Below, in pieces: positions 1 through 51,905 of a stretch of DNA of 51,905 nucleotides. The first letter of the stretch is position 1; each line of letters starts with the position of its first letter. The notes beneath the pieces were generated by a model. That model worked only from the letters and a program-made list of their open reading frames with translations, was not told where the DNA came from and searched no databases. Source of the DNA: a virus; IMG/VR virus record IMGVR_UViG_3300025127_000057, positions 1 to 51,905 of that record; one strand, written 5' to 3'. Made by a program: the position numbers and the translations under genes.

Positions 1-2233
1 TGCTTGCGTAGCGCAATGTCTTTGCCATCTGCCGCATGGCGTTGGCAGTACCGCCTTGGGGTTTGTTGTACAGATTGAAGCCGTCAGGTCCCCAACCATC
101 TGCGTTCTTGTACTTGTCCCCGAACGCAGAGTACGCGAGTGTCGAGTGCGGGTCTTTGCCTTCGCTGAAGCACTCAAGCAACAGAGGAATCTTCCAGTAG
201 CTCGCAGTGATTCGCAGATGCGCTTGGTCCAAGTCTGCGCCCAGCAGGTAGTGCCCAGGCTCTGCAGCGAAGATGGTCTTGATTCGACCTTGCCCTTTGT
301 TGGACCCGATGGTTTGTAGGTTCTGCTTGCTGCAAGAGAGGCGCCCAACACTGGTGGTGTGTGCGCTCCAAGTGCTCCGAGTGCGACCATCTGCCCAGAC
401 CAACCCTTTCTTCGGGTCGACACTGCGCAGCTGCATGGGCCTCAACATCGTTCCGAGAATCTTGTTCTTCTCCCGACGGTACAGGCGCAACTCTTTCAAA
501 AATGCCATCTGATCTTCGTTGAGCAAACCACTGGCCATGTGCGCTCGTATGACGGGGTCGCCAGTGCCCGGTTGTCCCGAATCCGTGTAAAACTCTCTGG
601 CGTCCATTGCTGGTGGGATGGTCAAACCCCAACGGGAATACAGCAACTCACGTATCTGTGCGGCCGAACCAGGATTGATCTCGTCCGCAGCGTTCGATGC
701 ACTGAAACCTTTGATGCCCAGGTTCTGCGCCAACTGCTTGAGGTTGGCCTCCCGACGACGAACGCTGATCTCGTATTCCGCCTCCAGTGACCGGCGTTGT
801 TCTTGGTCAATGTAGATGCCCACCTTGTGCATCTCGACACACATTTTTTGGGTCTCGTGGTCTACCTCAAACAAGTTCCAAGGCTTGTCTGCTGGCCAAG
901 ATGCAGGGCGGAGGTTTTCGTCCAACGGTCGGAACGCTCCGGCCTCTGCCGCTGCATCAATCAGCGGTGCAACGATTCGTGCACTGACTGCGGTGTCGAC
1001 CAAGTTGTACGACAACAGCTCGTCATCATTGGTGCTACCCGTAGCGATGCTGTCCCCTTTCTCCGTCGTTTCCCACCGTTCGACGTCCAACAGGATCGAC
1101 CCGATCGTTTTCAATCCCTTTGGCAGGTCCGGCGCACGGAAGCGTGCGGGAAACAGCGTGTCAATCAGGGGCTCCGGCGTGACATGCAAGTGCTGCTCGA
1201 TGACCATTCGGTCGTAAGCGCCGGCGTTGTGCCCCACCCAAGTGCGTCCGTCGGTGAACGCCCGAGCCAAGATTGCCTTGATGGCTTGTTCGTCTTCGGG
1301 CGTGTAAAACTTTGTGTGTCCATCAGATGAGAGCAAACTGATGCCTACGCCACGCGAGACCTGGGCAGTCTCTTTGAGCGTGCGTGCTACGCGCCCCTCT
1401 GCAGTCAAGTCAGGGATGGAGATGGCAACCGTACGGAGCGCACAAGTCATCGGTTCGATGCCGTCTGTTTCAACATCGTAGGCCCAAAACGGTGCAGGTT
1501 GAGACAACCATTCTTCCAACTCTTCAGGACTGGGACGCCAAAGATTCTCGGGTTGCTCCCAGTTGAGCGCGTCATTGAACCAACGGAACGCTTTGCCAAT
1601 GTCGCTGTGCAAGACTGGGCGCCAAGAGGGAGAGCGCAAACTGAACGCAGGGTGAACTGTTGGCATGACACGATGGGCCGTGGCTTCTTCGGTGTCTGTG
1701 ACACGCCAAGTATCAGTGACACGCAACGGTCCGCCGCGAGACTTGAGGATGCTACCGCTGATGCCGGTCAATGCTTGCGTCGCGACTTTGCCCAACGTCA
1801 AGATGTTCGGATACCGAGACGCCATCTGCTTCAGACGTGGAGCGCAGCACACTTGTGGATGCAAGACCGGGTCTTGACCCTGCCGCACCCGTTGCTTGTT
1901 CAGCCCATCGATCTTTTTGTCGAGTCGCTTCCAAGCACCAGACGCTTCTCCTGGGGGCTTGCAGGCGATGACGTTGTCGAGGTCCACATCCACACGACGA
2001 AGCTTGTTGCTACTCAGTGCGTGGTTCCATTCGCTGCCCGAGCGGCCCACCAACGGACGACCGCGAATCACTTCTTCTGGACCCGGACTTTCCGCCACGG
2101 CTAACACCTTGCAGCCGTTGTGGACCTCCGGCCCAACAGGTTCCCAGTCTTCCTGACGCAACTCACCGTTTGGTCCCAACGGACACAAGTGACATTGTGC
2201 ACCCAATGTTCTTGGGTCGAAACGTTTGGTCAT
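1..2233 (-). CDS. DNA polymerase I with N-terminal uracil-DNA glycosylase domain (partial)
   Basis: Family A replicative polymerase; the open frame runs off the left edge, so the C-terminus is missing. I read about 744 residues from the ATG at 2233. Residues 1-215 look like a family 4/5 uracil-DNA glycosylase: VAESPGPEE at 46-54, a GRPLVGRSG element, HPA near 194, and cysteines 14, 17, 91 and 129/130 spaced like the 4Fe-4S ligands. Residues 248-420 carry a 3'-5' exonuclease: DVE at 253-255 (Exo I), NAGAYD at 336-341 (Exo II) and YNLVD at 409-413 (Exo III), so proofreading should be active. The polymerase part begins after about 455, with SVGRLSCSKQNLQTI and a motif A of the form GADLDQAHLRI. 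The start has a GGAGG site and lies 11 bases past a terminator. Roles are from motifs; uracil excision by this protein is inferred. Confidence 0.93.
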   Translation of the reverse strand, partial: MTKRFDPRTLGAQCHLCPLGPNGELRQEDWEPVGPEVHNGCKVLAVAESPGPEEVIRGRPLVGRSGSEWNHALSSNKLRRVDVDLDNVIACKPPGEASGAWKRLDKKIDGLNKQRVRQGQDPVLHPQVCCAPRLKQMASRYPNILTLGKVATQALTGISGSILKSRGGPLRVTDTWRVTDTEEATAHRVMPTVHPAFSLRSPSWRPVLHSDIGKAFRWFNDALNWEQPENLWRPSPEELEEWLSQPAPFWAYDVETDGIEPMTCALRTVAISIPDLTAEGRVARTLKETAQVSRGVGISLLSSDGHTKFYTPEDEQAIKAILARAFTDGRTWVGHNAGAYDRMVIEQHLHVTPEPLIDTLFPARFRAPDLPKGLKTIGSILLDVERWETTEKGDSIATGSTNDDELLSYNLVDTAVSARIVAPLIDAAAEAGAFRPLDENLRPASWPADKPWNLFEVDHETQKMCVEMHKVGIYIDQEQRRSLEAEYEISVRRREANLKQLAQNLGIKGFSASNAADEINPGSAAQIRELLYSRWGLTIPPAMDAREFYTDSGQPGTGDPVIRAHMASGLLNEDQMAFLKELRLYRREKNKILGTMLRPMQLRSVDPKKGLVWADGRTRSTWSAHTTSVGRLSCSKQNLQTIGSNKGQGRIKTIFAAEPGHYLLGADLDQAHLRITASYWKIPLLLECFSEGKDPHSTLAYSAFGDKYKNADGWGPDGFNLYNKPQGGTANAMRQMAKTLRYAS

Positions 2234-2244
2234 GTACCCTCCAG

Positions 2245-2287
2245 AAAAAAGGGTCACCAACACCGGACCTCATGGCATTGGTGACCC
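2245..2287 (-). terminator. Intrinsic terminator just upstream of the polymerase gene
   Basis: Read on the minus strand, a perfect 10-bp stem (2278-2287 with 2251-2260, GGGTCACCAA arms) with a 17-base loop is followed at once by six T residues (2250-2245). This is a textbook rho-independent terminator. It sits between the ssDNA-binding-like gene and the polymerase start, so polymerase expression depends on read-through. A second small hairpin of GGCCT/AGGCC arms lies at 2289-2301. Confidence 0.85.
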
Positions 2288-2310
2288 CGGCCTATAAGGC
2301 CTGCGAGTGC

Positions 2311-2937
2311 TTAGCTCACAACGTTTTGCGCCAAGGAGGGTGCAGGCGGCAAACCAGCTGTGATCGTGGGCGCACCCGCCCCGTTCCCGGCCACGTTAGG
2401 TGCAACTGCGTTTGCAGTGTTCTGGGGAAGCGCACCAATACCTACTGCAGCGGGTGCAGCATCTACAGTGGGCTTGTTACCGGAAGCCTTGAGAGCTTCA
2501 AACGCGCTCTTGGACAACCAGTTCTTGATGGTGTTGTACGAACCGTCGACACCCTTCTGACCAGGGACGAACTCCACGAAAGCCTTGCGGCTTGTAGACG
2601 AGGTGAGGAACCACTCGTCGCTGATGGTACCGTTGCTGAGGTCTGCATCGGTGTATCCCAAAGAGTTGAGGATGGTCTTGACACCAGCCAAGTAACCCTT
2701 GGTTTGGTTTTCGTTGAGACCTGCGATGGCGTTGCCGCTTGCGTCGAAGCCCACGTTCATGAAGGTGAACATGCTGAAGCCGTTGTCGAACTGCACGTGT
2801 ACACGACGAGTCGTGGGCTTGTCAGTGGGCTTCATCTCAATCTGAGTGATGCTGACGGAGTAGTAGCCTGCGTCGGGTGCGGAGGCGCCGATACCGATGC
2901 CGTTGAAGTTGTTGCCGGGGATTTGGAATGTAGCCAT
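2311..2937 (-). CDS. ssDNA-binding / DUF669-like recombination accessory protein
   Basis: 208 residues. The first 120 residues are beta-rich and begin GYYSVSITQIEMKPT, like the DUF669 proteins that phages encode beside Sak4-type ATPases. The tail (about 155-208) is a low-complexity Ala/Pro/Gly/Asn segment, as in many ssDNA-binding proteins, but it does not end in the usual acidic tip. The start is secure: AAGGAG lies five bases before ATG. It sits between the Sak4-like ATPase and the DNA polymerase, which supports a role in coating or annealing single strands at the fork. The assignment is by context and general look; a direct family match could not be tested. Confidence 0.6.
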   Translation of the reverse strand: MATFQIPGNNFNGIGIGASAPDAGYYSVSITQIEMKPTDKPTTRRVHVQFDNGFSMFTFMNVGFDASGNAIAGLNENQTKGYLAGVKTILNSLGYTDADLSNGTISDEWFLTSSTSRKAFVEFVPGQKGVDGSYNTIKNWLSKSAFEALKASGNKPTVDAAPAAVGIGALPQNTANAVAPNVAGNGAGAPTITAGLPPAPSLAQNVVS

Positions 2938-2949
2938 GATGGCTCCTTC

Positions 2950-2984
2950 TTTTTATTGTTGTCATTGCAATGGACAAAATGTCC
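2950..2984 (-). promoter_or_regulatory. Candidate promoter overlapped by a GGACA/TGTCC palindrome
   Basis: Minus strand, just before the ssDNA-binding-like gene: TTGTCC (2977-2972), a 16-base spacer and TAAAAA (2955-2950). A perfect odd palindrome, GGACA-AAA-TGTCC, at 2972-2984 overlaps the -35 element, as an operator would. A similar palindrome lies at 48573-48589. Promoter strength is moderate by consensus and no regulator is assigned. Confidence 0.45.
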
Positions 2985-3005
2985 GAGGTCCAAACGGGTC
3001 ATCCG

Positions 3006-3983
3006 TCAGGAGATGGGAGGCGGAGGCGGAAGATCTGGACTGGACGGGCTCGTTGGTCCCGCAGTATCTTCGCCACTCACCGTAAAATCAAACAAGCTTT
3101 TGCTACGCTGCTTGTGTAACACACCCCGTGCGATGCCGTCTTGGCAGGCCCAACGCAGGTGGAGAGGGTTTGTGTCTTGTTGTGCACCCGCAACCTTGGT
3201 CACGGCTTGTTTCGCGCTGGAGCCTGCTGCCATCTCTTGAGCAATCTGCTCGGCAACATCGTCTTGCCACTCCAACCCGCCGATGCGGCTGAGGTTGTAG
3301 CCGGAGTTGCTGGCTCGCAGGATCTCTCGAATGTTGCCCGGCGTCTTACGGCTGCAGACACCGAGACGGTCTCCAGTAATCCACTCGGGGTCCGTCGGGT
3401 CGCAGTAGTACACACCAGGGAACCAAGGGTCGGGGTAGGTCGCATCGACCATGGCGCGAACGTTCAAGTCACACCATGACGGGATGGTCTGTACTTGATT
3501 GCGACTGGGGACTTCGGGGCCGCCCGGACAAAGCAACCCGTCTGCGTTCGTGCCGGGAGCACGCTCGTGAAACGTCATTGCCATGTGTACGCCCAAGTGC
3601 CGTGCCAAGCCGGAGATGTGCAGCAGGTGCTTGTTGAGCATCTGGTACGGGAGAAACTTGTTGCGTCCTGCTTGTTGCTCCCACTCCAGCATGCTGCGCT
3701 TGCAGAGGTGACTGGCGTCATCAATGATGATTGCACCGTACGGTTCGGCAGTGCCGGGGTTGTAGGCGAACGTCTCCAAGAGTTGCACCAGTTGCACCAG
3801 CGTCTGCGGTGGATCCGGGTGCACAGCAGGCGTGTATCCCAGCTCGTTCTGCGCAACCAAGGTCAGTGCGCTGGGGACACCAACGAACAAACCGTTGGGG
3901 AACGCCGCCAACAGGTCGCTGGTTTTCTTCTTCTTTGGTTGACCGTACACGGTCACCATGACTGATGGCAAAGTGTCTGCCAT
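3006..3983 (-). CDS. Sak4-like RecA/AAA-type ATPase
   Basis: 325 residues. An N-terminal P-loop reads GQPKKKKT at 14-21 and a Walker B reads AIIIDDASH at 84-92, the arrangement of the Sak4 family of phage RecA-core ATPases that support single-strand annealing and recombination. The middle holds a predicted alpha/beta core, and the C-terminus ends in a Ser/Pro tail. The P-loop is odd: the glycine normally before the invariant Lys-Thr is a lysine. The strong AGGAGG site five bases before ATG fixes the start. It lies between the Fe-S nuclease and the ssDNA-binding-like gene, the usual phage recombination grouping. It could instead act as a helicase-loading ATPase. Confidence 0.75.
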   Translation of the reverse strand: MADTLPSVMVTVYGQPKKKKTSDLLAAFPNGLFVGVPSALTLVAQNELGYTPAVHPDPPQTLVQLVQLLETFAYNPGTAEPYGAIIIDDASHLCKRSMLEWEQQAGRNKFLPYQMLNKHLLHISGLARHLGVHMAMTFHERAPGTNADGLLCPGGPEVPSRNQVQTIPSWCDLNVRAMVDATYPDPWFPGVYYCDPTDPEWITGDRLGVCSRKTPGNIREILRASNSGYNLSRIGGLEWQDDVAEQIAQEMAAGSSAKQAVTKVAGAQQDTNPLHLRWACQDGIARGVLHKQRSKSLFDFTVSGEDTAGPTSPSSPDLPPPPPIS

Positions 3984-4006
3984 GTTTCCCTCCTGATGAT
4001 GTCTCG

Positions 4007-4035
4007 AGCCTATGGGACCTCAACCGCATCGTCAA
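4007..4035 (-). promoter_or_regulatory. Candidate sigma70-type promoter for the Sak4-ssb-pol genes
   Basis: Minus strand: TTGACG (4035-4030), a 17-base spacer and TAGGCT (4012-4007), in the 84-base gap before the ATPase gene. The -35 and the bases after it (TTGAC-G-ATGCGG...AGGT) match the main leftward promoter at 7435-7407 at 15 of 19 positions, suggesting a shared regulatory element. The -10 is weak. Confidence 0.55.
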
Positions 4036-4067
4036 GTATTTTTTTGAAACGAGATGCGACTCTGTTT

Positions 4068-5054
4068 TTAGAAGGTCCCGGCTTCTCCGTAAAAACACAG
4101 TTTGATGCCTGAACATTTGCCGTAGCGCCCAACGCAAGAAGATTCGTTTTGAACCTTCGGCCACTCCCAGTATTCCTCACCGTCACGGTCTAACCGCGCA
4201 AGTTCGTGTTCGGCACGCCACAGCATCTTTGCGAAGTGACGATCGCGATGAGGTGTTGCAGGGACCATCGGTCGAGCCACAGTCCATGGCGGTGTGCGCT
4301 GAATCAAGTTCAACATGACTCCCCCAAAGTCTGTACCCCAGATTTGCTGACCCATGATGCGGAACGCTGCAAACCCGCCATCGATTGCGTAACCATCAGT
4401 TGACTTGCTGGCTTGCACACGAGCATTGTGTTTGTGGTCCCAGATGTACACGCGACCCATGGAGTCCTGTGTCACCAAGTCCAAGCGTCTTGTGAGGGTG
4501 ATGGCTTTGCCGCAGTCTTTGTGACCTGGGCAGTTCAATGGCGTCGGGATTATTTTTTCTCCGTCGATGGCTTTGAATCTTGCCGCGTCAAGGGGCGTGT
4601 TGGCATCGTCTGGGTGGACGACCCACAAGCCCCACTCATTGTTTTTGTTCCCCAGCATCGCCATGACTGGGTACTCGACCGCCACGACTCGTCCCGGTGA
4701 CTCGGGAAACTTAGCCATGTAGCGCCGGAAAGTTTCCACCATCTCATCGATAAACTCCTCACCTTCACCGTTCCGTTTGACCCACTCTCGAACTGAATCC
4801 TCTGGAGAAAGCAACGCATCGGCATCAGTCATGTACTCATCACCGACGTGACACCCACCTTGCTTGCACCCCCAGATTGCATGTTGATGGGCCTGCATGA
4901 CATGCCCCATACTGCCGCGTGTGAGCGCAGCTGCGGGTATCATCTCCAAGTTCAGGCGTCGTTGGTACGCGAACAACTGAGGGCAACGAAAGAACGTTCC
5001 AATCCGTGACCAACCGCGCGAGGACATCCCCGCATCAATGAGTATCTTCGTCAT
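4068..5054 (-). CDS. PD-(D/E)XK exonuclease, Cas4/RecB-like, with Fe-S cysteines
   Basis: 328 residues. The nuclease core is visible as H51 in GSMGHVMQAH, D192 in RRLDLV, and D206-x-K208 in IWDHKHN. Four cysteines are placed as in the Fe-S nucleases Cas4 and AddB: C24 near the N-terminus (FFRCPQ) and C307, C314, C320 near the C-terminus. A further pair, C175 and C181, lies in the middle. The protein probably resects DNA ends for the recombination system formed with the neighbouring ATPase and ssDNA-binding-like protein. Its ATG overlaps the stop of the upstream gene by four bases (ATGA), so the two are translationally coupled. No cas genes or array are present, so a phage recombination role is more likely than a CRISPR one. 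Confidence 0.82.
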   Translation of the reverse strand: MTKILIDAGMSSRGWSRIGTFFRCPQLFAYQRRLNLEMIPAAALTRGSMGHVMQAHQHAIWGCKQGGCHVGDEYMTDADALLSPEDSVREWVKRNGEGEEFIDEMVETFRRYMAKFPESPGRVVAVEYPVMAMLGNKNNEWGLWVVHPDDANTPLDAARFKAIDGEKIIPTPLNCPGHKDCGKAITLTRRLDLVTQDSMGRVYIWDHKHNARVQASKSTDGYAIDGGFAAFRIMGQQIWGTDFGGVMLNLIQRTPPWTVARPMVPATPHRDRHFAKMLWRAEHELARLDRDGEEYWEWPKVQNESSCVGRYGKCSGIKLCFYGEAGTF

Positions 5055-5455
5055 CCGATGTCCATCACGTATTCGACAACAGAGGGCACCATCTCCAACG
5101 ACTGGACACGATACACGTTGGGGTGACGGTAAAACGGTATGGCATTCTTGTACGCGTCAGACAGCAGCCCATCGTTGGGCACGACCAAAACCACAGGCTT
5201 GTCTTGCACCAGAGCTGCCCCGATCTCGACGTGAGTGCCGTATCCGCCAGGCAGAATCGCGACCACGTAGTCTGCACCGTTGACACCTTCAATCTCTTCA
5301 ACCGCGGATTCGCGCAATACCTTTTCCGTCACGGGTAAAAGAGGTTGATTCGCCCAGTTGTACGTGATGTCGTGGCCGAACTCTTGTTTCAACAACTTGG
5401 CAGTCCGGCGTACTTCAGCTTTGTTTGAAAAACGTGTGGCCACGTAGAACTTCAT
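5051..5455 (-). CDS. Nucleoside 2-deoxyribosyltransferase-like protein
   Basis: 134 residues, the usual length of the family. It begins MKFYVATRFSNKAEV, and GGYGTHVEIGAAL at 70-82 is the characteristic signature, with E77 at the position of the catalytic glutamate. Family members swap the base on deoxyribonucleosides or hydrolyse the N-glycosidic bond of deoxynucleotides, serving salvage or removal of unwanted nucleotides. GAGG lies five bases before the ATG. It is the second gene of the leftward replication block and is coupled to the nuclease downstream. The exact substrate cannot be read from the sequence; some relatives are sugar-nucleotide or TIR-like binding proteins rather than transferases. 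Confidence 0.75.
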   Translation of the reverse strand: MKFYVATRFSNKAEVRRTAKLLKQEFGHDITYNWANQPLLPVTEKVLRESAVEEIEGVNGADYVVAILPGGYGTHVEIGAALVQDKPVVLVVPNDGLLSDAYKNAIPFYRHPNVYRVQSLEMVPSVVEYVMDIG

Positions 5456-5463
5456 GGGGGCCT

Positions 5464-7389
5464 CTACTCTACAGTGAGTTTCGAGATGATGGAATCAACA
5501 ATCGGGTCTTTGTCTTCTAAGCCGAGGAGCTTTTGATCCAAGCCTTGAAGTTCGTCCGCCGCAAGAAAGTCACCAATCGGGCCGAACTTCTCGACCAAGA
5601 TCTCGACCACACGTGCGTCGTACGTCCCCTCCGCTATCGGAACCTTGAGAAGTGTAGCACGTCCACCCAAACGGTCAAAGCGTCCCTTCCATTGTTGCCA
5701 GTCACCCGGTTTCCACGGCAGCATTGCAAAGATTGCCAAGTCTGTGGTCTGCATCCCGTCGACGCCTGTGCCCACGCTTTGCCCCGTCGCGACCAAACAA
5801 CATGGTCCCGTAGAGTCTCGGTACTGGTCGATGATGGCGTCCTTCTCTGACTCGGGTACCCCACCATGAATCATCCAGACGGGAACATTCTTTTGTCCCT
5901 CATCACCCCGACCAACCGTGCGACCAATCTCATTGGCCCAGATTTCAGCCTCACGCCGTCGGGCGACAAACACGACAACTTTACCTCCACCTTTGAGACC
6001 TTCAAGCGCTTCCGAAGTGACATACTTTCTCTTCCTGCTGCACGCCTCAGAGAGCCGAGCTTCGATCATCATCTCCCGTGCCAGCGGGTTTTGCTTTGCC
6101 GTCTTCGACATTCCCTTGATGGCTTGATTGAATGTTTGCTCGTCGCTCCAACGCTCTGCACGATTCAGTTCCGTGCTGCTCAAGTACACCACTTGCACGC
6201 GAGTGTCAGGCAACGACTCATGACTTTCTTTGTATGGCACCTCGTGTACAAAGAAGGAGCATCGCGCCTTCAACTCATCAATGTTGCTGCTGCCGGTGTC
6301 GTTGAGTCCACCGTATTGTCCCGGTCGTGCGTTGCAATATCGCAGTGCAAACTTAGAGTAGCTGTGGCTGAAACCTCCAGGGCACAGCAAGTCCAACTGA
6401 CTCCACAACCTGCGCGGCCGGCCATCGTCGAGGGGTGTGGCACTGAGACCAATCGTTGTTGTGATTGACGGTAGCCGACTCAAGTCCATGGCCGCCACAG
6501 CACGGTTGTGCCGGTCGACCTTTGAGGTTCTGGCGCCACTGGCTGCAGTCTTCTTACGCTCGAAGGACACGCTGCCATCTGCCTCTTGAATCGCCGTCCA
6601 ACGTTTGCTGCTGCCGTGCATGTGTAGCTCGTCGAACACCAGTATGCGAGGCTGCACCTTTTTTGCAATGTGCAAGTAGTCGGACAGTGCTTCCGCCCCG
6701 ATGATGAGAAAAGGACGTTTGCCCTCGTCGTAGCACTCGCTCAAGTAGTCATCCAGCGACTGGTCGCTCTTCTTGATGTCAGATGCCGGTCGCACACGGA
6801 AGGGTTTGATGGTGGTGTACTCTTGCGTTTGGCTCCACCACACATGCCGGGCCTTGGCGGGAGTCACCACAACAACAGGTCCTGGGATGGATGTGATCGA
6901 CATCAAAGTACCCAAGGTTTTGCCTGACCCGGCAGACCACACGTTGAAAACCCATGGGCGAGTCGTCGACCAAGAAACACCCCGAAACTGATAGGGTGTT
7001 GCCATGTCAAGCACATGCGGGCGCAACTCTCCAGAACGCACAGCCATCTCTGCCAGTCGTCGACCTTCGCTCTCCATGTCGGTTCTTGACGTAGGGGTAT
7101 TGTCCCAAGCCTGAATCCCATCGGTGTTGATGGGCAAACAGTCAAACTGCAGTCCGAGATGCCCGAGATAGTTGGGTACCAACCACGCGCCGTGCAGCGG
7201 CACGTAGATCTCGCACTCTTCGATCCCCGAAGCGGCGCCAGTCTCGCAGAGCTTCGCCAACCGTACACGTCTGCGACCGTTCACCAAACCATACACCATG
7301 GTCCCCGGAACCCACAGCTCGAGGTTGGTCATTTGTTGAATGTCTGGTAGAGCAGACGTTCGGAATGTGTAGTGCGGCTGATCCCACAT
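5464..7389 (-). CDS. Superfamily 2 (SNF2/DEAD-like) helicase
   Basis: 641 residues. Walker A is SAGSGKT near 152-158, motif II is DELH at 253-256, motif III-like SATPLD follows, and a motif VI-like QWKGRFDRLGG lies near 566-576, so both RecA lobes are present. About 130 residues precede the helicase core. The order and the DELH/GRFDR pattern fit SNF2/DEAD-type replication helicases encoded by podoviruses beside a family A polymerase. It is the first gene of the leftward early operon, with GGAGG upstream of the ATG and a strong promoter 20 bases further up. It most likely unwinds the fork for the phage polymerase or remodels protein-DNA complexes. Confidence 0.88.
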   Translation of the reverse strand: MWDQPHYTFRTSALPDIQQMTNLELWVPGTMVYGLVNGRRRVRLAKLCETGAASGIEECEIYVPLHGAWLVPNYLGHLGLQFDCLPINTDGIQAWDNTPTSRTDMESEGRRLAEMAVRSGELRPHVLDMATPYQFRGVSWSTTRPWVFNVWSAGSGKTLGTLMSITSIPGPVVVVTPAKARHVWWSQTQEYTTIKPFRVRPASDIKKSDQSLDDYLSECYDEGKRPFLIIGAEALSDYLHIAKKVQPRILVFDELHMHGSSKRWTAIQEADGSVSFERKKTAASGARTSKVDRHNRAVAAMDLSRLPSITTTIGLSATPLDDGRPRRLWSQLDLLCPGGFSHSYSKFALRYCNARPGQYGGLNDTGSSNIDELKARCSFFVHEVPYKESHESLPDTRVQVVYLSSTELNRAERWSDEQTFNQAIKGMSKTAKQNPLAREMMIEARLSEACSRKRKYVTSEALEGLKGGGKVVVFVARRREAEIWANEIGRTVGRGDEGQKNVPVWMIHGGVPESEKDAIIDQYRDSTGPCCLVATGQSVGTGVDGMQTTDLAIFAMLPWKPGDWQQWKGRFDRLGGRATLLKVPIAEGTYDARVVEILVEKFGPIGDFLAADELQGLDQKLLGLEDKDPIVDSIISKLTVE

Positions 7390-7406
7390 GGCTGACCTCC
7401 ACCTTG

Positions 7407-7435
7407 CTTGTACTAAACCTATGCCGCATTGTCAA
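7407..7435 (-). promoter_or_regulatory. Main leftward early promoter
   Basis: Minus strand: consensus TTGACA (7435-7430), a 17-base spacer and TACAAG (7412-7407), followed by the GGAGG and ATG of the helicase gene. This is the best sigma70-type promoter seen on the left side. Its -35 is back to back with the -35 of the rightward promoter at 7444. Confidence 0.75.
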
Positions 7436-7449
7436 CTATTGATTTGACA
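7430..7449. promoter_or_regulatory. Inverted repeat TGTCAA-N8-TTGACA (operator candidate)
   Basis: The two divergent -35 hexamers form a perfect six-base inverted repeat with an eight-base centre (CTATTGAT). A dimeric helix-turn-helix protein bound here would block both promoters, and the adjacent XRE-type gene is the obvious candidate. The symmetry may also simply reflect two consensus -35 elements facing apart. Confidence 0.4.
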
Positions 7450-7472
7450 TACCTCTGCGGAAAGGGTACCGT
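7444..7472 (+). promoter_or_regulatory. Promoter of the XRE regulator gene
   Basis: Consensus TTGACA at 7444-7449, a 17-base spacer and a weak -10, TACCGT, at 7467-7472. The regulator start codon follows 20 bases later with a good ribosome site. Confidence 0.5.
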
Positions 7473-7491
7473 GACTACAAATGAGGACACC

Positions 7492-7815
7492 ATGAAAACA
7501 CAATCCGACTTCATCATGTTCGTTCGTCAACACCGCACAGGACGAAAATGGTCTCTGGCTGAGCTGGCTCGATGCGCCAACCTGACACAACCTGAAGTCA
7601 GTCGACTTGAATCAGGTATTCGGTTGCCGACCTTACGGCATGTCAAAGGAATCGCTGAGGCGTTTCACGCTACGCAGAAAGGTGAACTTTCTTGGGGCTA
7701 CCCTGACTGGTTGGCCAAGTTGGTGGACCTTGCAGAGCAAGCCCGTAAAGACGCAAGAAGCGGTCCAGGGCGATGGGCCAAGCGAGAGACCGAAGAGTCT
7801 CCCGACTGCCGTTAG
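7492..7815 (+). CDS. XRE-family helix-turn-helix regulator
   Basis: 107 residues. The helix-turn-helix spans about residues 18-52 (WSLAELARCANLTQPEVSRL), with the QPEVSRLESG recognition-helix pattern of the XRE/Cro family. I chose ATG 7492 because GAGG sits five bases upstream; a longer in-frame TTG start at 7429 would fall inside the promoter. The C-terminal third is basic and unstructured-looking. It is the only plus-strand gene in the left 37 kb, reads away from the helicase promoter, and its end overlaps the stop of the convergent metallophosphoesterase gene by four bases. It probably represses or times the divergent early promoters; no lysogeny genes are seen. Confidence 0.85.
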   Translation: MKTQSDFIMFVRQHRTGRKWSLAELARCANLTQPEVSRLESGIRLPTLRHVKGIAEAFHATQKGELSWGYPDWLAKLVDLAEQARKDARSGPGRWAKRETEESPDCR

Positions 7816-9356
7816 TCTTTGACGGGACAGAACAACGTACCCGTAGGCCCGTTCTCCAAGTCGACAATCACTCCCATCAAGCCTTGTTCGCTTGTGACGT
7901 AGCCCTCACCAGAGTGCCATGCATCGGGCGACGCCAACGATGGTAACAGGTAGTGCCGGATGCCACCGATCTCTTGAACTCGTTGGTGGTGCAAGTGACC
8001 ACCAAATGCGACGTGGTGTTTTGCACGCCCCCATGCATCACGCTGTTCTTTCGCCATCACGGGTCCAAGCTTGTTGACTTTGATGGAGTCGCCGTGCGTG
8101 AAGCACATCAGCGTTTTGCCGACCTCTTGATACGTCCGTAGATGGTGGCAGTTGACTACACTCACACGATCGCTGGTCTCGTAGACCGCCCGCAAGTACA
8201 GCAGCAGGGCATGAGCATTGGTTCGGTCGTGGTTTCCGGCCATCAACACAACTCGTACGGGCGCCGCTGTTGACAACAAGTCAATGTGCTCACGGGCCAA
8301 CTCTGCACCGGTCAAGAGCAGCTGCAAAGGTGTCCCATCCACATCAACAGGAGTGCCCCGTGTTGTGGTGGGTCGGAGCGCGTCGCAGTGGATCCAGTCT
8401 GAACCGACGGCAACGATGATCCCTTCGGGTTGACCAGGCAACCGGCCAATCAACGCTTCGGTGGTTTCCATCAACCGGCGCCGTGCAATCTTTTGGTTGT
8501 AGTCGTACCCAGACTCGCGTCCCCACGATTTCATGCCCCAGTGGAAGTCTGTGGCGCTCGTGACCAGCCAGTAGGGGTCATCTGCACGTCGCATCCGCAA
8601 ACGCGGCACAGAGTAGTCTGTGGTGTCCGCAATCCACTCCCTGAACTTTTTGAGGACACTGTGTTCAAAGTCCCACCAGTTTTGGGCTGCTTTGTGAGTT
8701 TCTTTGGCGCTCAACTCTTCGGTCTTGGTTGCCAGTCGCCCAAACTTCAACGCCAGTGCATCTTGCGCCATGTCTTCGACACCGCGACGGGCCACTTCTT
8801 CCGCGCTGAACGGTGCAGAGTCGTGCGTGATTCCGTGCGCCTTGAGGTAACCAATCACCCAGTTGCGGGGCAACCCTGTGCGGCGAGAGACACCATTGAG
8901 ACTGACGGGCTCACCGTCCCAGTTGGAGTACCAACGAACGATAGCTCGATGTGCGGCACCAGATGTCTTGACCCATGCTTTCGCTTTGGACACGTAGGTT
9001 CGATATACGTCACTGGCTTCGTCGTACTCAATCAAACCGTGGTCGATTTGTACAGGCTCAAACTCTAAAGCGTCGTCTTCGGCTTCTACTGGTTGCTCGA
9101 CTTGTGCCTGCAGACTTTTCCTACGCTCTTGCAGGTACGTTTTTGAAACTACAGGGCACGGTTTCTCCGACGATACCGGCGTCGTTGGGCCGCCGTCTTT
9201 TCGTACTCGGTGAAGGACTTGATCAAGCACGTGCCGACCACGTGGAGACTCTCCGTCCATCTGTATGATTCGTATCAATCCATGCCTACCGAGGGGGACG
9301 GTGGCTACTTCATCGCCCCATCGGTTGTAGATTTGTTCTGCCGTCAAGAGGGACAT
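7812..9356 (-). CDS. Calcineurin-like metallophosphoesterase
   Basis: 514 residues. All metal-binding blocks of the fold are present in the C-terminal half: D270-x-H272, GSD at 318-320, GNHD at 374-377, H421 in FTHGD, and GGHLHH at 452-457. The N-terminal 250 residues are separate; 140-175 resembles a small DNA-binding or helix-turn-helix-like module (GVSRRTGLPRNWVIGYLK). Phage proteins of this type are often annotated as DNA repair or SbcD/Mre11-like phosphoesterases, so a nuclease acting on DNA is likely, but a protein phosphatase cannot be excluded. It is the last gene of the long leftward late block, directly after the small membrane proteins, and converges on the XRE gene. Confidence 0.85.
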   Translation of the reverse strand: MSLLTAEQIYNRWGDEVATVPLGRHGLIRIIQMDGESPRGRHVLDQVLHRVRKDGGPTTPVSSEKPCPVVSKTYLQERRKSLQAQVEQPVEAEDDALEFEPVQIDHGLIEYDEASDVYRTYVSKAKAWVKTSGAAHRAIVRWYSNWDGEPVSLNGVSRRTGLPRNWVIGYLKAHGITHDSAPFSAEEVARRGVEDMAQDALALKFGRLATKTEELSAKETHKAAQNWWDFEHSVLKKFREWIADTTDYSVPRLRMRRADDPYWLVTSATDFHWGMKSWGRESGYDYNQKIARRRLMETTEALIGRLPGQPEGIIVAVGSDWIHCDALRPTTTRGTPVDVDGTPLQLLLTGAELAREHIDLLSTAAPVRVVLMAGNHDRTNAHALLLYLRAVYETSDRVSVVNCHHLRTYQEVGKTLMCFTHGDSIKVNKLGPVMAKEQRDAWGRAKHHVAFGGHLHHQRVQEIGGIRHYLLPSLASPDAWHSGEGYVTSEQGLMGVIVDLENGPTGTLFCPVKD

Positions 9357-9374
9357 ATACTGCTCGGGCTGGTG

Positions 9375-9686
9375 TTACTGGCATTTTGCCCCCGTTGCTG
9401 CGCATACCGCTCCGAGATTGAATGCCATCTGCTGCTGGTTCTCTTTCAACTTGTCTACTGCTTGCTCGAGACGCACCAAGCGATCCTGCATGGTGTCCAC
9501 CTGAGTTCTCAGGTCATCGTGTCGAGGAGCCCCCTTACCCCCAGACTGCTCTGCCATCTTGTCCAAACGGGCCTCAATCGTTGCCAAATCAGTTGTAGAT
9601 GCTTGGATGTTCATCCACCCTGTACCGGCCAAAAACACCACGGACACCACAAAGATGAACATTTTGGAATCCAGAAGGTTTTGCAT
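9375..9686 (-). CDS. Small membrane-anchored coiled-coil protein (spanin-like topology)
   Basis: 103 residues from ATG 9686, chosen because GGAG lies eight bases upstream. One membrane segment covers residues 9-28 (MFIFVVSVVFLAGTGWM), followed by a heptad-rich helical region (about 35-92) and two C-terminal cysteines. N-in topology with a periplasmic coiled coil resembles an inner-membrane spanin, and the gene lies a few kilobases downstream of the endolysin. No sequence match to Rz was recognised, so the lysis role is inferred. Confidence 0.5.
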   Translation of the reverse strand: MQNLLDSKMFIFVVSVVFLAGTGWMNIQASTTDLATIEARLDKMAEQSGGKGAPRHDDLRTQVDTMQDRLVRLEQAVDKLKENQQQMAFNLGAVCAATGAKCQ

Positions 9687-9688
9687 GG

Positions 9689-10147
9689 TCAAGGCTCCGT
9701 TGAGTGCATGTTGTACGCAGAAGCGTAGATCGCACCTGTGCTAAGTACTACCAATAGCACGGTAATACCGCCAACGGCACGTTGTGCGGCAGGCCGTTGG
9801 TGCCACGGCTCGGGCGTAGCGGCCTCTTCATACAGTTTAGCATAGTGGTCGCGTTCAAGTTGCAACTGCTTCATATCCAAGAAGTACTGACTTTTCAAGG
9901 CCTTAGCCCATCGTTCTGTTTGCAGCAGGTCGGCGTAGTCACTCAGGGGCACTGCAATCGCGGAACATGTCGGTGTACCCGTCTGTGTCGGCAGGATGTC
10001 TGTGGGAGGTTTGACCCCTTTCTGCAGACCAAACGTTTTGGTGCACTCTCCAGGCACGGGGTCTGGCGCTTCGGGTCGTGGAGGTAGACCCTCTCCCTGC
10101 GCTGGGGCACTCAACGCCAACGCTATCAGTATGGTGATCAAACGCAT
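9689..10147 (-). CDS. Exported protein with signal peptide and C-terminal membrane segment
   Basis: 152 residues. Residues 1-18 form a signal peptide ending SAPAQG; there is no lipobox cysteine. Cys35 and Cys61 could form a disulfide. A helical stretch (about 80-110) is followed by a membrane segment at 126-147. The ATG overlaps the upstream stop (TAATG), with GGAG seven bases before it. A signal plus C-terminal anchor is the layout of unimolecular spanins, but the lack of a lipobox argues against a canonical one. Function is unknown; a lysis or envelope role is inferred from the neighbours. Confidence 0.5.
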   Translation of the reverse strand: MRLITILIALALSAPAQGEGLPPRPEAPDPVPGECTKTFGLQKGVKPPTDILPTQTGTPTCSAIAVPLSDYADLLQTERWAKALKSQYFLDMKQLQLERDHYAKLYEEAATPEPWHQRPAAQRAVGGITVLLVVLSTGAIYASAYNMHSTEP

Positions 10148-10410
10148 TAGTCTTCTCCACGGCTCCGGGCGTTGCCCATTTGAACCAAGAGATCGACGGC
10201 GTCGTCGCTTTTCAATGTGTCTTGAACTTCTTCTACGTCTTCTTTGAAATCATCTGCAAGAACTTTGCGAGCATGATCAGCAAACACACGCGAAGGTTTC
10301 GTAGCATCTTTACGCTTCTTGAGGTCCCGTTCGCCTTTGAAGAACGAAATAACGGAGTACCCTCCAACCGCAGCGCAGAGGGCCAAGATTGCAGTGAGCA
10401 CTTCATTCAC
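10147..10410 (-). CDS. Small single-span membrane protein
   Basis: 87 residues from GTG 10410, preferred over an upstream start at 10494 because AGGAG lies five bases before it and the longer frame would overlap the preceding gene by 76 bases. A membrane segment at residues 3-24 (VLTAILALCAAVGGYSVISFF) is followed by a charged, mostly helical cytoplasmic-type tail. It is in the lysis-type gene run; a holin or antiholin role is possible, and nothing more specific is visible. Confidence 0.5.
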   Translation of the reverse strand: MNEVLTAILALCAAVGGYSVISFFKGERDLKKRKDATKPSRVFADHARKVLADDFKEDVEEVQDTLKSDDAVDLLVQMGNARSRGED

Positions 10411-10418
10411 GGGAACTC

Positions 10419-10781
10419 CTATGACGTGATGACGTTGAGAATCACGTCGTTTGCGGGACTGGTGTTGTCGCTGGTAGCGGCACCGGTCACACACCAGATG
10501 GACAACGCTGTTGTAAAGATGGAACCCTCGGGCATCACGAATGAAACCCTTGAGCTGGCAGGGATCTTGAACTGCCAGTTCGGTTCAACGTTCGGCCCAC
10601 CAGCGGCTGCATCAGCCATCTTGAGATACAACACGGTGGAGTTTGCGCTGTTGTCGACCGTCACCATGAACAATGTGCCGGCGGCTCCCGTGACATTGTT
10701 TTGCGAGGTGCTCCCGATGTTCAGGTCAGTCGTGAGTTTCCCGCCCAAGGCGGCAATCGTGCTGATTGTCGAAGTGCTCAT
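10419..10781 (-). CDS. Small beta-rich protein, paralogue D of four
   Basis: 120 residues from ATG 10781, which overlaps the upstream stop (TGATG). It shares a pattern with the proteins at 10781-11146, 11359-11748 and 11757-12122: a Gly-rich turn before an hydrophobic strand (TLFMVTVDN), a PNWQF-type strand, VMPEGS, LSIWCVTG and a final NDVILNVITS strand. The pattern suggests a compact beta-sandwich. Such small beta proteins could decorate the virion or cap a spike; no known family was recognised. Confidence 0.6.
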   Translation of the reverse strand: MSTSTISTIAALGGKLTTDLNIGSTSQNNVTGAAGTLFMVTVDNSANSTVLYLKMADAAAGGPNVEPNWQFKIPASSRVSFVMPEGSIFTTALSIWCVTGAATSDNTSPANDVILNVITS

Positions 10782-11146
10782 CAGCTGCAAACCAACGTGA
10801 CAGTGACCTGTGCAGCGGGTGCTGTAGTGTCAGACTGGGCTTTGAGCCGGGTGATGCAAAAGTTCAACTTGTCGAAGGCCAATCCAAACGGAATCTGGTA
10901 CGTCACGGACTTGAGCGCTGTGCCTTTCAACGTCATGTCGGGCGCCGTGCTACCTGCTGTGGGGCTGGTCCCGTCGTACAGTTTGACAAAGTGGTCTGCA
11001 ACAGTTTGCGTGCAGTCTACGATGACGCTGAACAATCGCCCAGGAGATGCCGCCACGTTTTCCTGCATCACCACAGCGGTTTGGTTTGTGTCCACGATGA
11101 CCTTGTAGTCAACCGCATCGTGGAACCCCGTCGCAGACAGTGCCAC
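10781..11146 (-). CDS. Small beta-rich protein, paralogue C of four
   Basis: 121 residues, starting at GTG 11146, two bases after the preceding gene ends. Its second half aligns with the paralogues through STAPDMTLKG, LNFCITRL and the ending SDTTAPAAQVTVTLVCS, which nearly repeats SDTTAPAQNVTVRVVAS in paralogue A. It has diverged most in the N-terminal third. It is translationally coupled to paralogue D. The function is unknown. Confidence 0.6.
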   Translation of the reverse strand: MALSATGFHDAVDYKVIVDTNQTAVVMQENVAASPGRLFSVIVDCTQTVADHFVKLYDGTSPTAGSTAPDMTLKGTALKSVTYQIPFGLAFDKLNFCITRLKAQSDTTAPAAQVTVTLVCS

Positions 11147-11147
11147 T

Positions 11148-11351
11148 TCAGCCTCGTTTGCTCAACGCAGACATGGCCTTCTCTGCCGAGTCTCCCGCGA
11201 TGTACGCCAACCCCAAGTACAACCACTCTTGCGAGTCGAGACGATCGACCAACAGCAACGCTGTGCCCAACGCAAGCACCGCAAGGCGACGCCAAGAGAG
11301 CCGGTTTTGACTGGCGAACAACGAATGCATGATGTTTTTCAACGCTTCCAT
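11148..11351 (-). CDS. Holin-like small membrane protein
   Basis: 67 residues with one clear membrane segment (about 22-36, LAVLALGTALLLVD) and a second weaker hydrophobic stretch (43-53, WLYLGLAYIAG), flanked by positive charges at the N-terminus (NRLSWRR) and C-terminus. Size and topology fit a class II holin that would release the endolysin encoded about 0.8 kb upstream in the same transcript. It interrupts the run of four paralogous beta proteins. The holin role rests on topology and position only. Confidence 0.5.
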   Translation of the reverse strand: MEALKNIMHSLFASQNRLSWRRLAVLALGTALLLVDRLDSQEWLYLGLAYIAGDSAEKAMSALSKRG

Positions 11352-11358
11352 CAGTACC

Positions 11359-11748
11359 TCATGTAGCCAGAATGCGAACGACTACTTTGTTTGTGGGATC
11401 GGTTTGGGTGACGTTGCTGTTGCCTGACCCGTTGCTCTTGACTGTGGTGCACCAGAACGAGAGTCCTGTGCTGTACGCGGACCCGCCTGGACAAGCGTAC
11501 GTGACGGTGCCGCCCGCTGGTGCGTAATACACCCAGTCTGGCGTGATGGCCGCAGACGTCACACCATTCATGATGCTGTCGGCAACCTTCACGTAAACGC
11601 CTGAAGTGTTCAACGTGTTGTCGATCTGAATGCTGTACTTCGTGCCGCCACCTGTGGTGGTGTCTTTCTCGGCAGTACCATTCGCTTCGGTGTCTGTGAC
11701 AAGAAGTGTCCCGAGGGGGTTGGCGACATTGGAAACGGTCAAACTCAT
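11359..11748 (-). CDS. Small beta-rich protein, paralogue B of four
   Basis: 129 residues from ATG 11748, with GGAG upstream; an in-frame start at 11835 would run back into the preceding gene. It keeps the family landmarks: TGGGTKYSIQIDN, TPDWVYYAPAG, YSTGLSFWC and a final NKVVVRILAT strand. It is about eight residues longer than its paralogues, in the loop between SFWC and the last strand. The function is unknown. Confidence 0.6.
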   Translation of the reverse strand: MSLTVSNVANPLGTLLVTDTEANGTAEKDTTTGGGTKYSIQIDNTLNTSGVYVKVADSIMNGVTSAAITPDWVYYAPAGGTVTYACPGGSAYSTGLSFWCTTVKSNGSGNSNVTQTDPTNKVVVRILAT

Positions 11749-11756
11749 GAGATCTC

Positions 11757-12122
11757 CTACGAAGCAACAACGCGAACGGTGACGTTCTGCGCAGGTGCCG
11801 TTGTGTCGCTGTCGGCAGAACCGGCTACGCACCAAAAACTGAGACTGTTGAAGTCGATACCGTCTGGCATCACAACGTCTTTCACAGAGGTTGCGGGTAC
11901 CTCAATCATCAAGTCGGGAGCAGTCGTACCCACGGTGATGGTTGACGTTGTCAGGGCAAACTTCGCGTACGAAGAGTTTCCTGCTTGGTTGTCGATGTGG
12001 ATGTAGTACAGCTTACCCGACCCACCTGTAACGTCGACAACAGCGGTTGCGTCAGCATCCGTGTCCGAAGCCAGCTTGTACGTCAAGATGGTCGATGCAA
12101 AATCAGCAGTGGTCAGTGCCAT
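11757..12122 (-). CDS. Small beta-rich protein, paralogue A of four
   Basis: 121 residues. Landmarks shared with the other three copies are TGGSGKLYYIHIDN, TAPDLMIEVPA, VVMPDG, LSFWCVAG and a closing strand ending VTVRVVAS. It follows the endolysin gene by two bases, so it is in the same transcript. The tandem arrangement points to repeated duplication followed by divergence. A virion-surface or host-interaction role is possible but not shown. Confidence 0.6.
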   Translation of the reverse strand: MALTTADFASTILTYKLASDTDADATAVVDVTGGSGKLYYIHIDNQAGNSSYAKFALTTSTITVGTTAPDLMIEVPATSVKDVVMPDGIDFNSLSFWCVAGSADSDTTAPAQNVTVRVVAS

Positions 12123-12124
12123 AG

Positions 12125-12730
12125 TTACTCCAGCCAGTCATGGAGGCCCTCTGCAAGAGCCACGCCGATGCGTTCCATTCCTTCATCAGTAAGAAGAGGT
12201 TTGTGTCCGTCGTAGTCGACGAAGCACGGTTCAAAACAAATCGCAGTCGCAGCCACGCCTGCTATCGTATTGTAAGCGTTTTTGGTCCAGTTGTCAGGGG
12301 TCGAGGCGATTACTTTGACGCCACCTTCCAACTCGGGACACGCGTTTTTCAGTTTGACGGCGATGCTCGTGGCCATGTCAGGACCACCTGTACTGCGATA
12401 ATCGTAGAACACTGCACCGTAGTCTGCCTGATTCCCGCTGCCTGCGTTCAAGTGCGCTGACACGTATGCACATGGACCATCGGCGCTGTTCTGGTACTCG
12501 TTGCACCGCGCGTGACGGTCAGAGTACCAACCATCGCTGATGCAAATCACGTCGTGACCCAGCTCAATCAAGCGCTCTTCTGCAGCCAGCAAGTACTTCG
12601 GCGTCATCATTGCCTCTGACTCCCACACTGCGATTTCACCGTCACCGTCTGCGTCAAACACGGCGCCGCGATCCGAAGCTTTGCGCCCAGGCTTACCTGC
12701 GTGTTGTCGGTCGAGAAAGATAAGCGCCAT
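12125..12730 (-). CDS. N-acetylmuramoyl-L-alanine amidase endolysin (Amidase_3 type)
   Basis: 201 residues, about the size of a single catalytic domain with no separate cell-wall-binding module and no signal peptide. Zinc and catalytic positions are visible: H10 in DRQHAGKPG, a glutamate in WESEAM (E37 or E39), H93 in SAHLNAG and E167 in ICFEPCF. The enzyme cleaves the bond between MurNAc and L-alanine of peptidoglycan at lysis. An unusual insertion at 26-37 matches an EF-hand loop exactly (D26, D28, D30, G31, I33, E37). The lack of a signal peptide means a holin is needed; a candidate is encoded downstream. Confidence 0.85.
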   Translation of the reverse strand: MALIFLDRQHAGKPGRKASDRGAVFDADGDGEIAVWESEAMMTPKYLLAAEERLIELGHDVICISDGWYSDRHARCNEYQNSADGPCAYVSAHLNAGSGNQADYGAVFYDYRSTGGPDMATSIAVKLKNACPELEGGVKVIASTPDNWTKNAYNTIAGVAATAICFEPCFVDYDGHKPLLTDEGMERIGVALAEGLHDWLE

Positions 12731-12742
12731 GTGAAAGACCTT

Positions 12743-13918
12743 CTAAAGCGGCAAGACGACGTTCGCGGCGATGCCGTCCCAGTCTGTTTTGATACTACCA
12801 GCAGGGATAAAGTCGTTGACAATCTGCGTCCAGTTTGCGCCGTTATCCGTTGACTTTGCAGCGTCACCATCGTTGCATCCAACGATCCATGTCGTCCCAT
12901 CTGTCGCTATGCTTTTTGGATTGCTAATACCGCTGATGTCATCGGTGAGGATTTTACGGCTGACAGTTCCGATTGTCTTGCCGGATACCGTGAATCGATT
13001 GATGTCCACATCTCCCTCAGAAAAGGCAACGACGTTTCCATTGGCTGCGGCCATCTTGACAGAAAAGTCATTGGTAGTGCTGTGAGACATTCCAATGCCA
13101 TCAACCTCATCGCCCCAGTCCGTGATGTCGGACGCCGCGCAAGATCGAAATCGAATCTCCTGGGATCGGCTGTACGCAATGACCCACGAGTTGTTTGTGT
13201 ACACAATGTATTGGGCTCTTCCTGGCACGTTCGTTGAGAACGGGGTGGACACGGCGAACGTCGCCCCATCGTCCGTGGAGTAATAGATGCGGTTGTCCTG
13301 CATGCACATCCAGTTGCCTTGACCATCCGACGCGATTGCGTTGATGTAATCCGAAGTCACCGTTCCGGTCAGTTGAGAAAGGTCGATTGCCGTCCAGTTG
13401 GATCCTCCGTCGGTAGATCGGAAAATCGTTCGCGGGTTCATGTCTCCAACCGCCATCCACGTCCCGGCTGCTGTGCCGTCGGATCTCGCGCCCCACATGA
13501 CGCACATGATCTCGTGGTTGTTGCTGCTGTTGGAGTTGATGTCTACAGTGGTCCATTTGTTGCCTGTGGTCACGTCGGTCGAACTAACAGACATCTCATG
13601 ACGACTGCCGCCGGGGTCTTTGTTGGCAGACATATAGATGCCGTTTCCATTCGCATCCCGTCCGAAGCCCACAAAATCGGTATCACCAGCGCCGATCGAC
13701 CCACCAAGCGCGTCGAACGAAATGAACCCCGTCCACGAAGTCAGGTCGCTGTTTGCTGCGTAGCATGCGAGCCCGTCCTCAGTCCGTGCGACCCATTGAG
13801 TGGCACCACTTGCCGCCTTTGTGCAGTTGTTAATCTCGGCACAGTTTGCGTATGGTACGTCATTGATCTGCGCGATGTTCGCAACAGCAACATCGTGAAC
13901 CTGTGCGTAATCAGCCAT
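12743..13918 (-). CDS. BNR/Asp-box beta-propeller protein, putative receptor-binding adhesin
   Basis: 391 residues. Three Asp-box motifs, STDGGSNWT, STDDGATFA and STDNGANWT, mark blades of a sialidase-like beta-propeller covering about residues 40-391. The first 35 residues (VANIAQINDVPYANCAEIN) form a short repeated helical lead of the sort that joins adhesins to fibres. The ATG follows the fibre gene stop without a gap. No sialidase arginine triad can be assigned by eye, so binding of host surface glycan is more likely than hydrolysis. It most likely acts at the distal tail fibre. Confidence 0.65.
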   Translation of the reverse strand: MADYAQVHDVAVANIAQINDVPYANCAEINNCTKAASGATQWVARTEDGLACYAANSDLTSWTGFISFDALGGSIGAGDTDFVGFGRDANGNGIYMSANKDPGGSRHEMSVSSTDVTTGNKWTTVDINSNSSNNHEIMCVMWGARSDGTAAGTWMAVGDMNPRTIFRSTDGGSNWTAIDLSQLTGTVTSDYINAIASDGQGNWMCMQDNRIYYSTDDGATFAVSTPFSTNVPGRAQYIVYTNNSWVIAYSRSQEIRFRSCAASDITDWGDEVDGIGMSHSTTNDFSVKMAAANGNVVAFSEGDVDINRFTVSGKTIGTVSRKILTDDISGISNPKSIATDGTTWIVGCNDGDAAKSTDNGANWTQIVNDFIPAGSIKTDWDGIAANVVLPL

Positions 13919-16900
13919 CTATGCAAGCTCCACAACAGTCATGTCGGGTTTGAAGTAGATGACATCGTCACTAAGAGCGATGCCCACAGCTTGAGCCACA
14001 TCAGAACTTCCGCTTGGTACTGTTGCCGTGATTCCCCCGGCCGTCGTGCTTGCAAACAGTCGATTACCGGCGGTGAAGTTAAACGTGTCGTCGCGGAACA
14101 TACCTTGCAGAAGAATCACCCCTTGAGCGTTGGCGCTGATTGCCGCAACCGCCAGACCAATCGCAGGCATCGTTGCCACAGCATCCGCGTCAGTCTTTGC
14201 AACAGTCCCATTTCCAGAGACATAAACCAAATCACCTTGGGCCACGTCGGCGCTCGCAGTCAGAATCGTCGTAATCCCAGTCGCAGTGTGATCGGCTGTT
14301 GCAAGCATCGGGGTTTCGATGTGTACGGACTTTTGTTCTGGAATAAGGAAGCCGTTTGAAGCTTTCAAAAATCCAGCGGCAGTGGTGACGGAGTTGTCAC
14401 CGTTACCAATGATGGCATCGATTTCGTCTTCAGCATCACCGTCTTCGAGAACAAGGCCGAACTGCATCTCGGCATCGTGTGTGGCCACACCGAACATCAA
14501 TCGCCCACCTTCAGCGTTGTTCGATGCGTCCGCTACTTCGGCTTGAACACGAGCAAAAATCGTTTGATCTTGGTTGTCGTCGTCACCAACAAACTCAATC
14601 ATTCCAACGATGTCATTATCCGCTGCGGCAGCACCTTTGTCTTTGACAAGTTGGAACCGTGCCCCGTTGGCGTCGTTGGTCGTATTCTTGATTTGAAAGA
14701 GCGGGTCTTCTGAGTTCGACGACGTAAACGTCACCGTGTCTTGGGTGATCGTTCCGAAGGAGCTACCCGCAGCGGCAAACGTAATGTTACCGCTGGCGGC
14801 ATCCAACGTGATGTCTCCATCAGCATCAATGCTAACGTGACCGGCTGTACCACTTCCATCGGTGGTGGAGATGGTTAGCTCACCGTTGGCGCCTGTCGCA
14901 ACAGTCGCGAAGTCGGCATTGTTTGCAGAACTCAACATCTTGATGTCAGGTCCACCATTGTCGATCTTCATGAACACGCCTTGGTTGAAGTCTGCTCCTG
15001 TGGCAGTCAGATCCAAAGCTCGTGTCGTAGTGTTTCCGGGTGCGCTGCCCGTGGCCGTAATCTCAAGACCCTTGACAAGAGTCGTTCCCGAAGAGTTTGC
15101 GTGAGTCAACGTAGGCGTAACCAACAACCCCGTCATCGTGTTGGTGCCGCCAGTCGCCGTTGTGTTGTCCATATCGACAAAGATTCCGACAAGGTCGTTG
15201 TCAGAAGAACTGGCCCCAGTCTTGTCAAAATCGACTGTCATTGCAGCATAAGTGTCTGCGCTTGTGTTCGTCACGTTGTTGTCGATGGTCAATGAACTCA
15301 AAGCCCCGACACTCGTAATCGCAGTCTGTGCTGCGGTAGTAAGCGTGCCGGCCAAGTTCGTTGCGGTCAACGTACCGGAACTTGGGTTGTAGGTAAGGTC
15401 GCCATCGGATTCGAGACCCAAGTTGCCACCATCAACATCGCCGCCTGCGGCAAATATGACGGCATTGTTTTCGTCTGTAGATTCGTTGTCGCTGATGGTC
15501 ACAGTGGTCGCAACAGCAGCCGTGGTGGCATTCGTTACGGTCACACCCGCAATGACTGTGTTGAGCGCAACACCACCGACTGTAATCGCGTCGGCTTCCA
15601 AAGTGCCATCGAAATCGCCGTCCACTGCGTCAATGTTGCCCTTGAATACAGTTGCCGTAACCGTGCCTGAACTGGGGTTGTAGGTCAGATTGCCATCCAT
15701 CTCCAGACCGACGTTACCCGTACTCGAAGTCGCATCCTCAACAAAGGTAATCAGATTCTCTTCGTCGGTGCTCTCATTGTCTGTGACGAGGACATGCGAT
15801 GCATTTGTTGAGTTCGTTGCATTCGTCGCATTCGTTGCGTTGGTCGAGTTGGTCGCGTTTGTAACAGTGACACCTGCAATGACCGTGTTGAGAGCGGTGC
15901 CGCCCACCGTGATGGCGTCTGCTTCAAGCGTGCCGTCGATGTCCGCATCACCACTGATGTCCAGCGATCCAGCATCCAACTCGCCTGTGAGCGTGACGTT
16001 GCGGAACCCTGTGATGTCTTTGTTGCTGTTAACGACAACGACTTTTGATGCGGCCACAGTTCCCGCAGTTACGCCGTCGATTGCCTCAAGATCGTTTTCA
16101 TTGATGTCGGCGCTGCCGATGATGAAACCAGTCGCAGTGACGGTGCTATTGAAGGCCGCGGCACCTGCGGCAGAACCATCCAAAGTCAAAAAGGTTGTGT
16201 CCGAGCTACCGTCTGTACCCTTAAAGATGATGTCAGTGTCGCTGCCCTGGGCATCGATCGTGATGTTGCCTGCAGTGGTTGTCAGGTTGATGGCTCCGTC
16301 ACCCGCACTGATGTCGTCAGCAGCAACTGAACCAGCGACGTTACCCGTCACAGCGTCGGCCACCCATTTGGCGCCGTCATACTTGAGGAACTGCCCACTG
16401 CTCGGGGTGTCTTGACCAATCTTTGTGACGTTGCCAGAGCCGTCAAACGTAAACGCTGCGGTGCCGCCAGCCTCTTTCAGCGAACCACCATCGTCGATGA
16501 TGATGTCCCCGGTGGTAGCAATGTTTCCCGTGACCTCCAGGGGCTTGTTCATTTCCCACTGCGTTCCAGTGTGATCGTACAGGAACGTGGCACTCGCACC
16601 ATCAACCGAGATTCCAGCACCGTCAGCAGCAGCGGAATCAGCAGCACCAGAAGCGATGACGATGGTTTTGTCATCTACAGTCAGCGTGGTGGAGTTGATT
16701 GTGGTGGTCGTACCATTGACGGTCAAATCGCCAGTCACGGTAAGGTTGTCGTTGACCGTGACTTCGGATGTTGTGTGACCAAGCGAAATGGGTACACCGC
16801 TGGTGGCTGTACCAATCGTGATACCGTTTGACGTATTCGAGTTGTCGATGTTCAACGTGCTGGTTGAGTCCAGCGAGATGTTGCTACCATCAACGACCAA

Positions 16901-17077
16901 GGTGCCATCGATGTCGGTGTTGTCGAGGGTGGTGTCACCGTTCACGTCCAAAGTGGTTGCAGGAGTGGTTGTGCCTACACCGACGCGATTGTTGGTTTCA
17001 TCAACAGAGAGTGTACCGCCATCAACTTCCAAGTCCGCAATGACTGGGTTCTGGTCGAAAAAGATGCTGTTGTTCAT
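13919..17077 (-). CDS. Tail fibre protein with repetitive beta-structure
   Basis: 1052 residues from ATG 17077, whose A overlaps the upstream stop (TGATG) and which has GGAGGG upstream; an earlier in-frame start at 17146 would overlap the previous gene. Residues are dominated by Thr, Asp, Gly, Asn and Val in short beta repeats such as VTVTGDLTVNGTTTTINS, a style common in trimeric fibres of environmental phages. Two tandem blocks of about 110 residues share GTLEADAITVGG-x-ALNTVIAG, and a [N-A/S-T]7 run lies inside the first. The C-terminal 130 residues are less repetitive and may form the tip. It precedes the BNR adhesin. Confidence 0.85.
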   Translation of the reverse strand: MNNSIFFDQNPVIADLEVDGGTLSVDETNNRVGVGTTTPATTLDVNGDTTLDNTDIDGTLVVDGSNISLDSTSTLNIDNSNTSNGITIGTATSGVPISLGHTTSEVTVNDNLTVTGDLTVNGTTTTINSTTLTVDDKTIVIASGAADSAAADGAGISVDGASATFLYDHTGTQWEMNKPLEVTGNIATTGDIIIDDGGSLKEAGGTAAFTFDGSGNVTKIGQDTPSSGQFLKYDGAKWVADAVTGNVAGSVAADDISAGDGAINLTTTAGNITIDAQGSDTDIIFKGTDGSSDTTFLTLDGSAAGAAAFNSTVTATGFIIGSADINENDLEAIDGVTAGTVAASKVVVVNSNKDITGFRNVTLTGELDAGSLDISGDADIDGTLEADAITVGGTALNTVIAGVTVTNATNSTNATNATNATNSTNASHVLVTDNESTDEENLITFVEDATSSTGNVGLEMDGNLTYNPSSGTVTATVFKGNIDAVDGDFDGTLEADAITVGGVALNTVIAGVTVTNATTAAVATTVTISDNESTDENNAVIFAAGGDVDGGNLGLESDGDLTYNPSSGTLTATNLAGTLTTAAQTAITSVGALSSLTIDNNVTNTSADTYAAMTVDFDKTGASSSDNDLVGIFVDMDNTTATGGTNTMTGLLVTPTLTHANSSGTTLVKGLEITATGSAPGNTTTRALDLTATGADFNQGVFMKIDNGGPDIKMLSSANNADFATVATGANGELTISTTDGSGTAGHVSIDADGDITLDAASGNITFAAAGSSFGTITQDTVTFTSSNSEDPLFQIKNTTNDANGARFQLVKDKGAAAADNDIVGMIEFVGDDDNQDQTIFARVQAEVADASNNAEGGRLMFGVATHDAEMQFGLVLEDGDAEDEIDAIIGNGDNSVTTAAGFLKASNGFLIPEQKSVHIETPMLATADHTATGITTILTASADVAQGDLVYVSGNGTVAKTDADAVATMPAIGLAVAAISANAQGVILLQGMFRDDTFNFTAGNRLFASTTAGGITATVPSGSSDVAQAVGIALSDDVIYFKPDMTVVELA
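15797..15859 (-). repeat. Short-period coding repeat (Asn-Ala/Ser-Thr)7 in the tail fibre
   Basis: Twenty-one codons spell seven units of Asn-Ala/Ser-Thr (last unit Asn-Ala-Ser) in the fibre gene. Codons differ between units, so this is an old or selected repeat rather than a fresh slippage product. Confidence 0.8.
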
Positions 17078-17538
17078 CACGCCCTCCAGTTGACGACCAG
17101 ACGGTCCAGCACAGCAGTGCCTGAGTCGACCTTCAGCCCCACCCACAAGTTTTGTGTTTTGGGTTCAGCTGTGAGGCCGGGGTTCAAAATCGAATCCGAC
17201 AGTGTAGAGAACCCGTCAACTGCAAAGATGTCCCGTTCCACCGACCAAATGACGCCTTTGTCTGTGGATGTCGTGGTGCCCGTTGTCAAGGTTTGTGTCG
17301 CTGCGGAAGGACCATCACCAATACAGGGTACGTCTCCAGAGGCATCACGGAACACTGCGGCTGTGGCTTCCGAAGGTGTCCCTGCACTTGAGAAGTGGGC
17401 TTCAATCGAATCGATGCGTGACCTTACGGGCAGGCGAATCTGCACCAGCGAGCGAGTGGTGCCTACCGTAGGGAGTGTTTCCGTAACGACGGCCGCAATC
17501 CCGGCGTTGCTCCAACCTCCGAATCGTGCGTTTGACAT
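17077..17538 (-). CDS. Hypothetical virion-associated protein
   Basis: 153 residues, GAGG eight bases before the ATG. The sequence is beta-rich (TRSLVQIRLPVRSRIDSIEAHF, NLWVGLKVDSGTAVLDRLVVNW) with no signal peptide or membrane segment and looks like a jelly-roll or beta-sandwich module. Its stop overlaps the start of the tail fibre gene, so the two are made in fixed proportion; a fibre-attachment or adaptor role is a reasonable guess. No family was recognised. Confidence 0.6.
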   Translation of the reverse strand: MSNARFGGWSNAGIAAVVTETLPTVGTTRSLVQIRLPVRSRIDSIEAHFSSAGTPSEATAAVFRDASGDVPCIGDGPSAATQTLTTGTTTSTDKGVIWSVERDIFAVDGFSTLSDSILNPGLTAEPKTQNLWVGLKVDSGTAVLDRLVVNWRA

Positions 17539-17591
17539 GGTGAATACCTCAAAGTTTAGTGAATAATAACAGGAAACCGGACTTTGTTCAT

Positions 17592-17945
17592 CTAAATGCT
17601 AAACCAGATGGATGCGTTACCGGACGTGATTTTGCGTTGTACAACACCGCTTTGCAGCACCGCCCCTTGGGGTGTCACCGTAATCGGATGGACGTGCGCT
17701 TTGTTGGCAATGTCCTTGATGATGAGGTCCTGACTGTTGCCGTTGCTCAAGGTCTGAGGCAACAGGACTTCAACAGGACCGTGACTGGTGTCAACCAAGA
17801 TGAGCCGGTCAGTGTCTTTGACTTGGTAAGGGGAGTCTTGCAAACCAATCTTGCGGGTGTTTTGACGTACAGGTGTACTCTCTTGGACCAGCTCGGCAGA
17901 TAGATTTTGAGCCTCTTGATTGACCCTGCTGCGTCGTCCCATCAT
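17592..17945 (-). CDS. Hypothetical small virion protein
   Basis: 117 residues from ATG 17945, whose A is the last base of the giant gene's TGA; GGAG lies six bases upstream. The first 35 residues are polar and basic. The rest is beta-rich (DRLILVDTSHGPVEVLLPQ), resembling the small beta domains attached to phage tail appendages. It is coupled to the giant internal protein and precedes the fibre genes. The function is not known. Confidence 0.55.
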   Translation of the reverse strand: MMGRRSRVNQEAQNLSAELVQESTPVRQNTRKIGLQDSPYQVKDTDRLILVDTSHGPVEVLLPQTLSNGNSQDLIIKDIANKAHVHPITVTPQGAVLQSGVVQRKITSGNASIWFSI

Positions 17946-20900
17946 CAACGGCTCCGACCAAGAGCAGGCTTCTCTTCCATCTTGCGTGGGGTTGCTTGAC
18001 GAGCCGTCTTAGCCCTGCTGAACTCTTCAACTTGCAACCCTGTAGCAATACGCGCACTACCCGCCAAGATACCCAAAGCAGTCCTTTGCTCCATATCTGT
18101 GAGCGGTGTGCCCCCAAGAAGCGCGGGGTTCATTTGCTTGAGAAGTAGTTGATTGGCTTCAGCGATCACAGGAGATTGACGGAAAAGAAACGATGGCATG
18201 CCTCCCAGAATGTACACACGTTCCGATCGAAGTGTCTTTTCTTCTTCTGTGGCAGGACCACCCAACGTATCCTTCATAGCGGGGACACGGATCAACTCAG
18301 AGTTGGGGAACGTCAACTCATACAAGTTTGCGATTACAGGGTGGACCCGTACAGGCATGGCGTCCCTACCACTCATCGCACGTAGGGTGTCACCAAGAAT
18401 CGGTGCACGGTCGGGGTCTGCGATTGACTCTCGCAAGTTGTTCAAGACTTGAACGTTGAACTCAATGCCCGAATCTGTTGGTACAGCCCCCGTGATGAGT
18501 TCTGCCATTTGACCATAAGCCGTAAGCGTCGCCCCCATGTGACGGAATCCCGAGCTGAATGTGCTGTCAGGGAAGAACACCTCAAGGTACGGGTACTCTC
18601 CAGTGACGTTGCTGCTTGCAGCAATCAGGTCTTTGTTTGCTTGCGTCACGGCTTGTGGGATGGCGATACCAGGGCGATCACGCAACCAACTTGGCCGAGC
18701 CTCTTTCGGGCGCCTACGTACGCTGAACTTGGCAACCTCAGCCCGTGGAAGTCCCGACCCTTCCAAAAGTTCGATGACGTCATTGTCCACAAAGCGAAGG
18801 TTTTTACCGTCTACCCAAGAGTTGTGCCCCCGAAGCCATGCACGCATTTGCATCCGAACCTCTTGAGGAATGTCGCTGGGCTTACCACCAAACTGATCTT
18901 CGATGATCTTGCGAGCTGCGAAGTACTGGTCTTTCAGTTCGGGAGGCATCGACGAAGAGTCAATACCATAGGGGTCGGTGACTGAGTCGTACAGCAACTC
19001 TGTGACCAAGTCACCCACAGCCTCTGGGGTCCGACGCAAAACAGACATGCGATACGCGCCTGCGGGAGAGAACAAGTTGTTGAACACCATCCGGTTTGCG
19101 TTCTTTTGGAATGCCCAGAATGGGAGAATCATGCTGACCATCCAGTGACGGTCTGCCTTGGACATCGTGCCGCCGTAGTCGAACAACGCCTTCACAGAGA
19201 GACGAGCGGCAGCACGAGGGTCCATACCCTGTTCCATGAGGCTGATGGCAGCACCGATACGCTCTCGTTCACCCCACGCTTCAGCCATATCGCTGACCGC
19301 AAAGGTGAACCACTCTTGGTATTTTGCCAGTTGGTCCTGCGTGAACGTACCAGATTTGCGAGCGTTCAAGAGAATCTGTTCGCCCAACTGACGCACCGCA
19401 CTGGTCAACTCAGACACGTCGAAGCTGGAGAAAACACCTTCTTCTACCATGATTTTTCGCAGATCTCGTGCCCTGTAAAAGGTATCCCCGACTTGAATGA
19501 TCTCATCGGTTCCGTCCAGTACAGGAGTGACATTGATGTGGTACTTGCTGAGGTTCAAGAACTCAGACACCTTCTTTGCTGCTGCATCTCCACCTCGTTG
19601 CAACGCGTCACGCACGGCTTCAGCCTTGCCAGGGTCACCACCTTTCAGTCGCGACATGGTGTCAATCCCGCGAGCAACACCGGGTATCGCCATGACGTTT
19701 TGCGTCATCAAACGAATCTCAGAGGCAATCGCAGGAGCCAGACCTGCTTCGACTGCCATCTGCTGAAAGTGGTCGATGCTGTTCATCAAGAAGTATCGTT
19801 GACGGACCATTGTAGCGCCACGGGTCATGCGAATCTTCATGAGACGAAGCAAGGTGTTTCGCAACTCACCCAACTCTGAATCAGCTGAGGGGAAGCCGCC
19901 AGCTATGCGAAGTTGCTCGGGGTCGGTACCTCGGGCAATCGCACGAGCCAAACGTCGTCGGGCGGCCAGTGGAATCATGATGTCGCTATCGAGAATCTGG
20001 GCTTCGACGGGGATACCGAAACCAATCTTGTCGGCATACTGTCGTAGAGCAGTCATCTTATCCGGCGGAACAAACTCACCGTTGATCCACTTCGTCCACA
20101 ACCCGGCGAGTTCACTGTCCAGTCCCAGACCATTCACCGCCATGTCTTTTCGAGCCTGACTGGCCAAACCATGGGTGGCCGTGAGGATGGCTGCACGACC
20201 TTCTGCCTCTTTACCGAAAGTCGTGTTGATGTCATTCAAGAAGCTCTTGGTCTTGTCCAAGTCGCTCAACGCATCTACTGTCTTTCCGTTTCGAGCAATC
20301 AAGCCCGAGTGGTGCAACAGTATTTCAGTCAACGGACCCAAGATTTCTGGTATCAGTGTGGAATCGGTTCGGGCGACTTCAGGTTTCATTGCCACCAACA
20401 AATCTCGGGTGTACAACGAACCGACATCAGACTTCCACAACGTGTCCAACACTTCAGATATTGTATCTCGGTCAGCCTTACTCAAACTCTCATACGCTTC
20501 TCGAATAGCTGTAGGGTTCTTGGCTTTTTGCACGGCCTCCCCCCACTTCTTGAGCACGTCAAGCTTGTCGGCAAACAACCCCTCTCGAAGAGACCTACCG
20601 ACGTTTTCCAAGACTTCTCCGGCAGTGTTCGTACCGGATGACACCACACGACGACCGCCTTGCTCGAACGCCACGTTCTCTCCGCTCAAGTACCGGTAGA
20701 TCTTGTCCCAGTACTTTGCGTCGTTTTTGTTCAACGCGGCTTCCGAGATGAGACGGATAGCCTCGTGTGTACCATTCGCAACAACCCGCTCTCCACCCAT
20801 GACGCGACGTCGCATCTCCGGGCTCATACCCTTCAAATCGTCCATGGCGTTGCCGCCCATCAGTGTACCTTTGACAAACCGACCAACTTTGTTGCGTGCG

Positions 20901-23900
20901 TCATCACCAATCAACGCTTCATCAAGACGCTCTGCAGGCGTCATTCCTTCCATGCTTTGTTCACGAACAATGCGGGCCAAGTTTGGTTGATTGAGTGCTG
21001 CGTTCACCTTTCGTTCTTCATCAAACGCAAGAGACAGCTTTGCCAAGTCCTCGACGTCCAACTCGGTCTTACCGCCTACCACACCCAGCTCATCGGCAAA
21101 CATGGGCTTGTCCAAGGTGATCACAACTCGGTCAGGCTCTTTTGCGACGAGCGCGGCTTCGGCAGCAGCCGTCAACTCATCTCCTTCCACGGTCTGCATG
21201 CCCGCACGACGCAGCCGTCGAACCACTTCATTGGTTCCGCGGGACAACATGGAGGCTCGATCTTGACGACCCAACAGTTGTTCATCCAACATCTTCAGCG
21301 TGCGCGTCATGATGGGTTCACGTGGAGGGGCTTTTGACGCGATGTCAGCGAACACGTCTTCAACCTCATCTGCCAATGTGATTGGCGTCTTGGCGCCCTT
21401 GGCAGACAAGTAAACTTCCAGCATGAAGTCTTTGATGTGCTCAAACGCTGAACGGGTATCGACGTTAGGTAGTTTGCCAGCAGCAATGTAGTCTGCGAAG
21501 TCGTCAACAAAAGCCTCTTCCGCTTGACGGATGACGTCGGCGGGGCCGTCGAGTTGCCCTCCCTTCAACTGCACAGGGATTCCTTTCTCAGTGTTGAGGA
21601 ACTTGACGACGGTCTTTTGTTCACGGGTGCTCAGGTTGCGCAATGCAACGCGCCCCAACTCTCGGTACACACTGCGAAGGTCTGGTTGACCCAGACCGAA
21701 GATGAGAAGGCGTCCATCATCGATGAACTTCGAGGCTGTTGCGGGGTTGGTGGTGCCTGGGGCTGTACGCAACCCGTCCGCCAACGCCTGATCCAAGTCT
21801 GCTTTTTGCAGGTCTTTCGCACTGATGCGGTATTGAACGTCTTTGCCTTTGTTGGCTTTACCTTTTTTGATTGGAACCCCAACATTCATCAGCCGCTCAT
21901 ACAGCTTCACGGCATCAGGGCCGGGGTTGATGTCTGACAAGAACTCCAAGTTTCGCCGTTTGGCTTCCGAAAGGATCTCCATGTAAGTCTCGAAGCCAAC
22001 GCTTTTGCCACGAAGGTTCTCGGGCAGCTCGATGCTTTCAACGCGCAGACGTTTCGGTGTGATGCGGAAAGTCATTCCTTCCAGCAGTTGGGTGCCACCG
22101 GCATTGTCTCGGATCTGCTGGCTTGTGAGTTGGAATGTACCGTTCTGTAGCGGTTGGATCTGCCAATCTGTTTGTGTCTTTACACCTTGTCGAGGCCCAA
22201 ACTCATTCACGAAGTCGTCGATGTTTTTCATCCGTTTCGTGAGGTTTTCGGAGTACCACTCTTCTACACTCTTTCCGTAGGATCGCTTGGCGGCTTTGGC
22301 CATACCCTCTGCGATCCGTACAACACTCATGGCTTCGTCTTTGGTCATCCCCATGGTGTCCATGAGGTCATCCATCAAGTTGATGCCTGGAATCGAGAAC
22401 TCTGCAATCTCATCGACATTCCGCAGAGGTCGTTGACCTACAGACACGGTCAGAGGTGGAGGTACGTCATTGCCCACCAGTCCGTGCAAAGCTTGACGCA
22501 ACAAGACACTGGAGTTTGCACGAGCCTCCATGTTTAACTTGACGGCTTCCTCACCTCGGGCAATCGCATCCAACATTTCGTCTGTGGTGGGGGCTTTTGC
22601 TTTGGCGGCTTTTGATGCATCACGTATGACATCGACTTGGTTCAGCACATCATCAATCTGCTTGAACTGAGCGCGCGGAACTTCTTTCGCCAGTTGATTT
22701 TTGAGCGTCAGTGCCCACTGGCTTGGATCTGCGGTGAGCGTGTTCAAGTCATCCAACTTGTTGCGAAGACTGTCAGTTAAGTCAACACCCTTTTTACCTA
22801 TCAAAATCTTGATTTTTTTGATCTTCGGGTCTGTTCCCTCTTTGACGAAACGACTGTAGATCGTCGGGTCCTTGTTCGCAATCCGAGCTTTGACGGTTGC
22901 CAGTGAGTCCAGAGCATCGTTGTAGTTGTAAAACTCGCCATACGAACCAAAAATCGGGGAGCCCGGATCTGTACCGGGACGAAGTTGACCTTTAGCAACT
23001 GAAGTATGTAGCGCCTTCATTTCCACACCCGCATCGCCGGGAATGATCCTCGACAACTGGGGGTCAATCAAGTCTGGATTGAGTTTGTGGAAGCGGCCAA
23101 CGACATCGACTTCCAGTTGGTCCAACTGGTCTGCAATGTTGGGGTACTCTCTGCGGAGTTGCGAGTGCAGTTGCGCGGCTTTTTCTGCAGCTGCACGGTC
23201 GCCGTTCATGCCCTTGACCATCATGTCGACGGACTCTTCAACGATGGGGATGGCCCGTTTAGCGTTTCGAGTTTTGACTCCGGCACGGATTGTCTGCTGT
23301 GCCACCTTTGCGGCGCCACCAAACAACACCGTGACATCGGGAAACAACACCGTAGCCACCAGACCTGCTGAGCCTGCAGCAATCTTGGCGGGCATGTTTT
23401 GATCGGCGAAGTCGGATTGGAGCGCGTCGTCCAAAAACAACTTCCGCTTGGCGATACCTTCAAGTGCCCCGTCACCGAATACTGCGCCTGAGATGGCAGA
23501 CTGCGGCAAGTCCAGCATACTCAAGCCCCACAGCAAGTTGCTCTCTTGCCGTGCGATGACGTTGCCCTGGGAGTTGAAACCGATGATCTCAACATTCGGT
23601 TGGACTGCTTCTGTGAACGTTAGGTCTTGACCTTCAGTGCCCGTGTCCCAGCCACGAATGAACGTGGGTGCAGACCACAGCCCTGCGATTTTTAAGCCTG
23701 CCAAGTCTTCGATGGCCTTCTTTCGGGCTTTGCGGAAGGCGTCTTGAAACTTTGGTGAACTGGCAGTGATGTCCTTTTGCTTGAGCGTCCTTTTGACTTG
23801 ATTATCCACCCACGATTGACCAGCACTTCCAATGAACTGTTGGTTGAAAAGGTCGACGGAGTTGCGGAACTCCTCGTCAGTCTCGTACCTGCGTTTGATT

Positions 23901-24496
23901 TTGAACGCATGTTGAGACCCGTTTTGACCGTACTCGACAACCTCAGGGTCGTCCTTGGGATCTTCAGGACCAAAGAACGCCGCCTTCTTGTCAGACAACT
24001 TGATTTGCGGCGGCGCCTCCAGTTCCTCCAGCGCCTCTTCAATCTCACCCAAGCTGGTCGCGTCTCGGGTTCGGCGCGCTTCCTGCGTCACCAATCGCCT
24101 ACGACCCAACTTCTCGATCTCCTCTGCGCGAGCTTTGACTTTCTTCTCTGCTTCGGACCTGACCGCCGTCACGTCAGATGTCTTCAACTCTTCGGTGTAT
24201 TCAAAAGGATCTCGCCCCTTACGTCCGACTTCAAGCACCATTCGCTCAACATCCAACCCTTGTTGGCGGGCGGCTTGCTGAAACTGATCGGTAGTCAAAC
24301 CTAACTTCTTGCTGTGCGTTTCCACGATTTGCGGTAACGATACAGCGGCTTCTACCGTTGGATCCGGCGTGTCAGACAACATTTTTTTGCGTTCAAATGC
24401 AATCTTGTTGGCCAACTTATCGACCCCCAAGTCCATTGTCTTGGTCTCAGGGAGCGAAATGTCTGCCCCGGTCTCGGGTGCTTGTGGTTCAGCCAT
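17945..24496 (-). CDS. Giant internal/ejected virion protein (2183 residues)
   Basis: By far the largest gene in the window. The N-terminal 250 residues are charged and helical; a hydrophobic stretch lies at about 380-405; residues 815-885 resemble a GNAT acetyltransferase segment (RGKSVGFETY at 829-838, then LSDINPGPDAVKLYERL). Residues near 1780-1805 contain DYGG followed by LPFWAFQKNANRM, a pattern I associate with large polyvalent phage proteins. The position among internal-protein genes, between nozzle and fibre, and the size match ejected core proteins that podoviruses inject to build a channel across the envelope, such as T7 gp16 or the big N4 and P22 proteins. No peptidoglycan hydrolase motif was found by eye. 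The start is ATG 24496, two bases after the previous stop. Confidence 0.75.
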   Translation of the reverse strand: MAEPQAPETGADISLPETKTMDLGVDKLANKIAFERKKMLSDTPDPTVEAAVSLPQIVETHSKKLGLTTDQFQQAARQQGLDVERMVLEVGRKGRDPFEYTEELKTSDVTAVRSEAEKKVKARAEEIEKLGRRRLVTQEARRTRDATSLGEIEEALEELEAPPQIKLSDKKAAFFGPEDPKDDPEVVEYGQNGSQHAFKIKRRYETDEEFRNSVDLFNQQFIGSAGQSWVDNQVKRTLKQKDITASSPKFQDAFRKARKKAIEDLAGLKIAGLWSAPTFIRGWDTGTEGQDLTFTEAVQPNVEIIGFNSQGNVIARQESNLLWGLSMLDLPQSAISGAVFGDGALEGIAKRKLFLDDALQSDFADQNMPAKIAAGSAGLVATVLFPDVTVLFGGAAKVAQQTIRAGVKTRNAKRAIPIVEESVDMMVKGMNGDRAAAEKAAQLHSQLRREYPNIADQLDQLEVDVVGRFHKLNPDLIDPQLSRIIPGDAGVEMKALHTSVAKGQLRPGTDPGSPIFGSYGEFYNYNDALDSLATVKARIANKDPTIYSRFVKEGTDPKIKKIKILIGKKGVDLTDSLRNKLDDLNTLTADPSQWALTLKNQLAKEVPRAQFKQIDDVLNQVDVIRDASKAAKAKAPTTDEMLDAIARGEEAVKLNMEARANSSVLLRQALHGLVGNDVPPPLTVSVGQRPLRNVDEIAEFSIPGINLMDDLMDTMGMTKDEAMSVVRIAEGMAKAAKRSYGKSVEEWYSENLTKRMKNIDDFVNEFGPRQGVKTQTDWQIQPLQNGTFQLTSQQIRDNAGGTQLLEGMTFRITPKRLRVESIELPENLRGKSVGFETYMEILSEAKRRNLEFLSDINPGPDAVKLYERLMNVGVPIKKGKANKGKDVQYRISAKDLQKADLDQALADGLRTAPGTTNPATASKFIDDGRLLIFGLGQPDLRSVYRELGRVALRNLSTREQKTVVKFLNTEKGIPVQLKGGQLDGPADVIRQAEEAFVDDFADYIAAGKLPNVDTRSAFEHIKDFMLEVYLSAKGAKTPITLADEVEDVFADIASKAPPREPIMTRTLKMLDEQLLGRQDRASMLSRGTNEVVRRLRRAGMQTVEGDELTAAAEAALVAKEPDRVVITLDKPMFADELGVVGGKTELDVEDLAKLSLAFDEERKVNAALNQPNLARIVREQSMEGMTPAERLDEALIGDDARNKVGRFVKGTLMGGNAMDDLKGMSPEMRRRVMGGERVVANGTHEAIRLISEAALNKNDAKYWDKIYRYLSGENVAFEQGGRRVVSSGTNTAGEVLENVGRSLREGLFADKLDVLKKWGEAVQKAKNPTAIREAYESLSKADRDTISEVLDTLWKSDVGSLYTRDLLVAMKPEVARTDSTLIPEILGPLTEILLHHSGLIARNGKTVDALSDLDKTKSFLNDINTTFGKEAEGRAAILTATHGLASQARKDMAVNGLGLDSELAGLWTKWINGEFVPPDKMTALRQYADKIGFGIPVEAQILDSDIMIPLAARRRLARAIARGTDPEQLRIAGGFPSADSELGELRNTLLRLMKIRMTRGATMVRQRYFLMNSIDHFQQMAVEAGLAPAIASEIRLMTQNVMAIPGVARGIDTMSRLKGGDPGKAEAVRDALQRGGDAAAKKVSEFLNLSKYHINVTPVLDGTDEIIQVGDTFYRARDLRKIMVEEGVFSSFDVSELTSAVRQLGEQILLNARKSGTFTQDQLAKYQEWFTFAVSDMAEAWGERERIGAAISLMEQGMDPRAAARLSVKALFDYGGTMSKADRHWMVSMILPFWAFQKNANRMVFNNLFSPAGAYRMSVLRRTPEAVGDLVTELLYDSVTDPYGIDSSSMPPELKDQYFAARKIIEDQFGGKPSDIPQEVRMQMRAWLRGHNSWVDGKNLRFVDNDVIELLEGSGLPRAEVAKFSVRRRPKEARPSWLRDRPGIAIPQAVTQANKDLIAASSNVTGEYPYLEVFFPDSTFSSGFRHMGATLTAYGQMAELITGAVPTDSGIEFNVQVLNNLRESIADPDRAPILGDTLRAMSGRDAMPVRVHPVIANLYELTFPNSELIRVPAMKDTLGGPATEEEKTLRSERVYILGGMPSFLFRQSPVIAEANQLLLKQMNPALLGGTPLTDMEQRTALGILAGSARIATGLQVEEFSRAKTARQATPRKMEEKPALGRSR

Positions 24497-24498
24497 CG

Positions 24499-25440
24499 TT
24501 ATTCCACTGCACCATAGTCAAACTGCCCCTCTTCGTTTTCGTACAGGTAAAGGGGTTGTTCGTTTTGCGCCACGGCATCTTCAGCCTTTTGCGGTGCAGC
24601 CGTACGTTGTTGCCTCGCCGTTGTTGCGACACGAGATGGCGTAACGGCCTTGGGTGCGTTTCCTGTGAGGACTTGTGCACGTTCCAACATTTTCGCTTGA
24701 GACGCCAACTCTTTTTCTTTTGCCTCAAGCGCCGCAATCTCTTCCATGACCTTACGGCTTTGCATGGCCGCTTTTGTAATGACAGTCGTGGGGAAACCTT
24801 CACCCGGTACAAACGTGGGATCTTGACGTTTTGCGAACGACACGGCATCTTCGCCCGGGGCACGCTGAAGACTCTTTAGCATCTGTTGTGCACGTGTTCG
24901 CGCGTCCGCAATGTCTTCGGCACGCGCCTCTACTTCGCTGATTCGAGCGTTGACTCGTTTAGCCGCAGCCGACATTTCAGTCGGTGATTTTTCTCCGGCT
25001 GCAAATATCTGGCCTCGGGATGTCACCGCTTTTCGCCCCTGTAAACGGTCGGCTATCGCTTGCATTGCAATCGCACTGGGAGAGAGTCCTGCAAACTCTG
25101 CAGGGTTGCTAAACGTAAAAGGTTGTTCTGGAGGGTCGATAGGTTGTGCACCTGCTTCAGCCAATCGCGCCTCACGTTGTCGTTGTGCAGCTTGTTCCAA
25201 CGTTTTCACAGCACTTGTCGCAGAGGCAATACGCGACTGGGTGGCTCTGACTTCTTCGGGAGAACCTGTGCCGAGTTCCGCTGAAAGAGTTTGTTGCGCG
25301 TCTTTCAACTGATCACGTTGTAACTTCAGCTCCGACGTGTAGTCAGTGTCGCTTATGGTGGGCTTTGATCTGCCACCGGATGGAGTTGTCGATGTAGCTT
25401 TTTTGCGGGCCTTGTAGTACCCGCCCATAAGGTCACTCAT
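24499..25440 (-). CDS. Internal virion protein, coiled-coil rich
   Basis: 313 residues, almost entirely polar and helical. Heptad-like segments cover about 40-95 (SELKLQRDQLKDAQQTLSAE) and 155-270 (RISEVEARAEDIADARTRAQQ, EIAALEAKEKELASQAK). There are no cysteines, signal or membrane segments. The start overlaps the previous stop (ATGA) and has GGAGG. It lies between two very large internal proteins, in the place where T7-like phages encode ejectosome components, so a structural role in the internal core is likely. Confidence 0.6.
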   Translation of the reverse strand: MSDLMGGYYKARKKATSTTPSGGRSKPTISDTDYTSELKLQRDQLKDAQQTLSAELGTGSPEEVRATQSRIASATSAVKTLEQAAQRQREARLAEAGAQPIDPPEQPFTFSNPAEFAGLSPSAIAMQAIADRLQGRKAVTSRGQIFAAGEKSPTEMSAAAKRVNARISEVEARAEDIADARTRAQQMLKSLQRAPGEDAVSFAKRQDPTFVPGEGFPTTVITKAAMQSRKVMEEIAALEAKEKELASQAKMLERAQVLTGNAPKAVTPSRVATTARQQRTAAPQKAEDAVAQNEQPLYLYENEEGQFDYGAVE

Positions 25441-28226
25441 GCAACACCTCCGGGGGTCTCGTCTTCGTCATCGAGTTTGACGTTCATGCCTTGCCGTTGT
25501 GCAGCATTGATTGCTTGAGGCGATTCGGCCTCTTGCCCAGGCGTCAGCATGCCCATGTTGCTTGCAGCCAGCGACGCCACCGCAGGAGTCATTGGTTTCG
25601 GACGACCGATTGCTTCGCGAAACGCTCGAGAAAGACTGCGACCTTCAGACTCGCGACGCTGCTTCCGCTCCTCTCGTCGTTGCTTTCGCTCTCGTGCTTT
25701 TCGTGCCCCACGGGGTTCGTCAGCTCGTTGCACCGGACCAGTAGACTGCTGGTCGGGGATTGTCGGGGGAGGTGACTTGGCGGGCTCGTCTGTAAGCGCA
25801 TCGCCGCTGATGGCGTCCACAATCTCTGCTTGTGTTGCAGTGCCATCGTCTTTTGCTTTCTGCTTGGGCGCTGTCTCGGGACGGTTTGCTGCAAACTGTG
25901 CGGCCGCTTCCCGCTTTGCTTTCTCAATGTCCTGTGCCTTGAGACCTTCAGTCAGTGCACGAGTACCGGCCACCATAGAACCTTTATCGCCTCGACGGAT
26001 GGCTTCGATCTGCGTGTTGACCTTGTTGACGTCAACACCCTCGGTTGTTGCAGCCATCCGAGCCAAGTTCTCAATGAGTTTGTCTCGGTCACGTTGAGTG
26101 GTTGCCATGTCCGCTGCAGCAGCTTTTGTATCGGCCTCTGCTGCTGCCATGGCTTCATCTGCAGTCTGTGTGGGAGCAGGTGCTGCCGGTGCCTTGGGCG
26201 CCTCTGGTGCGTCTTTCAATGCAGGGATGGTGACGTCGGGTTCATCCGCGTCGTCATCGGCCATGATGTCAGCATCGGATCGCGCAGGTTGGTCTGCACG
26301 CTTTTCTGCTTCAATCTCTCTCGCAAACTCCTGCTCAAACTGTTTTGCTTCAGTCCTTGGCGTCTCTTCAGTTTCGCGGGACTTCGGTGCAATGACACCG
26401 GCGACTTTGCCCATGACGTCATCGACTCGATCGAGCACCGTCTTTCGGGCAGGCGCCTCCAACGATTGCGCTTCAGAACGACCATTGGTTTCTTTGATGG
26501 TCTCTTCCAACGGTTTGGCATCTTCGAGACCTGCGGCTTCGAGAATCTGCTCTCGAACCTTTGCGTCATCGCGAGACTTCGTCTGCAGCCCTTCAGGTAC
26601 TGACGCGCCTCCTTTGATGGCCTCAGGCGTTACCAAAGCTCCAGAACCATCAAACATGGGCTGACCGGACTTTGTGGCGACTGGTCGAACCTTGGCTGCA
26701 ACGTCATCCGATACCTCGACAAACGTTCCCGTTTGAGGGTCAATCAAGAAGACTTCAGCAACCCCGCCTTCCCCGGACACAGCGTACAGCATTCCATCGA
26801 CTTGGACGGCTTGCACAGGCGCCTGCTTGTTTGCCAACTCTTTGGCAGTGAGCCCCTTGTTACGGAACAACATCTCGGCCTCTGCCGACTTGCGTCGCGC
26901 ACGTTCGCTCATCCTGAACGACATCTGCTCAACAGGTGCCGGTTGACCATCCCACGCAGTGTATTCACCTTTCTTGAAGAGTTGGTCTTTCGCTTCTCCA
27001 TCGGGGTCTACGAATCGCAAGCGGACACTGCCTGCCGGGTCGTTTGCATGCGTCATCAATCGTTCGCCGTACAACCGTCGTGTCTCTCCGGTCTCAGGGT
27101 TTTGGATGACGAGCTGGCCAAGGTTGTTCGTCACACCTCCGTTGGCACGAGGGATGTACTCGCCCTGGGGCTTACGCCGTTCCCGCTTGTACTGCATGAT
27201 TGCGCGGAACATCGCAGGACGGTTGATACCTCGGACTTTTTTCGTATCAGGGTCAACGATTACGGGTGGCGGCGTGTACTTGCGATCGGCGGCCCAAGTT
27301 TGAAACGCTTCGTCTTTGGCGTAGTCTTGGAATATGTCCTCGCGTGTTCGTTCTCTTCCACCACCAAGCAGACTTTCTTCAATCGCTTTCAGTGTGGTGG
27401 AATCTTGGAAGTACTTCTCACGAGCAAAGTCCAACTCACCGAGTCGGGCTGCAGCTGCTTCCGCGCTTGGCAAAGATTGCTCGACTGTACCCGTGAACCC
27501 TTTGTAGTCTTTACCCACTTGCTGCAATCTTGAGATGGCACCGCTACGACGATTCGTTACATCCTCGACTTGCTTCGATACGGCAGTTTCATAATCAGCG
27601 AACTCTTTCTTAAGGTTTTCTGCGCGGTTCAGAGTGTCTACGCGTTCTTGGAAAGCCTTTTGAAGTGGTGTTTCCTTACCGTCCATTTGAGGGCCAAGTT
27701 CATAACGTCCTTGGGCATTCTTAATGATTGCAGTGCTTCCTGTACGCTCCAACAGATTACGGATCAACGCCGCTCGCTGCAAGTCGTTGCGACCCAACCC
27801 TTCAGGGTCACCTGAAATCGCAAACCCAATCTGTTGCTCCAACGCATCTGCTGAAGCCGTTCCCGTCAAACTGGAACGATTGACTGCATTGACAATGTTG
27901 GCGGCAGTGTTCGCGTTGAACTTGTTGTATGCGGCCTCGAACTTCATGCGGTCACTGCGTACACCATCGAGAAGTCTGCCTGACAGTGCCTCTTGTGCAG
28001 TGAACTCTCTTGACTGCACTTGTGCCATGGCCGATGTCAACGAGATGGTTGCGTTCAGCTGATCACGCTGTTCCTTGTAGACTTGACCTCGAACGTCTTT
28101 CTCAAGGGAATCAACGCTGCGCTTCAGCCCCAAGTACAAACGTGTGGTGTCACGATCAAACGTTGGTTCGGAAGTTTCTTTACCTTCGGCTCTGTAGACC
28201 TGGGCGTAACCTTCATACAAGCTCAT
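25437..28226 (-). CDS. Large internal virion protein
   Basis: 929 residues. The N-terminal 300 residues are helical with many charged heptads; a middle section (about 330-550) is more mixed alpha/beta; and the last 380 residues are low complexity, rich in Ala, Glu, Lys, Pro and Arg, ending in a run of RKARERKQRREERKQRR-type basic repeats. Size, composition and position match the second internal/ejected protein of podoviruses (compare T7 gp15), though no sequence match is claimed. Such flexible proteins are packed around DNA and leave the capsid on infection. Coupled to the next gene by ATGA. Confidence 0.65.
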   Translation of the reverse strand: MSLYEGYAQVYRAEGKETSEPTFDRDTTRLYLGLKRSVDSLEKDVRGQVYKEQRDQLNATISLTSAMAQVQSREFTAQEALSGRLLDGVRSDRMKFEAAYNKFNANTAANIVNAVNRSSLTGTASADALEQQIGFAISGDPEGLGRNDLQRAALIRNLLERTGSTAIIKNAQGRYELGPQMDGKETPLQKAFQERVDTLNRAENLKKEFADYETAVSKQVEDVTNRRSGAISRLQQVGKDYKGFTGTVEQSLPSAEAAAARLGELDFAREKYFQDSTTLKAIEESLLGGGRERTREDIFQDYAKDEAFQTWAADRKYTPPPVIVDPDTKKVRGINRPAMFRAIMQYKRERRKPQGEYIPRANGGVTNNLGQLVIQNPETGETRRLYGERLMTHANDPAGSVRLRFVDPDGEAKDQLFKKGEYTAWDGQPAPVEQMSFRMSERARRKSAEAEMLFRNKGLTAKELANKQAPVQAVQVDGMLYAVSGEGGVAEVFLIDPQTGTFVEVSDDVAAKVRPVATKSGQPMFDGSGALVTPEAIKGGASVPEGLQTKSRDDAKVREQILEAAGLEDAKPLEETIKETNGRSEAQSLEAPARKTVLDRVDDVMGKVAGVIAPKSRETEETPRTEAKQFEQEFAREIEAEKRADQPARSDADIMADDDADEPDVTIPALKDAPEAPKAPAAPAPTQTADEAMAAAEADTKAAAADMATTQRDRDKLIENLARMAATTEGVDVNKVNTQIEAIRRGDKGSMVAGTRALTEGLKAQDIEKAKREAAAQFAANRPETAPKQKAKDDGTATQAEIVDAISGDALTDEPAKSPPPTIPDQQSTGPVQRADEPRGARKARERKQRREERKQRRESEGRSLSRAFREAIGRPKPMTPAVASLAASNMGMLTPGQEAESPQAINAAQRQGMNVKLDDEDETPGGVA

Positions 28227-28237
28227 TTCGATAATCC

Positions 28238-28840
28238 TTACGCGGGTTTACCCAACAGGTTGGTCTGGTACTTAGCCATCCTTTCTTGGTCTTTCTGCAC
28301 TGTAGCTGCAGCCCTTCCGAGAGACTGCGACACACGCGCTGCCTTCTCTCTCTGGTCGTCTTCCAACTGCTGTTGCGCAGCATCCCTTCGACGCCGATTT
28401 TCATCGAAGCGCGCTTGCGACAACTTTTGAATGTCCGCACCGACTTTTGCTTGGAACTCTCGCGTCTGTTGCCCTTGCTGCCCCATGGCTCTTTGGACTC
28501 TACCCGAACGACCAAACCCACCTGTTGCCGCCGCCTGTCGTCGAAGATCTGCCGTAACCGAGGCCTCTGTGCCTCGGATGCCCCGCAAGGCCTCGGCCAT
28601 CATACTTTGGCGTTGTGCACCGCTTAGGCCAGTAACCTTCTTTTTGGCTTCTCGCTCCAACCGTTTCCTACGTTCTCTCTCTTTGGGACCGTCTTTGGCG
28701 GAGACAACGACATCCGTTAGCGCCAGTAGTGCCCCGATGATTCCATACTGTACGATTCCGTCTACAGGCGACTCGCCTGCGAGCACGTACAACAGCGCAA
28801 CGACAATGGCAGAGAGCCACAACTTCCAGTGTTTCAACAT
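28238..28840 (-). CDS. Small internal virion protein with N-terminal membrane segments
   Basis: 200 residues from ATG 28840 (AGAGG seven bases before), nine residues inside the longest frame. Two hydrophobic stretches at about 5-21 (WLSAIVVALLYVLAG) and 29-44 precede a highly basic, glutamine- and arginine-rich helical body. A short membrane-active protein followed by two much larger internal proteins is the order gp14-gp15-gp16 in T7, where gp14 forms the outer-membrane part of the ejection channel. That role is inferred from order and topology. Confidence 0.6.
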   Translation of the reverse strand: MLKHWKLWLSAIVVALLYVLAGESPVDGIVQYGIIGALLALTDVVVSAKDGPKERERRKRLEREAKKKVTGLSGAQRQSMMAEALRGIRGTEASVTADLRRQAAATGGFGRSGRVQRAMGQQGQQTREFQAKVGADIQKLSQARFDENRRRRDAAQQQLEDDQREKAARVSQSLGRAAATVQKDQERMAKYQTNLLGKPA

Positions 28841-28871
28841 CACAAGACCTCTTTGCGAATATATCACGCCA

Positions 28872-29642
28872 CTACAGCATAGTCAGTACGCGAGCGTTGC
28901 GAATCCCGAATGACGCTTTTTGCATGGTGTAGAACGTAAACTGTCGGAGTGCCTGACCAAACTTGATGGTAAAGTCTTGCTGATAGTTGGCCCCGTCATC
29001 GTCTACAACGTGTTGCATCGCCATCTGCAATCTTAGTTGGTGCCAACCCTTCGCAAGACCCGATACCTCTAAGTGGCTCATGTCAAACCACAGTGCGTTG
29101 TGTGGTTCGCAGTTGATGACTTGAGAAGCTCGAAGTCCGCGAACACCATCAGTGATCGCGGAAATCGATAAGGGTCGAAGAGTGTGACTTAAATCAGCTC
29201 CGTCCAGTTGCGCGATGATGAACATACTGGGGAAAATGTCACCCCCCAGTTTAGTGGTCCGAGCAATCTTCCACTTTGTTTGACTAACAAAAAACGACCA
29301 TTGCAAAAGCGCCATGGTCGCGTCGTAGGGTTGGTAAAACCGAACGGAGCACCCAGGCACATTGAAACGGTTGGTGACGACTCCAGTTTGATTTACACCA
29401 ACCCCATCGGAAAACAGAGTTGTTTCGTATTGATCCCAGTCTTGACGCCCAATCGCTGCCTGTTCGGGCATGACGTGTTCTGGTTGAATCCGAAACTTTT
29501 CATTGAAGTTGTTGATGTCCAAGTTGCCGTCAACGGTTGCCATCAATCCCGTGCCTGATTCACCAAACACGGATTCGTTGTGTGCCTCGACGTCAAGAGT
29601 TGTGCCGTCGGGATAACTGTATGGGGGAACGATACGCGGCAT
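28872..29642 (-). CDS. Hypothetical tail/virion protein
   Basis: 256 residues. The sequence alternates strands and loops (VRFYQPYDATMALLQWSFFVSQTKWKI) and looks like a beta-sandwich protein, with no membrane segment. The start is ATG 29642, overlapping the previous stop (TAATG) with GAGG upstream. It is paired with the 582-residue gene before it, which also mixes beta segments and WQ/WNA motifs; both probably belong to the tail or to a fibre-base complex. The function was not recognised. Confidence 0.55.
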   Translation of the reverse strand: MPRIVPPYSYPDGTTLDVEAHNESVFGESGTGLMATVDGNLDINNFNEKFRIQPEHVMPEQAAIGRQDWDQYETTLFSDGVGVNQTGVVTNRFNVPGCSVRFYQPYDATMALLQWSFFVSQTKWKIARTTKLGGDIFPSMFIIAQLDGADLSHTLRPLSISAITDGVRGLRASQVINCEPHNALWFDMSHLEVSGLAKGWHQLRLQMAMQHVVDDDGANYQQDFTIKFGQALRQFTFYTMQKASFGIRNARVLTML

Positions 29643-31390
29643 TATTTCCTCAAATGGATGAGCATGAGATTAGCGGCATTCCAGTTGATGAACGGATTTT
29701 CAAAGATGCCGCCACCGGCGAAGTTATCGTGGTCAGGGCCTCCTCCTGGGCCGCCTTCAACAGCTGCCATCGAAGCTCCAAACACGCCGATGTAGTGTTT
29801 CGTTGCAGTCGGTTCAAAGTCTGACCCACGCAACACGGTGAACAATGGAATGTCGACGTTCACATTGAGTTCGGTACCAAAGAACTGTTGCATCTGTTGG
29901 CGGTTTGGGCCACCAAAAGCGTCAAACGCGCTGAACCCGCCTAAGGCATCTGCCCATTGGAAGGAGTTTACGTAGCCCGTGCTGCCGGGGCCGGTCGTTG
30001 GTGACAGTTTCCAGTCCTCTGGCCCACTGCTCGTGACGTTGTCCCTCATCCCAAAACGGAATGCTCCAAAACCGTCTAAGAATCGCTCTATGAAAATCGC
30101 GTCTCCGCGAACTTCGAGTTCACGCAAAGAGATATTCGCCATCAAAATGATGATGTCATCGTCCAAAAATCGCTCTTCCGTTACAACTTCCAACACAGTG
30201 CTGGCGTCTCGCAGTTGGTACCACCCCCACCCAAATGAACTGCTGCTAACAGTCTCAAGCACCGTGCCCGGCCAGTGGGGTGCTGCCTTCAGTACTCTGT
30301 GGTCGTTGTCGATTGTGGTTTGCAGGCAACTGACAACCTTAGAAGGTAGGTGCGTGTTGAACAGCGCCTCTCGCCGAATGTTGCCCGCTTTGAGGTCGTT
30401 GTTCTCTTCGGCTAAGTTACTGACGGTGGACCCCAACGTACTGTTTTCAACAGGGTCTTCGGACTCAAAGACAAAGACTTGTTTGTCAGAAACATCCGAT
30501 GAAAGCGTTTGAACTGCGTGAATCGGCATCTCAATGACATGCAACTCACGACTGTGTACACCGATTACGTCTTCATTCTGTTGCATGACATTTTTGCGCC
30601 GAGGCACGCGTCTGGCCACGATCTCAATCGTGTGCGACCCTGGTTCTACGGGAAAGATAGTCCCGAGACGAATCGGTAAGACCTCTGGTCCAGGGGACAC
30701 AGCTCGAGTGTCAGGCACCCTCGTTCCCGGCAGTTTCTCATTGTCTTTCTTCAAAGACTGCACAGGCTTCATCCCCAACGGAGAACGACTGAAAATACTC
30801 TGCTTGCCCGTGATGGTCCACTCAACAACGCGCCCGTCCACGCGAATCGCGAAGTGCGCTCGAGACCCAAAGAATCCGTTGCTCAGATGGTGCAACCCCA
30901 GCTGGGAGATGTTGGTCACAGTTGTAGCGAGATCACCATCAGCCCCAAAGCTCACGGAGTCAAACGACCAACCGTTTCGGACGTACTGTAGCCACCCGTT
31001 GATCCACAGGTTTGCTTGACCCGTTGTGATGGTAATCGTGGTGTCCGCTACCACCGTCCAACTGTTGGTGTTCGGAACCAAGAACAAGTCTGCTGGAGGG
31101 TCATCTACATCAAACCGAGGCTGGTTTACACCTTCATCGTTCAACGTCAGTGGACGTTCCGTATCAAAACTGGGTTCAACGGTTTTGTTGGTGGCAGTGT
31201 GGTACTTGTAGTAGGCCTCTTTGTCGGGAATGGCCAGTGACTTGAGCCCTTGAGGTCCAATCCCTTCAATGTTCTCCAAGTCCAAGTTGCCACCAGAGAC
31301 GACCTTGACTGTTTGAAGATCTTCGTTCAACTCAATCGGGTCGAGCACGTCTTCTTTTTGAAGCACACGTTTTTGAAAAATAAATGGCAT
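29642..31390 (-). CDS. Hypothetical tail protein
   Basis: 582 residues, mostly beta-rich in the first 350 (TTITITTGQANLWINGWLQY, HTIEIVARRVPRR) and with a glycine-rich end (VEGGPGGGPDHDNFAGGG). There is no signal or membrane segment. It follows the tail nozzle gene by five bases and precedes the smaller beta protein, so it is probably a component of the tail or fibre attachment ring. I do not recognise the family. Confidence 0.55.
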   Translation of the reverse strand: MPFIFQKRVLQKEDVLDPIELNEDLQTVKVVSGGNLDLENIEGIGPQGLKSLAIPDKEAYYKYHTATNKTVEPSFDTERPLTLNDEGVNQPRFDVDDPPADLFLVPNTNSWTVVADTTITITTGQANLWINGWLQYVRNGWSFDSVSFGADGDLATTVTNISQLGLHHLSNGFFGSRAHFAIRVDGRVVEWTITGKQSIFSRSPLGMKPVQSLKKDNEKLPGTRVPDTRAVSPGPEVLPIRLGTIFPVEPGSHTIEIVARRVPRRKNVMQQNEDVIGVHSRELHVIEMPIHAVQTLSSDVSDKQVFVFESEDPVENSTLGSTVSNLAEENNDLKAGNIRREALFNTHLPSKVVSCLQTTIDNDHRVLKAAPHWPGTVLETVSSSSFGWGWYQLRDASTVLEVVTEERFLDDDIIILMANISLRELEVRGDAIFIERFLDGFGAFRFGMRDNVTSSGPEDWKLSPTTGPGSTGYVNSFQWADALGGFSAFDAFGGPNRQQMQQFFGTELNVNVDIPLFTVLRGSDFEPTATKHYIGVFGASMAAVEGGPGGGPDHDNFAGGGIFENPFINWNAANLMLIHLRK

Positions 31391-31395
31391 GGTAC

Positions 31396-33522
31396 CTACT
31401 TGTCTGCACGAAAAGGTATACGCCCTCGTGGGCTGCCCGAAGTGGCGACGCTCATGTCGAATGCAAACGACGCCAAGTGCAATCGTTCGGGCGATTCGAC
31501 CTCAATCTCAAACGCCCAAGTGTTGACGTTTCGCAAGTCCACAGGAACTTGGCGCCAGTACAGTCGAGGATAGTGGGTCTTTGCTTGGCCCAAGACGGCT
31601 TCACCCGCAATGTCTCGAACCACGTTGGACTCGTCGTCTACGCCAAGCAGTCGTAAATCAGTGATCTCAGTTACGGGGTCCCATGAACCGTTGCGATAAA
31701 ACCGGATGGTGGCGTCGCCGTTCCATGCATCAACCATTCCCAAGTACAGAGATCGGATATTCAGAGGGGTCAATCCTGTATCGTCACCCCGAATCCAAGC
31801 AGATCTGTACCGGACTTTGCGGTCTGGAAACTCGTGGTCAGGACGTTCTCGACCCAACACATACACATTGGACGTCAGATCCACAGTGACGTCATCGGGT
31901 CCTCGCGATTCTTCCGGTTTCAACTCGCGCCCAGCAAACAGGTTGTATTGGCGCCAGTCGTCGGTTTGGCAGATGTCTGCGATGTGGTAGCCCAACTCTT
32001 GACGTCGCCAGTACTGCCCATCAAAGATAAGCAACAGATCGTTGAAGTTCGAGCCAGCCGGAGCGATTGCGCAACGATACTCGCCACTGACTGCATCGAC
32101 CGAAGCAGACGCTTGACGCATTCTTGCTCGATTGATGAAGTAACGTATCTCCCGCTGAATCGGTTTGCTGATTCGTGTAATCGTGCCTGCAGCAAGTGCG
32201 TAGAACCCGTCTCGACCCAACCACACCAATGTTCCATCGGGCATGGCCTGAATCGACGAAGGCGCTACGCAACCAATCCCTTTTGACATGGGCACCGGTG
32301 CTGCGAACTCTTGGAGGGAATACAAGCTGGTTTCGGTGAACGCCAGCAGCAGTCCACCATGAGAGACCAATCCTGTGACCTCTGCACCGCCCGAGTCGGG
32401 GAACACGAACTCAAACTCAGGGAACGTACCCGGAAAACCTGCTTGAGAGCGACGGACAATCCCTGGCTCGGCACCTGTGTTGGCAATCACCAATCGGCCT
32501 TGATGCGTGCACATCAACTTGAACGCTGGTGTCGAAACGGTTTGTTCCCACTGTTTACCGAGACTGGCGTCTGAGTTGTAGTCTCCAAACGAAAACCCGG
32601 ATGACCCTGCAACGCGACGGAGCAGTTGAGGAATCGTGCTGACGTGTCTGGTGTCAGGCGTTCGGTACAAGTGAATCGCCACAGTGTGCTGAGGTGCATC
32701 GGCGGCAACTTGCACCAAGAACGAGCGAGTCAAGTCGTCGATCTCTGTGCCCGCCTCTTTCTTCGTGGTTGTGGGGTCAAATGGGTCAGACTGCATTGTC
32801 GAGATGCGAGCCGCGTTGCTGGGCAACGAGAACGCAGAAAGGTTGCCGTGAACATCTTCATACTGGACGTAGTAGTACCACTCACCCGAGAGCACCGACC
32901 CCGTTCGCCCGTCAAGAGCATCTCCTGGGGTACCAATCTCTCCGGGCCAAGAGTAGCCCAGTGAGTTGGGTAGATGGCGAGGCACCTCGGTAAAGATGGG
33001 TTGAGAGGGCGACAGGGCTGTGGGTGTGCTCGGTGTTGCAGAAAACCCCAAAGGCACAACCATGTTGTCGTAAGCAATGACTTTGGGTTCATCCACACCA
33101 TTCGTAAAGATGACCTTGTCATTCATGACCACGTACTGATCAGGGAATCTTGCCCGGTCGTCATCGTTCAAGTCGGTGACCAACGCAACCCAACTACCTG
33201 CTCCGTTCGATGAACCACCGCCCATGTGGCGCCAAAGCACTCGACCAAAACGAGCAAGCAACATGGGAGCCGCTCCCGCCACCAGTGTTGTGTGGAAGAC
33301 GCTGTGCGGCGTCGTCTCTACAACATCTGCATCTTTGGCGCCAACGCTGTAGTATGGGGCGTCTTGGTACGGCGTGGGACCGCGGACGGACTCAAGCGTG
33401 TCCTCAGGGGTCATCTCTAAGTTGAGGACACGCTGGGCGAGCAACGAAGCCGAATACTGCAACTGCGACTCGCCGGGAGGAATCGTCAGTTGAACAGTAG
33501 TTTGGTTGGTGGGGCTCGCCAT
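31396..33522 (-). CDS. Tail nozzle protein (T7 gp12-like, beta-propeller)
   Basis: 708 residues, close to the length of T7 tail tubular protein B. The central part shows the propeller-type run of repeats seen in these nozzles: KGIGCVAPSSIQAMPDG, LVWLGRDGFYAL, then SGEYRCAIAPAG and LLLIFDGQYWRRQELG. Nozzles form the hexameric end of short tails and close the DNA channel. GAGGAAGG precedes the ATG. It is followed by further tail genes and then by the internal proteins, the expected podovirus order. The assignment is by motif style and context. Confidence 0.72.
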   Translation of the reverse strand: MASPTNQTTVQLTIPPGESQLQYSASLLAQRVLNLEMTPEDTLESVRGPTPYQDAPYYSVGAKDADVVETTPHSVFHTTLVAGAAPMLLARFGRVLWRHMGGGSSNGAGSWVALVTDLNDDDRARFPDQYVVMNDKVIFTNGVDEPKVIAYDNMVVPLGFSATPSTPTALSPSQPIFTEVPRHLPNSLGYSWPGEIGTPGDALDGRTGSVLSGEWYYYVQYEDVHGNLSAFSLPSNAARISTMQSDPFDPTTTKKEAGTEIDDLTRSFLVQVAADAPQHTVAIHLYRTPDTRHVSTIPQLLRRVAGSSGFSFGDYNSDASLGKQWEQTVSTPAFKLMCTHQGRLVIANTGAEPGIVRRSQAGFPGTFPEFEFVFPDSGGAEVTGLVSHGGLLLAFTETSLYSLQEFAAPVPMSKGIGCVAPSSIQAMPDGTLVWLGRDGFYALAAGTITRISKPIQREIRYFINRARMRQASASVDAVSGEYRCAIAPAGSNFNDLLLIFDGQYWRRQELGYHIADICQTDDWRQYNLFAGRELKPEESRGPDDVTVDLTSNVYVLGRERPDHEFPDRKVRYRSAWIRGDDTGLTPLNIRSLYLGMVDAWNGDATIRFYRNGSWDPVTEITDLRLLGVDDESNVVRDIAGEAVLGQAKTHYPRLYWRQVPVDLRNVNTWAFEIEVESPERLHLASFAFDMSVATSGSPRGRIPFRADK

Positions 33523-33537
33523 GTTCCTTCCTCAGGA

Positions 33538-34113
33538 CTACAGGGTCACTTCAATGTTCTCGAACGCTTTGTTGTGCCAAGCGTCACGAAGAATGGTTTG
33601 TCCATTTTCATGGCCCTTCAAAAAAGGCGAGGCCTTCACAGCTCGTGATCGCCAAGTCATGAACTTCTCACCATCTTCGGGAGAAGGAAGAGTGACAAAC
33701 TTGATGTCTGCAGATTCGATGTCAGCCTCGGGAGCAGAGGCGTTGTTTGCAAAAGCCTCCAATGAAGCGCTCAGGTCATCAATGGTGGCTTGCAACTTGG
33801 CAACCGTCGCTTCAAGACGAGCAACTTTGCCCTGCATTCCCGAAGCACCGTCCTCCGGCTCGACCCACCCTTCAGGTGTCAGGGTCCATCCCAGAGGCAT
33901 CCAGTCATGCTTGCTCTTCAAGTCAACGTCAGACGCCAAGAACTCAATACCATTGCGTGTGAGCAGCGTTGCACTCCAGCTGGTGCTTTGCACTGAGGGT
34001 GTCAAGATTGCAGAAACAGTTGCTTCTTCGTACTGGCCGCTCAAGTTTTCGCGGAACACTACGTCGCCCAGGCAAGGCTTAGGCATGGCAAGTCGGATGG
34101 AATGGAGTTTCAC
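33538..34113 (-). CDS. Hypothetical protein with central coiled coil
   Basis: 191 residues, beginning at GTG 34113 with GAGG five bases upstream. Beta-like N-terminal 80 residues end in a LGWTLTPEGWVEP element; residues 90-125 form a clear heptad helix (KVARLEATVAKLQATIDDLSA); the last 50 residues are mixed. It lies between the putative adaptor and the nozzle gene, suggesting a small trimeric tail or fibre-base protein. No family was recognised. Confidence 0.5.
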   Translation of the reverse strand: MKLHSIRLAMPKPCLGDVVFRENLSGQYEEATVSAILTPSVQSTSWSATLLTRNGIEFLASDVDLKSKHDWMPLGWTLTPEGWVEPEDGASGMQGKVARLEATVAKLQATIDDLSASLEAFANNASAPEADIESADIKFVTLPSPEDGEKFMTWRSRAVKASPFLKGHENGQTILRDAWHNKAFENIEVTL

Positions 34114-34141
34114 GGTAACCTCGTGTTGGTGGGTGTCTCAG

Positions 34142-35869
34142 CTATTCGCTGCTTTTGAATGAACCGTAACGGTGCCTACGAGAGTAGCCGAGTAGCGGCA
34201 CAGGTTCAACAATACGGCCGGGGTTAGCGTAGCGTCTTCGATATGTTTTCACAAGTTCCATGTACCGCTGCATATGCGCTTGCGCGCCGATCTGATCTGC
34301 CCCATCGATTAGGGACATGTAGTGCAGCGCCAACTCAAGTAGGCAGGGTATGGCGTCCCTCTGGATCGGAGCGGTGTCGCGGTCATCAATGAACTTTCGA
34401 GGCAACCGCAGAACTCGAAAGTCCAACTCGTATCGCTCGTCTTGGTGTGGGTACACCTTCCATGCAAAGTAGCCTGTGCTGTGCTTCACCGGACGGTGGT
34501 AGTCGTACAGTTGCTTTCCTGTCCAAATGATGCGGGCGCCAGGCAATGTTTCTCTGTACACCGCCGGGTCTACACCAGTTGGCAACGTAGCAATCTGGTC
34601 GTATGTCGGTTCGACCTCACAAAGAAAGTAGAACCGATTGTTTGTTTCAACTGCCGTGTACTCTGCAGGCGCATCGGAGTTTTTACTGAGGTGGGCAACG
34701 TAGTAGCGAATGCGAACGCCAGAGCGGCCGAATCGCGAAAGCGTTAATGAGTCACCAAACCCAAGCATCGAATCAATGTTCGTCGCTGACAGCACCAAAG
34801 CACTGAAGATGTCTGCGCCCTCTGCAGCGCTGAAGTTGGGCTTGTGAGTCAAACGGGTGATGGGCGAGGGTGCGCTCTCCCACAAGGGGTCGTTGACGCC
34901 AGACAATCGAGCGTGCCCCGTTTCAGGAGAAGTGTCTGGTTGGTAAGCCCAGTTGACTTTGAACGTGCTGTCCTGCACCTCATGACCACCAGGAGCAATC
35001 ATGGGACCTTGCTGCCACTCCTGGTCTCTCCGCCCAATGACGTAGGTGTAGCAGATTCCCCACTCACCTGTTTGAAGCGCATCATCTGTAGCGACTCTTC
35101 CCGACTCTCCCCACAACAAGTCGTCTGAGAGCGGCTCTTGCCTGCGAGGTTTGAGGGGTGCGACTTTGGGCGCCTCTGTGGGTGCAGGGATTTGAAAGTG
35201 TCTTCCACGCCAACAACGGTACGGTCGACCGGTATCGTTGCCACGAAAGTCCACCATGTCTTGTCGATATGCACCTGCGGTGTCGATCTGCCACACCTGC
35301 TGCCGAGTGTCGTCAAAGATTCGTGCAGGCTCAAGCACTTGCATGACATCGTCTTCAAAGAAGAACTCAGGTTGGTGCAACCGGAAAGATAACGGTGTTG
35401 ACGACACATCCTTCCACGGACGATCCAGCGTGACGTAGTACGCCAGTGCGCTGTTCTCCGCAGGGTCAGCAGCAGTCCAGAACTCCAGAGACTGACGCCG
35501 ATACAGTCGTCCTTCACTGTCTTCAAACTCAATGTGGAGCAGTCCGTCAAAAGTGCCGTCGACTGCAGGGCGCCACGTGACGCCAGAACCTGTGACACCG
35601 ATGCCCACACCTGAGGCATTCACAAACTGCATGATGCGTTTGTCGGTGCTCACCGGCTTGATGAAAGCCGAAACAGTCCCAGTCTTGATGTCGGGAAGCA
35701 AAACGGCATGAGCTTCCGAGGGAATCAACGCTTCAGGCACATCTCCGGCCAGTCGATCCAGTGCCAAGTTCAATACCTCACGAACTCGACGGTTGAGTGT
35801 TTCACCCGTAGTGTCGTACGAACGGAGATCGAACATGCGTGCACGCAATGAACTGAGGGATGTGTCCAC
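34142..35869 (-). CDS. Hypothetical connector/tail protein
   Basis: 575 residues, starting at GTG 35869 with AGGAG upstream. It opens with LSSLRARMFDLRSYDTTGETLNRRVREVLNLALDRL, reminiscent of the helical opening of head-tail adaptors (T7 gp11 and relatives), then continues as a long beta-rich region. The position directly downstream of the decoration and capsid genes and upstream of the nozzle fits an adaptor or tail-wall protein, but its length is two to three times that of T7 gp11. A terminator lies in front of it, so it is likely made at a lower level than the capsid protein. Confidence 0.5.
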   Translation of the reverse strand: MDTSLSSLRARMFDLRSYDTTGETLNRRVREVLNLALDRLAGDVPEALIPSEAHAVLLPDIKTGTVSAFIKPVSTDKRIMQFVNASGVGIGVTGSGVTWRPAVDGTFDGLLHIEFEDSEGRLYRRQSLEFWTAADPAENSALAYYVTLDRPWKDVSSTPLSFRLHQPEFFFEDDVMQVLEPARIFDDTRQQVWQIDTAGAYRQDMVDFRGNDTGRPYRCWRGRHFQIPAPTEAPKVAPLKPRRQEPLSDDLLWGESGRVATDDALQTGEWGICYTYVIGRRDQEWQQGPMIAPGGHEVQDSTFKVNWAYQPDTSPETGHARLSGVNDPLWESAPSPITRLTHKPNFSAAEGADIFSALVLSATNIDSMLGFGDSLTLSRFGRSGVRIRYYVAHLSKNSDAPAEYTAVETNNRFYFLCEVEPTYDQIATLPTGVDPAVYRETLPGARIIWTGKQLYDYHRPVKHSTGYFAWKVYPHQDERYELDFRVLRLPRKFIDDRDTAPIQRDAIPCLLELALHYMSLIDGADQIGAQAHMQRYMELVKTYRRRYANPGRIVEPVPLLGYSRRHRYGSFKSSE

Positions 35870-35883
35870 AAGGCGCTCCTAAG

Positions 35884-35918
35884 GAAAAGCGGGAACCCCC
35901 GTAAAGAGGCTCCCGCTT
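35884..35918 (-). terminator. Terminator after the capsid and decoration genes
   Basis: Minus strand: 8-bp stem of AAGCGGGA (35918-35911) with TCCCGCTT (35894-35887) and extra pairs inside, followed by TTCCTT. It would let the two most abundant head proteins be expressed above the tail genes downstream. Confidence 0.75.
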
Positions 35919-35939
35919 AATGTATCACGTAATGACTAC

Positions 35940-36416
35940 TTAATACAGGTCTACGTAAGCATCGCAAACACCGCCCGAAGTAGCGCTGGTAGCATACCCA
36001 ATCACCGCACCCGCAGTCGAGTCAGCTTCAGCCGTACCTGCAGTTGCCTTCGAGGCCAGAGTGTTTCCTGCGGAAACGCCAGCACTCTTGATTACGCACT
36101 CACCTTTCACAACTACCCAGCCAAACTCATTGGCTGCGATAGCGTTCTGAGCAACACCGACAAGGAGGATGCGCTTAAGAGCCGCAGAAGCCGAGGATGT
36201 TTTGACCTGAAATGCTGTCGACGTGGAATCACGCTCCAACAAATCATTAGCCGCCACACCCGAAGAGCTTGCCTTGACAAACATCCAAATACGATCACCA
36301 CTTAGCGAAGCATCCCCGTCAGTAACCTCAGCTGCAGGCTGCACGCGAGTGGAGCCAACAGGATAAGTTTCTCCCGAGTAAGTTCGGCTAAATGCATCTG
36401 TTTTAACAGTTCCCAT
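35940..36416 (-). CDS. Head decoration protein-like
   Basis: 158 residues, Ala/Ser/Gly/Thr-rich and beta-patterned, with KRILLVGVAQNAIAANEFGWVVVKGEC and SAGNTLASKATAGTAE segments typical of the small capsid-decorating proteins next to major capsid genes. AGGAG lies eight bases before ATG. It follows the capsid gene by 12 bases and is followed by a terminator, so both are expressed together at high level. The precise family (decoration versus capsid fibre) was not determined. Confidence 0.65.
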   Translation of the reverse strand: MGTVKTDAFSRTYSGETYPVGSTRVQPAAEVTDGDASLSGDRIWMFVKASSSGVAANDLLERDSTSTAFQVKTSSASAALKRILLVGVAQNAIAANEFGWVVVKGECVIKSAGVSAGNTLASKATAGTAEADSTAGAVIGYATSATSGGVCDAYVDLY

Positions 36417-36428
36417 GATTCACACTCC

Positions 36429-37496
36429 TTACGCGTTTCCACCAGCAACACAGCCGTGGGCTGGGAGCTTGGTCGAAATCATGTTTCCTTGCATTGAGAA
36501 GATAGCAGTTACAACGTCTTGGTCACCCACACGCTCTTGGAACTCACTGATCGTCGGAGCTTCCAAAGTTGGGAACTCGAGATAGTCAGTGTTGAGCATG
36601 TAAGTCACGCCCTTTTCGGCGTCACTCGATGGGCTGCTGAATCCGCTGCTTGTACGATCAAGGTCGATGGACGAGAACGTCTTAGCGACACCGAGCGAAA
36701 GCTCAATGGTGTTGCTGTTTTCGGTCTTGTCTTCGACGATGCTCACACGAACGTTGGAAAGCTTACCAGCTTCAAACTGCGTGAACGTGTCATCATCCAT
36801 GATCACCAGGTCGGGACCCTTGCCGATGCCACCAGCGTAGTGTGCACACTGACGGTACACCTTACGAAGAGTTGCTTCGGAGAAAGTCGTCGACATGTCG
36901 GCGAACTGGTTGAAGTGCGAGATGGAGGTGGACTTTGCAATCCCTTGAACCGTGTCACCATCTGAGGTTTGCTCAGCAGGAGTACGGAAGTCAAGAAGAC
37001 CGTGGGCCACACCGGTTCCAATACCATCAGACAGGTTACCATTGAGGGTCAGGAAACCCTTGAGTTCCGAGGTGTTGAAAACCAAACCACGGCTCACACC
37101 GGTCAGGAAGTATGCGTTCAAGTCAGCCTTGGCCGCTTCCATCACAGTTTGAGGGTACTCTTCAATGAGTCGAATGATAGCAAGCTTGCCAGAGTTCTGG
37201 TTAAGCTCACGCTTCGGAATGTTAATGGCAGCAACAATACGATGCGGTTCCACTTGGAAACGCTTGATTTGTTGACGCCGGGTCATGTTCAGCAGCTCGT
37301 CACCGACGTAAACACCGACACCCCGTGCAGGAGCACCACCGGAGAAGGACCGCTCGATGAGCGTTCCGCCTTCCATGGGCATCCGTGCTTTGGACTGAAG
37401 GGCATCGAACAGTTCATTGCTGCGAACAAATGCATTCACCAGAGGTCCACGGAGATCCGCGAACGTAGTGTTCAAAAGTTCGGTAGAAATAGACAT
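36429..37496 (-). CDS. Major capsid protein
   Basis: 355 residues, a usual length for an HK97-fold capsid protein. The N-terminal 45 residues are helical (TELLNTTFADLRGPLVNAFVRSNELFDALQ), followed by a Gly-rich E-loop-like stretch (GGTLIERSFSGGAPARGVGVY) and an A-domain-like end with DLVIMDDDTFTQFE and YMLNTDYLEFP. AGAGG precedes the ATG. It is the first gene of the leftward late operon with its own promoter and a 140-base structured leader. Unusually it lies on the opposite strand from the terminase, portal and scaffold. The identity rests on length, position and composition. Confidence 0.8.
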   Translation of the reverse strand: MSISTELLNTTFADLRGPLVNAFVRSNELFDALQSKARMPMEGGTLIERSFSGGAPARGVGVYVGDELLNMTRRQQIKRFQVEPHRIVAAINIPKRELNQNSGKLAIIRLIEEYPQTVMEAAKADLNAYFLTGVSRGLVFNTSELKGFLTLNGNLSDGIGTGVAHGLLDFRTPAEQTSDGDTVQGIAKSTSISHFNQFADMSTTFSEATLRKVYRQCAHYAGGIGKGPDLVIMDDDTFTQFEAGKLSNVRVSIVEDKTENSNTIELSLGVAKTFSSIDLDRTSSGFSSPSSDAEKGVTYMLNTDYLEFPTLEAPTISEFQERVGDQDVVTAIFSMQGNMISTKLPAHGCVAGGNA

Positions 37497-37510
37497 TTTA
37501 GCCTCTCGGT

Positions 37511-37620
37511 TGCTGGGTAGACATCTTTGTCACCCCCCAACCGTTAAGTTGAGTTGAAGGATTCACAGTTTTGATGCTTGTCCACTGATGCTTGCTGCTG
37601 GACCTTGCGGCTACCCAGCA
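37511..37620 (-). promoter_or_regulatory. Long-range stem in the major capsid mRNA leader
   Basis: The 10-base sequence TGCTGGGTAG at 37511-37520 has a perfect inverted copy at 37611-37620, 90 bases apart. Both fall in the leader between the proposed capsid promoter and the ATG, and the inner arm ends a few bases before the ribosome site. The stem could stabilise the message or present the start region. Confidence 0.5.
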
Positions 37621-37643
37621 CACCAAGAGGGTGCGTACAAAAG

Positions 37644-37670
37644 AGTATACGTGCACGACCACTTTGGCAA
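37644..37670 (-). promoter_or_regulatory. Candidate major capsid promoter
   Basis: Minus strand: TATACT at 37649-37644 (five of six consensus bases) with TTGCCA at 37670-37665, spacing 15-16. It starts a leader of about 140 bases before the capsid ATG. Confidence 0.5.
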
Positions 37671-37715
37671 GACTAAGCGAAAACTTTTCTACCCATGAGT
37701 CAGTACTTTGCCCAT

Positions 37716-37737
37716 CCATGGTCACGTGATACCATGG
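37716..37737. promoter_or_regulatory. Inverted repeat just upstream of the terminase gene
   Basis: CCATGGT-(CACGTGAT)-ACCATGG, seven-base perfect arms, ending four bases before the terminase ATG and replacing any clear Shine-Dalgarno sequence. It may be an operator or a hairpin that controls terminase translation. The rest of 37497-37741 holds no gene. Confidence 0.5.
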
Positions 37738-37741
37738 CAGC

Positions 37742-39367
37742 ATGACTAAGAAGAAGGGCGGAGCCAAGTTTGCCAAGGCAAAAGGCTTGCATGAGGGCAA
37801 GATCAAAGCGTTGTTTTCAACGCCAGACGCATTCGTGTCGATGTGCCAGATTGTCAGAGAAGACGAAACGATTGGTTTCATGACTCCGACGTACACCCAG
37901 CGAAAGTTGTTGGAGGCATACCACGACAACAACTGGGTCATCGTCAACAAGTTCCGTCAAGCCAAGATCACAACCATCTCTGTTATGCTGTTGTTGCGCG
38001 ACTGCATGTACCTTGAAGGTGTGAAGGGGCTGCTCATTGCGGAAAGGCAAGACACGGCAGAAGACATCTTCGAGCGGATTCTCTTTGCCTACCAGCGCCT
38101 ACCTGACGATGTGCGGATGCCTTTGGCTCCTGGCAAGAAGGCAGGAGCAACACAAATGCAGTTCATGCACGGCGGCGGTATTAAGGTTCTTACTGCCGGT
38201 GGCCGTAGCCCTGCCATTGGCCGCTCGATTGACCGTTTGGTCATTACGGAGTTCGGTGAAGCGCAGTGGCAAAAGAAAGCCGCCATCAACATCTTCCCCA
38301 CAGTCAACAAGCGGGTAAACGCGAAGGTCATTCTCGAGTCCACCCCCGGACGCGCTGGCAGTCATCACGAACAAATGTGGCGATCAGCGATGGAAGGCAC
38401 CAGCCGTTTCCACCCATTGTTCTTGGAGTGGTGGGAGGACGACAGCTGCATCGCACTGGAGAAAGGGTTTGCACCAACAGTCAGTGAACGGGAGTACCAA
38501 ACTAAGCACCAGGGCATGTCCCTACGGAACTTGGCGTTTCGTCGTCGCGCCCTTGGCACCGAGTTTGTTGGTGATGCTCGGTTGTTCTCGTGCAAGTATC
38601 CGTCAGACCCTTACGATGGGTGGTTGGGTGCCACAGACCCTGTAATCCCTGCTGACGTGCTCAAAGCGTACTTGGCGGAGAGCAACCCCGACCCTCAGAT
38701 GGGGGCGTACAAGTGTCATGAGATTGAGTCACCCCAACCCGGTCACCAGTACATCATTACCGCCGACCCTGCAGGTTTTGGTGCGAAAGGTGACCAGTCT
38801 GCTTTGACCGTGTTCGATGCGTTGGAGCAGCGAGAGGTGGCGTTCTGGGAGGGCAGAGAGTCTCCCGACCGCTTTTACCAACGACTACTCACTGTTCAAC
38901 GCAGATACTCCATGGCGCTACTGGCTGTGGAGTCGAACGCTGCTGCGTGCATCGCACTGTTGAAGGACAACGGAGCCAAAAACTTGTTGTGGACCAACCG
39001 CAACCATCCGGGATGGTACGCAACGGAAAAACGATTGCGTGAAGCCGAGGCGCGTCTGGTCAAGATGCTGGCCGACCAAGACCTGAAACTCAAGAGTCGT
39101 GGGATGTTGCACCAGTTGTTGAACTACGACGGTTCACGAAAGAAGCGCGTAAAGGGCTTTGATGGCGTCACACACCACTTTGACCGTGCCCGTACAGCCG
39201 TCATGGCTGCAGATGTTTTGTCACGCCGTCGATTTACTCTTAGTGAAAGTGAAGTACAATCGGATTATATTCCTGGGCAGGTTACCATCGGTGACCTTGA
39301 CAAGTACAAAGACCGGAAACGCCGGGAAGCCAATACACCGTTCAAACCTATGTCGAGATGGAGTTGA
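37742..39367 (+). CDS. Terminase large subunit
   Basis: 541 residues. The ATPase has a divergent P-loop in NKFRQAKITTISV near 68-80 and a Walker B-like RLVITEFGEA; the nuclease half shows YIITADPAGFGAKGDQS, LAVESNAAA and HHFDRARTAVMAADV, the acidic positions of the RNase-H-like fold. This motor packages DNA into the procapsid. The start ATG has a weak ribosome site and an inverted repeat in front. No separate small terminase subunit was found in the window. The portal follows after a 43-residue gene, as expected. Confidence 0.9.
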   Translation: MTKKKGGAKFAKAKGLHEGKIKALFSTPDAFVSMCQIVREDETIGFMTPTYTQRKLLEAYHDNNWVIVNKFRQAKITTISVMLLLRDCMYLEGVKGLLIAERQDTAEDIFERILFAYQRLPDDVRMPLAPGKKAGATQMQFMHGGGIKVLTAGGRSPAIGRSIDRLVITEFGEAQWQKKAAINIFPTVNKRVNAKVILESTPGRAGSHHEQMWRSAMEGTSRFHPLFLEWWEDDSCIALEKGFAPTVSEREYQTKHQGMSLRNLAFRRRALGTEFVGDARLFSCKYPSDPYDGWLGATDPVIPADVLKAYLAESNPDPQMGAYKCHEIESPQPGHQYIITADPAGFGAKGDQSALTVFDALEQREVAFWEGRESPDRFYQRLLTVQRRYSMALLAVESNAAACIALLKDNGAKNLLWTNRNHPGWYATEKRLREAEARLVKMLADQDLKLKSRGMLHQLLNYDGSRKKRVKGFDGVTHHFDRARTAVMAADVLSRRRFTLSESEVQSDYIPGQVTIGDLDKYKDRKRREANTPFKPMSRWS

Positions 39368-39369
39368 CA

Positions 39370-39501
39370 ATGCAAGACTTTGCTAAGATGATGCAAGCCG
39401 CCAAGAAGAAAGCCCGCATGGCAGACAAAGAAGCCAAAAAGTCCATGAAGAAAAAGAAGGGCAACCCTCACGGCGGAAACAAGGGCAGCTACGGTGGTTA
39501 G
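39370..39501 (+). CDS. Tiny lysine-rich protein between terminase and portal
   Basis: 43 residues, beginning MQDFAKMMQAAKKKARMADK and ending in a Gly-rich tail (GGNKGSYGG). The start is two bases after the terminase stop with GGAG upstream, and the end overlaps the portal start by eight bases, so it sits tightly in the operon. Strongly basic (13 lysines), it could bind DNA or RNA. No family was recognised. Confidence 0.65.
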   Translation: MQDFAKMMQAAKKKARMADKEAKKSMKKKKGNPHGGNKGSYGG

Positions 39502-41212
39502 TCTTGACAAGCTAATCGACCGGCACTTGCGTCATTACAACCGGCACGAAAAAAAGCAGTTTGATAAAGCGCGCAAGTTTTACCGAGGCGAGTTCTACAA
39601 CCTTGAGGGCTCGAACTTGGACCGGTCAACTCAGAGCTATCTGTGCAGCAAGAACTTGATCTATGCGATTGCTGACACGGCTGTGAGTGCTTTGTTGGGA
39701 CCAAACCCGCAAGTTGCCGCAATGGCACGTACTCCGTTGAGCGAAGAGGCAGCACCGGCTGTGTCTGGCTTGATGGAGTACATTTTCCAAACCAACCGTA
39801 TGCGCCGGAGAGCCGCAACAGCTCTCATCGACGCCGTCTTGTGCAAGCGGGGAATCTTCAAAACCAGCTGGAATGCCAAGGCAGATCGTCCAGTCGTGCG
39901 CATTGTGGACCCGAGCGCTCTGTTCTTTGACCTGACGGTACGAGACCCCGACGACATTCGGTATTGGTTGGAGTGTACAGTCATCCCATACACTGAGTTC
40001 AAGACTCGGGTGAAGCAAGGCCGATACAAGAGCAAGAACATTGCTGATGTGCAGCCTGACCGCTTCCCCAAGTTCTTGACGTCTGGGGGTCAATCAGGCG
40101 GTTCAGACACGCGAGACGCCTTCCAGTGGGTGACCATTTGGGAGTACTACGATCGCGAGAAGGGCATCGTCAAGCACTACAGCAAACAAGCAAACGCTGT
40201 GCTGTTTGAAGACAGGATTGACTACACTCCGTACTCCATGTTCAGCCTCAACCACTCTGCAGTGGACTGCTCGGGTTTGAGCGAAGTTCAGTTGGTGTTG
40301 AACCAGCAACAAACCGTGAACGACCTGCTGACGCACATGAAGCAGATCGTGTACCTTCAAGTGCCTCGCATTCTTTACGATGCAGGTATGCTGACGGAAG
40401 AAGACTTGAACAAAGCCGTCGAAGCGTCCGCGGGTTCATTCGTTGGAGTCACTCCGCAGAACAGCGAGACAATCCGAAACTTGGGTGCGTTGTTCTATCC
40501 CATGCCCATGCCCGACACGCCTGCTGGTGTGGTGGAGTTCATCGGGCGTCAAGAGTCTGATGCAGCGTTCATCTCTGCCCTGGCTGAGGCGGCTCGGGGT
40601 CAGGTCACTGGCGCTCGCACTGCTACGGAGATGGCGATCATCGATGCACAGATGCGTACTCGATTGGCAACGCGTGAGGGGCACGTCAATGATGCCCTCG
40701 AAGACGTGGCCAAAAAGGCTTTCTTCTTGTGCAAGAAGTACATGAAAGCCGAGAAGATGGTGCGGATCGCAGGGGACCGTAAGTGGGCAGAGGTCAACCT
40801 CAAGATGTTGCGAGACGTCGACGTTGAGTTCGAGACTGTGTCGTACAACCCCATCCGTCAAAACCCAAGTGTGTTGGCTGAGACAATGATGCAGATGTTG
40901 CCGTTCTTGTCATCCGATCCAAACGTTGACAGCCGTCGTCTGGTTGAAGAGGTCATCTCTGGACTCGGTATGCCTGCACGCATTCTTATGCCAGAAGAGG
41001 ATGTGATGGCGGCACAGCAAGCCCAGCAGATGGCAGCACAACAACAGTCGTTGGGTGGTGCAGCTGCAGGTGAACCTGCGGTGGCTGCTTCTTTGGTCAA
41101 TGAAGTCATTGCGAGTCAACAAGCCGCAGCAGAGGAAGAAGAAGCACTTGCGGCAGAAGAGGCGTTGGCCGCAGGAGGAGGCGCACCCATTCGTGAAGGT
41201 GCGGAAGCATAA
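39494..41212 (+). CDS. Portal protein (P22-like head-tail connector)
   Basis: 572 residues. It shows the helix-rich stem and clip landmarks of podovirus portals: VDPSALFFDLTVRDPDDI, VTIWEYYDREKG, SLNHSAVDCSGLSEVQLVLNQQQTVNDLL and a long C-terminal helix with AEAARGQVTGARTATEM. The tail (about 505-572) is rich in Ala, Gln and Glu. The start is GTG 39494, the only plausible one in frame, inside the end of the preceding gene. It forms the dodecameric DNA gate on which terminase docks. The last base couples it to the next gene. Confidence 0.88.
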   Translation: MVSLDKLIDRHLRHYNRHEKKQFDKARKFYRGEFYNLEGSNLDRSTQSYLCSKNLIYAIADTAVSALLGPNPQVAAMARTPLSEEAAPAVSGLMEYIFQTNRMRRRAATALIDAVLCKRGIFKTSWNAKADRPVVRIVDPSALFFDLTVRDPDDIRYWLECTVIPYTEFKTRVKQGRYKSKNIADVQPDRFPKFLTSGGQSGGSDTRDAFQWVTIWEYYDREKGIVKHYSKQANAVLFEDRIDYTPYSMFSLNHSAVDCSGLSEVQLVLNQQQTVNDLLTHMKQIVYLQVPRILYDAGMLTEEDLNKAVEASAGSFVGVTPQNSETIRNLGALFYPMPMPDTPAGVVEFIGRQESDAAFISALAEAARGQVTGARTATEMAIIDAQMRTRLATREGHVNDALEDVAKKAFFLCKKYMKAEKMVRIAGDRKWAEVNLKMLRDVDVEFETVSYNPIRQNPSVLAETMMQMLPFLSSDPNVDSRRLVEEVISGLGMPARILMPEEDVMAAQQAQQMAAQQQSLGGAAAGEPAVAASLVNEVIASQQAAAEEEEALAAEEALAAGGGAPIREGAEA

Positions 41213-41520
41213 TGGCTCTCTCACGGCGCGACGCAGCTCGCAAGGCGATGCTCCTTAAGAAGCACAATCTTAAGGGGGTAAACATCCCCAAGCGTACGCC
41301 TAAGCACCCGTCGAAGAGTCACATCGTGCTTGCCCAGGAAGGCGACAAAATCAAACTGATCCGGTTTGGTCAACAGGGAGCGAAAACAGCGGGGAAGCCC
41401 AAAAAGGGTGAGTCGGAGAAAATGAAGAAGAAGCGCGCAAGCTTCAAGTCGAGACATCGTAAGAACATCGCTAAAGGTAAAATGAGTGCAGCCTACTGGG
41501 CTGACAAGGTGAAATGGTAG
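41212..41520 (+). CDS. Conserved basic phage protein next to portal
   Basis: 102 residues, very basic, with the characteristic run LKGVNIPKRTPKHPSKSHIV, then GQQGAKTAGKPKKGES and KRASFKSRHRKNIAKGKMSAAYWADKVKW. I recall very similar sequences beside portal genes of other environmental phages, where the function is unknown. It starts at the portal stop (TAATG) and overlaps the next gene by seven bases. DNA or RNA binding in packaging is plausible from charge only. Confidence 0.75.
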   Translation: MALSRRDAARKAMLLKKHNLKGVNIPKRTPKHPSKSHIVLAQEGDKIKLIRFGQQGAKTAGKPKKGESEKMKKKRASFKSRHRKNIAKGKMSAAYWADKVKW

Positions 41521-41942
41521 TGGTCGAATACAATGAAATGATGGACTCGATGCGCCGCAACGCGCAGAAAGCCGACTCGTGCCCCGCAGCAACGCAAGAC
41601 GTCGAACTCAACTTGAAGAACCGGCAGAACGCGCTCGACACGAAAGAGTACGGACCTGCCAACCCTGCCCTCGATGATGAAGGTGGCAACGAGGAGTTTT
41701 GGCAACGGTACGCTGATCGGTTCAATGACACCATCGAGAATGTCATGACAATGCGTTGCGGAAACTGCAGTTTCTTTGACGTATCGGAAAGTATGAAAGA
41801 ATGCATTGAAATCGGAATCGGGCCTGAGGGTGACCCCGAAGCGGCGGTGGACGCCGGTGACTTGGGCTACTGTACTGCTCTCGATTTCAAGTGTGCATCC
41901 AAACGTGTCTGCATCATTTGGGCAGGAAGGCAGGTGGCTTGA
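41514..41942 (+). CDS. Cysteine-rich protein, HiPIP-like pattern
   Basis: 142 residues. The first 75 are acidic and helical (NRQNALDTKEY). Cysteines at 82, 85, 97, 120, 127 and 133 are arranged as CGNC-SFF ... C ... GYCTAL ... C ... CIIW, close to the C-x2-C ... C ... C-x-x-W order of high-potential iron-sulfur-type domains. A metal or Fe-S centre is likely. It is tightly joined to both neighbours (seven-base overlap before, one-base overlap after). The role in the virion or in infection is unknown. Confidence 0.6.
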   Translation: MVVVEYNEMMDSMRRNAQKADSCPAATQDVELNLKNRQNALDTKEYGPANPALDDEGGNEEFWQRYADRFNDTIENVMTMRCGNCSFFDVSESMKECIEIGIGPEGDPEAAVDAGDLGYCTALDFKCASKRVCIIWAGRQVA

Positions 41943-42163
41943 TGGCGAAGAAGAAAAAACTGAGCGCAAAGACCATGGAAACGCTACGTAAGAAGGCAGA
42001 GAAGTCAGGTATCTCTTTGCGTAAACTTGTTGCAGTGTACCGTCGTGGGCAAGGTGCTTACTTGTCTTCGGGCTCCCGCAATGTACCCATGGCCGCTTGG
42101 GCAATGGGTCGCGTCAACAGTTTCATTCGTGGTTCAAGGAAGCACGACAAGGACTTGCGATAG
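41942..42163 (+). CDS. Small conserved basic protein (GAYxSSGSRNVPMxAW type)
   Basis: 73 residues from ATG 41942, which overlaps the previous stop; the longer frame begins inside the preceding gene. The second half, GISLRKLVAVYRRGQGAYLS and AMGRVNSFIRGSRKHDKDLR, resembles a small domain of unknown function (DUF5824-like, from memory) that occurs in phage and giant-virus proteins. Charged ends suggest nucleic acid binding. Function unknown. Confidence 0.65.
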   Translation: MAKKKKLSAKTMETLRKKAEKSGISLRKLVAVYRRGQGAYLSSGSRNVPMAAWAMGRVNSFIRGSRKHDKDLR

Positions 42164-42165
42164 TC

Positions 42166-42351
42166 ATGGCTCGTCGTAAACTGCCCCGTAGGTTTGGTGT
42201 GGTCGCAAAGTATCTCTCGGGATCGAAGAACCCCCGAGCAAAAGCTCAAGAGATCAAAGCTACGCAGAAGGCTTACAGAGAAGGTAGATCCATAGACGTT
42301 AAAAAAGTCAGTGCGTTTCGTGCCGCGCAGGCCAAGAAAAATAAGAAGTAA
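42166..42351 (+). CDS. Small basic protein
   Basis: 61 residues from ATG 42166, two bases after the previous stop. Arg/Lys-rich (RRKLPRRFGVVAKYLSGSK, RAAQAKKNKK) with few acidic residues. It is one of four small basic genes in a row. A nucleic-acid-binding role is inferred from composition only; no family recognised. Confidence 0.55.
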   Translation: MARRKLPRRFGVVAKYLSGSKNPRAKAQEIKATQKAYREGRSIDVKKVSAFRAAQAKKNKK

Positions 42352-42362
42352 GGGAAGAAGTG

Positions 42363-42500
42363 ATGCCAGGGAGCAAAGCAATCAACAAGAAGGTCAAGAA
42401 GTTGATGGACGAAGGTAAGCCGCAAAAACAGGCGGTTGCCATCGCACTCTCCATGGCCCGAGACGGCAAACTGGGACCACAAGGTGGGCGCAAAAAGTGA
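42363..42500 (+). CDS. Tiny conserved phage protein (KxAVAIALSMA type)
   Basis: 45 residues: MPGSKAINKKVKKLMDEGK followed by QKQAVAIALSMARDGKLGP. This helix-turn pattern, with a Lys-rich first helix and AVAIALS, recurs in short proteins of many phages and resembles DUF6496, as far as I recall. The stop overlaps the start of the zinc-ribbon gene (GTGA). The function is unknown. Confidence 0.7.
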   Translation: MPGSKAINKKVKKLMDEGKPQKQAVAIALSMARDGKLGPQGGRKK

Positions 42501-42955
42501 GTTGGCTAATCAACAACTTGGAATGCAGTGGTTGTGACTTCTTCGAGGAAGAGGTGATGTACCGGCGTAGTGCAGGTGTACCTGACTGCCCCCAGTGCAA
42601 CAGCGAGCGGAAGATGAGCTTCAAGGGTTTACGCTACGCAGTGCATGGGGAGAGCTACGGGTCTTTCGGCGCCGTCGACTTTGGCGTGCTTGGAAAGGCA
42701 GAGACCAAGGAACAGTACGATCGCTGCATCAGCGTAATCAAAGAACGGTTCCCGAATCACCATGTGAACATCGAGCACGAGTCCGATGCCCAGCGCAACG
42801 CCCGTTCTGAAGAGCGTCAACACAACACTTATTTAGAGCGCAAAGCTCGCGGGTACGATAGCCAAGTGCTCAAAGAGCGTCGATCTGAGAGCCACGCCAA
42901 AAAGTTTGAACAATCGTCTAACGGAGCCAGCAATGCTAATGGGAGCGCCCAGTGA
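42497..42955 (+). CDS. Zinc-ribbon protein
   Basis: 152 residues, starting at GTG 42497, which overlaps the previous stop by four bases. C10-x2-C13 and C31-x2-C34 make a zinc ribbon (FmdB-like) at the N-terminus. The rest is polar; about 95-150 is a charged helical region (RSEERQHNTYLERKARG). Its end overlaps the next gene by 23 bases. It could be a small regulator or a scaffold-like packaging protein; the zinc site is clear, the role is not. Confidence 0.6.
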   Translation: MSWLINNLECSGCDFFEEEVMYRRSAGVPDCPQCNSERKMSFKGLRYAVHGESYGSFGAVDFGVLGKAETKEQYDRCISVIKERFPNHHVNIEHESDAQRNARSEERQHNTYLERKARGYDSQVLKERRSESHAKKFEQSSNGASNANGSAQ

Positions 42956-43175
42956 CCTCGAACTCGTGGAGCACGCACAGTTTTTGGCTGCGCAAAACGA
43001 GCGTACGCTACGACTCATTCTGGTCCATGGAACCCGTGACTGCACCACCTACGAGGATGTTAAAAGTAAAGAAGTGCGTATACTGCCTAACAAGTACATT
43101 CGCGCGATTGGTGCGGAAGCTTCTTTTGAACTGGTCAACATTGACCCGGAATCGTTAATCTCCACAAACTCCTAA
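42933..43175 (+). CDS. Hypothetical protein
   Basis: 80 residues from ATG 42933, with GGAG six bases upstream; the longest frame uses a TTG at 42906. Mixed alpha/beta composition (LELVEHAQFLAAQNERTLRLILVHG), no special motif. It lies between the zinc-ribbon gene and the acidic protein before the scaffold. Unrecognised. Confidence 0.5.
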   Translation: MLMGAPSDLELVEHAQFLAAQNERTLRLILVHGTRDCTTYEDVKSKEVRILPNKYIRAIGAEASFELVNIDPESLISTNS

Positions 43176-43188
43176 ACAAGGAACCATC

Positions 43189-43725
43189 ATGCCTACCAAC
43201 CCCGAAACTGGTGCCGAACTTCCCTCTAAAGGTCAGCCTGGCTACGACGAAGCCAAAGCAAAGTTCCCCGATCTCTACGCTGCAGAAGAAGGTATGGAAA
43301 AGCCCGGTGACGAAGGGCCTGACGACGCCGCTATCCCCGAAGACGGTGTGGTGCCTGACCGGGACATCAAGCCGTTGATGGACAAGATCGACGAGGTCAC
43401 AGACATGGGTGCTGAGGCTGCGTTTGGTGAAGGCGACAAGATGGCAGATGACATGGCCGGTGAGATGGCAGCGGGTGCCATGGACACGAAGCCAATGGTA
43501 GAGATGCTCGGCATGTCCGAGTCTCGTGCCAAAGAGTTGTTGATGGCAGCAAAAGAGATCCCTCGGTTTGCAAAAATGTCTGCAGAGGACTTGGCCAAAG
43601 CCATCAGCGAAGACTTCCAAATCCTTATGGAACTGGAACGCGTGGCTGCAATGAAAGTCACAGGTGATATGCCTGAACAAGCTGCAGCCGCTGCACCGAT
43701 GCAACCTGCGCCTGAAATGGCCTAA
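43189..43725 (+). CDS. Acidic helical protein upstream of the scaffold
   Basis: 178 residues with a good AGGA ribosome site. The sequence is acidic and Met/Ala-rich (MADDMAGEMAAGAMDTKPMVE, MLGMSESRAKELLMAAKEI) and ends in an Ala/Pro/Gln segment. It precedes the scaffold gene by 18 bases. It could be a head-assembly cofactor or a second scaffold-like protein; no known family was seen. Confidence 0.5.
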   Translation: MPTNPETGAELPSKGQPGYDEAKAKFPDLYAAEEGMEKPGDEGPDDAAIPEDGVVPDRDIKPLMDKIDEVTDMGAEAAFGEGDKMADDMAGEMAAGAMDTKPMVEMLGMSESRAKELLMAAKEIPRFAKMSAEDLAKAISEDFQILMELERVAAMKVTGDMPEQAAAAAPMQPAPEMA

Positions 43726-43743
43726 CCTGTTGGAGAGACACCC

Positions 43744-44730
43744 ATGATCAACGAAGACAACGAGACTGTTGCGGATGCAGATACGGGAGAATCTGTAGAC
43801 GTGAGTGATGCGGCGCCTGTAGAGACTGCTGCAGAGCCCGTAGAGGCTGCTGAACCTGTAGACACGGCTGAAAGCGTAGAAGCCGCAGAAGCGGCACCTG
43901 AGGCTGATAGTGACGTAGAGAGCGTCATTGACTGGAATGGAGAGGTCGACTCTCTTCGGTCATCTGACTGGTTCACATCGCTTGATGACAAACTGCAAAG
44001 CGCTCTGATGGAAGGACTGAACACGAAGTACTCGAACTGGCAACGCGGCTACACCGACAAGTTCCAAGAGATGAGTGCTCGTCGAAAGGTCCTGGACGCG
44101 AAAGAGCAGGACGTGCGCCAGCAAGAGCAGCGGGTGCAGAAGTGGTTGCACGGCGACATCGATCCCCTTGAAGAAAAACAAAAGGAGATTGATGAGCTGA
44201 AGGCGATGCACCGTGCAGCCATCGACACACTTAGAAGCGAGTTTGCGGATGCCACGGAAAAAGCTCAAAACAGCAGTAAAAGCGAACTACAGCAAATCAT
44301 CGAAGAGCGCGAGACTCTCCGTCAACAAATCGAGACGTGGGAATCTCGTGCCAAAGAAGCTGAAGAAGCAGAGATCGAGAACGCTGTGGCAGAGTTTGAT
44401 GCTTGGGTGAAGGAAACATCACCGCAAGTGCACGAAAACGATGAAGCGTTCAAACTGCTTTGCGATTTGTGTACCGCTTCTGTAGACCCTGCAGAGGCCA
44501 TGGACATGGTCAACCACAAGTTCAAGATGGGTCAGTACGCCCCTCAAGAAGACGTTGAGCCAGAGCCAGAGCCAGAGCCAGTGCCTGAAGCCATCGGCAT
44601 GATGAACATGGGAACCAGCGCCAGTGGTACTGAAGAAGCCGAAGCTCGAGACTTTGCGTCCATCATGAAGAACCTTCGGAGTCAGGCCCAGGCAGACTTT
44701 GAAGCGGAGATGAAAGCACTGAACGAGTAA
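43744..44730 (+). CDS. Scaffolding protein
   Basis: 328 residues. An acidic, Ala/Glu-rich N-terminal 55 residues precede long charged helices (about 105-230; KQKEIDELKAMHRAAIDTLR, IIEERETLRQQIETWESRAKE), then a (GAGCCA)4-encoded EPEPEPEP spacer at about 272-279 and a short basic-acidic C-terminal helix (MKNLRSQAQADFEAEMKALN), as in podovirus scaffolds that hold the capsid protein by a C-terminal helix. There are only two cysteines, C240 and C243. GGAG precedes the ATG. Its partner capsid gene is on the other strand. Confidence 0.8.
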   Translation: MINEDNETVADADTGESVDVSDAAPVETAAEPVEAAEPVDTAESVEAAEAAPEADSDVESVIDWNGEVDSLRSSDWFTSLDDKLQSALMEGLNTKYSNWQRGYTDKFQEMSARRKVLDAKEQDVRQQEQRVQKWLHGDIDPLEEKQKEIDELKAMHRAAIDTLRSEFADATEKAQNSSKSELQQIIEERETLRQQIETWESRAKEAEEAEIENAVAEFDAWVKETSPQVHENDEAFKLLCDLCTASVDPAEAMDMVNHKFKMGQYAPQEDVEPEPEPEPVPEAIGMMNMGTSASGTEEAEARDFASIMKNLRSQAQADFEAEMKALNE

Positions 44731-44764
44731 CGTTGGTCGGAGACGTACTCCACCATCCCCGAGA

Positions 44765-44802
44765 GGGGTCCGTCAAAGAGACACCCAGATTTGACGGACC
44801 CC
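44765..44802 (+). terminator. Hairpin, likely end of the head gene transcript
   Basis: Perfect 13-bp arms (GGGGTCCGTCAAA, 44765-44777, with 44790-44802) and a 12-base loop, 35 bases after the scaffold stop. It lacks a T-tract, so it may act as an RNA 3' end stabiliser or processing site rather than a classical terminator. Confidence 0.6.
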
Positions 44803-44863
44803 GCACCGCGTGATGGGAATGACGACGGGATGACTGCTCAGGAGAACAACAGTCACGCGGTGC
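44803..44863 (+). other. Second hairpin of the structured region after the scaffold gene
   Basis: Arms GCACCGCGTGA (44803-44813) and its complement (44853-44863), 11 bp perfect, start directly after the first hairpin and enclose 39 bases. A weaker third hairpin (GACCC/GGGTC, 44876-44896) follows. The remaining gap to the next gene, 44731-45036, contains no other gene. Confidence 0.55.
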
Positions 44864-44923
44864 TCAGGGAGGGAAGACCCCTGTATTCCAAGGGTCGCCT
44901 ACAATGTATACGCCTCAGCCAAA

Positions 44924-44952
44924 CTTGCCGGTCAACCTGTAGACGCTACAAT
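44924..44952 (+). promoter_or_regulatory. Candidate promoter for the membrane coiled-coil gene
   Basis: TTGCCG at 44925-44930, a 16-base spacer and TACAAT (44947-44952, five of six consensus bases), lying after the terminator-like hairpins and before the ribosome site at 45023. Three copies of GTAGAC lie at 44939, 44955 and 44988. Confidence 0.5.
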
Positions 44953-45036
44953 CGGTAGACGTCCCAATCGATTAGCCCGAGCTGTTGGTAGACCCCGGCG
45001 GCTGGGGCTGATACTTTGAACAAAGGAGGCCGCGCT

Positions 45037-45345
45037 GTGGACCAAATCATCGACCAACTACTTGCCGGTGGGCACCTCGGACTGTTTGCGGCGTTCCTCG
45101 TTTGGCAGTTCATTGCGCTGCAAAAGCGCCTTGACCGATTGGTGGAGTCATTTCAATCGCAGTTGAAAGACATCAACGACAACTACGATCAGCGATTGGT
45201 GAGTATGCGCGAGCGTTACGACGCTGTGCTCCGTGAAGCTCGCACTGAGCGTGACCAGGACGCCCGAGAGTTCATGGCGACACGGGCCAAGATTCAAGAG
45301 CAGATCACAGCCAAGCTGGACCGGTTGCTTGAAGCGAAGAACTGA
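45037..45345 (+). CDS. Membrane-anchored coiled-coil protein (holin/UviB-like topology)
   Basis: 102 residues from GTG 45037, chosen over an upstream TTG because AAAGGAGG lies seven bases before it. One membrane segment spans about 13-30 (LGLFAAFLVWQFIALQ), then a charged coiled coil fills the rest. BhlA/UviB-type holin-like proteins have this shape, and so do some inner-membrane spanins. It has its own promoter and ends seven bases before a convergent gene. The function is inferred from topology. Confidence 0.55.
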   Translation: MDQIIDQLLAGGHLGLFAAFLVWQFIALQKRLDRLVESFQSQLKDINDNYDQRLVSMRERYDAVLREARTERDQDAREFMATRAKIQEQITAKLDRLLEAKN

Positions 45346-45352
45346 TTGACGG

Positions 45353-45550
45353 TTACAAGTCTTCGAGCCCTGGGGGCTCGGGTGTCATCTCGCTCAAGCA
45401 CATGTCGATGTACACAAGCGCAGCGTAGAAGTCCATCAGGTCAGTCTGGTGGATGGACGCTTGCTCTTCCAGCAACGTCACCAGTTTAGTGACTGCTTCC
45501 AGTGCCTTCAAAGGCGTCAACGCCTCGGCTTGCATGATCAGATCTCTCAT
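45353..45550 (-). CDS. Small hypothetical protein, overlapping its neighbour
   Basis: 65 residues, mainly helical (ALTPLKALEAVTKLVTLLEEQ), ending in a Pro/Glu-rich tail. AGGA lies a few bases before the ATG. Its first 65 bases overlap the end of the gene at 45486 in another frame, so one of the two overlapping ends may not be translated as drawn. A 7-bp hairpin (45364-45380) lies inside its 3' end. Confidence 0.4.
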   Translation of the reverse strand: MRDLIMQAEALTPLKALEAVTKLVTLLEEQASIHQTDLMDFYAALVYIDMCLSEMTPEPPGLEDL

Positions 45551-45929
45551 TGTGTCCTGCTTCGGCCCAAGAGCCTCGTGCTACTGCGGCTTTGGCGCAA
45601 GCTTCGCCTAAGAACCTACCACGGTACGAAATCCCGGCATCCTCGAACCCAACGATTACGTCACCATGCTGGGTGGGGCGGACGGTGGCGCCTGCACTGA
45701 CGAGCTGATGACACAGCACCCCTGCAGTGGATGCATCCAACAAGTCTGGCACTAACCACTCAGACATGTTGCGAACGCTCATGCCTTCACGAAACCGCGT
45801 CTTGTACCCTTTCATGGTTTGGTTACGCGGCTTGTATATGCCCAACATTCCGGGCACCCAACTGAACCCTTCCAACACCCTTACGCTCTGCGCCAACTCC
45901 AACAACTCTGCTACTTCCTGCTCAGTCAC
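45486..45929 (-). CDS. Hypothetical protein
   Basis: 147 residues, GTG start at 45929 overlapping the preceding stop (GTGA). The N-terminal 120 residues look folded (VPGMLGIYKPRNQTMKGYKT, VRPTQHGDVIVGFEDAGISY, LGEACAKAAVARG). The last 22 residues, where it overlaps the next gene, are low in structure. No family recognised. Confidence 0.5.
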   Translation of the reverse strand: MTEQEVAELLELAQSVRVLEGFSWVPGMLGIYKPRNQTMKGYKTRFREGMSVRNMSEWLVPDLLDASTAGVLCHQLVSAGATVRPTQHGDVIVGFEDAGISYRGRFLGEACAKAAVARGSWAEAGHNERSDHASRGVDAFEGTGSSH

Positions 45930-46261
45930 CCGAAATCTCCGACGATAAGGTCATAGGTGGGTCCATGACCAATGCATCGACCACTAAGCTCTTGTCGTTT
46001 AGAGTTTACGGGATCGACGCCCGTGATGACAAGCATCATCTCTGGAGGCGTAAGGCGCTTGCCGTCTTCTCGCCAGATGCTCACTGACGGGTCGGTGAAG
46101 ATCTCAAGCCATTCGTCTAAGTCGTAGATGCCTTCGCTGGGGTCTACGTGCAGCTGGAAGACCCACCCACCGATCGCTTTACCGATGTGAAGGTCATCAT
46201 CCGCGTCACACCTGGCGCACACGGGACACGCATCGATTCGGGCGTAGTAGTTCGTGCCCAT
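45926..46261 (-). CDS. Conserved phage protein of the MGTNYY type
   Basis: 111 residues. It starts MGTNYYARIDACPVCARCD, continues LHIGKAIGGWVFQLHV, and contains C12, C15, C18 and H25 as likely metal ligands. Proteins with this opening are common in phages and bacteria, but I know no function for them. The gene is between two other accessory genes with tight spacing. Confidence 0.7.
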   Translation of the reverse strand: MGTNYYARIDACPVCARCDADDDLHIGKAIGGWVFQLHVDPSEGIYDLDEWLEIFTDPSVSIWREDGKRLTPPEMMLVITGVDPVNSKRQELSGRCIGHGPTYDLIVGDFG

Positions 46262-46274
46262 GGGACTTTAGTCC

Positions 46275-46823
46275 TTACTTCGACTCGTCTTTTCCTCGCG
46301 GATTTACGACTCTCTCTGATGTGCGCTGCTCACCAGCAAAGTCGTCTCCGACACCTTTTTGCAGCCGAGATGTGAGTTCCCGAAACCCCGTTGGGTCGTC
46401 AAGTTTATCGGCTACCTCTCTTGTGGCGTACTGACTGAAACTCGTACCCTTCATCATACTAACCAATGATTTAGCTATGTTGGCTTTTTCAACGGGGGTT
46501 GTTGCAGCGTTAAACATTTGAAACTGTTGGGCTATTGCGAGTTCAGCAGGTTCTTCGGGGTTCAAGCCATAACGGACAGCCAGTTCTTCCATCGATTCTT
46601 CCGCCGCTTCTTTGGCTTGCTTGTCACGGGACTCGAAAAACTTTGCCCGACGTTTCTCTCTGTCGATGTCAACACGTTCTTCCGGGTCTCCGCGCAACGC
46701 CGGAGGAACGTTCTTAAACTCGGTTACAGTTCGTTCCAAAGGGAAAGCTTGCTTTTGCAGGCTTTGCTTTTCCATATCAATCATCTTTCTCGCGGTATCC
46801 GCAGGCATGCGTTCATCAGCCAT
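46275..46823 (-). CDS. Hypothetical helical protein
   Basis: 182 residues from ATG 46823, with AGGAG six bases upstream; an ATG two codons earlier is less well placed. Highly charged and helical (REKRRAKFFESRDKQAKEAAEE), with no membrane or cysteine motif. It is preceded by an extended -10 promoter inside the end of the FmdB-type gene. Unrecognised. Confidence 0.55.
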   Translation of the reverse strand: MADERMPADTARKMIDMEKQSLQKQAFPLERTVTEFKNVPPALRGDPEERVDIDREKRRAKFFESRDKQAKEAAEESMEELAVRYGLNPEEPAELAIAQQFQMFNAATTPVEKANIAKSLVSMMKGTSFSQYATREVADKLDDPTGFRELTSRLQKGVGDDFAGEQRTSERVVNPRGKDESK

Positions 46824-46842
46824 GATCAACTCCTATTGAGCA

Positions 46843-46851
46843 AGTATAACA
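46843..46851 (-). promoter_or_regulatory. Extended -10 promoter
   Basis: Minus strand: TGTTATACT, a perfect TGn plus a five-of-six -10 hexamer, 20 bases before the start of the helical protein gene. No good -35 is visible, as is common for extended -10 promoters. Confidence 0.5.
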
Positions 46852-46854
46852 CGG

Positions 46855-47046
46855 TCAGGCGTTCTTCAGGCCGTAGTTGTCTTTGGCCCATCCAGCACCT
46901 TTGAGGGCGAAAGACGTCGCCGAAATCAGCTTCTTCATGGGCTGAGGTGCGTCGCAGTTGCAACACTTTGGGGCACGAGCACCCATGCTCTGCAACATCT
47001 CGACTTGAAAGTTGCACTCAGCGCAACGGTATTCGTACAAAGGCAT
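46855..47046 (-). CDS. FmdB-family zinc-ribbon protein
   Basis: 63 residues from ATG 47046 (MPLYEYRCAEC); an adjacent ATG three bases upstream is possible. The family signature is clear: C8-x2-C11 and KCCNC at 27-31 with the pair C28-x2-C31, and the C-terminal FALKGAGWAKDNYG. FmdB-type proteins are small putative regulators, common in bacteria and phages; their exact role is not established. GAGG lies seven bases before the chosen start. Confidence 0.85.
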   Translation of the reverse strand: MPLYEYRCAECNFQVEMLQSMGARAPKCCNCDAPQPMKKLISATSFALKGAGWAKDNYGLKNA

Positions 47047-47061
47047 CATTTTTCCTCGGGG

Positions 47062-47217
47062 CTACTGTAACTGGTTGGCTTCCGCACGTGCACGGGTGCA
47101 AGTCTTATATGCGCCTTTCCAACAACCGTCGCGACCCCACACGTGGAAACCGCTAAGCACTCGACCTTCGGGAGTTCGCCAAACACCAAACCAAACAAGC
47201 GGCGTTTCGTACATCAT
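47062..47217 (-). CDS. Very small tryptophan-rich protein
   Basis: 51 residues, starting ATG-ATG at 47217 with AAAGGT just before. The sequence MMYETPLVWFGVWRTPEGRV and GFHVWGRDGCWKGAYKT has four tryptophans and two cysteines, a composition typical of a real folded mini-protein. It sits in the run of minus-strand genes, 15 bases before the FmdB gene. Unrecognised. Confidence 0.55.
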   Translation of the reverse strand: MMYETPLVWFGVWRTPEGRVLSGFHVWGRDGCWKGAYKTCTRARAEANQLQ

Positions 47218-47246
47218 GACCTTTTACCTTACCCGTCATCTCAAGC

Positions 47247-47372
47247 TTAGTCGTAGCCCATGGCGTATAGCAAGACTCCCCCCAAGAGCGATGCGGTCAC
47301 GGTGATGACGCCGACCCACAAGCAGACGTGCAGGAGCGCTCTCGCGACCAACGCGTCGTACTTGTCGTCCAC
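47247..47372 (-). CDS. Very small membrane protein
   Basis: 41 residues from GTG 47372, which directly follows the TAA of the upstream gene. One membrane span covers about 14-36 (LHVCLWVGVITVTASLLGGVL). The ribosome site is weak, so translation would rely on coupling. Possible small lysis or immunity-type protein; function unknown. Confidence 0.5.
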   Translation of the reverse strand: MDDKYDALVARALLHVCLWVGVITVTASLLGGVLLYAMGYD

Positions 47373-47963
47373 TTACAGCGTCCAACCGTGTGGAATCATG
47401 TGACCTGGGCCGTACGGAGTCGCTTGCAACAGCAGTGTTTTGCCGTTCGCATCGGTACCGTCGTAGATGTCCAAGTCTTGGAAGTCTTCTTTGCAGGACC
47501 AGTAGAACGTGATGATCTCGTCGCCAGCTCGCCCCCAGTACCGGTGCCATCCGTTGCGAGTGTAGTAGTCGTGCAGCAATGCTTGCGTGTCGGGGAGCGT
47601 TTCGTTCTTGCCCCAACGGCGCCAACCTTCCGGTGTTCGGATGGTTCCGTCCACGTTGCGCGGAACTTCGGCCTCTAAGGGCTCGCTAATGGCCTTAGGA
47701 GCGCTTTCGGCGCTGGCCGCGGGTTCGGGTGGCGCGGTGAGAGCAGGCGACGGCATAGCGCAATCTTGCGCGTTTTGCATCAGGTCCAATCCACGCAGCA
47801 GCGCAATGCGCGCTACGGTCTCTCGGGTGACCTTGATTCCAAACTCTTTGACGGCAATAGTGTCTTCGATTGCAGGTATCAGCTGGTCAATGCTCTTGAG
47901 CACTTGCGGTTCAAGGTCCAGGCTTACACCCTTGGGTGCGGCTTTCGTCGTTTTGCTTGGCAT
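47373..47963 (-). CDS. Hypothetical protein with ribbon-helix-helix-like N-terminus
   Basis: 196 residues from ATG 47963, with GGAG five bases upstream. Residues 20-70 (PQVLKSIDQLIPAIEDTIAVKEFGIKVTRETVARIALLRGL) look like a small dimerising DNA-binding helix pair; a Pro/Ala-rich linker follows (about 72-105); then a WRRWGKN- and WHRYWGR-containing C-terminal domain. It is the first gene leftward from the palindrome-rich region, a natural place for a regulator of that region. Its function is inferred. Confidence 0.5.
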   Translation of the reverse strand: MPSKTTKAAPKGVSLDLEPQVLKSIDQLIPAIEDTIAVKEFGIKVTRETVARIALLRGLDLMQNAQDCAMPSPALTAPPEPAASAESAPKAISEPLEAEVPRNVDGTIRTPEGWRRWGKNETLPDTQALLHDYYTRNGWHRYWGRAGDEIITFYWSCKEDFQDLDIYDGTDANGKTLLLQATPYGPGHMIPHGWTL

Positions 47964-48229
47964 GGGTTCTCCGTCGATGCCGTCAGGGTAACATGCGCGA
48001 ATGAGATGGCAAAGCCATACCGTTATGGTACTATTCAATCGGAAAAAGTTTTTGAAAAAGGGAACGCCTTTCGGTATTGGGACCCTAAACTATTTTTGTT
48101 GGGGTGTACCCCCCTCTTGCCATGTCAACACTTCAACACCCAGCGCACCCCCCACAGGCTCCCGGGGGCGATCCGGGTGGAATCGATCGACTGGCGGACC
48201 CACCACCGCCGCGGTGGGCGGAGGTTTAT

Positions 48230-48448
48230 CTACCGGTGAGTAGGTAACCAGGCGCGGCCGGGGGGATCGGAACGCGGGCGGATCGGATTCGACTTACCTA
48301 CTCGTCAGTAGGTTTTGAGATAGCGGTTACCTACCCGTGGGTAGATTGCGGTGGGCGGATCGCGCGGGCGGACCCTGTTTATCTACTCGTGGGTAGGCAG
48401 CTGAATCTACTCGCCAGTAGGTTTTCAGCTGAATCTACTCGGGGGTAG
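48230..48448 (+). repeat. Array of six CTAC-N6-GTAG palindromes
   Basis: Copies start at 48230, 48298, 48331, 48383, 48407 and 48435, all 14 bases long, with a core CTAC(T/C)(C/G)G-N3-GTAG. The last two sit in a 28-base period with a 16-base direct repeat (CAGCTGAATCTACTCG at 48398 and 48426). Each copy continues with GT or AT after GTAG. This suggests iterated binding sites for one protein. Confidence 0.8.
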
Positions 48449-48572
48449 ATTACGGCCGAAAGTCTTGACATGCCCATAGCGTTTAATCGCCCGTAAAGGG
48501 GCCTATACCGCTTCGGTATTGCTCGGGGCTATCATTACACTCGGGAGCGCTCAGAACGCAGCCTGCGGAAAT

Positions 48573-48659
48573 CGGACATTTTTTGTCCGCCTTGTTTTGT
48601 AAATGTCAAAAAAATGTCAAGAGACGAACCGTGACGGCAGAGGGCCTACCGCTATGGTA
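48573..48659 (+). promoter_or_regulatory. Control segment before the first rightward accessory gene
   Basis: In order: CGGACA-N5-TGTCCG palindrome (48573-48589), two TGTCAA motifs five bases apart (48604-48609 and 48615-48620), a weak promoter (GTGACG at 48631-48636, 16 bases, TATGGT at 48653-48658) and the palindrome TACCGCTATGGTA (48647-48659) that overlaps the -10. The palindromes likely serve as operators. Confidence 0.5.
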
Positions 48660-48712
48660 GAAACGAAGTGTTCGGCGCTGGATGCCGGGCACCAACCACA
48701 GGAGCAAAACAA

Positions 48713-49099
48713 ATGACACGTCCGCAAATCGACATCATCATTTCGATCCCCACCAACACCCTGCGCTGTCAGGCGCTTCAGACCGTGCTCTCGCACCACG
48801 CGGCTAACGGCTTCGACCGTACCGACCTCCAGACTGCTGTGAAGTCTGTGCGTCGCGCAGTCACCGTGGCAGCAAGCACCATCATTCCAGCAGAGCAGGA
48901 GCGGTCTCAAGTGGGCAGCGGTGACCGCACGCTTGGAACGGCTACCCTCATCATCACCGAGGATGGTATGCCTATCGGCTCTGCTCACATCAAGGGAGAT
49001 AACACCGTCGTGGTCTCTGGCGAGGTCGCTAACGTCTGGAACGGCCTTAAGGCTGCACAGGACCTGCGGTGGAACACTGAGGAGTGGGGGAGGCGATAA
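48713..49099 (+). CDS. Hypothetical protein
   Basis: 128 residues from ATG 48713; GGAG is eight bases upstream within the leader CACCAACCACAGGAGCAAA shared with other genes to the right. The sequence is alpha/beta (IDIIISIPTNTLRCQALQTVL, GTATLIITEDGMPIG). No motif was recognised. It is the first gene rightward of the palindrome region, so probably expressed early. Confidence 0.55.
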   Translation: MTRPQIDIIISIPTNTLRCQALQTVLSHHAANGFDRTDLQTAVKSVRRAVTVAASTIIPAEQERSQVGSGDRTLGTATLIITEDGMPIGSAHIKGDNTVVVSGEVANVWNGLKAAQDLRWNTEEWGRR

Positions 49100-49105
49100 A
49101 CCGGG

Positions 49106-49168
49106 GGCCCTTCGGGGCCTTCCCGTCGGGTGCTGACCCGCACCCCTGACGATGGCCCACGGAGGGCC
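49106..49168 (+). other. Three short hairpins between two accessory genes
   Basis: GGCCC-TTCG-GGGCC (49106-49119, a UUCG tetraloop), GGGTGC-N6-GCACCC (49128-49145) and GGCCC-N5-GGGCC (49154-49168). They lie between the stop at 49099 and the next leader. The first could end or stabilise the upstream transcript. Confidence 0.5.
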
Positions 49169-49199
49169 GAAACGGGAACCAACCACAGGAGCAAACACC

Positions 49200-50084
49200 A
49201 TGGAAAACACTGCAAAAAACAGACAGCGTATCGCTCGACTGTCCATTGAGTCTATGACGCCCGAAGAACAGTATGAGGCCCTCATGTATGAGATTAAAGC
49301 CCGCTACAAGCGCGAACCCGGTCTATTCGATACCGACGTGCAAGTACTCGAGGATGAAGAAACCTGCGAAACCTGCGGCCGAGTATTGGACCCCGAACGG
49401 GGACACGTTGCCCCGGTGTGTGACGACGAATGCGCCGCTGAACAGCACGAAGCCCCCGAACCCGAAACGCCCACGGATTGGCGTGAGGCGCTGGCGTTCC
49501 TCGACAAGCCGCGTCAACACACAATGGACCTGATCACCGATAGGGAACTGGCGGCGCGTCTCTTGATGGCACTGCAATCCACGGGTAATGCTGCCGGCGT
49601 TCAAGACGAAAATGGCACCCTCTATGTGCCTTGGTTGTCGGAATACCGCGGCGATGGCGATCGCCTGTACGGTGGCGCGGGCGATGCCTTGAAAGCGATA
49701 GCCCCTCAAGTGGCCGCGGAAGCGTTGCAAAACTGCGAGTGTACGTTCCCCGTCCACGAGGTTCTTGACATCGACGGCGACCCCGTGGCGTCCATCGAGG
49801 TTCAGGGCCAGCGGTGGAGGGATGAACTGGGCAACACGTACCACGCATGCCGAGTCATCGTGAACGGGGAGGAGTACCTGTGCAGTGAGATCACGTATGG
49901 TTACGACTGGCAGTTTGAGACGACCGCGCTCGAGATGTTGCGAGACTCGGGACACGTAACCGGCTTGGGATGCATCGACGGTTTGAGCCACTACGACCTT
50001 CGGGCGATGGGCATCCGCTACACGTGCGAGCCTGCAAAGTGGGTAGAGACGCGCGAACAACTAACGCAGTGGGGGACTAAGTAA
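49200..50084 (+). CDS. Hypothetical protein with a cysteine cluster
   Basis: 294 residues from ATG 49200, with the leader GGGAACCAACCACAGGAGCAAAC before it; the longer frame from 49152 begins inside the leader. CETC (about 56-59) and CDDEC (about 74-78) make a plausible zinc-binding knuckle after an acidic N-terminus. The remaining 200 residues are a mixed alpha/beta body (TWREALAFLDKP-like and VASIEVQGQRWRDELGNTYH segments). No family was recognised. Confidence 0.6.
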   Translation: MENTAKNRQRIARLSIESMTPEEQYEALMYEIKARYKREPGLFDTDVQVLEDEETCETCGRVLDPERGHVAPVCDDECAAEQHEAPEPETPTDWREALAFLDKPRQHTMDLITDRELAARLLMALQSTGNAAGVQDENGTLYVPWLSEYRGDGDRLYGGAGDALKAIAPQVAAEALQNCECTFPVHEVLDIDGDPVASIEVQGQRWRDELGNTYHACRVIVNGEEYLCSEITYGYDWQFETTALEMLRDSGHVTGLGCIDGLSHYDLRAMGIRYTCEPAKWVETREQLTQWGTK

Positions 50085-50086
50085 CC

Positions 50087-50170
50087 ATGCCTGATCCGTT
50101 CCTTATCCAACTGTTGATCATCGCCGCGGCCGGCGCCCAACTGGCCTACGCGGTGAGCCTGAACAGGTAG
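50087..50170 (+). CDS. Tiny membrane peptide
   Basis: 27 residues, MPDPFLIQLLIIAAAGAQLA continuing to YAVSLNR, a single membrane span. It starts two bases after the preceding stop. The ribosome site is weak (GGGGA ten bases away), so expression would depend on coupling. Function unknown; treat as probable rather than proven. Confidence 0.4.
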   Translation: MPDPFLIQLLIIAAAGAQLAYAVSLNR

Positions 50171-50230
50171 ACACGCGACCCGCAACGGTGCACGGTGGGC
50201 ACCGCAACCCAAACCAACGGAGCAAACACG

Positions 50231-50431
50231 ATGCCACGAGCCTTTCCATTTTTGAAGCCGTCTCGAGTATTCGACCCGGACAGCGACACGTACGACGCCA
50301 CCAAGGGCCCGCGCAACCACGCGCGCAAGGCCATTGGGGTATGGCGGCCGAACGATACCTACCGGGACGTCGAGCACGGCCCAGTGATTGAGATCGACCC
50401 GAGCACGATCGACCCCTCTACCCTCATTTAG
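50231..50431 (+). CDS. Hypothetical small protein
   Basis: 66 residues from ATG 50231 behind the leader ACCAACGGAGCAAACAC. Polar and Asp/Pro-rich (FDPDSDTYDATKGPRNHARK, IEIDPSTIDPSTLI). No motif seen; it shares the leader type of neighbouring early genes. Confidence 0.5.
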   Translation: MPRAFPFLKPSRVFDPDSDTYDATKGPRNHARKAIGVWRPNDTYRDVEHGPVIEIDPSTIDPSTLI

Positions 50432-50631
50432 TACGGGTCCGGGGTCCGGGTGCCGGTCCGGTTCGCGCGCGACGGCATCCCGCCAAACCCAGGGCGGGGT
50501 GCCGGTCTTGACGCGTCAACACGAGGTCCGCACCGCTTGACATTTCCTTGACAGTTAGGACTGTCGTAAAACCTACCGATGCGGTAGACTGAATCAACCA
50601 ACCAACCAACCAACCAACGGAGCAAAAAACT
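50432..50631 (+). promoter_or_regulatory. Control region before the conserved cysteine-rich gene
   Basis: Two TTGACA motifs (50537-50542 and 50548-50553), five bases apart; a GACAGT-N4-ACTGTC palindrome (50550-50565) overlapping the second; and the palindrome CTACCG-ATG-CGGTAG (50573-50587). No -10 at a normal distance from either TTGACA is convincing. The leader with a (CAAC)6 run follows. No gene is seen in this stretch. Confidence 0.5.
50595..50618 (+). repeat. (CAAC)6 microsatellite before a start codon
   Basis: Six uninterrupted CAAC units run into GGAG of the ribosome site of the next gene. Tetranucleotide runs of this length can gain or lose units, and the position 13 bases before ATG means a length change would alter the leader rather than the frame. 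Confidence 0.85.
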
Positions 50632-51387
50632 ATGAACAACAATGGACTGATTTTGTGGGAGGGCGTTAGCGCGATCGATGGAGTTACGCCGATCGTCGCA
50701 ATCGCCACGGGTTTCACGAGGCCCACGGAAAACGAAAAACTTAGCAAGCGCAGATCGAAAGTGATTCAGGTGTTTTACCTACTGCGCGACGTACCACCAC
50801 ACAAGGCGGTCAAGACCGGCGAAGACTCGGCCGTCTGCGGCGATTGTATCCACCGGCCAGCGTTGAACGGGTCGTGCTACGTCGTGACGTATCAGGCCCC
50901 GCTGGCAGTGTGGAACGCGTACCAGCGAGGAAGCTATGCACGGTGGGACGGGGACGCGTCGATTTTTGAAGGTCGCTTCGTTCGGTTCGGCGCTTGGGGC
51001 GACCCCGCCGCGGTACCCGTGGACACGTTCGACAGCATCCGCGCGGCCGCGGCTCGCGTCGCAGCGTATACCCACCAATGGCAGGACGATCGGTTCGCAG
51101 GCCTGCGCGCGTGGGCCATGGCATCGGCCGACAATGCCAAAGAGCGCGCACGGGCGCGGCTCGCTGGGTGGAGATCGTTCCGGGTTCGCCGCGAGGGTGA
51201 GCCGCTACTGCCGGGGGAGCGCCAATGTCCGGCAGCGGATGAGGCGCCCACGGCCGGCCGCATGGATTGCGAACGGTGCGGCGGATGCAACGGCCTATTG
51301 ACAGGCACAAAACGTCCAAGTTTTTCTATCGTCGTCCACGGACGCACTAAGACCAAGTTTAACAACACCGAAACCAACGAAGGGTAA
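50632..51387 (+). CDS. Conserved phage protein with cysteine clusters (unknown function)
   Basis: 251 residues. The features are: TGEDSAVCGDCIHRP near 62-76, a GSCYV element, then APLAVWNAYQRGSY, GAWGDPAAVPV, YTHQW, MASADNAKERARARLAGWRSFRV, and CP-x-DEA followed by C-x2-C-x2-C near 211-220. This ordered set of motifs recurs, from memory, in many phage and metagenome-derived proteins with no known role. Two metal sites are likely. Its promoter region carries palindromes and the leader a (CAAC)6 run. Confidence 0.65.
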   Translation: MNNNGLILWEGVSAIDGVTPIVAIATGFTRPTENEKLSKRRSKVIQVFYLLRDVPPHKAVKTGEDSAVCGDCIHRPALNGSCYVVTYQAPLAVWNAYQRGSYARWDGDASIFEGRFVRFGAWGDPAAVPVDTFDSIRAAAARVAAYTHQWQDDRFAGLRAWAMASADNAKERARARLAGWRSFRVRREGEPLLPGERQCPAADEAPTAGRMDCERCGGCNGLLTGTKRPSFSIVVHGRTKTKFNNTETNEG

Positions 51388-51391
51388 AACC

Positions 51392-51835
51392 ATGAGCATA
51401 AAAGACTTTCAACGACTTTGCGATCTTGCCGATATGCCTACGGCTAAACTTGAACGCGAGACCAAACGCGCGGCCGTGTTCCTGCATGGTCGCATGCACG
51501 ATTGGTTCTGCGGTGGCGCCGGTGTCGAAGTGGAACGGGCGCCTGCGCTCGAGGGGTGCGGGGCTGCGCTCGACATTGACAAACGCCCGCCCGTGATTCT
51601 GGATTGTAGCGCGTCAATCCCAAACGGGAAGGCATTGCACAGCCGGGTGACGTTTTGCGCCGAGTGCGCTGCTCGCAACGTGGAGACGGCGATCGCGCAG
51701 GTTAAACGGCTGGCGCTGGACGCCAATCCCGGATTACACGACGCCGACCAAGTGCCGCCGGAGGCGCAGACCATGATTCCCGGCACGCGTCCCGACCCCG
51801 CCAAGGTCCTGACGTTCAAGGCGGAGGTGTGGTAG
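51392..51835 (+). CDS. Hypothetical protein
   Basis: 147 residues from ATG 51392, four bases after the previous stop, with the shortened leader GAAACCAACGAAGGGTAAAACC. Cysteines at C40, C56, C71, C89 and C92 (CAEC) may bind metal. The sequence is mixed, with a Pro-rich end (PGTRPDPAKVLTFKAEVW). No family was recognised. Confidence 0.5.
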   Translation: MSIKDFQRLCDLADMPTAKLERETKRAAVFLHGRMHDWFCGGAGVEVERAPALEGCGAALDIDKRPPVILDCSASIPNGKALHSRVTFCAECAARNVETAIAQVKRLALDANPGLHDADQVPPEAQTMIPGTRPDPAKVLTFKAEVW

Positions 51836-51905
51836 CGCCTTAGACTTTGCTCCGCGCGGTTTGGGGTCCGCGTCCGGCTGGTTACCGGGAACCAAAACCC
51901 CCCAC
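51836..51905. other. Start of the next leader at the window end
   Basis: After the last stop, the final 70 bases contain no gene but end in GGGAACCAAAACCCC, which matches the beginning of the repeated leader found before other genes in this block. Another gene of the same type probably starts just beyond the window. Confidence 0.4.

Follow-up and report, generated by a model that had tools for sequence, protein, structure and literature searches.

A 51,905-base linear virus record, referred to here as the window, carries an array of six CTAC-N6-GTAG palindromes in a non-coding gap between divergent genes. The array was found once in this genome and recurs, patchily, in relatives sharing its large terminase. 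It probably consists of six operators, each bound by a symmetric protein dimer, which would modulate early transcription in a divergent control region specific to the lineage; the binding of a dimer and the transcriptional output are what we infer from the features described below. No end repeats were found in the 51,905-base record.

Six palindromes of one type in a single array

The first-pass annotation had reported six palindromes at 48230-48448, which was confirmed by the search for exact CTACN6GTAG sites. These start at 48230, 48298, 48331, 48383, 48407 and 48435, the array ending at 48448, against an expectation of 0.21 for the whole 51,905-base window, and none of 100 shuffles reached six. 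When the 749-bp gap alone was subjected to 500 dinucleotide shuffles, the mean was 0.008 sites and the maximum was 1. The motif search across the genome proposed in the annotation detected no seventh copy anywhere else in the 51.9-kb window, the density outside the array being zero. An unbiased scan of the 51.9 kb for clusters of at least four gapped 4+4 palindromes with any half-site also detected the CTAC array as the sole cluster. The sites in their extended form are as follows.

48228-48245, no strand: palindrome 1, core CTACCGGTGAGTAG; position matched in the relative L006 (1769) and also by the single CTAA-N6-TTAG site of L120/L121
48296-48313, no strand: palindrome 2, core CTACTCGTCAGTAG
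48329-48346, no strand: palindrome 3, core CTACCCGTGGGTAG
48381-48398, no strand: palindrome 4, core CTACTCGTGGGTAG
48405-48422, no strand: palindrome 5, core CTACTCGCCAGTAG, within the 28-base tandem
48433-48450, no strand: palindrome 6, core CTACTCGGGGGTAG, within the 28-base tandem

The 28-base tandem (48389-48416 and 48417-48444), which covers two CTAC sites, and the 16-base direct repeat CAGCTGAATCTACTCG inside it were both present in the sequence as annotated.

Alignment of the six window sites with five sites of L006 showed that the true unit is approximately 18 bp, AYCTACY-N4-RGTAGRT, with A at -2, Y at -1, CTACY, about four free bases, RGTAG, R and T, often lying within TTAT...ATAA. 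The G at position 7 of the 14-mer held in the window but not in the relatives, and the conserved bases run beyond it to about 18 bp. The flanks (A at -2, Y at -1 and their mirror) were not imposed by the first search, and recur in L019, L021, L024, L027, L031 and L034. The separation of the half-sites was constant at six bases, whereas the distances between sites in the window (68, 33, 52, 24 and 28) were irregular, as expected for independent dimers.

Each core, as read from the sequence, could also fold into a 4-5-bp stem with a 4-6-nt loop, and the array might thus act at the RNA level, its palindromes folding as small hairpins within the leader of a transcript. However, the 5/10 position is Y..R with a C-A combination in 15 of 40 sites, the sixth position is able to pair in only 11 of 40, and the compensatory pairing of an RNA stem was therefore not seen. 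The 4-bp stems are weak, and tRNA and Rfam searches gave no match. We disfavor this explanation as highly improbable. The Y/R positions lacking consistent base pairing fit a protein reading each half-site rather than an RNA stem. Replication iterons and RNA hairpins fit less well than independent dimer-binding operators, because the half-site spacing is fixed, the site spacing is irregular, and the degeneracy is of the purine/pyrimidine type. One dimer of a helix-turn-helix-type or similar protein would occupy each palindrome of about 18 bp, its two recognition elements reading the CTAC half-sites one helical turn apart. Bound side by side, such dimers would build up a nucleoprotein patch within the control region, by which the amount or the timing of early transcription to the left and to the right would be set.

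The divergent control region and the question of an origin

The gap between 47963 and 48713 was non-coding in the gene picks, in agreement with the annotated position of the array between divergent genes. The repeated dyad with fixed half-site spacing lies in a regulatory gap, as is expected of a dimer-operator array. The features of this region are given below.

47373-47963, minus strand: 195-aa protein of the left operon with a ribbon-helix-helix (RHH)-like N-terminus and a conserved C-terminal domain
47964-48712, no strand: divergent non-coding control region holding the array, 749 bp between the gene starts at 47963 (minus) and 48713 (plus)
48018-48030, no strand: operator-like TACC-N5-GGTA palindrome TACCGTTATGGTA upstream of the 47373-47963 gene, with counterparts upstream of most homologues
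48095-48133, no strand: GGGGTGTACCCC plus ATGTCAA element; similar GGGGTACCCC plus TTGAC in the gaps of L006, L120, L121 (first part), G004 and G011
48466-48518, no strand: conserved block TTGACA..TTTAATCGCCCG..AAGGGGCC..TACCG..CGGTA, adjoining the array
48506-48518, no strand: TACC-N5-GGTA palindrome TACCGCTTCGGTA, mid-gap
48647-48659, no strand: TACC-N5-GGTA palindrome TACCGCTATGGTA upstream of the 48713 gene
48713-49099, plus strand: first gene of the rightward operon, function unassigned

The TACC-N5-GGTA palindrome occurs in only four copies in the window (48018-48030, 48506-48518, 48647-48659 and 50574-50586), three of which are 45-60 bp ahead of start codons (47963 minus, 48713 plus and 50632 plus). 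The promoter-proximal copies flanking the array are each about 200 bp away from it, and no match to a sigma-70-like promoter was detected inside or beside the array; simple promoter occlusion is consequently not visible. The TTGACA..TTTAATCGCCCG..AAGGGGCC block was also found at L007:1565-1622 and L006:1568-1625, and its orientation with respect to the RHH-like gene in the window and L006 is opposite to that in L007, L120 and L121. A hairpin-like palindrome CGGACATTTTTTGTCCG, terminator-like by its pattern, is located at 48573-48589 and is kept in L006 as CCGGACATTTTTTGTCCG. No similarity of the gap to cultured phages was found.

The first-pass annotation had placed the array near AT-rich DNA. 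AT-rich stretches do exist at 48000-48100 and 48576-48615, one on each side and among the most AT-rich of the contig, but they are about 130-200 bp from the array, which itself has a GC content of 59%. Alternatively, each palindrome might be the binding site of an initiator dimer in a phage replication origin, where the neighboring AT-rich stretch would be melted. Lambda O iterons are imperfect palindromes adjoining an AT-rich stretch. In the window, G001, G004 and G011, the gap indeed includes 40-100-bp windows that rank with the most AT-rich of the contig, and in G008 genes for a DnaB-like helicase and a RuvC-like protein are present in the operon neighboring the array. On the other hand, there is overlap between these AT-rich windows and promoter regions, and in G005 and G009 the windows are weak. 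The inter-site distances lack the regular spacing of iterons and are not helically phased in all relatives. The GC skew around 48 kb, a check proposed together with the origin, tracked transcription and had no turning point there. The array is also missing from close relatives that must likewise replicate. An origin is rather unlikely, and of the two functions that had been offered, iterons or a repressor-binding cluster, a multi-operator cluster for a dimeric protein is better supported, the iterons being weakened by the irregular spacing, the skew without a turn and the many relatives lacking the array.

Recurrence and patchiness among relatives

Pattern scans of IMG/VR identified further arrays, and ten of the contigs found by the motif share the large terminase of the window (L006, L019, L021, L027, L031, L034, L154, L156, L157 and L158). 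The arrays of these terminase-sharing contigs have 2-7 copies, mostly with the same flanks and mostly in a divergent non-coding gap. Arrays in gaps of this kind were seen in L006, L021, L027, L034, G005 (L023) and G009 (L031). Among the 29 contigs with the core motif, at least two A/T-flanked sites were present in 8 of 10 with the shared terminase versus 2 of 19 without it (Fisher p = 4e-4, only indicative owing to kinship among the contigs).

L006, in which the neighboring protein is 74% identical, retains five sites in the homologous gap at distances of 28, 33, 47 and 22, while the spacers have diverged beyond alignment. The sites were likewise conserved above the spacers in G004, G008, G009 and G011, with varying copy number and spacing, and the distances in a further array were 15, 24, 45, 30, 28 and 82. 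The 28-base tandem, which spans two sites, would speak for the array being an ordinary local duplication without function. This very improbable explanation is refuted by the pattern of conservation, provided that the relatives are truly related, as the sites survive in L006 while the spacers diverge and arrays recur in distant terminase relatives.

The gaps of G004 and G011 contain the GGGGTACCCC/TTGAC element as in the window, together with a second palindrome family on GAAC...GTTC. Five CTGAAC-N4-GTTCAG-like palindromes (GAACN4GTTC) were observed at L137:6756-6937 (IMGVR 3300030118_004641), in the gap of a CTAC array and nowhere else in that contig; they resemble LexA boxes of the Gram-positive type, and G004, a sister phage of L137, has GAACACTGTTCGG three times.

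L120 and L121, with terminases 73-74% identical to that of the window, have one palindrome TTTATCTAAYGGYCGTTAGGCTGA (CTAA-N6-TTAG) nearest the RHH-like gene. No cluster was found in the whole contig of L170, whose terminase is 70% identical, or in the whole contigs of 28 other relatives by the terminase, the RHH-like protein or phrog_2554, and the terminase relatives L165-L244 had no array in the stretches retrieved. The first-pass annotation had let its reading depend on conservation of copy number and spacing in relatives; the array does recur, but copy number and spacing vary and its presence is patchy. The array is thus recurrent but optional in the lineage, which speaks against an indispensable origin, and the 28 relatives without it indicate that it is not essential to the lineage.

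Candidate readers and comparison with known systems

The annotation had named the 47373-47963 protein and an XRE protein as candidates for binding the array, and neither was supported. The N-terminus of the former follows a pattern of strand, helix and G-x-x-V-T-R-x-x-V-A-R-x-A-L helix, and is by this pattern predicted to be ribbon-helix-helix-like. AlphaFold models gave a helix-helix N-terminus with moderate confidence, and Pfam, PDB sequence and PDB fold searches yielded no informative match. Many phages lacking the array have a member of its family, and the searches of the array-bearing G002, G004, G008, G009 and G011 yielded no homologue; the protein was therefore rejected as a general reader for lack of co-occurrence. 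Most of its homologues keep the TACC-N5-GGTA palindrome upstream of the start codon, and this palindrome may be the operator of the protein, a likelier site than CTAC if it is autoregulating. The XRE protein is encoded by a Cro/C1-type (HTH_3, E = 3e-8) gene at 7492-7815 on the plus strand, isolated among minus-strand genes. It was rejected as a general reader, as the recognition helices are unlike among array-bearing phages: TQPEVSR in the window (G000), SQQSISY in G008 and SLQTIHR in G004.

No TetR domain above the cut-off was detected in any array-bearing phage; a TetR reader was rejected, the weak matches being sub-threshold and that in G004 lying in a small-terminase-like HTH protein. The half-sites resemble the Thermotoga DnaA box AAACCTACCACC given in PMC4285127. 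Their arrangement in fixed inverted pairs speaks against DnaA, which was also rejected. No reader gene common to the array-bearing phages was found, many of the contigs being fragments, and a literature search for a protein known to read the CTAC-N6-GTAG site found none. Two small proteins were observed in passing. One, beside the array in G009/G002 (L143:17748-17993 and L146:6256-6504, both minus strand), has an NrdR-like zinc-ribbon pattern by eye and no Pfam match. The other, conserved at 41861-42160 (plus) in the window and G001:8987-9214 (minus), has a weak RHH_1 match and lies downstream of portal genes.

The sites might instead be read by a host-encoded regulator, recruited independently by several phages, an explanation that overlaps with the operator reading. 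The same extended site is present in phages of 36-55% GC with terminases about 18-27% identical, and in L024 without that terminase, and no shared phage regulator was found. In addition, similar palindromes occur in chromosomal pairs next to TetR-type genes of Enhygromyxa, Plesiocystis and a planctomycete, which shows that a site of this kind can serve as the operator of a dimer without naming the reader of the phage array. Most carriers, however, belong to one phage lineage, and the chromosomal pairs, picked up with the core pattern, may be TetR operators that have no relation to the array. We consider a host reader possible but doubtful. It is a still more tentative idea that the array is an exchangeable operator module, gained and lost as a unit, its reader being a regulator of the host or else one of the phages, so far undescribed and of fixed specificity; one 18-bp code would then be found across terminases down to 18% identical while close relatives are without it. 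If one protein does read the same site in such different phages, this would demonstrate either that a host regulator has been recruited or that a control module is exchanged among lytic-looking phages. With the 18-bp signature, the early control region can be searched for in a little-known lineage of uncultivated phages, and the array offers a clear probe for fishing out its binding protein.

As for known systems, the core and dyad match TetR operators of the form CTACTC-N2-GAGTAG, such pairs lying beside a TetR gene in L057, L092 and L108, while the phage copies are more numerous and have an AT-rich flank, with no TetR domain above the cut-off in the array phages. The CTACTC-N2-GAGTAG-like pairs or triplets at L057:813-1569, L092:7080-7841 and L108:1715-2370 are directly beside TetR-family genes, and in L057 an alkane-monooxygenase-like gene is next to the palindromes.

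Lambda O iterons are alike in consisting of several imperfect palindromes near AT-rich DNA. They are regularly spaced and inside the initiator gene, whereas the sites of the array lie between genes at irregular distances and are optional in the lineage. Operators of the 434 type are ACAA-N6-TTGT, 14 bp with 4-bp half-sites 6 bp apart, and lambdoid operators are clustered in the divergent early control region. The array shares with these the 4+6+4 geometry, the several copies and the divergent early control region. It differs in having six copies rather than three, located about 200 bp from the promoter-proximal palindromes, with no adjacent repressor gene and no lysogeny gene identified; nor do the XRE proteins of the three phages compared above have a recognition helix in common, as those of phages sharing a 434/XRE operator would.

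The closest published case found is that of Cluster O mycobacteriophages such as Corndog, with a 17-bp palindrome TGTTCGG-N3-CCGAACA in 34 copies genome-wide, partly in genes (PMC4351075). Both are short, near-invariant phage repeats of unassigned function that are thought to bind a dimer. The half-site and spacer differ, and here six copies are gathered in one dense array in one divergent gap. We place it by kind among the phage operator arrays, as a member of no named family.
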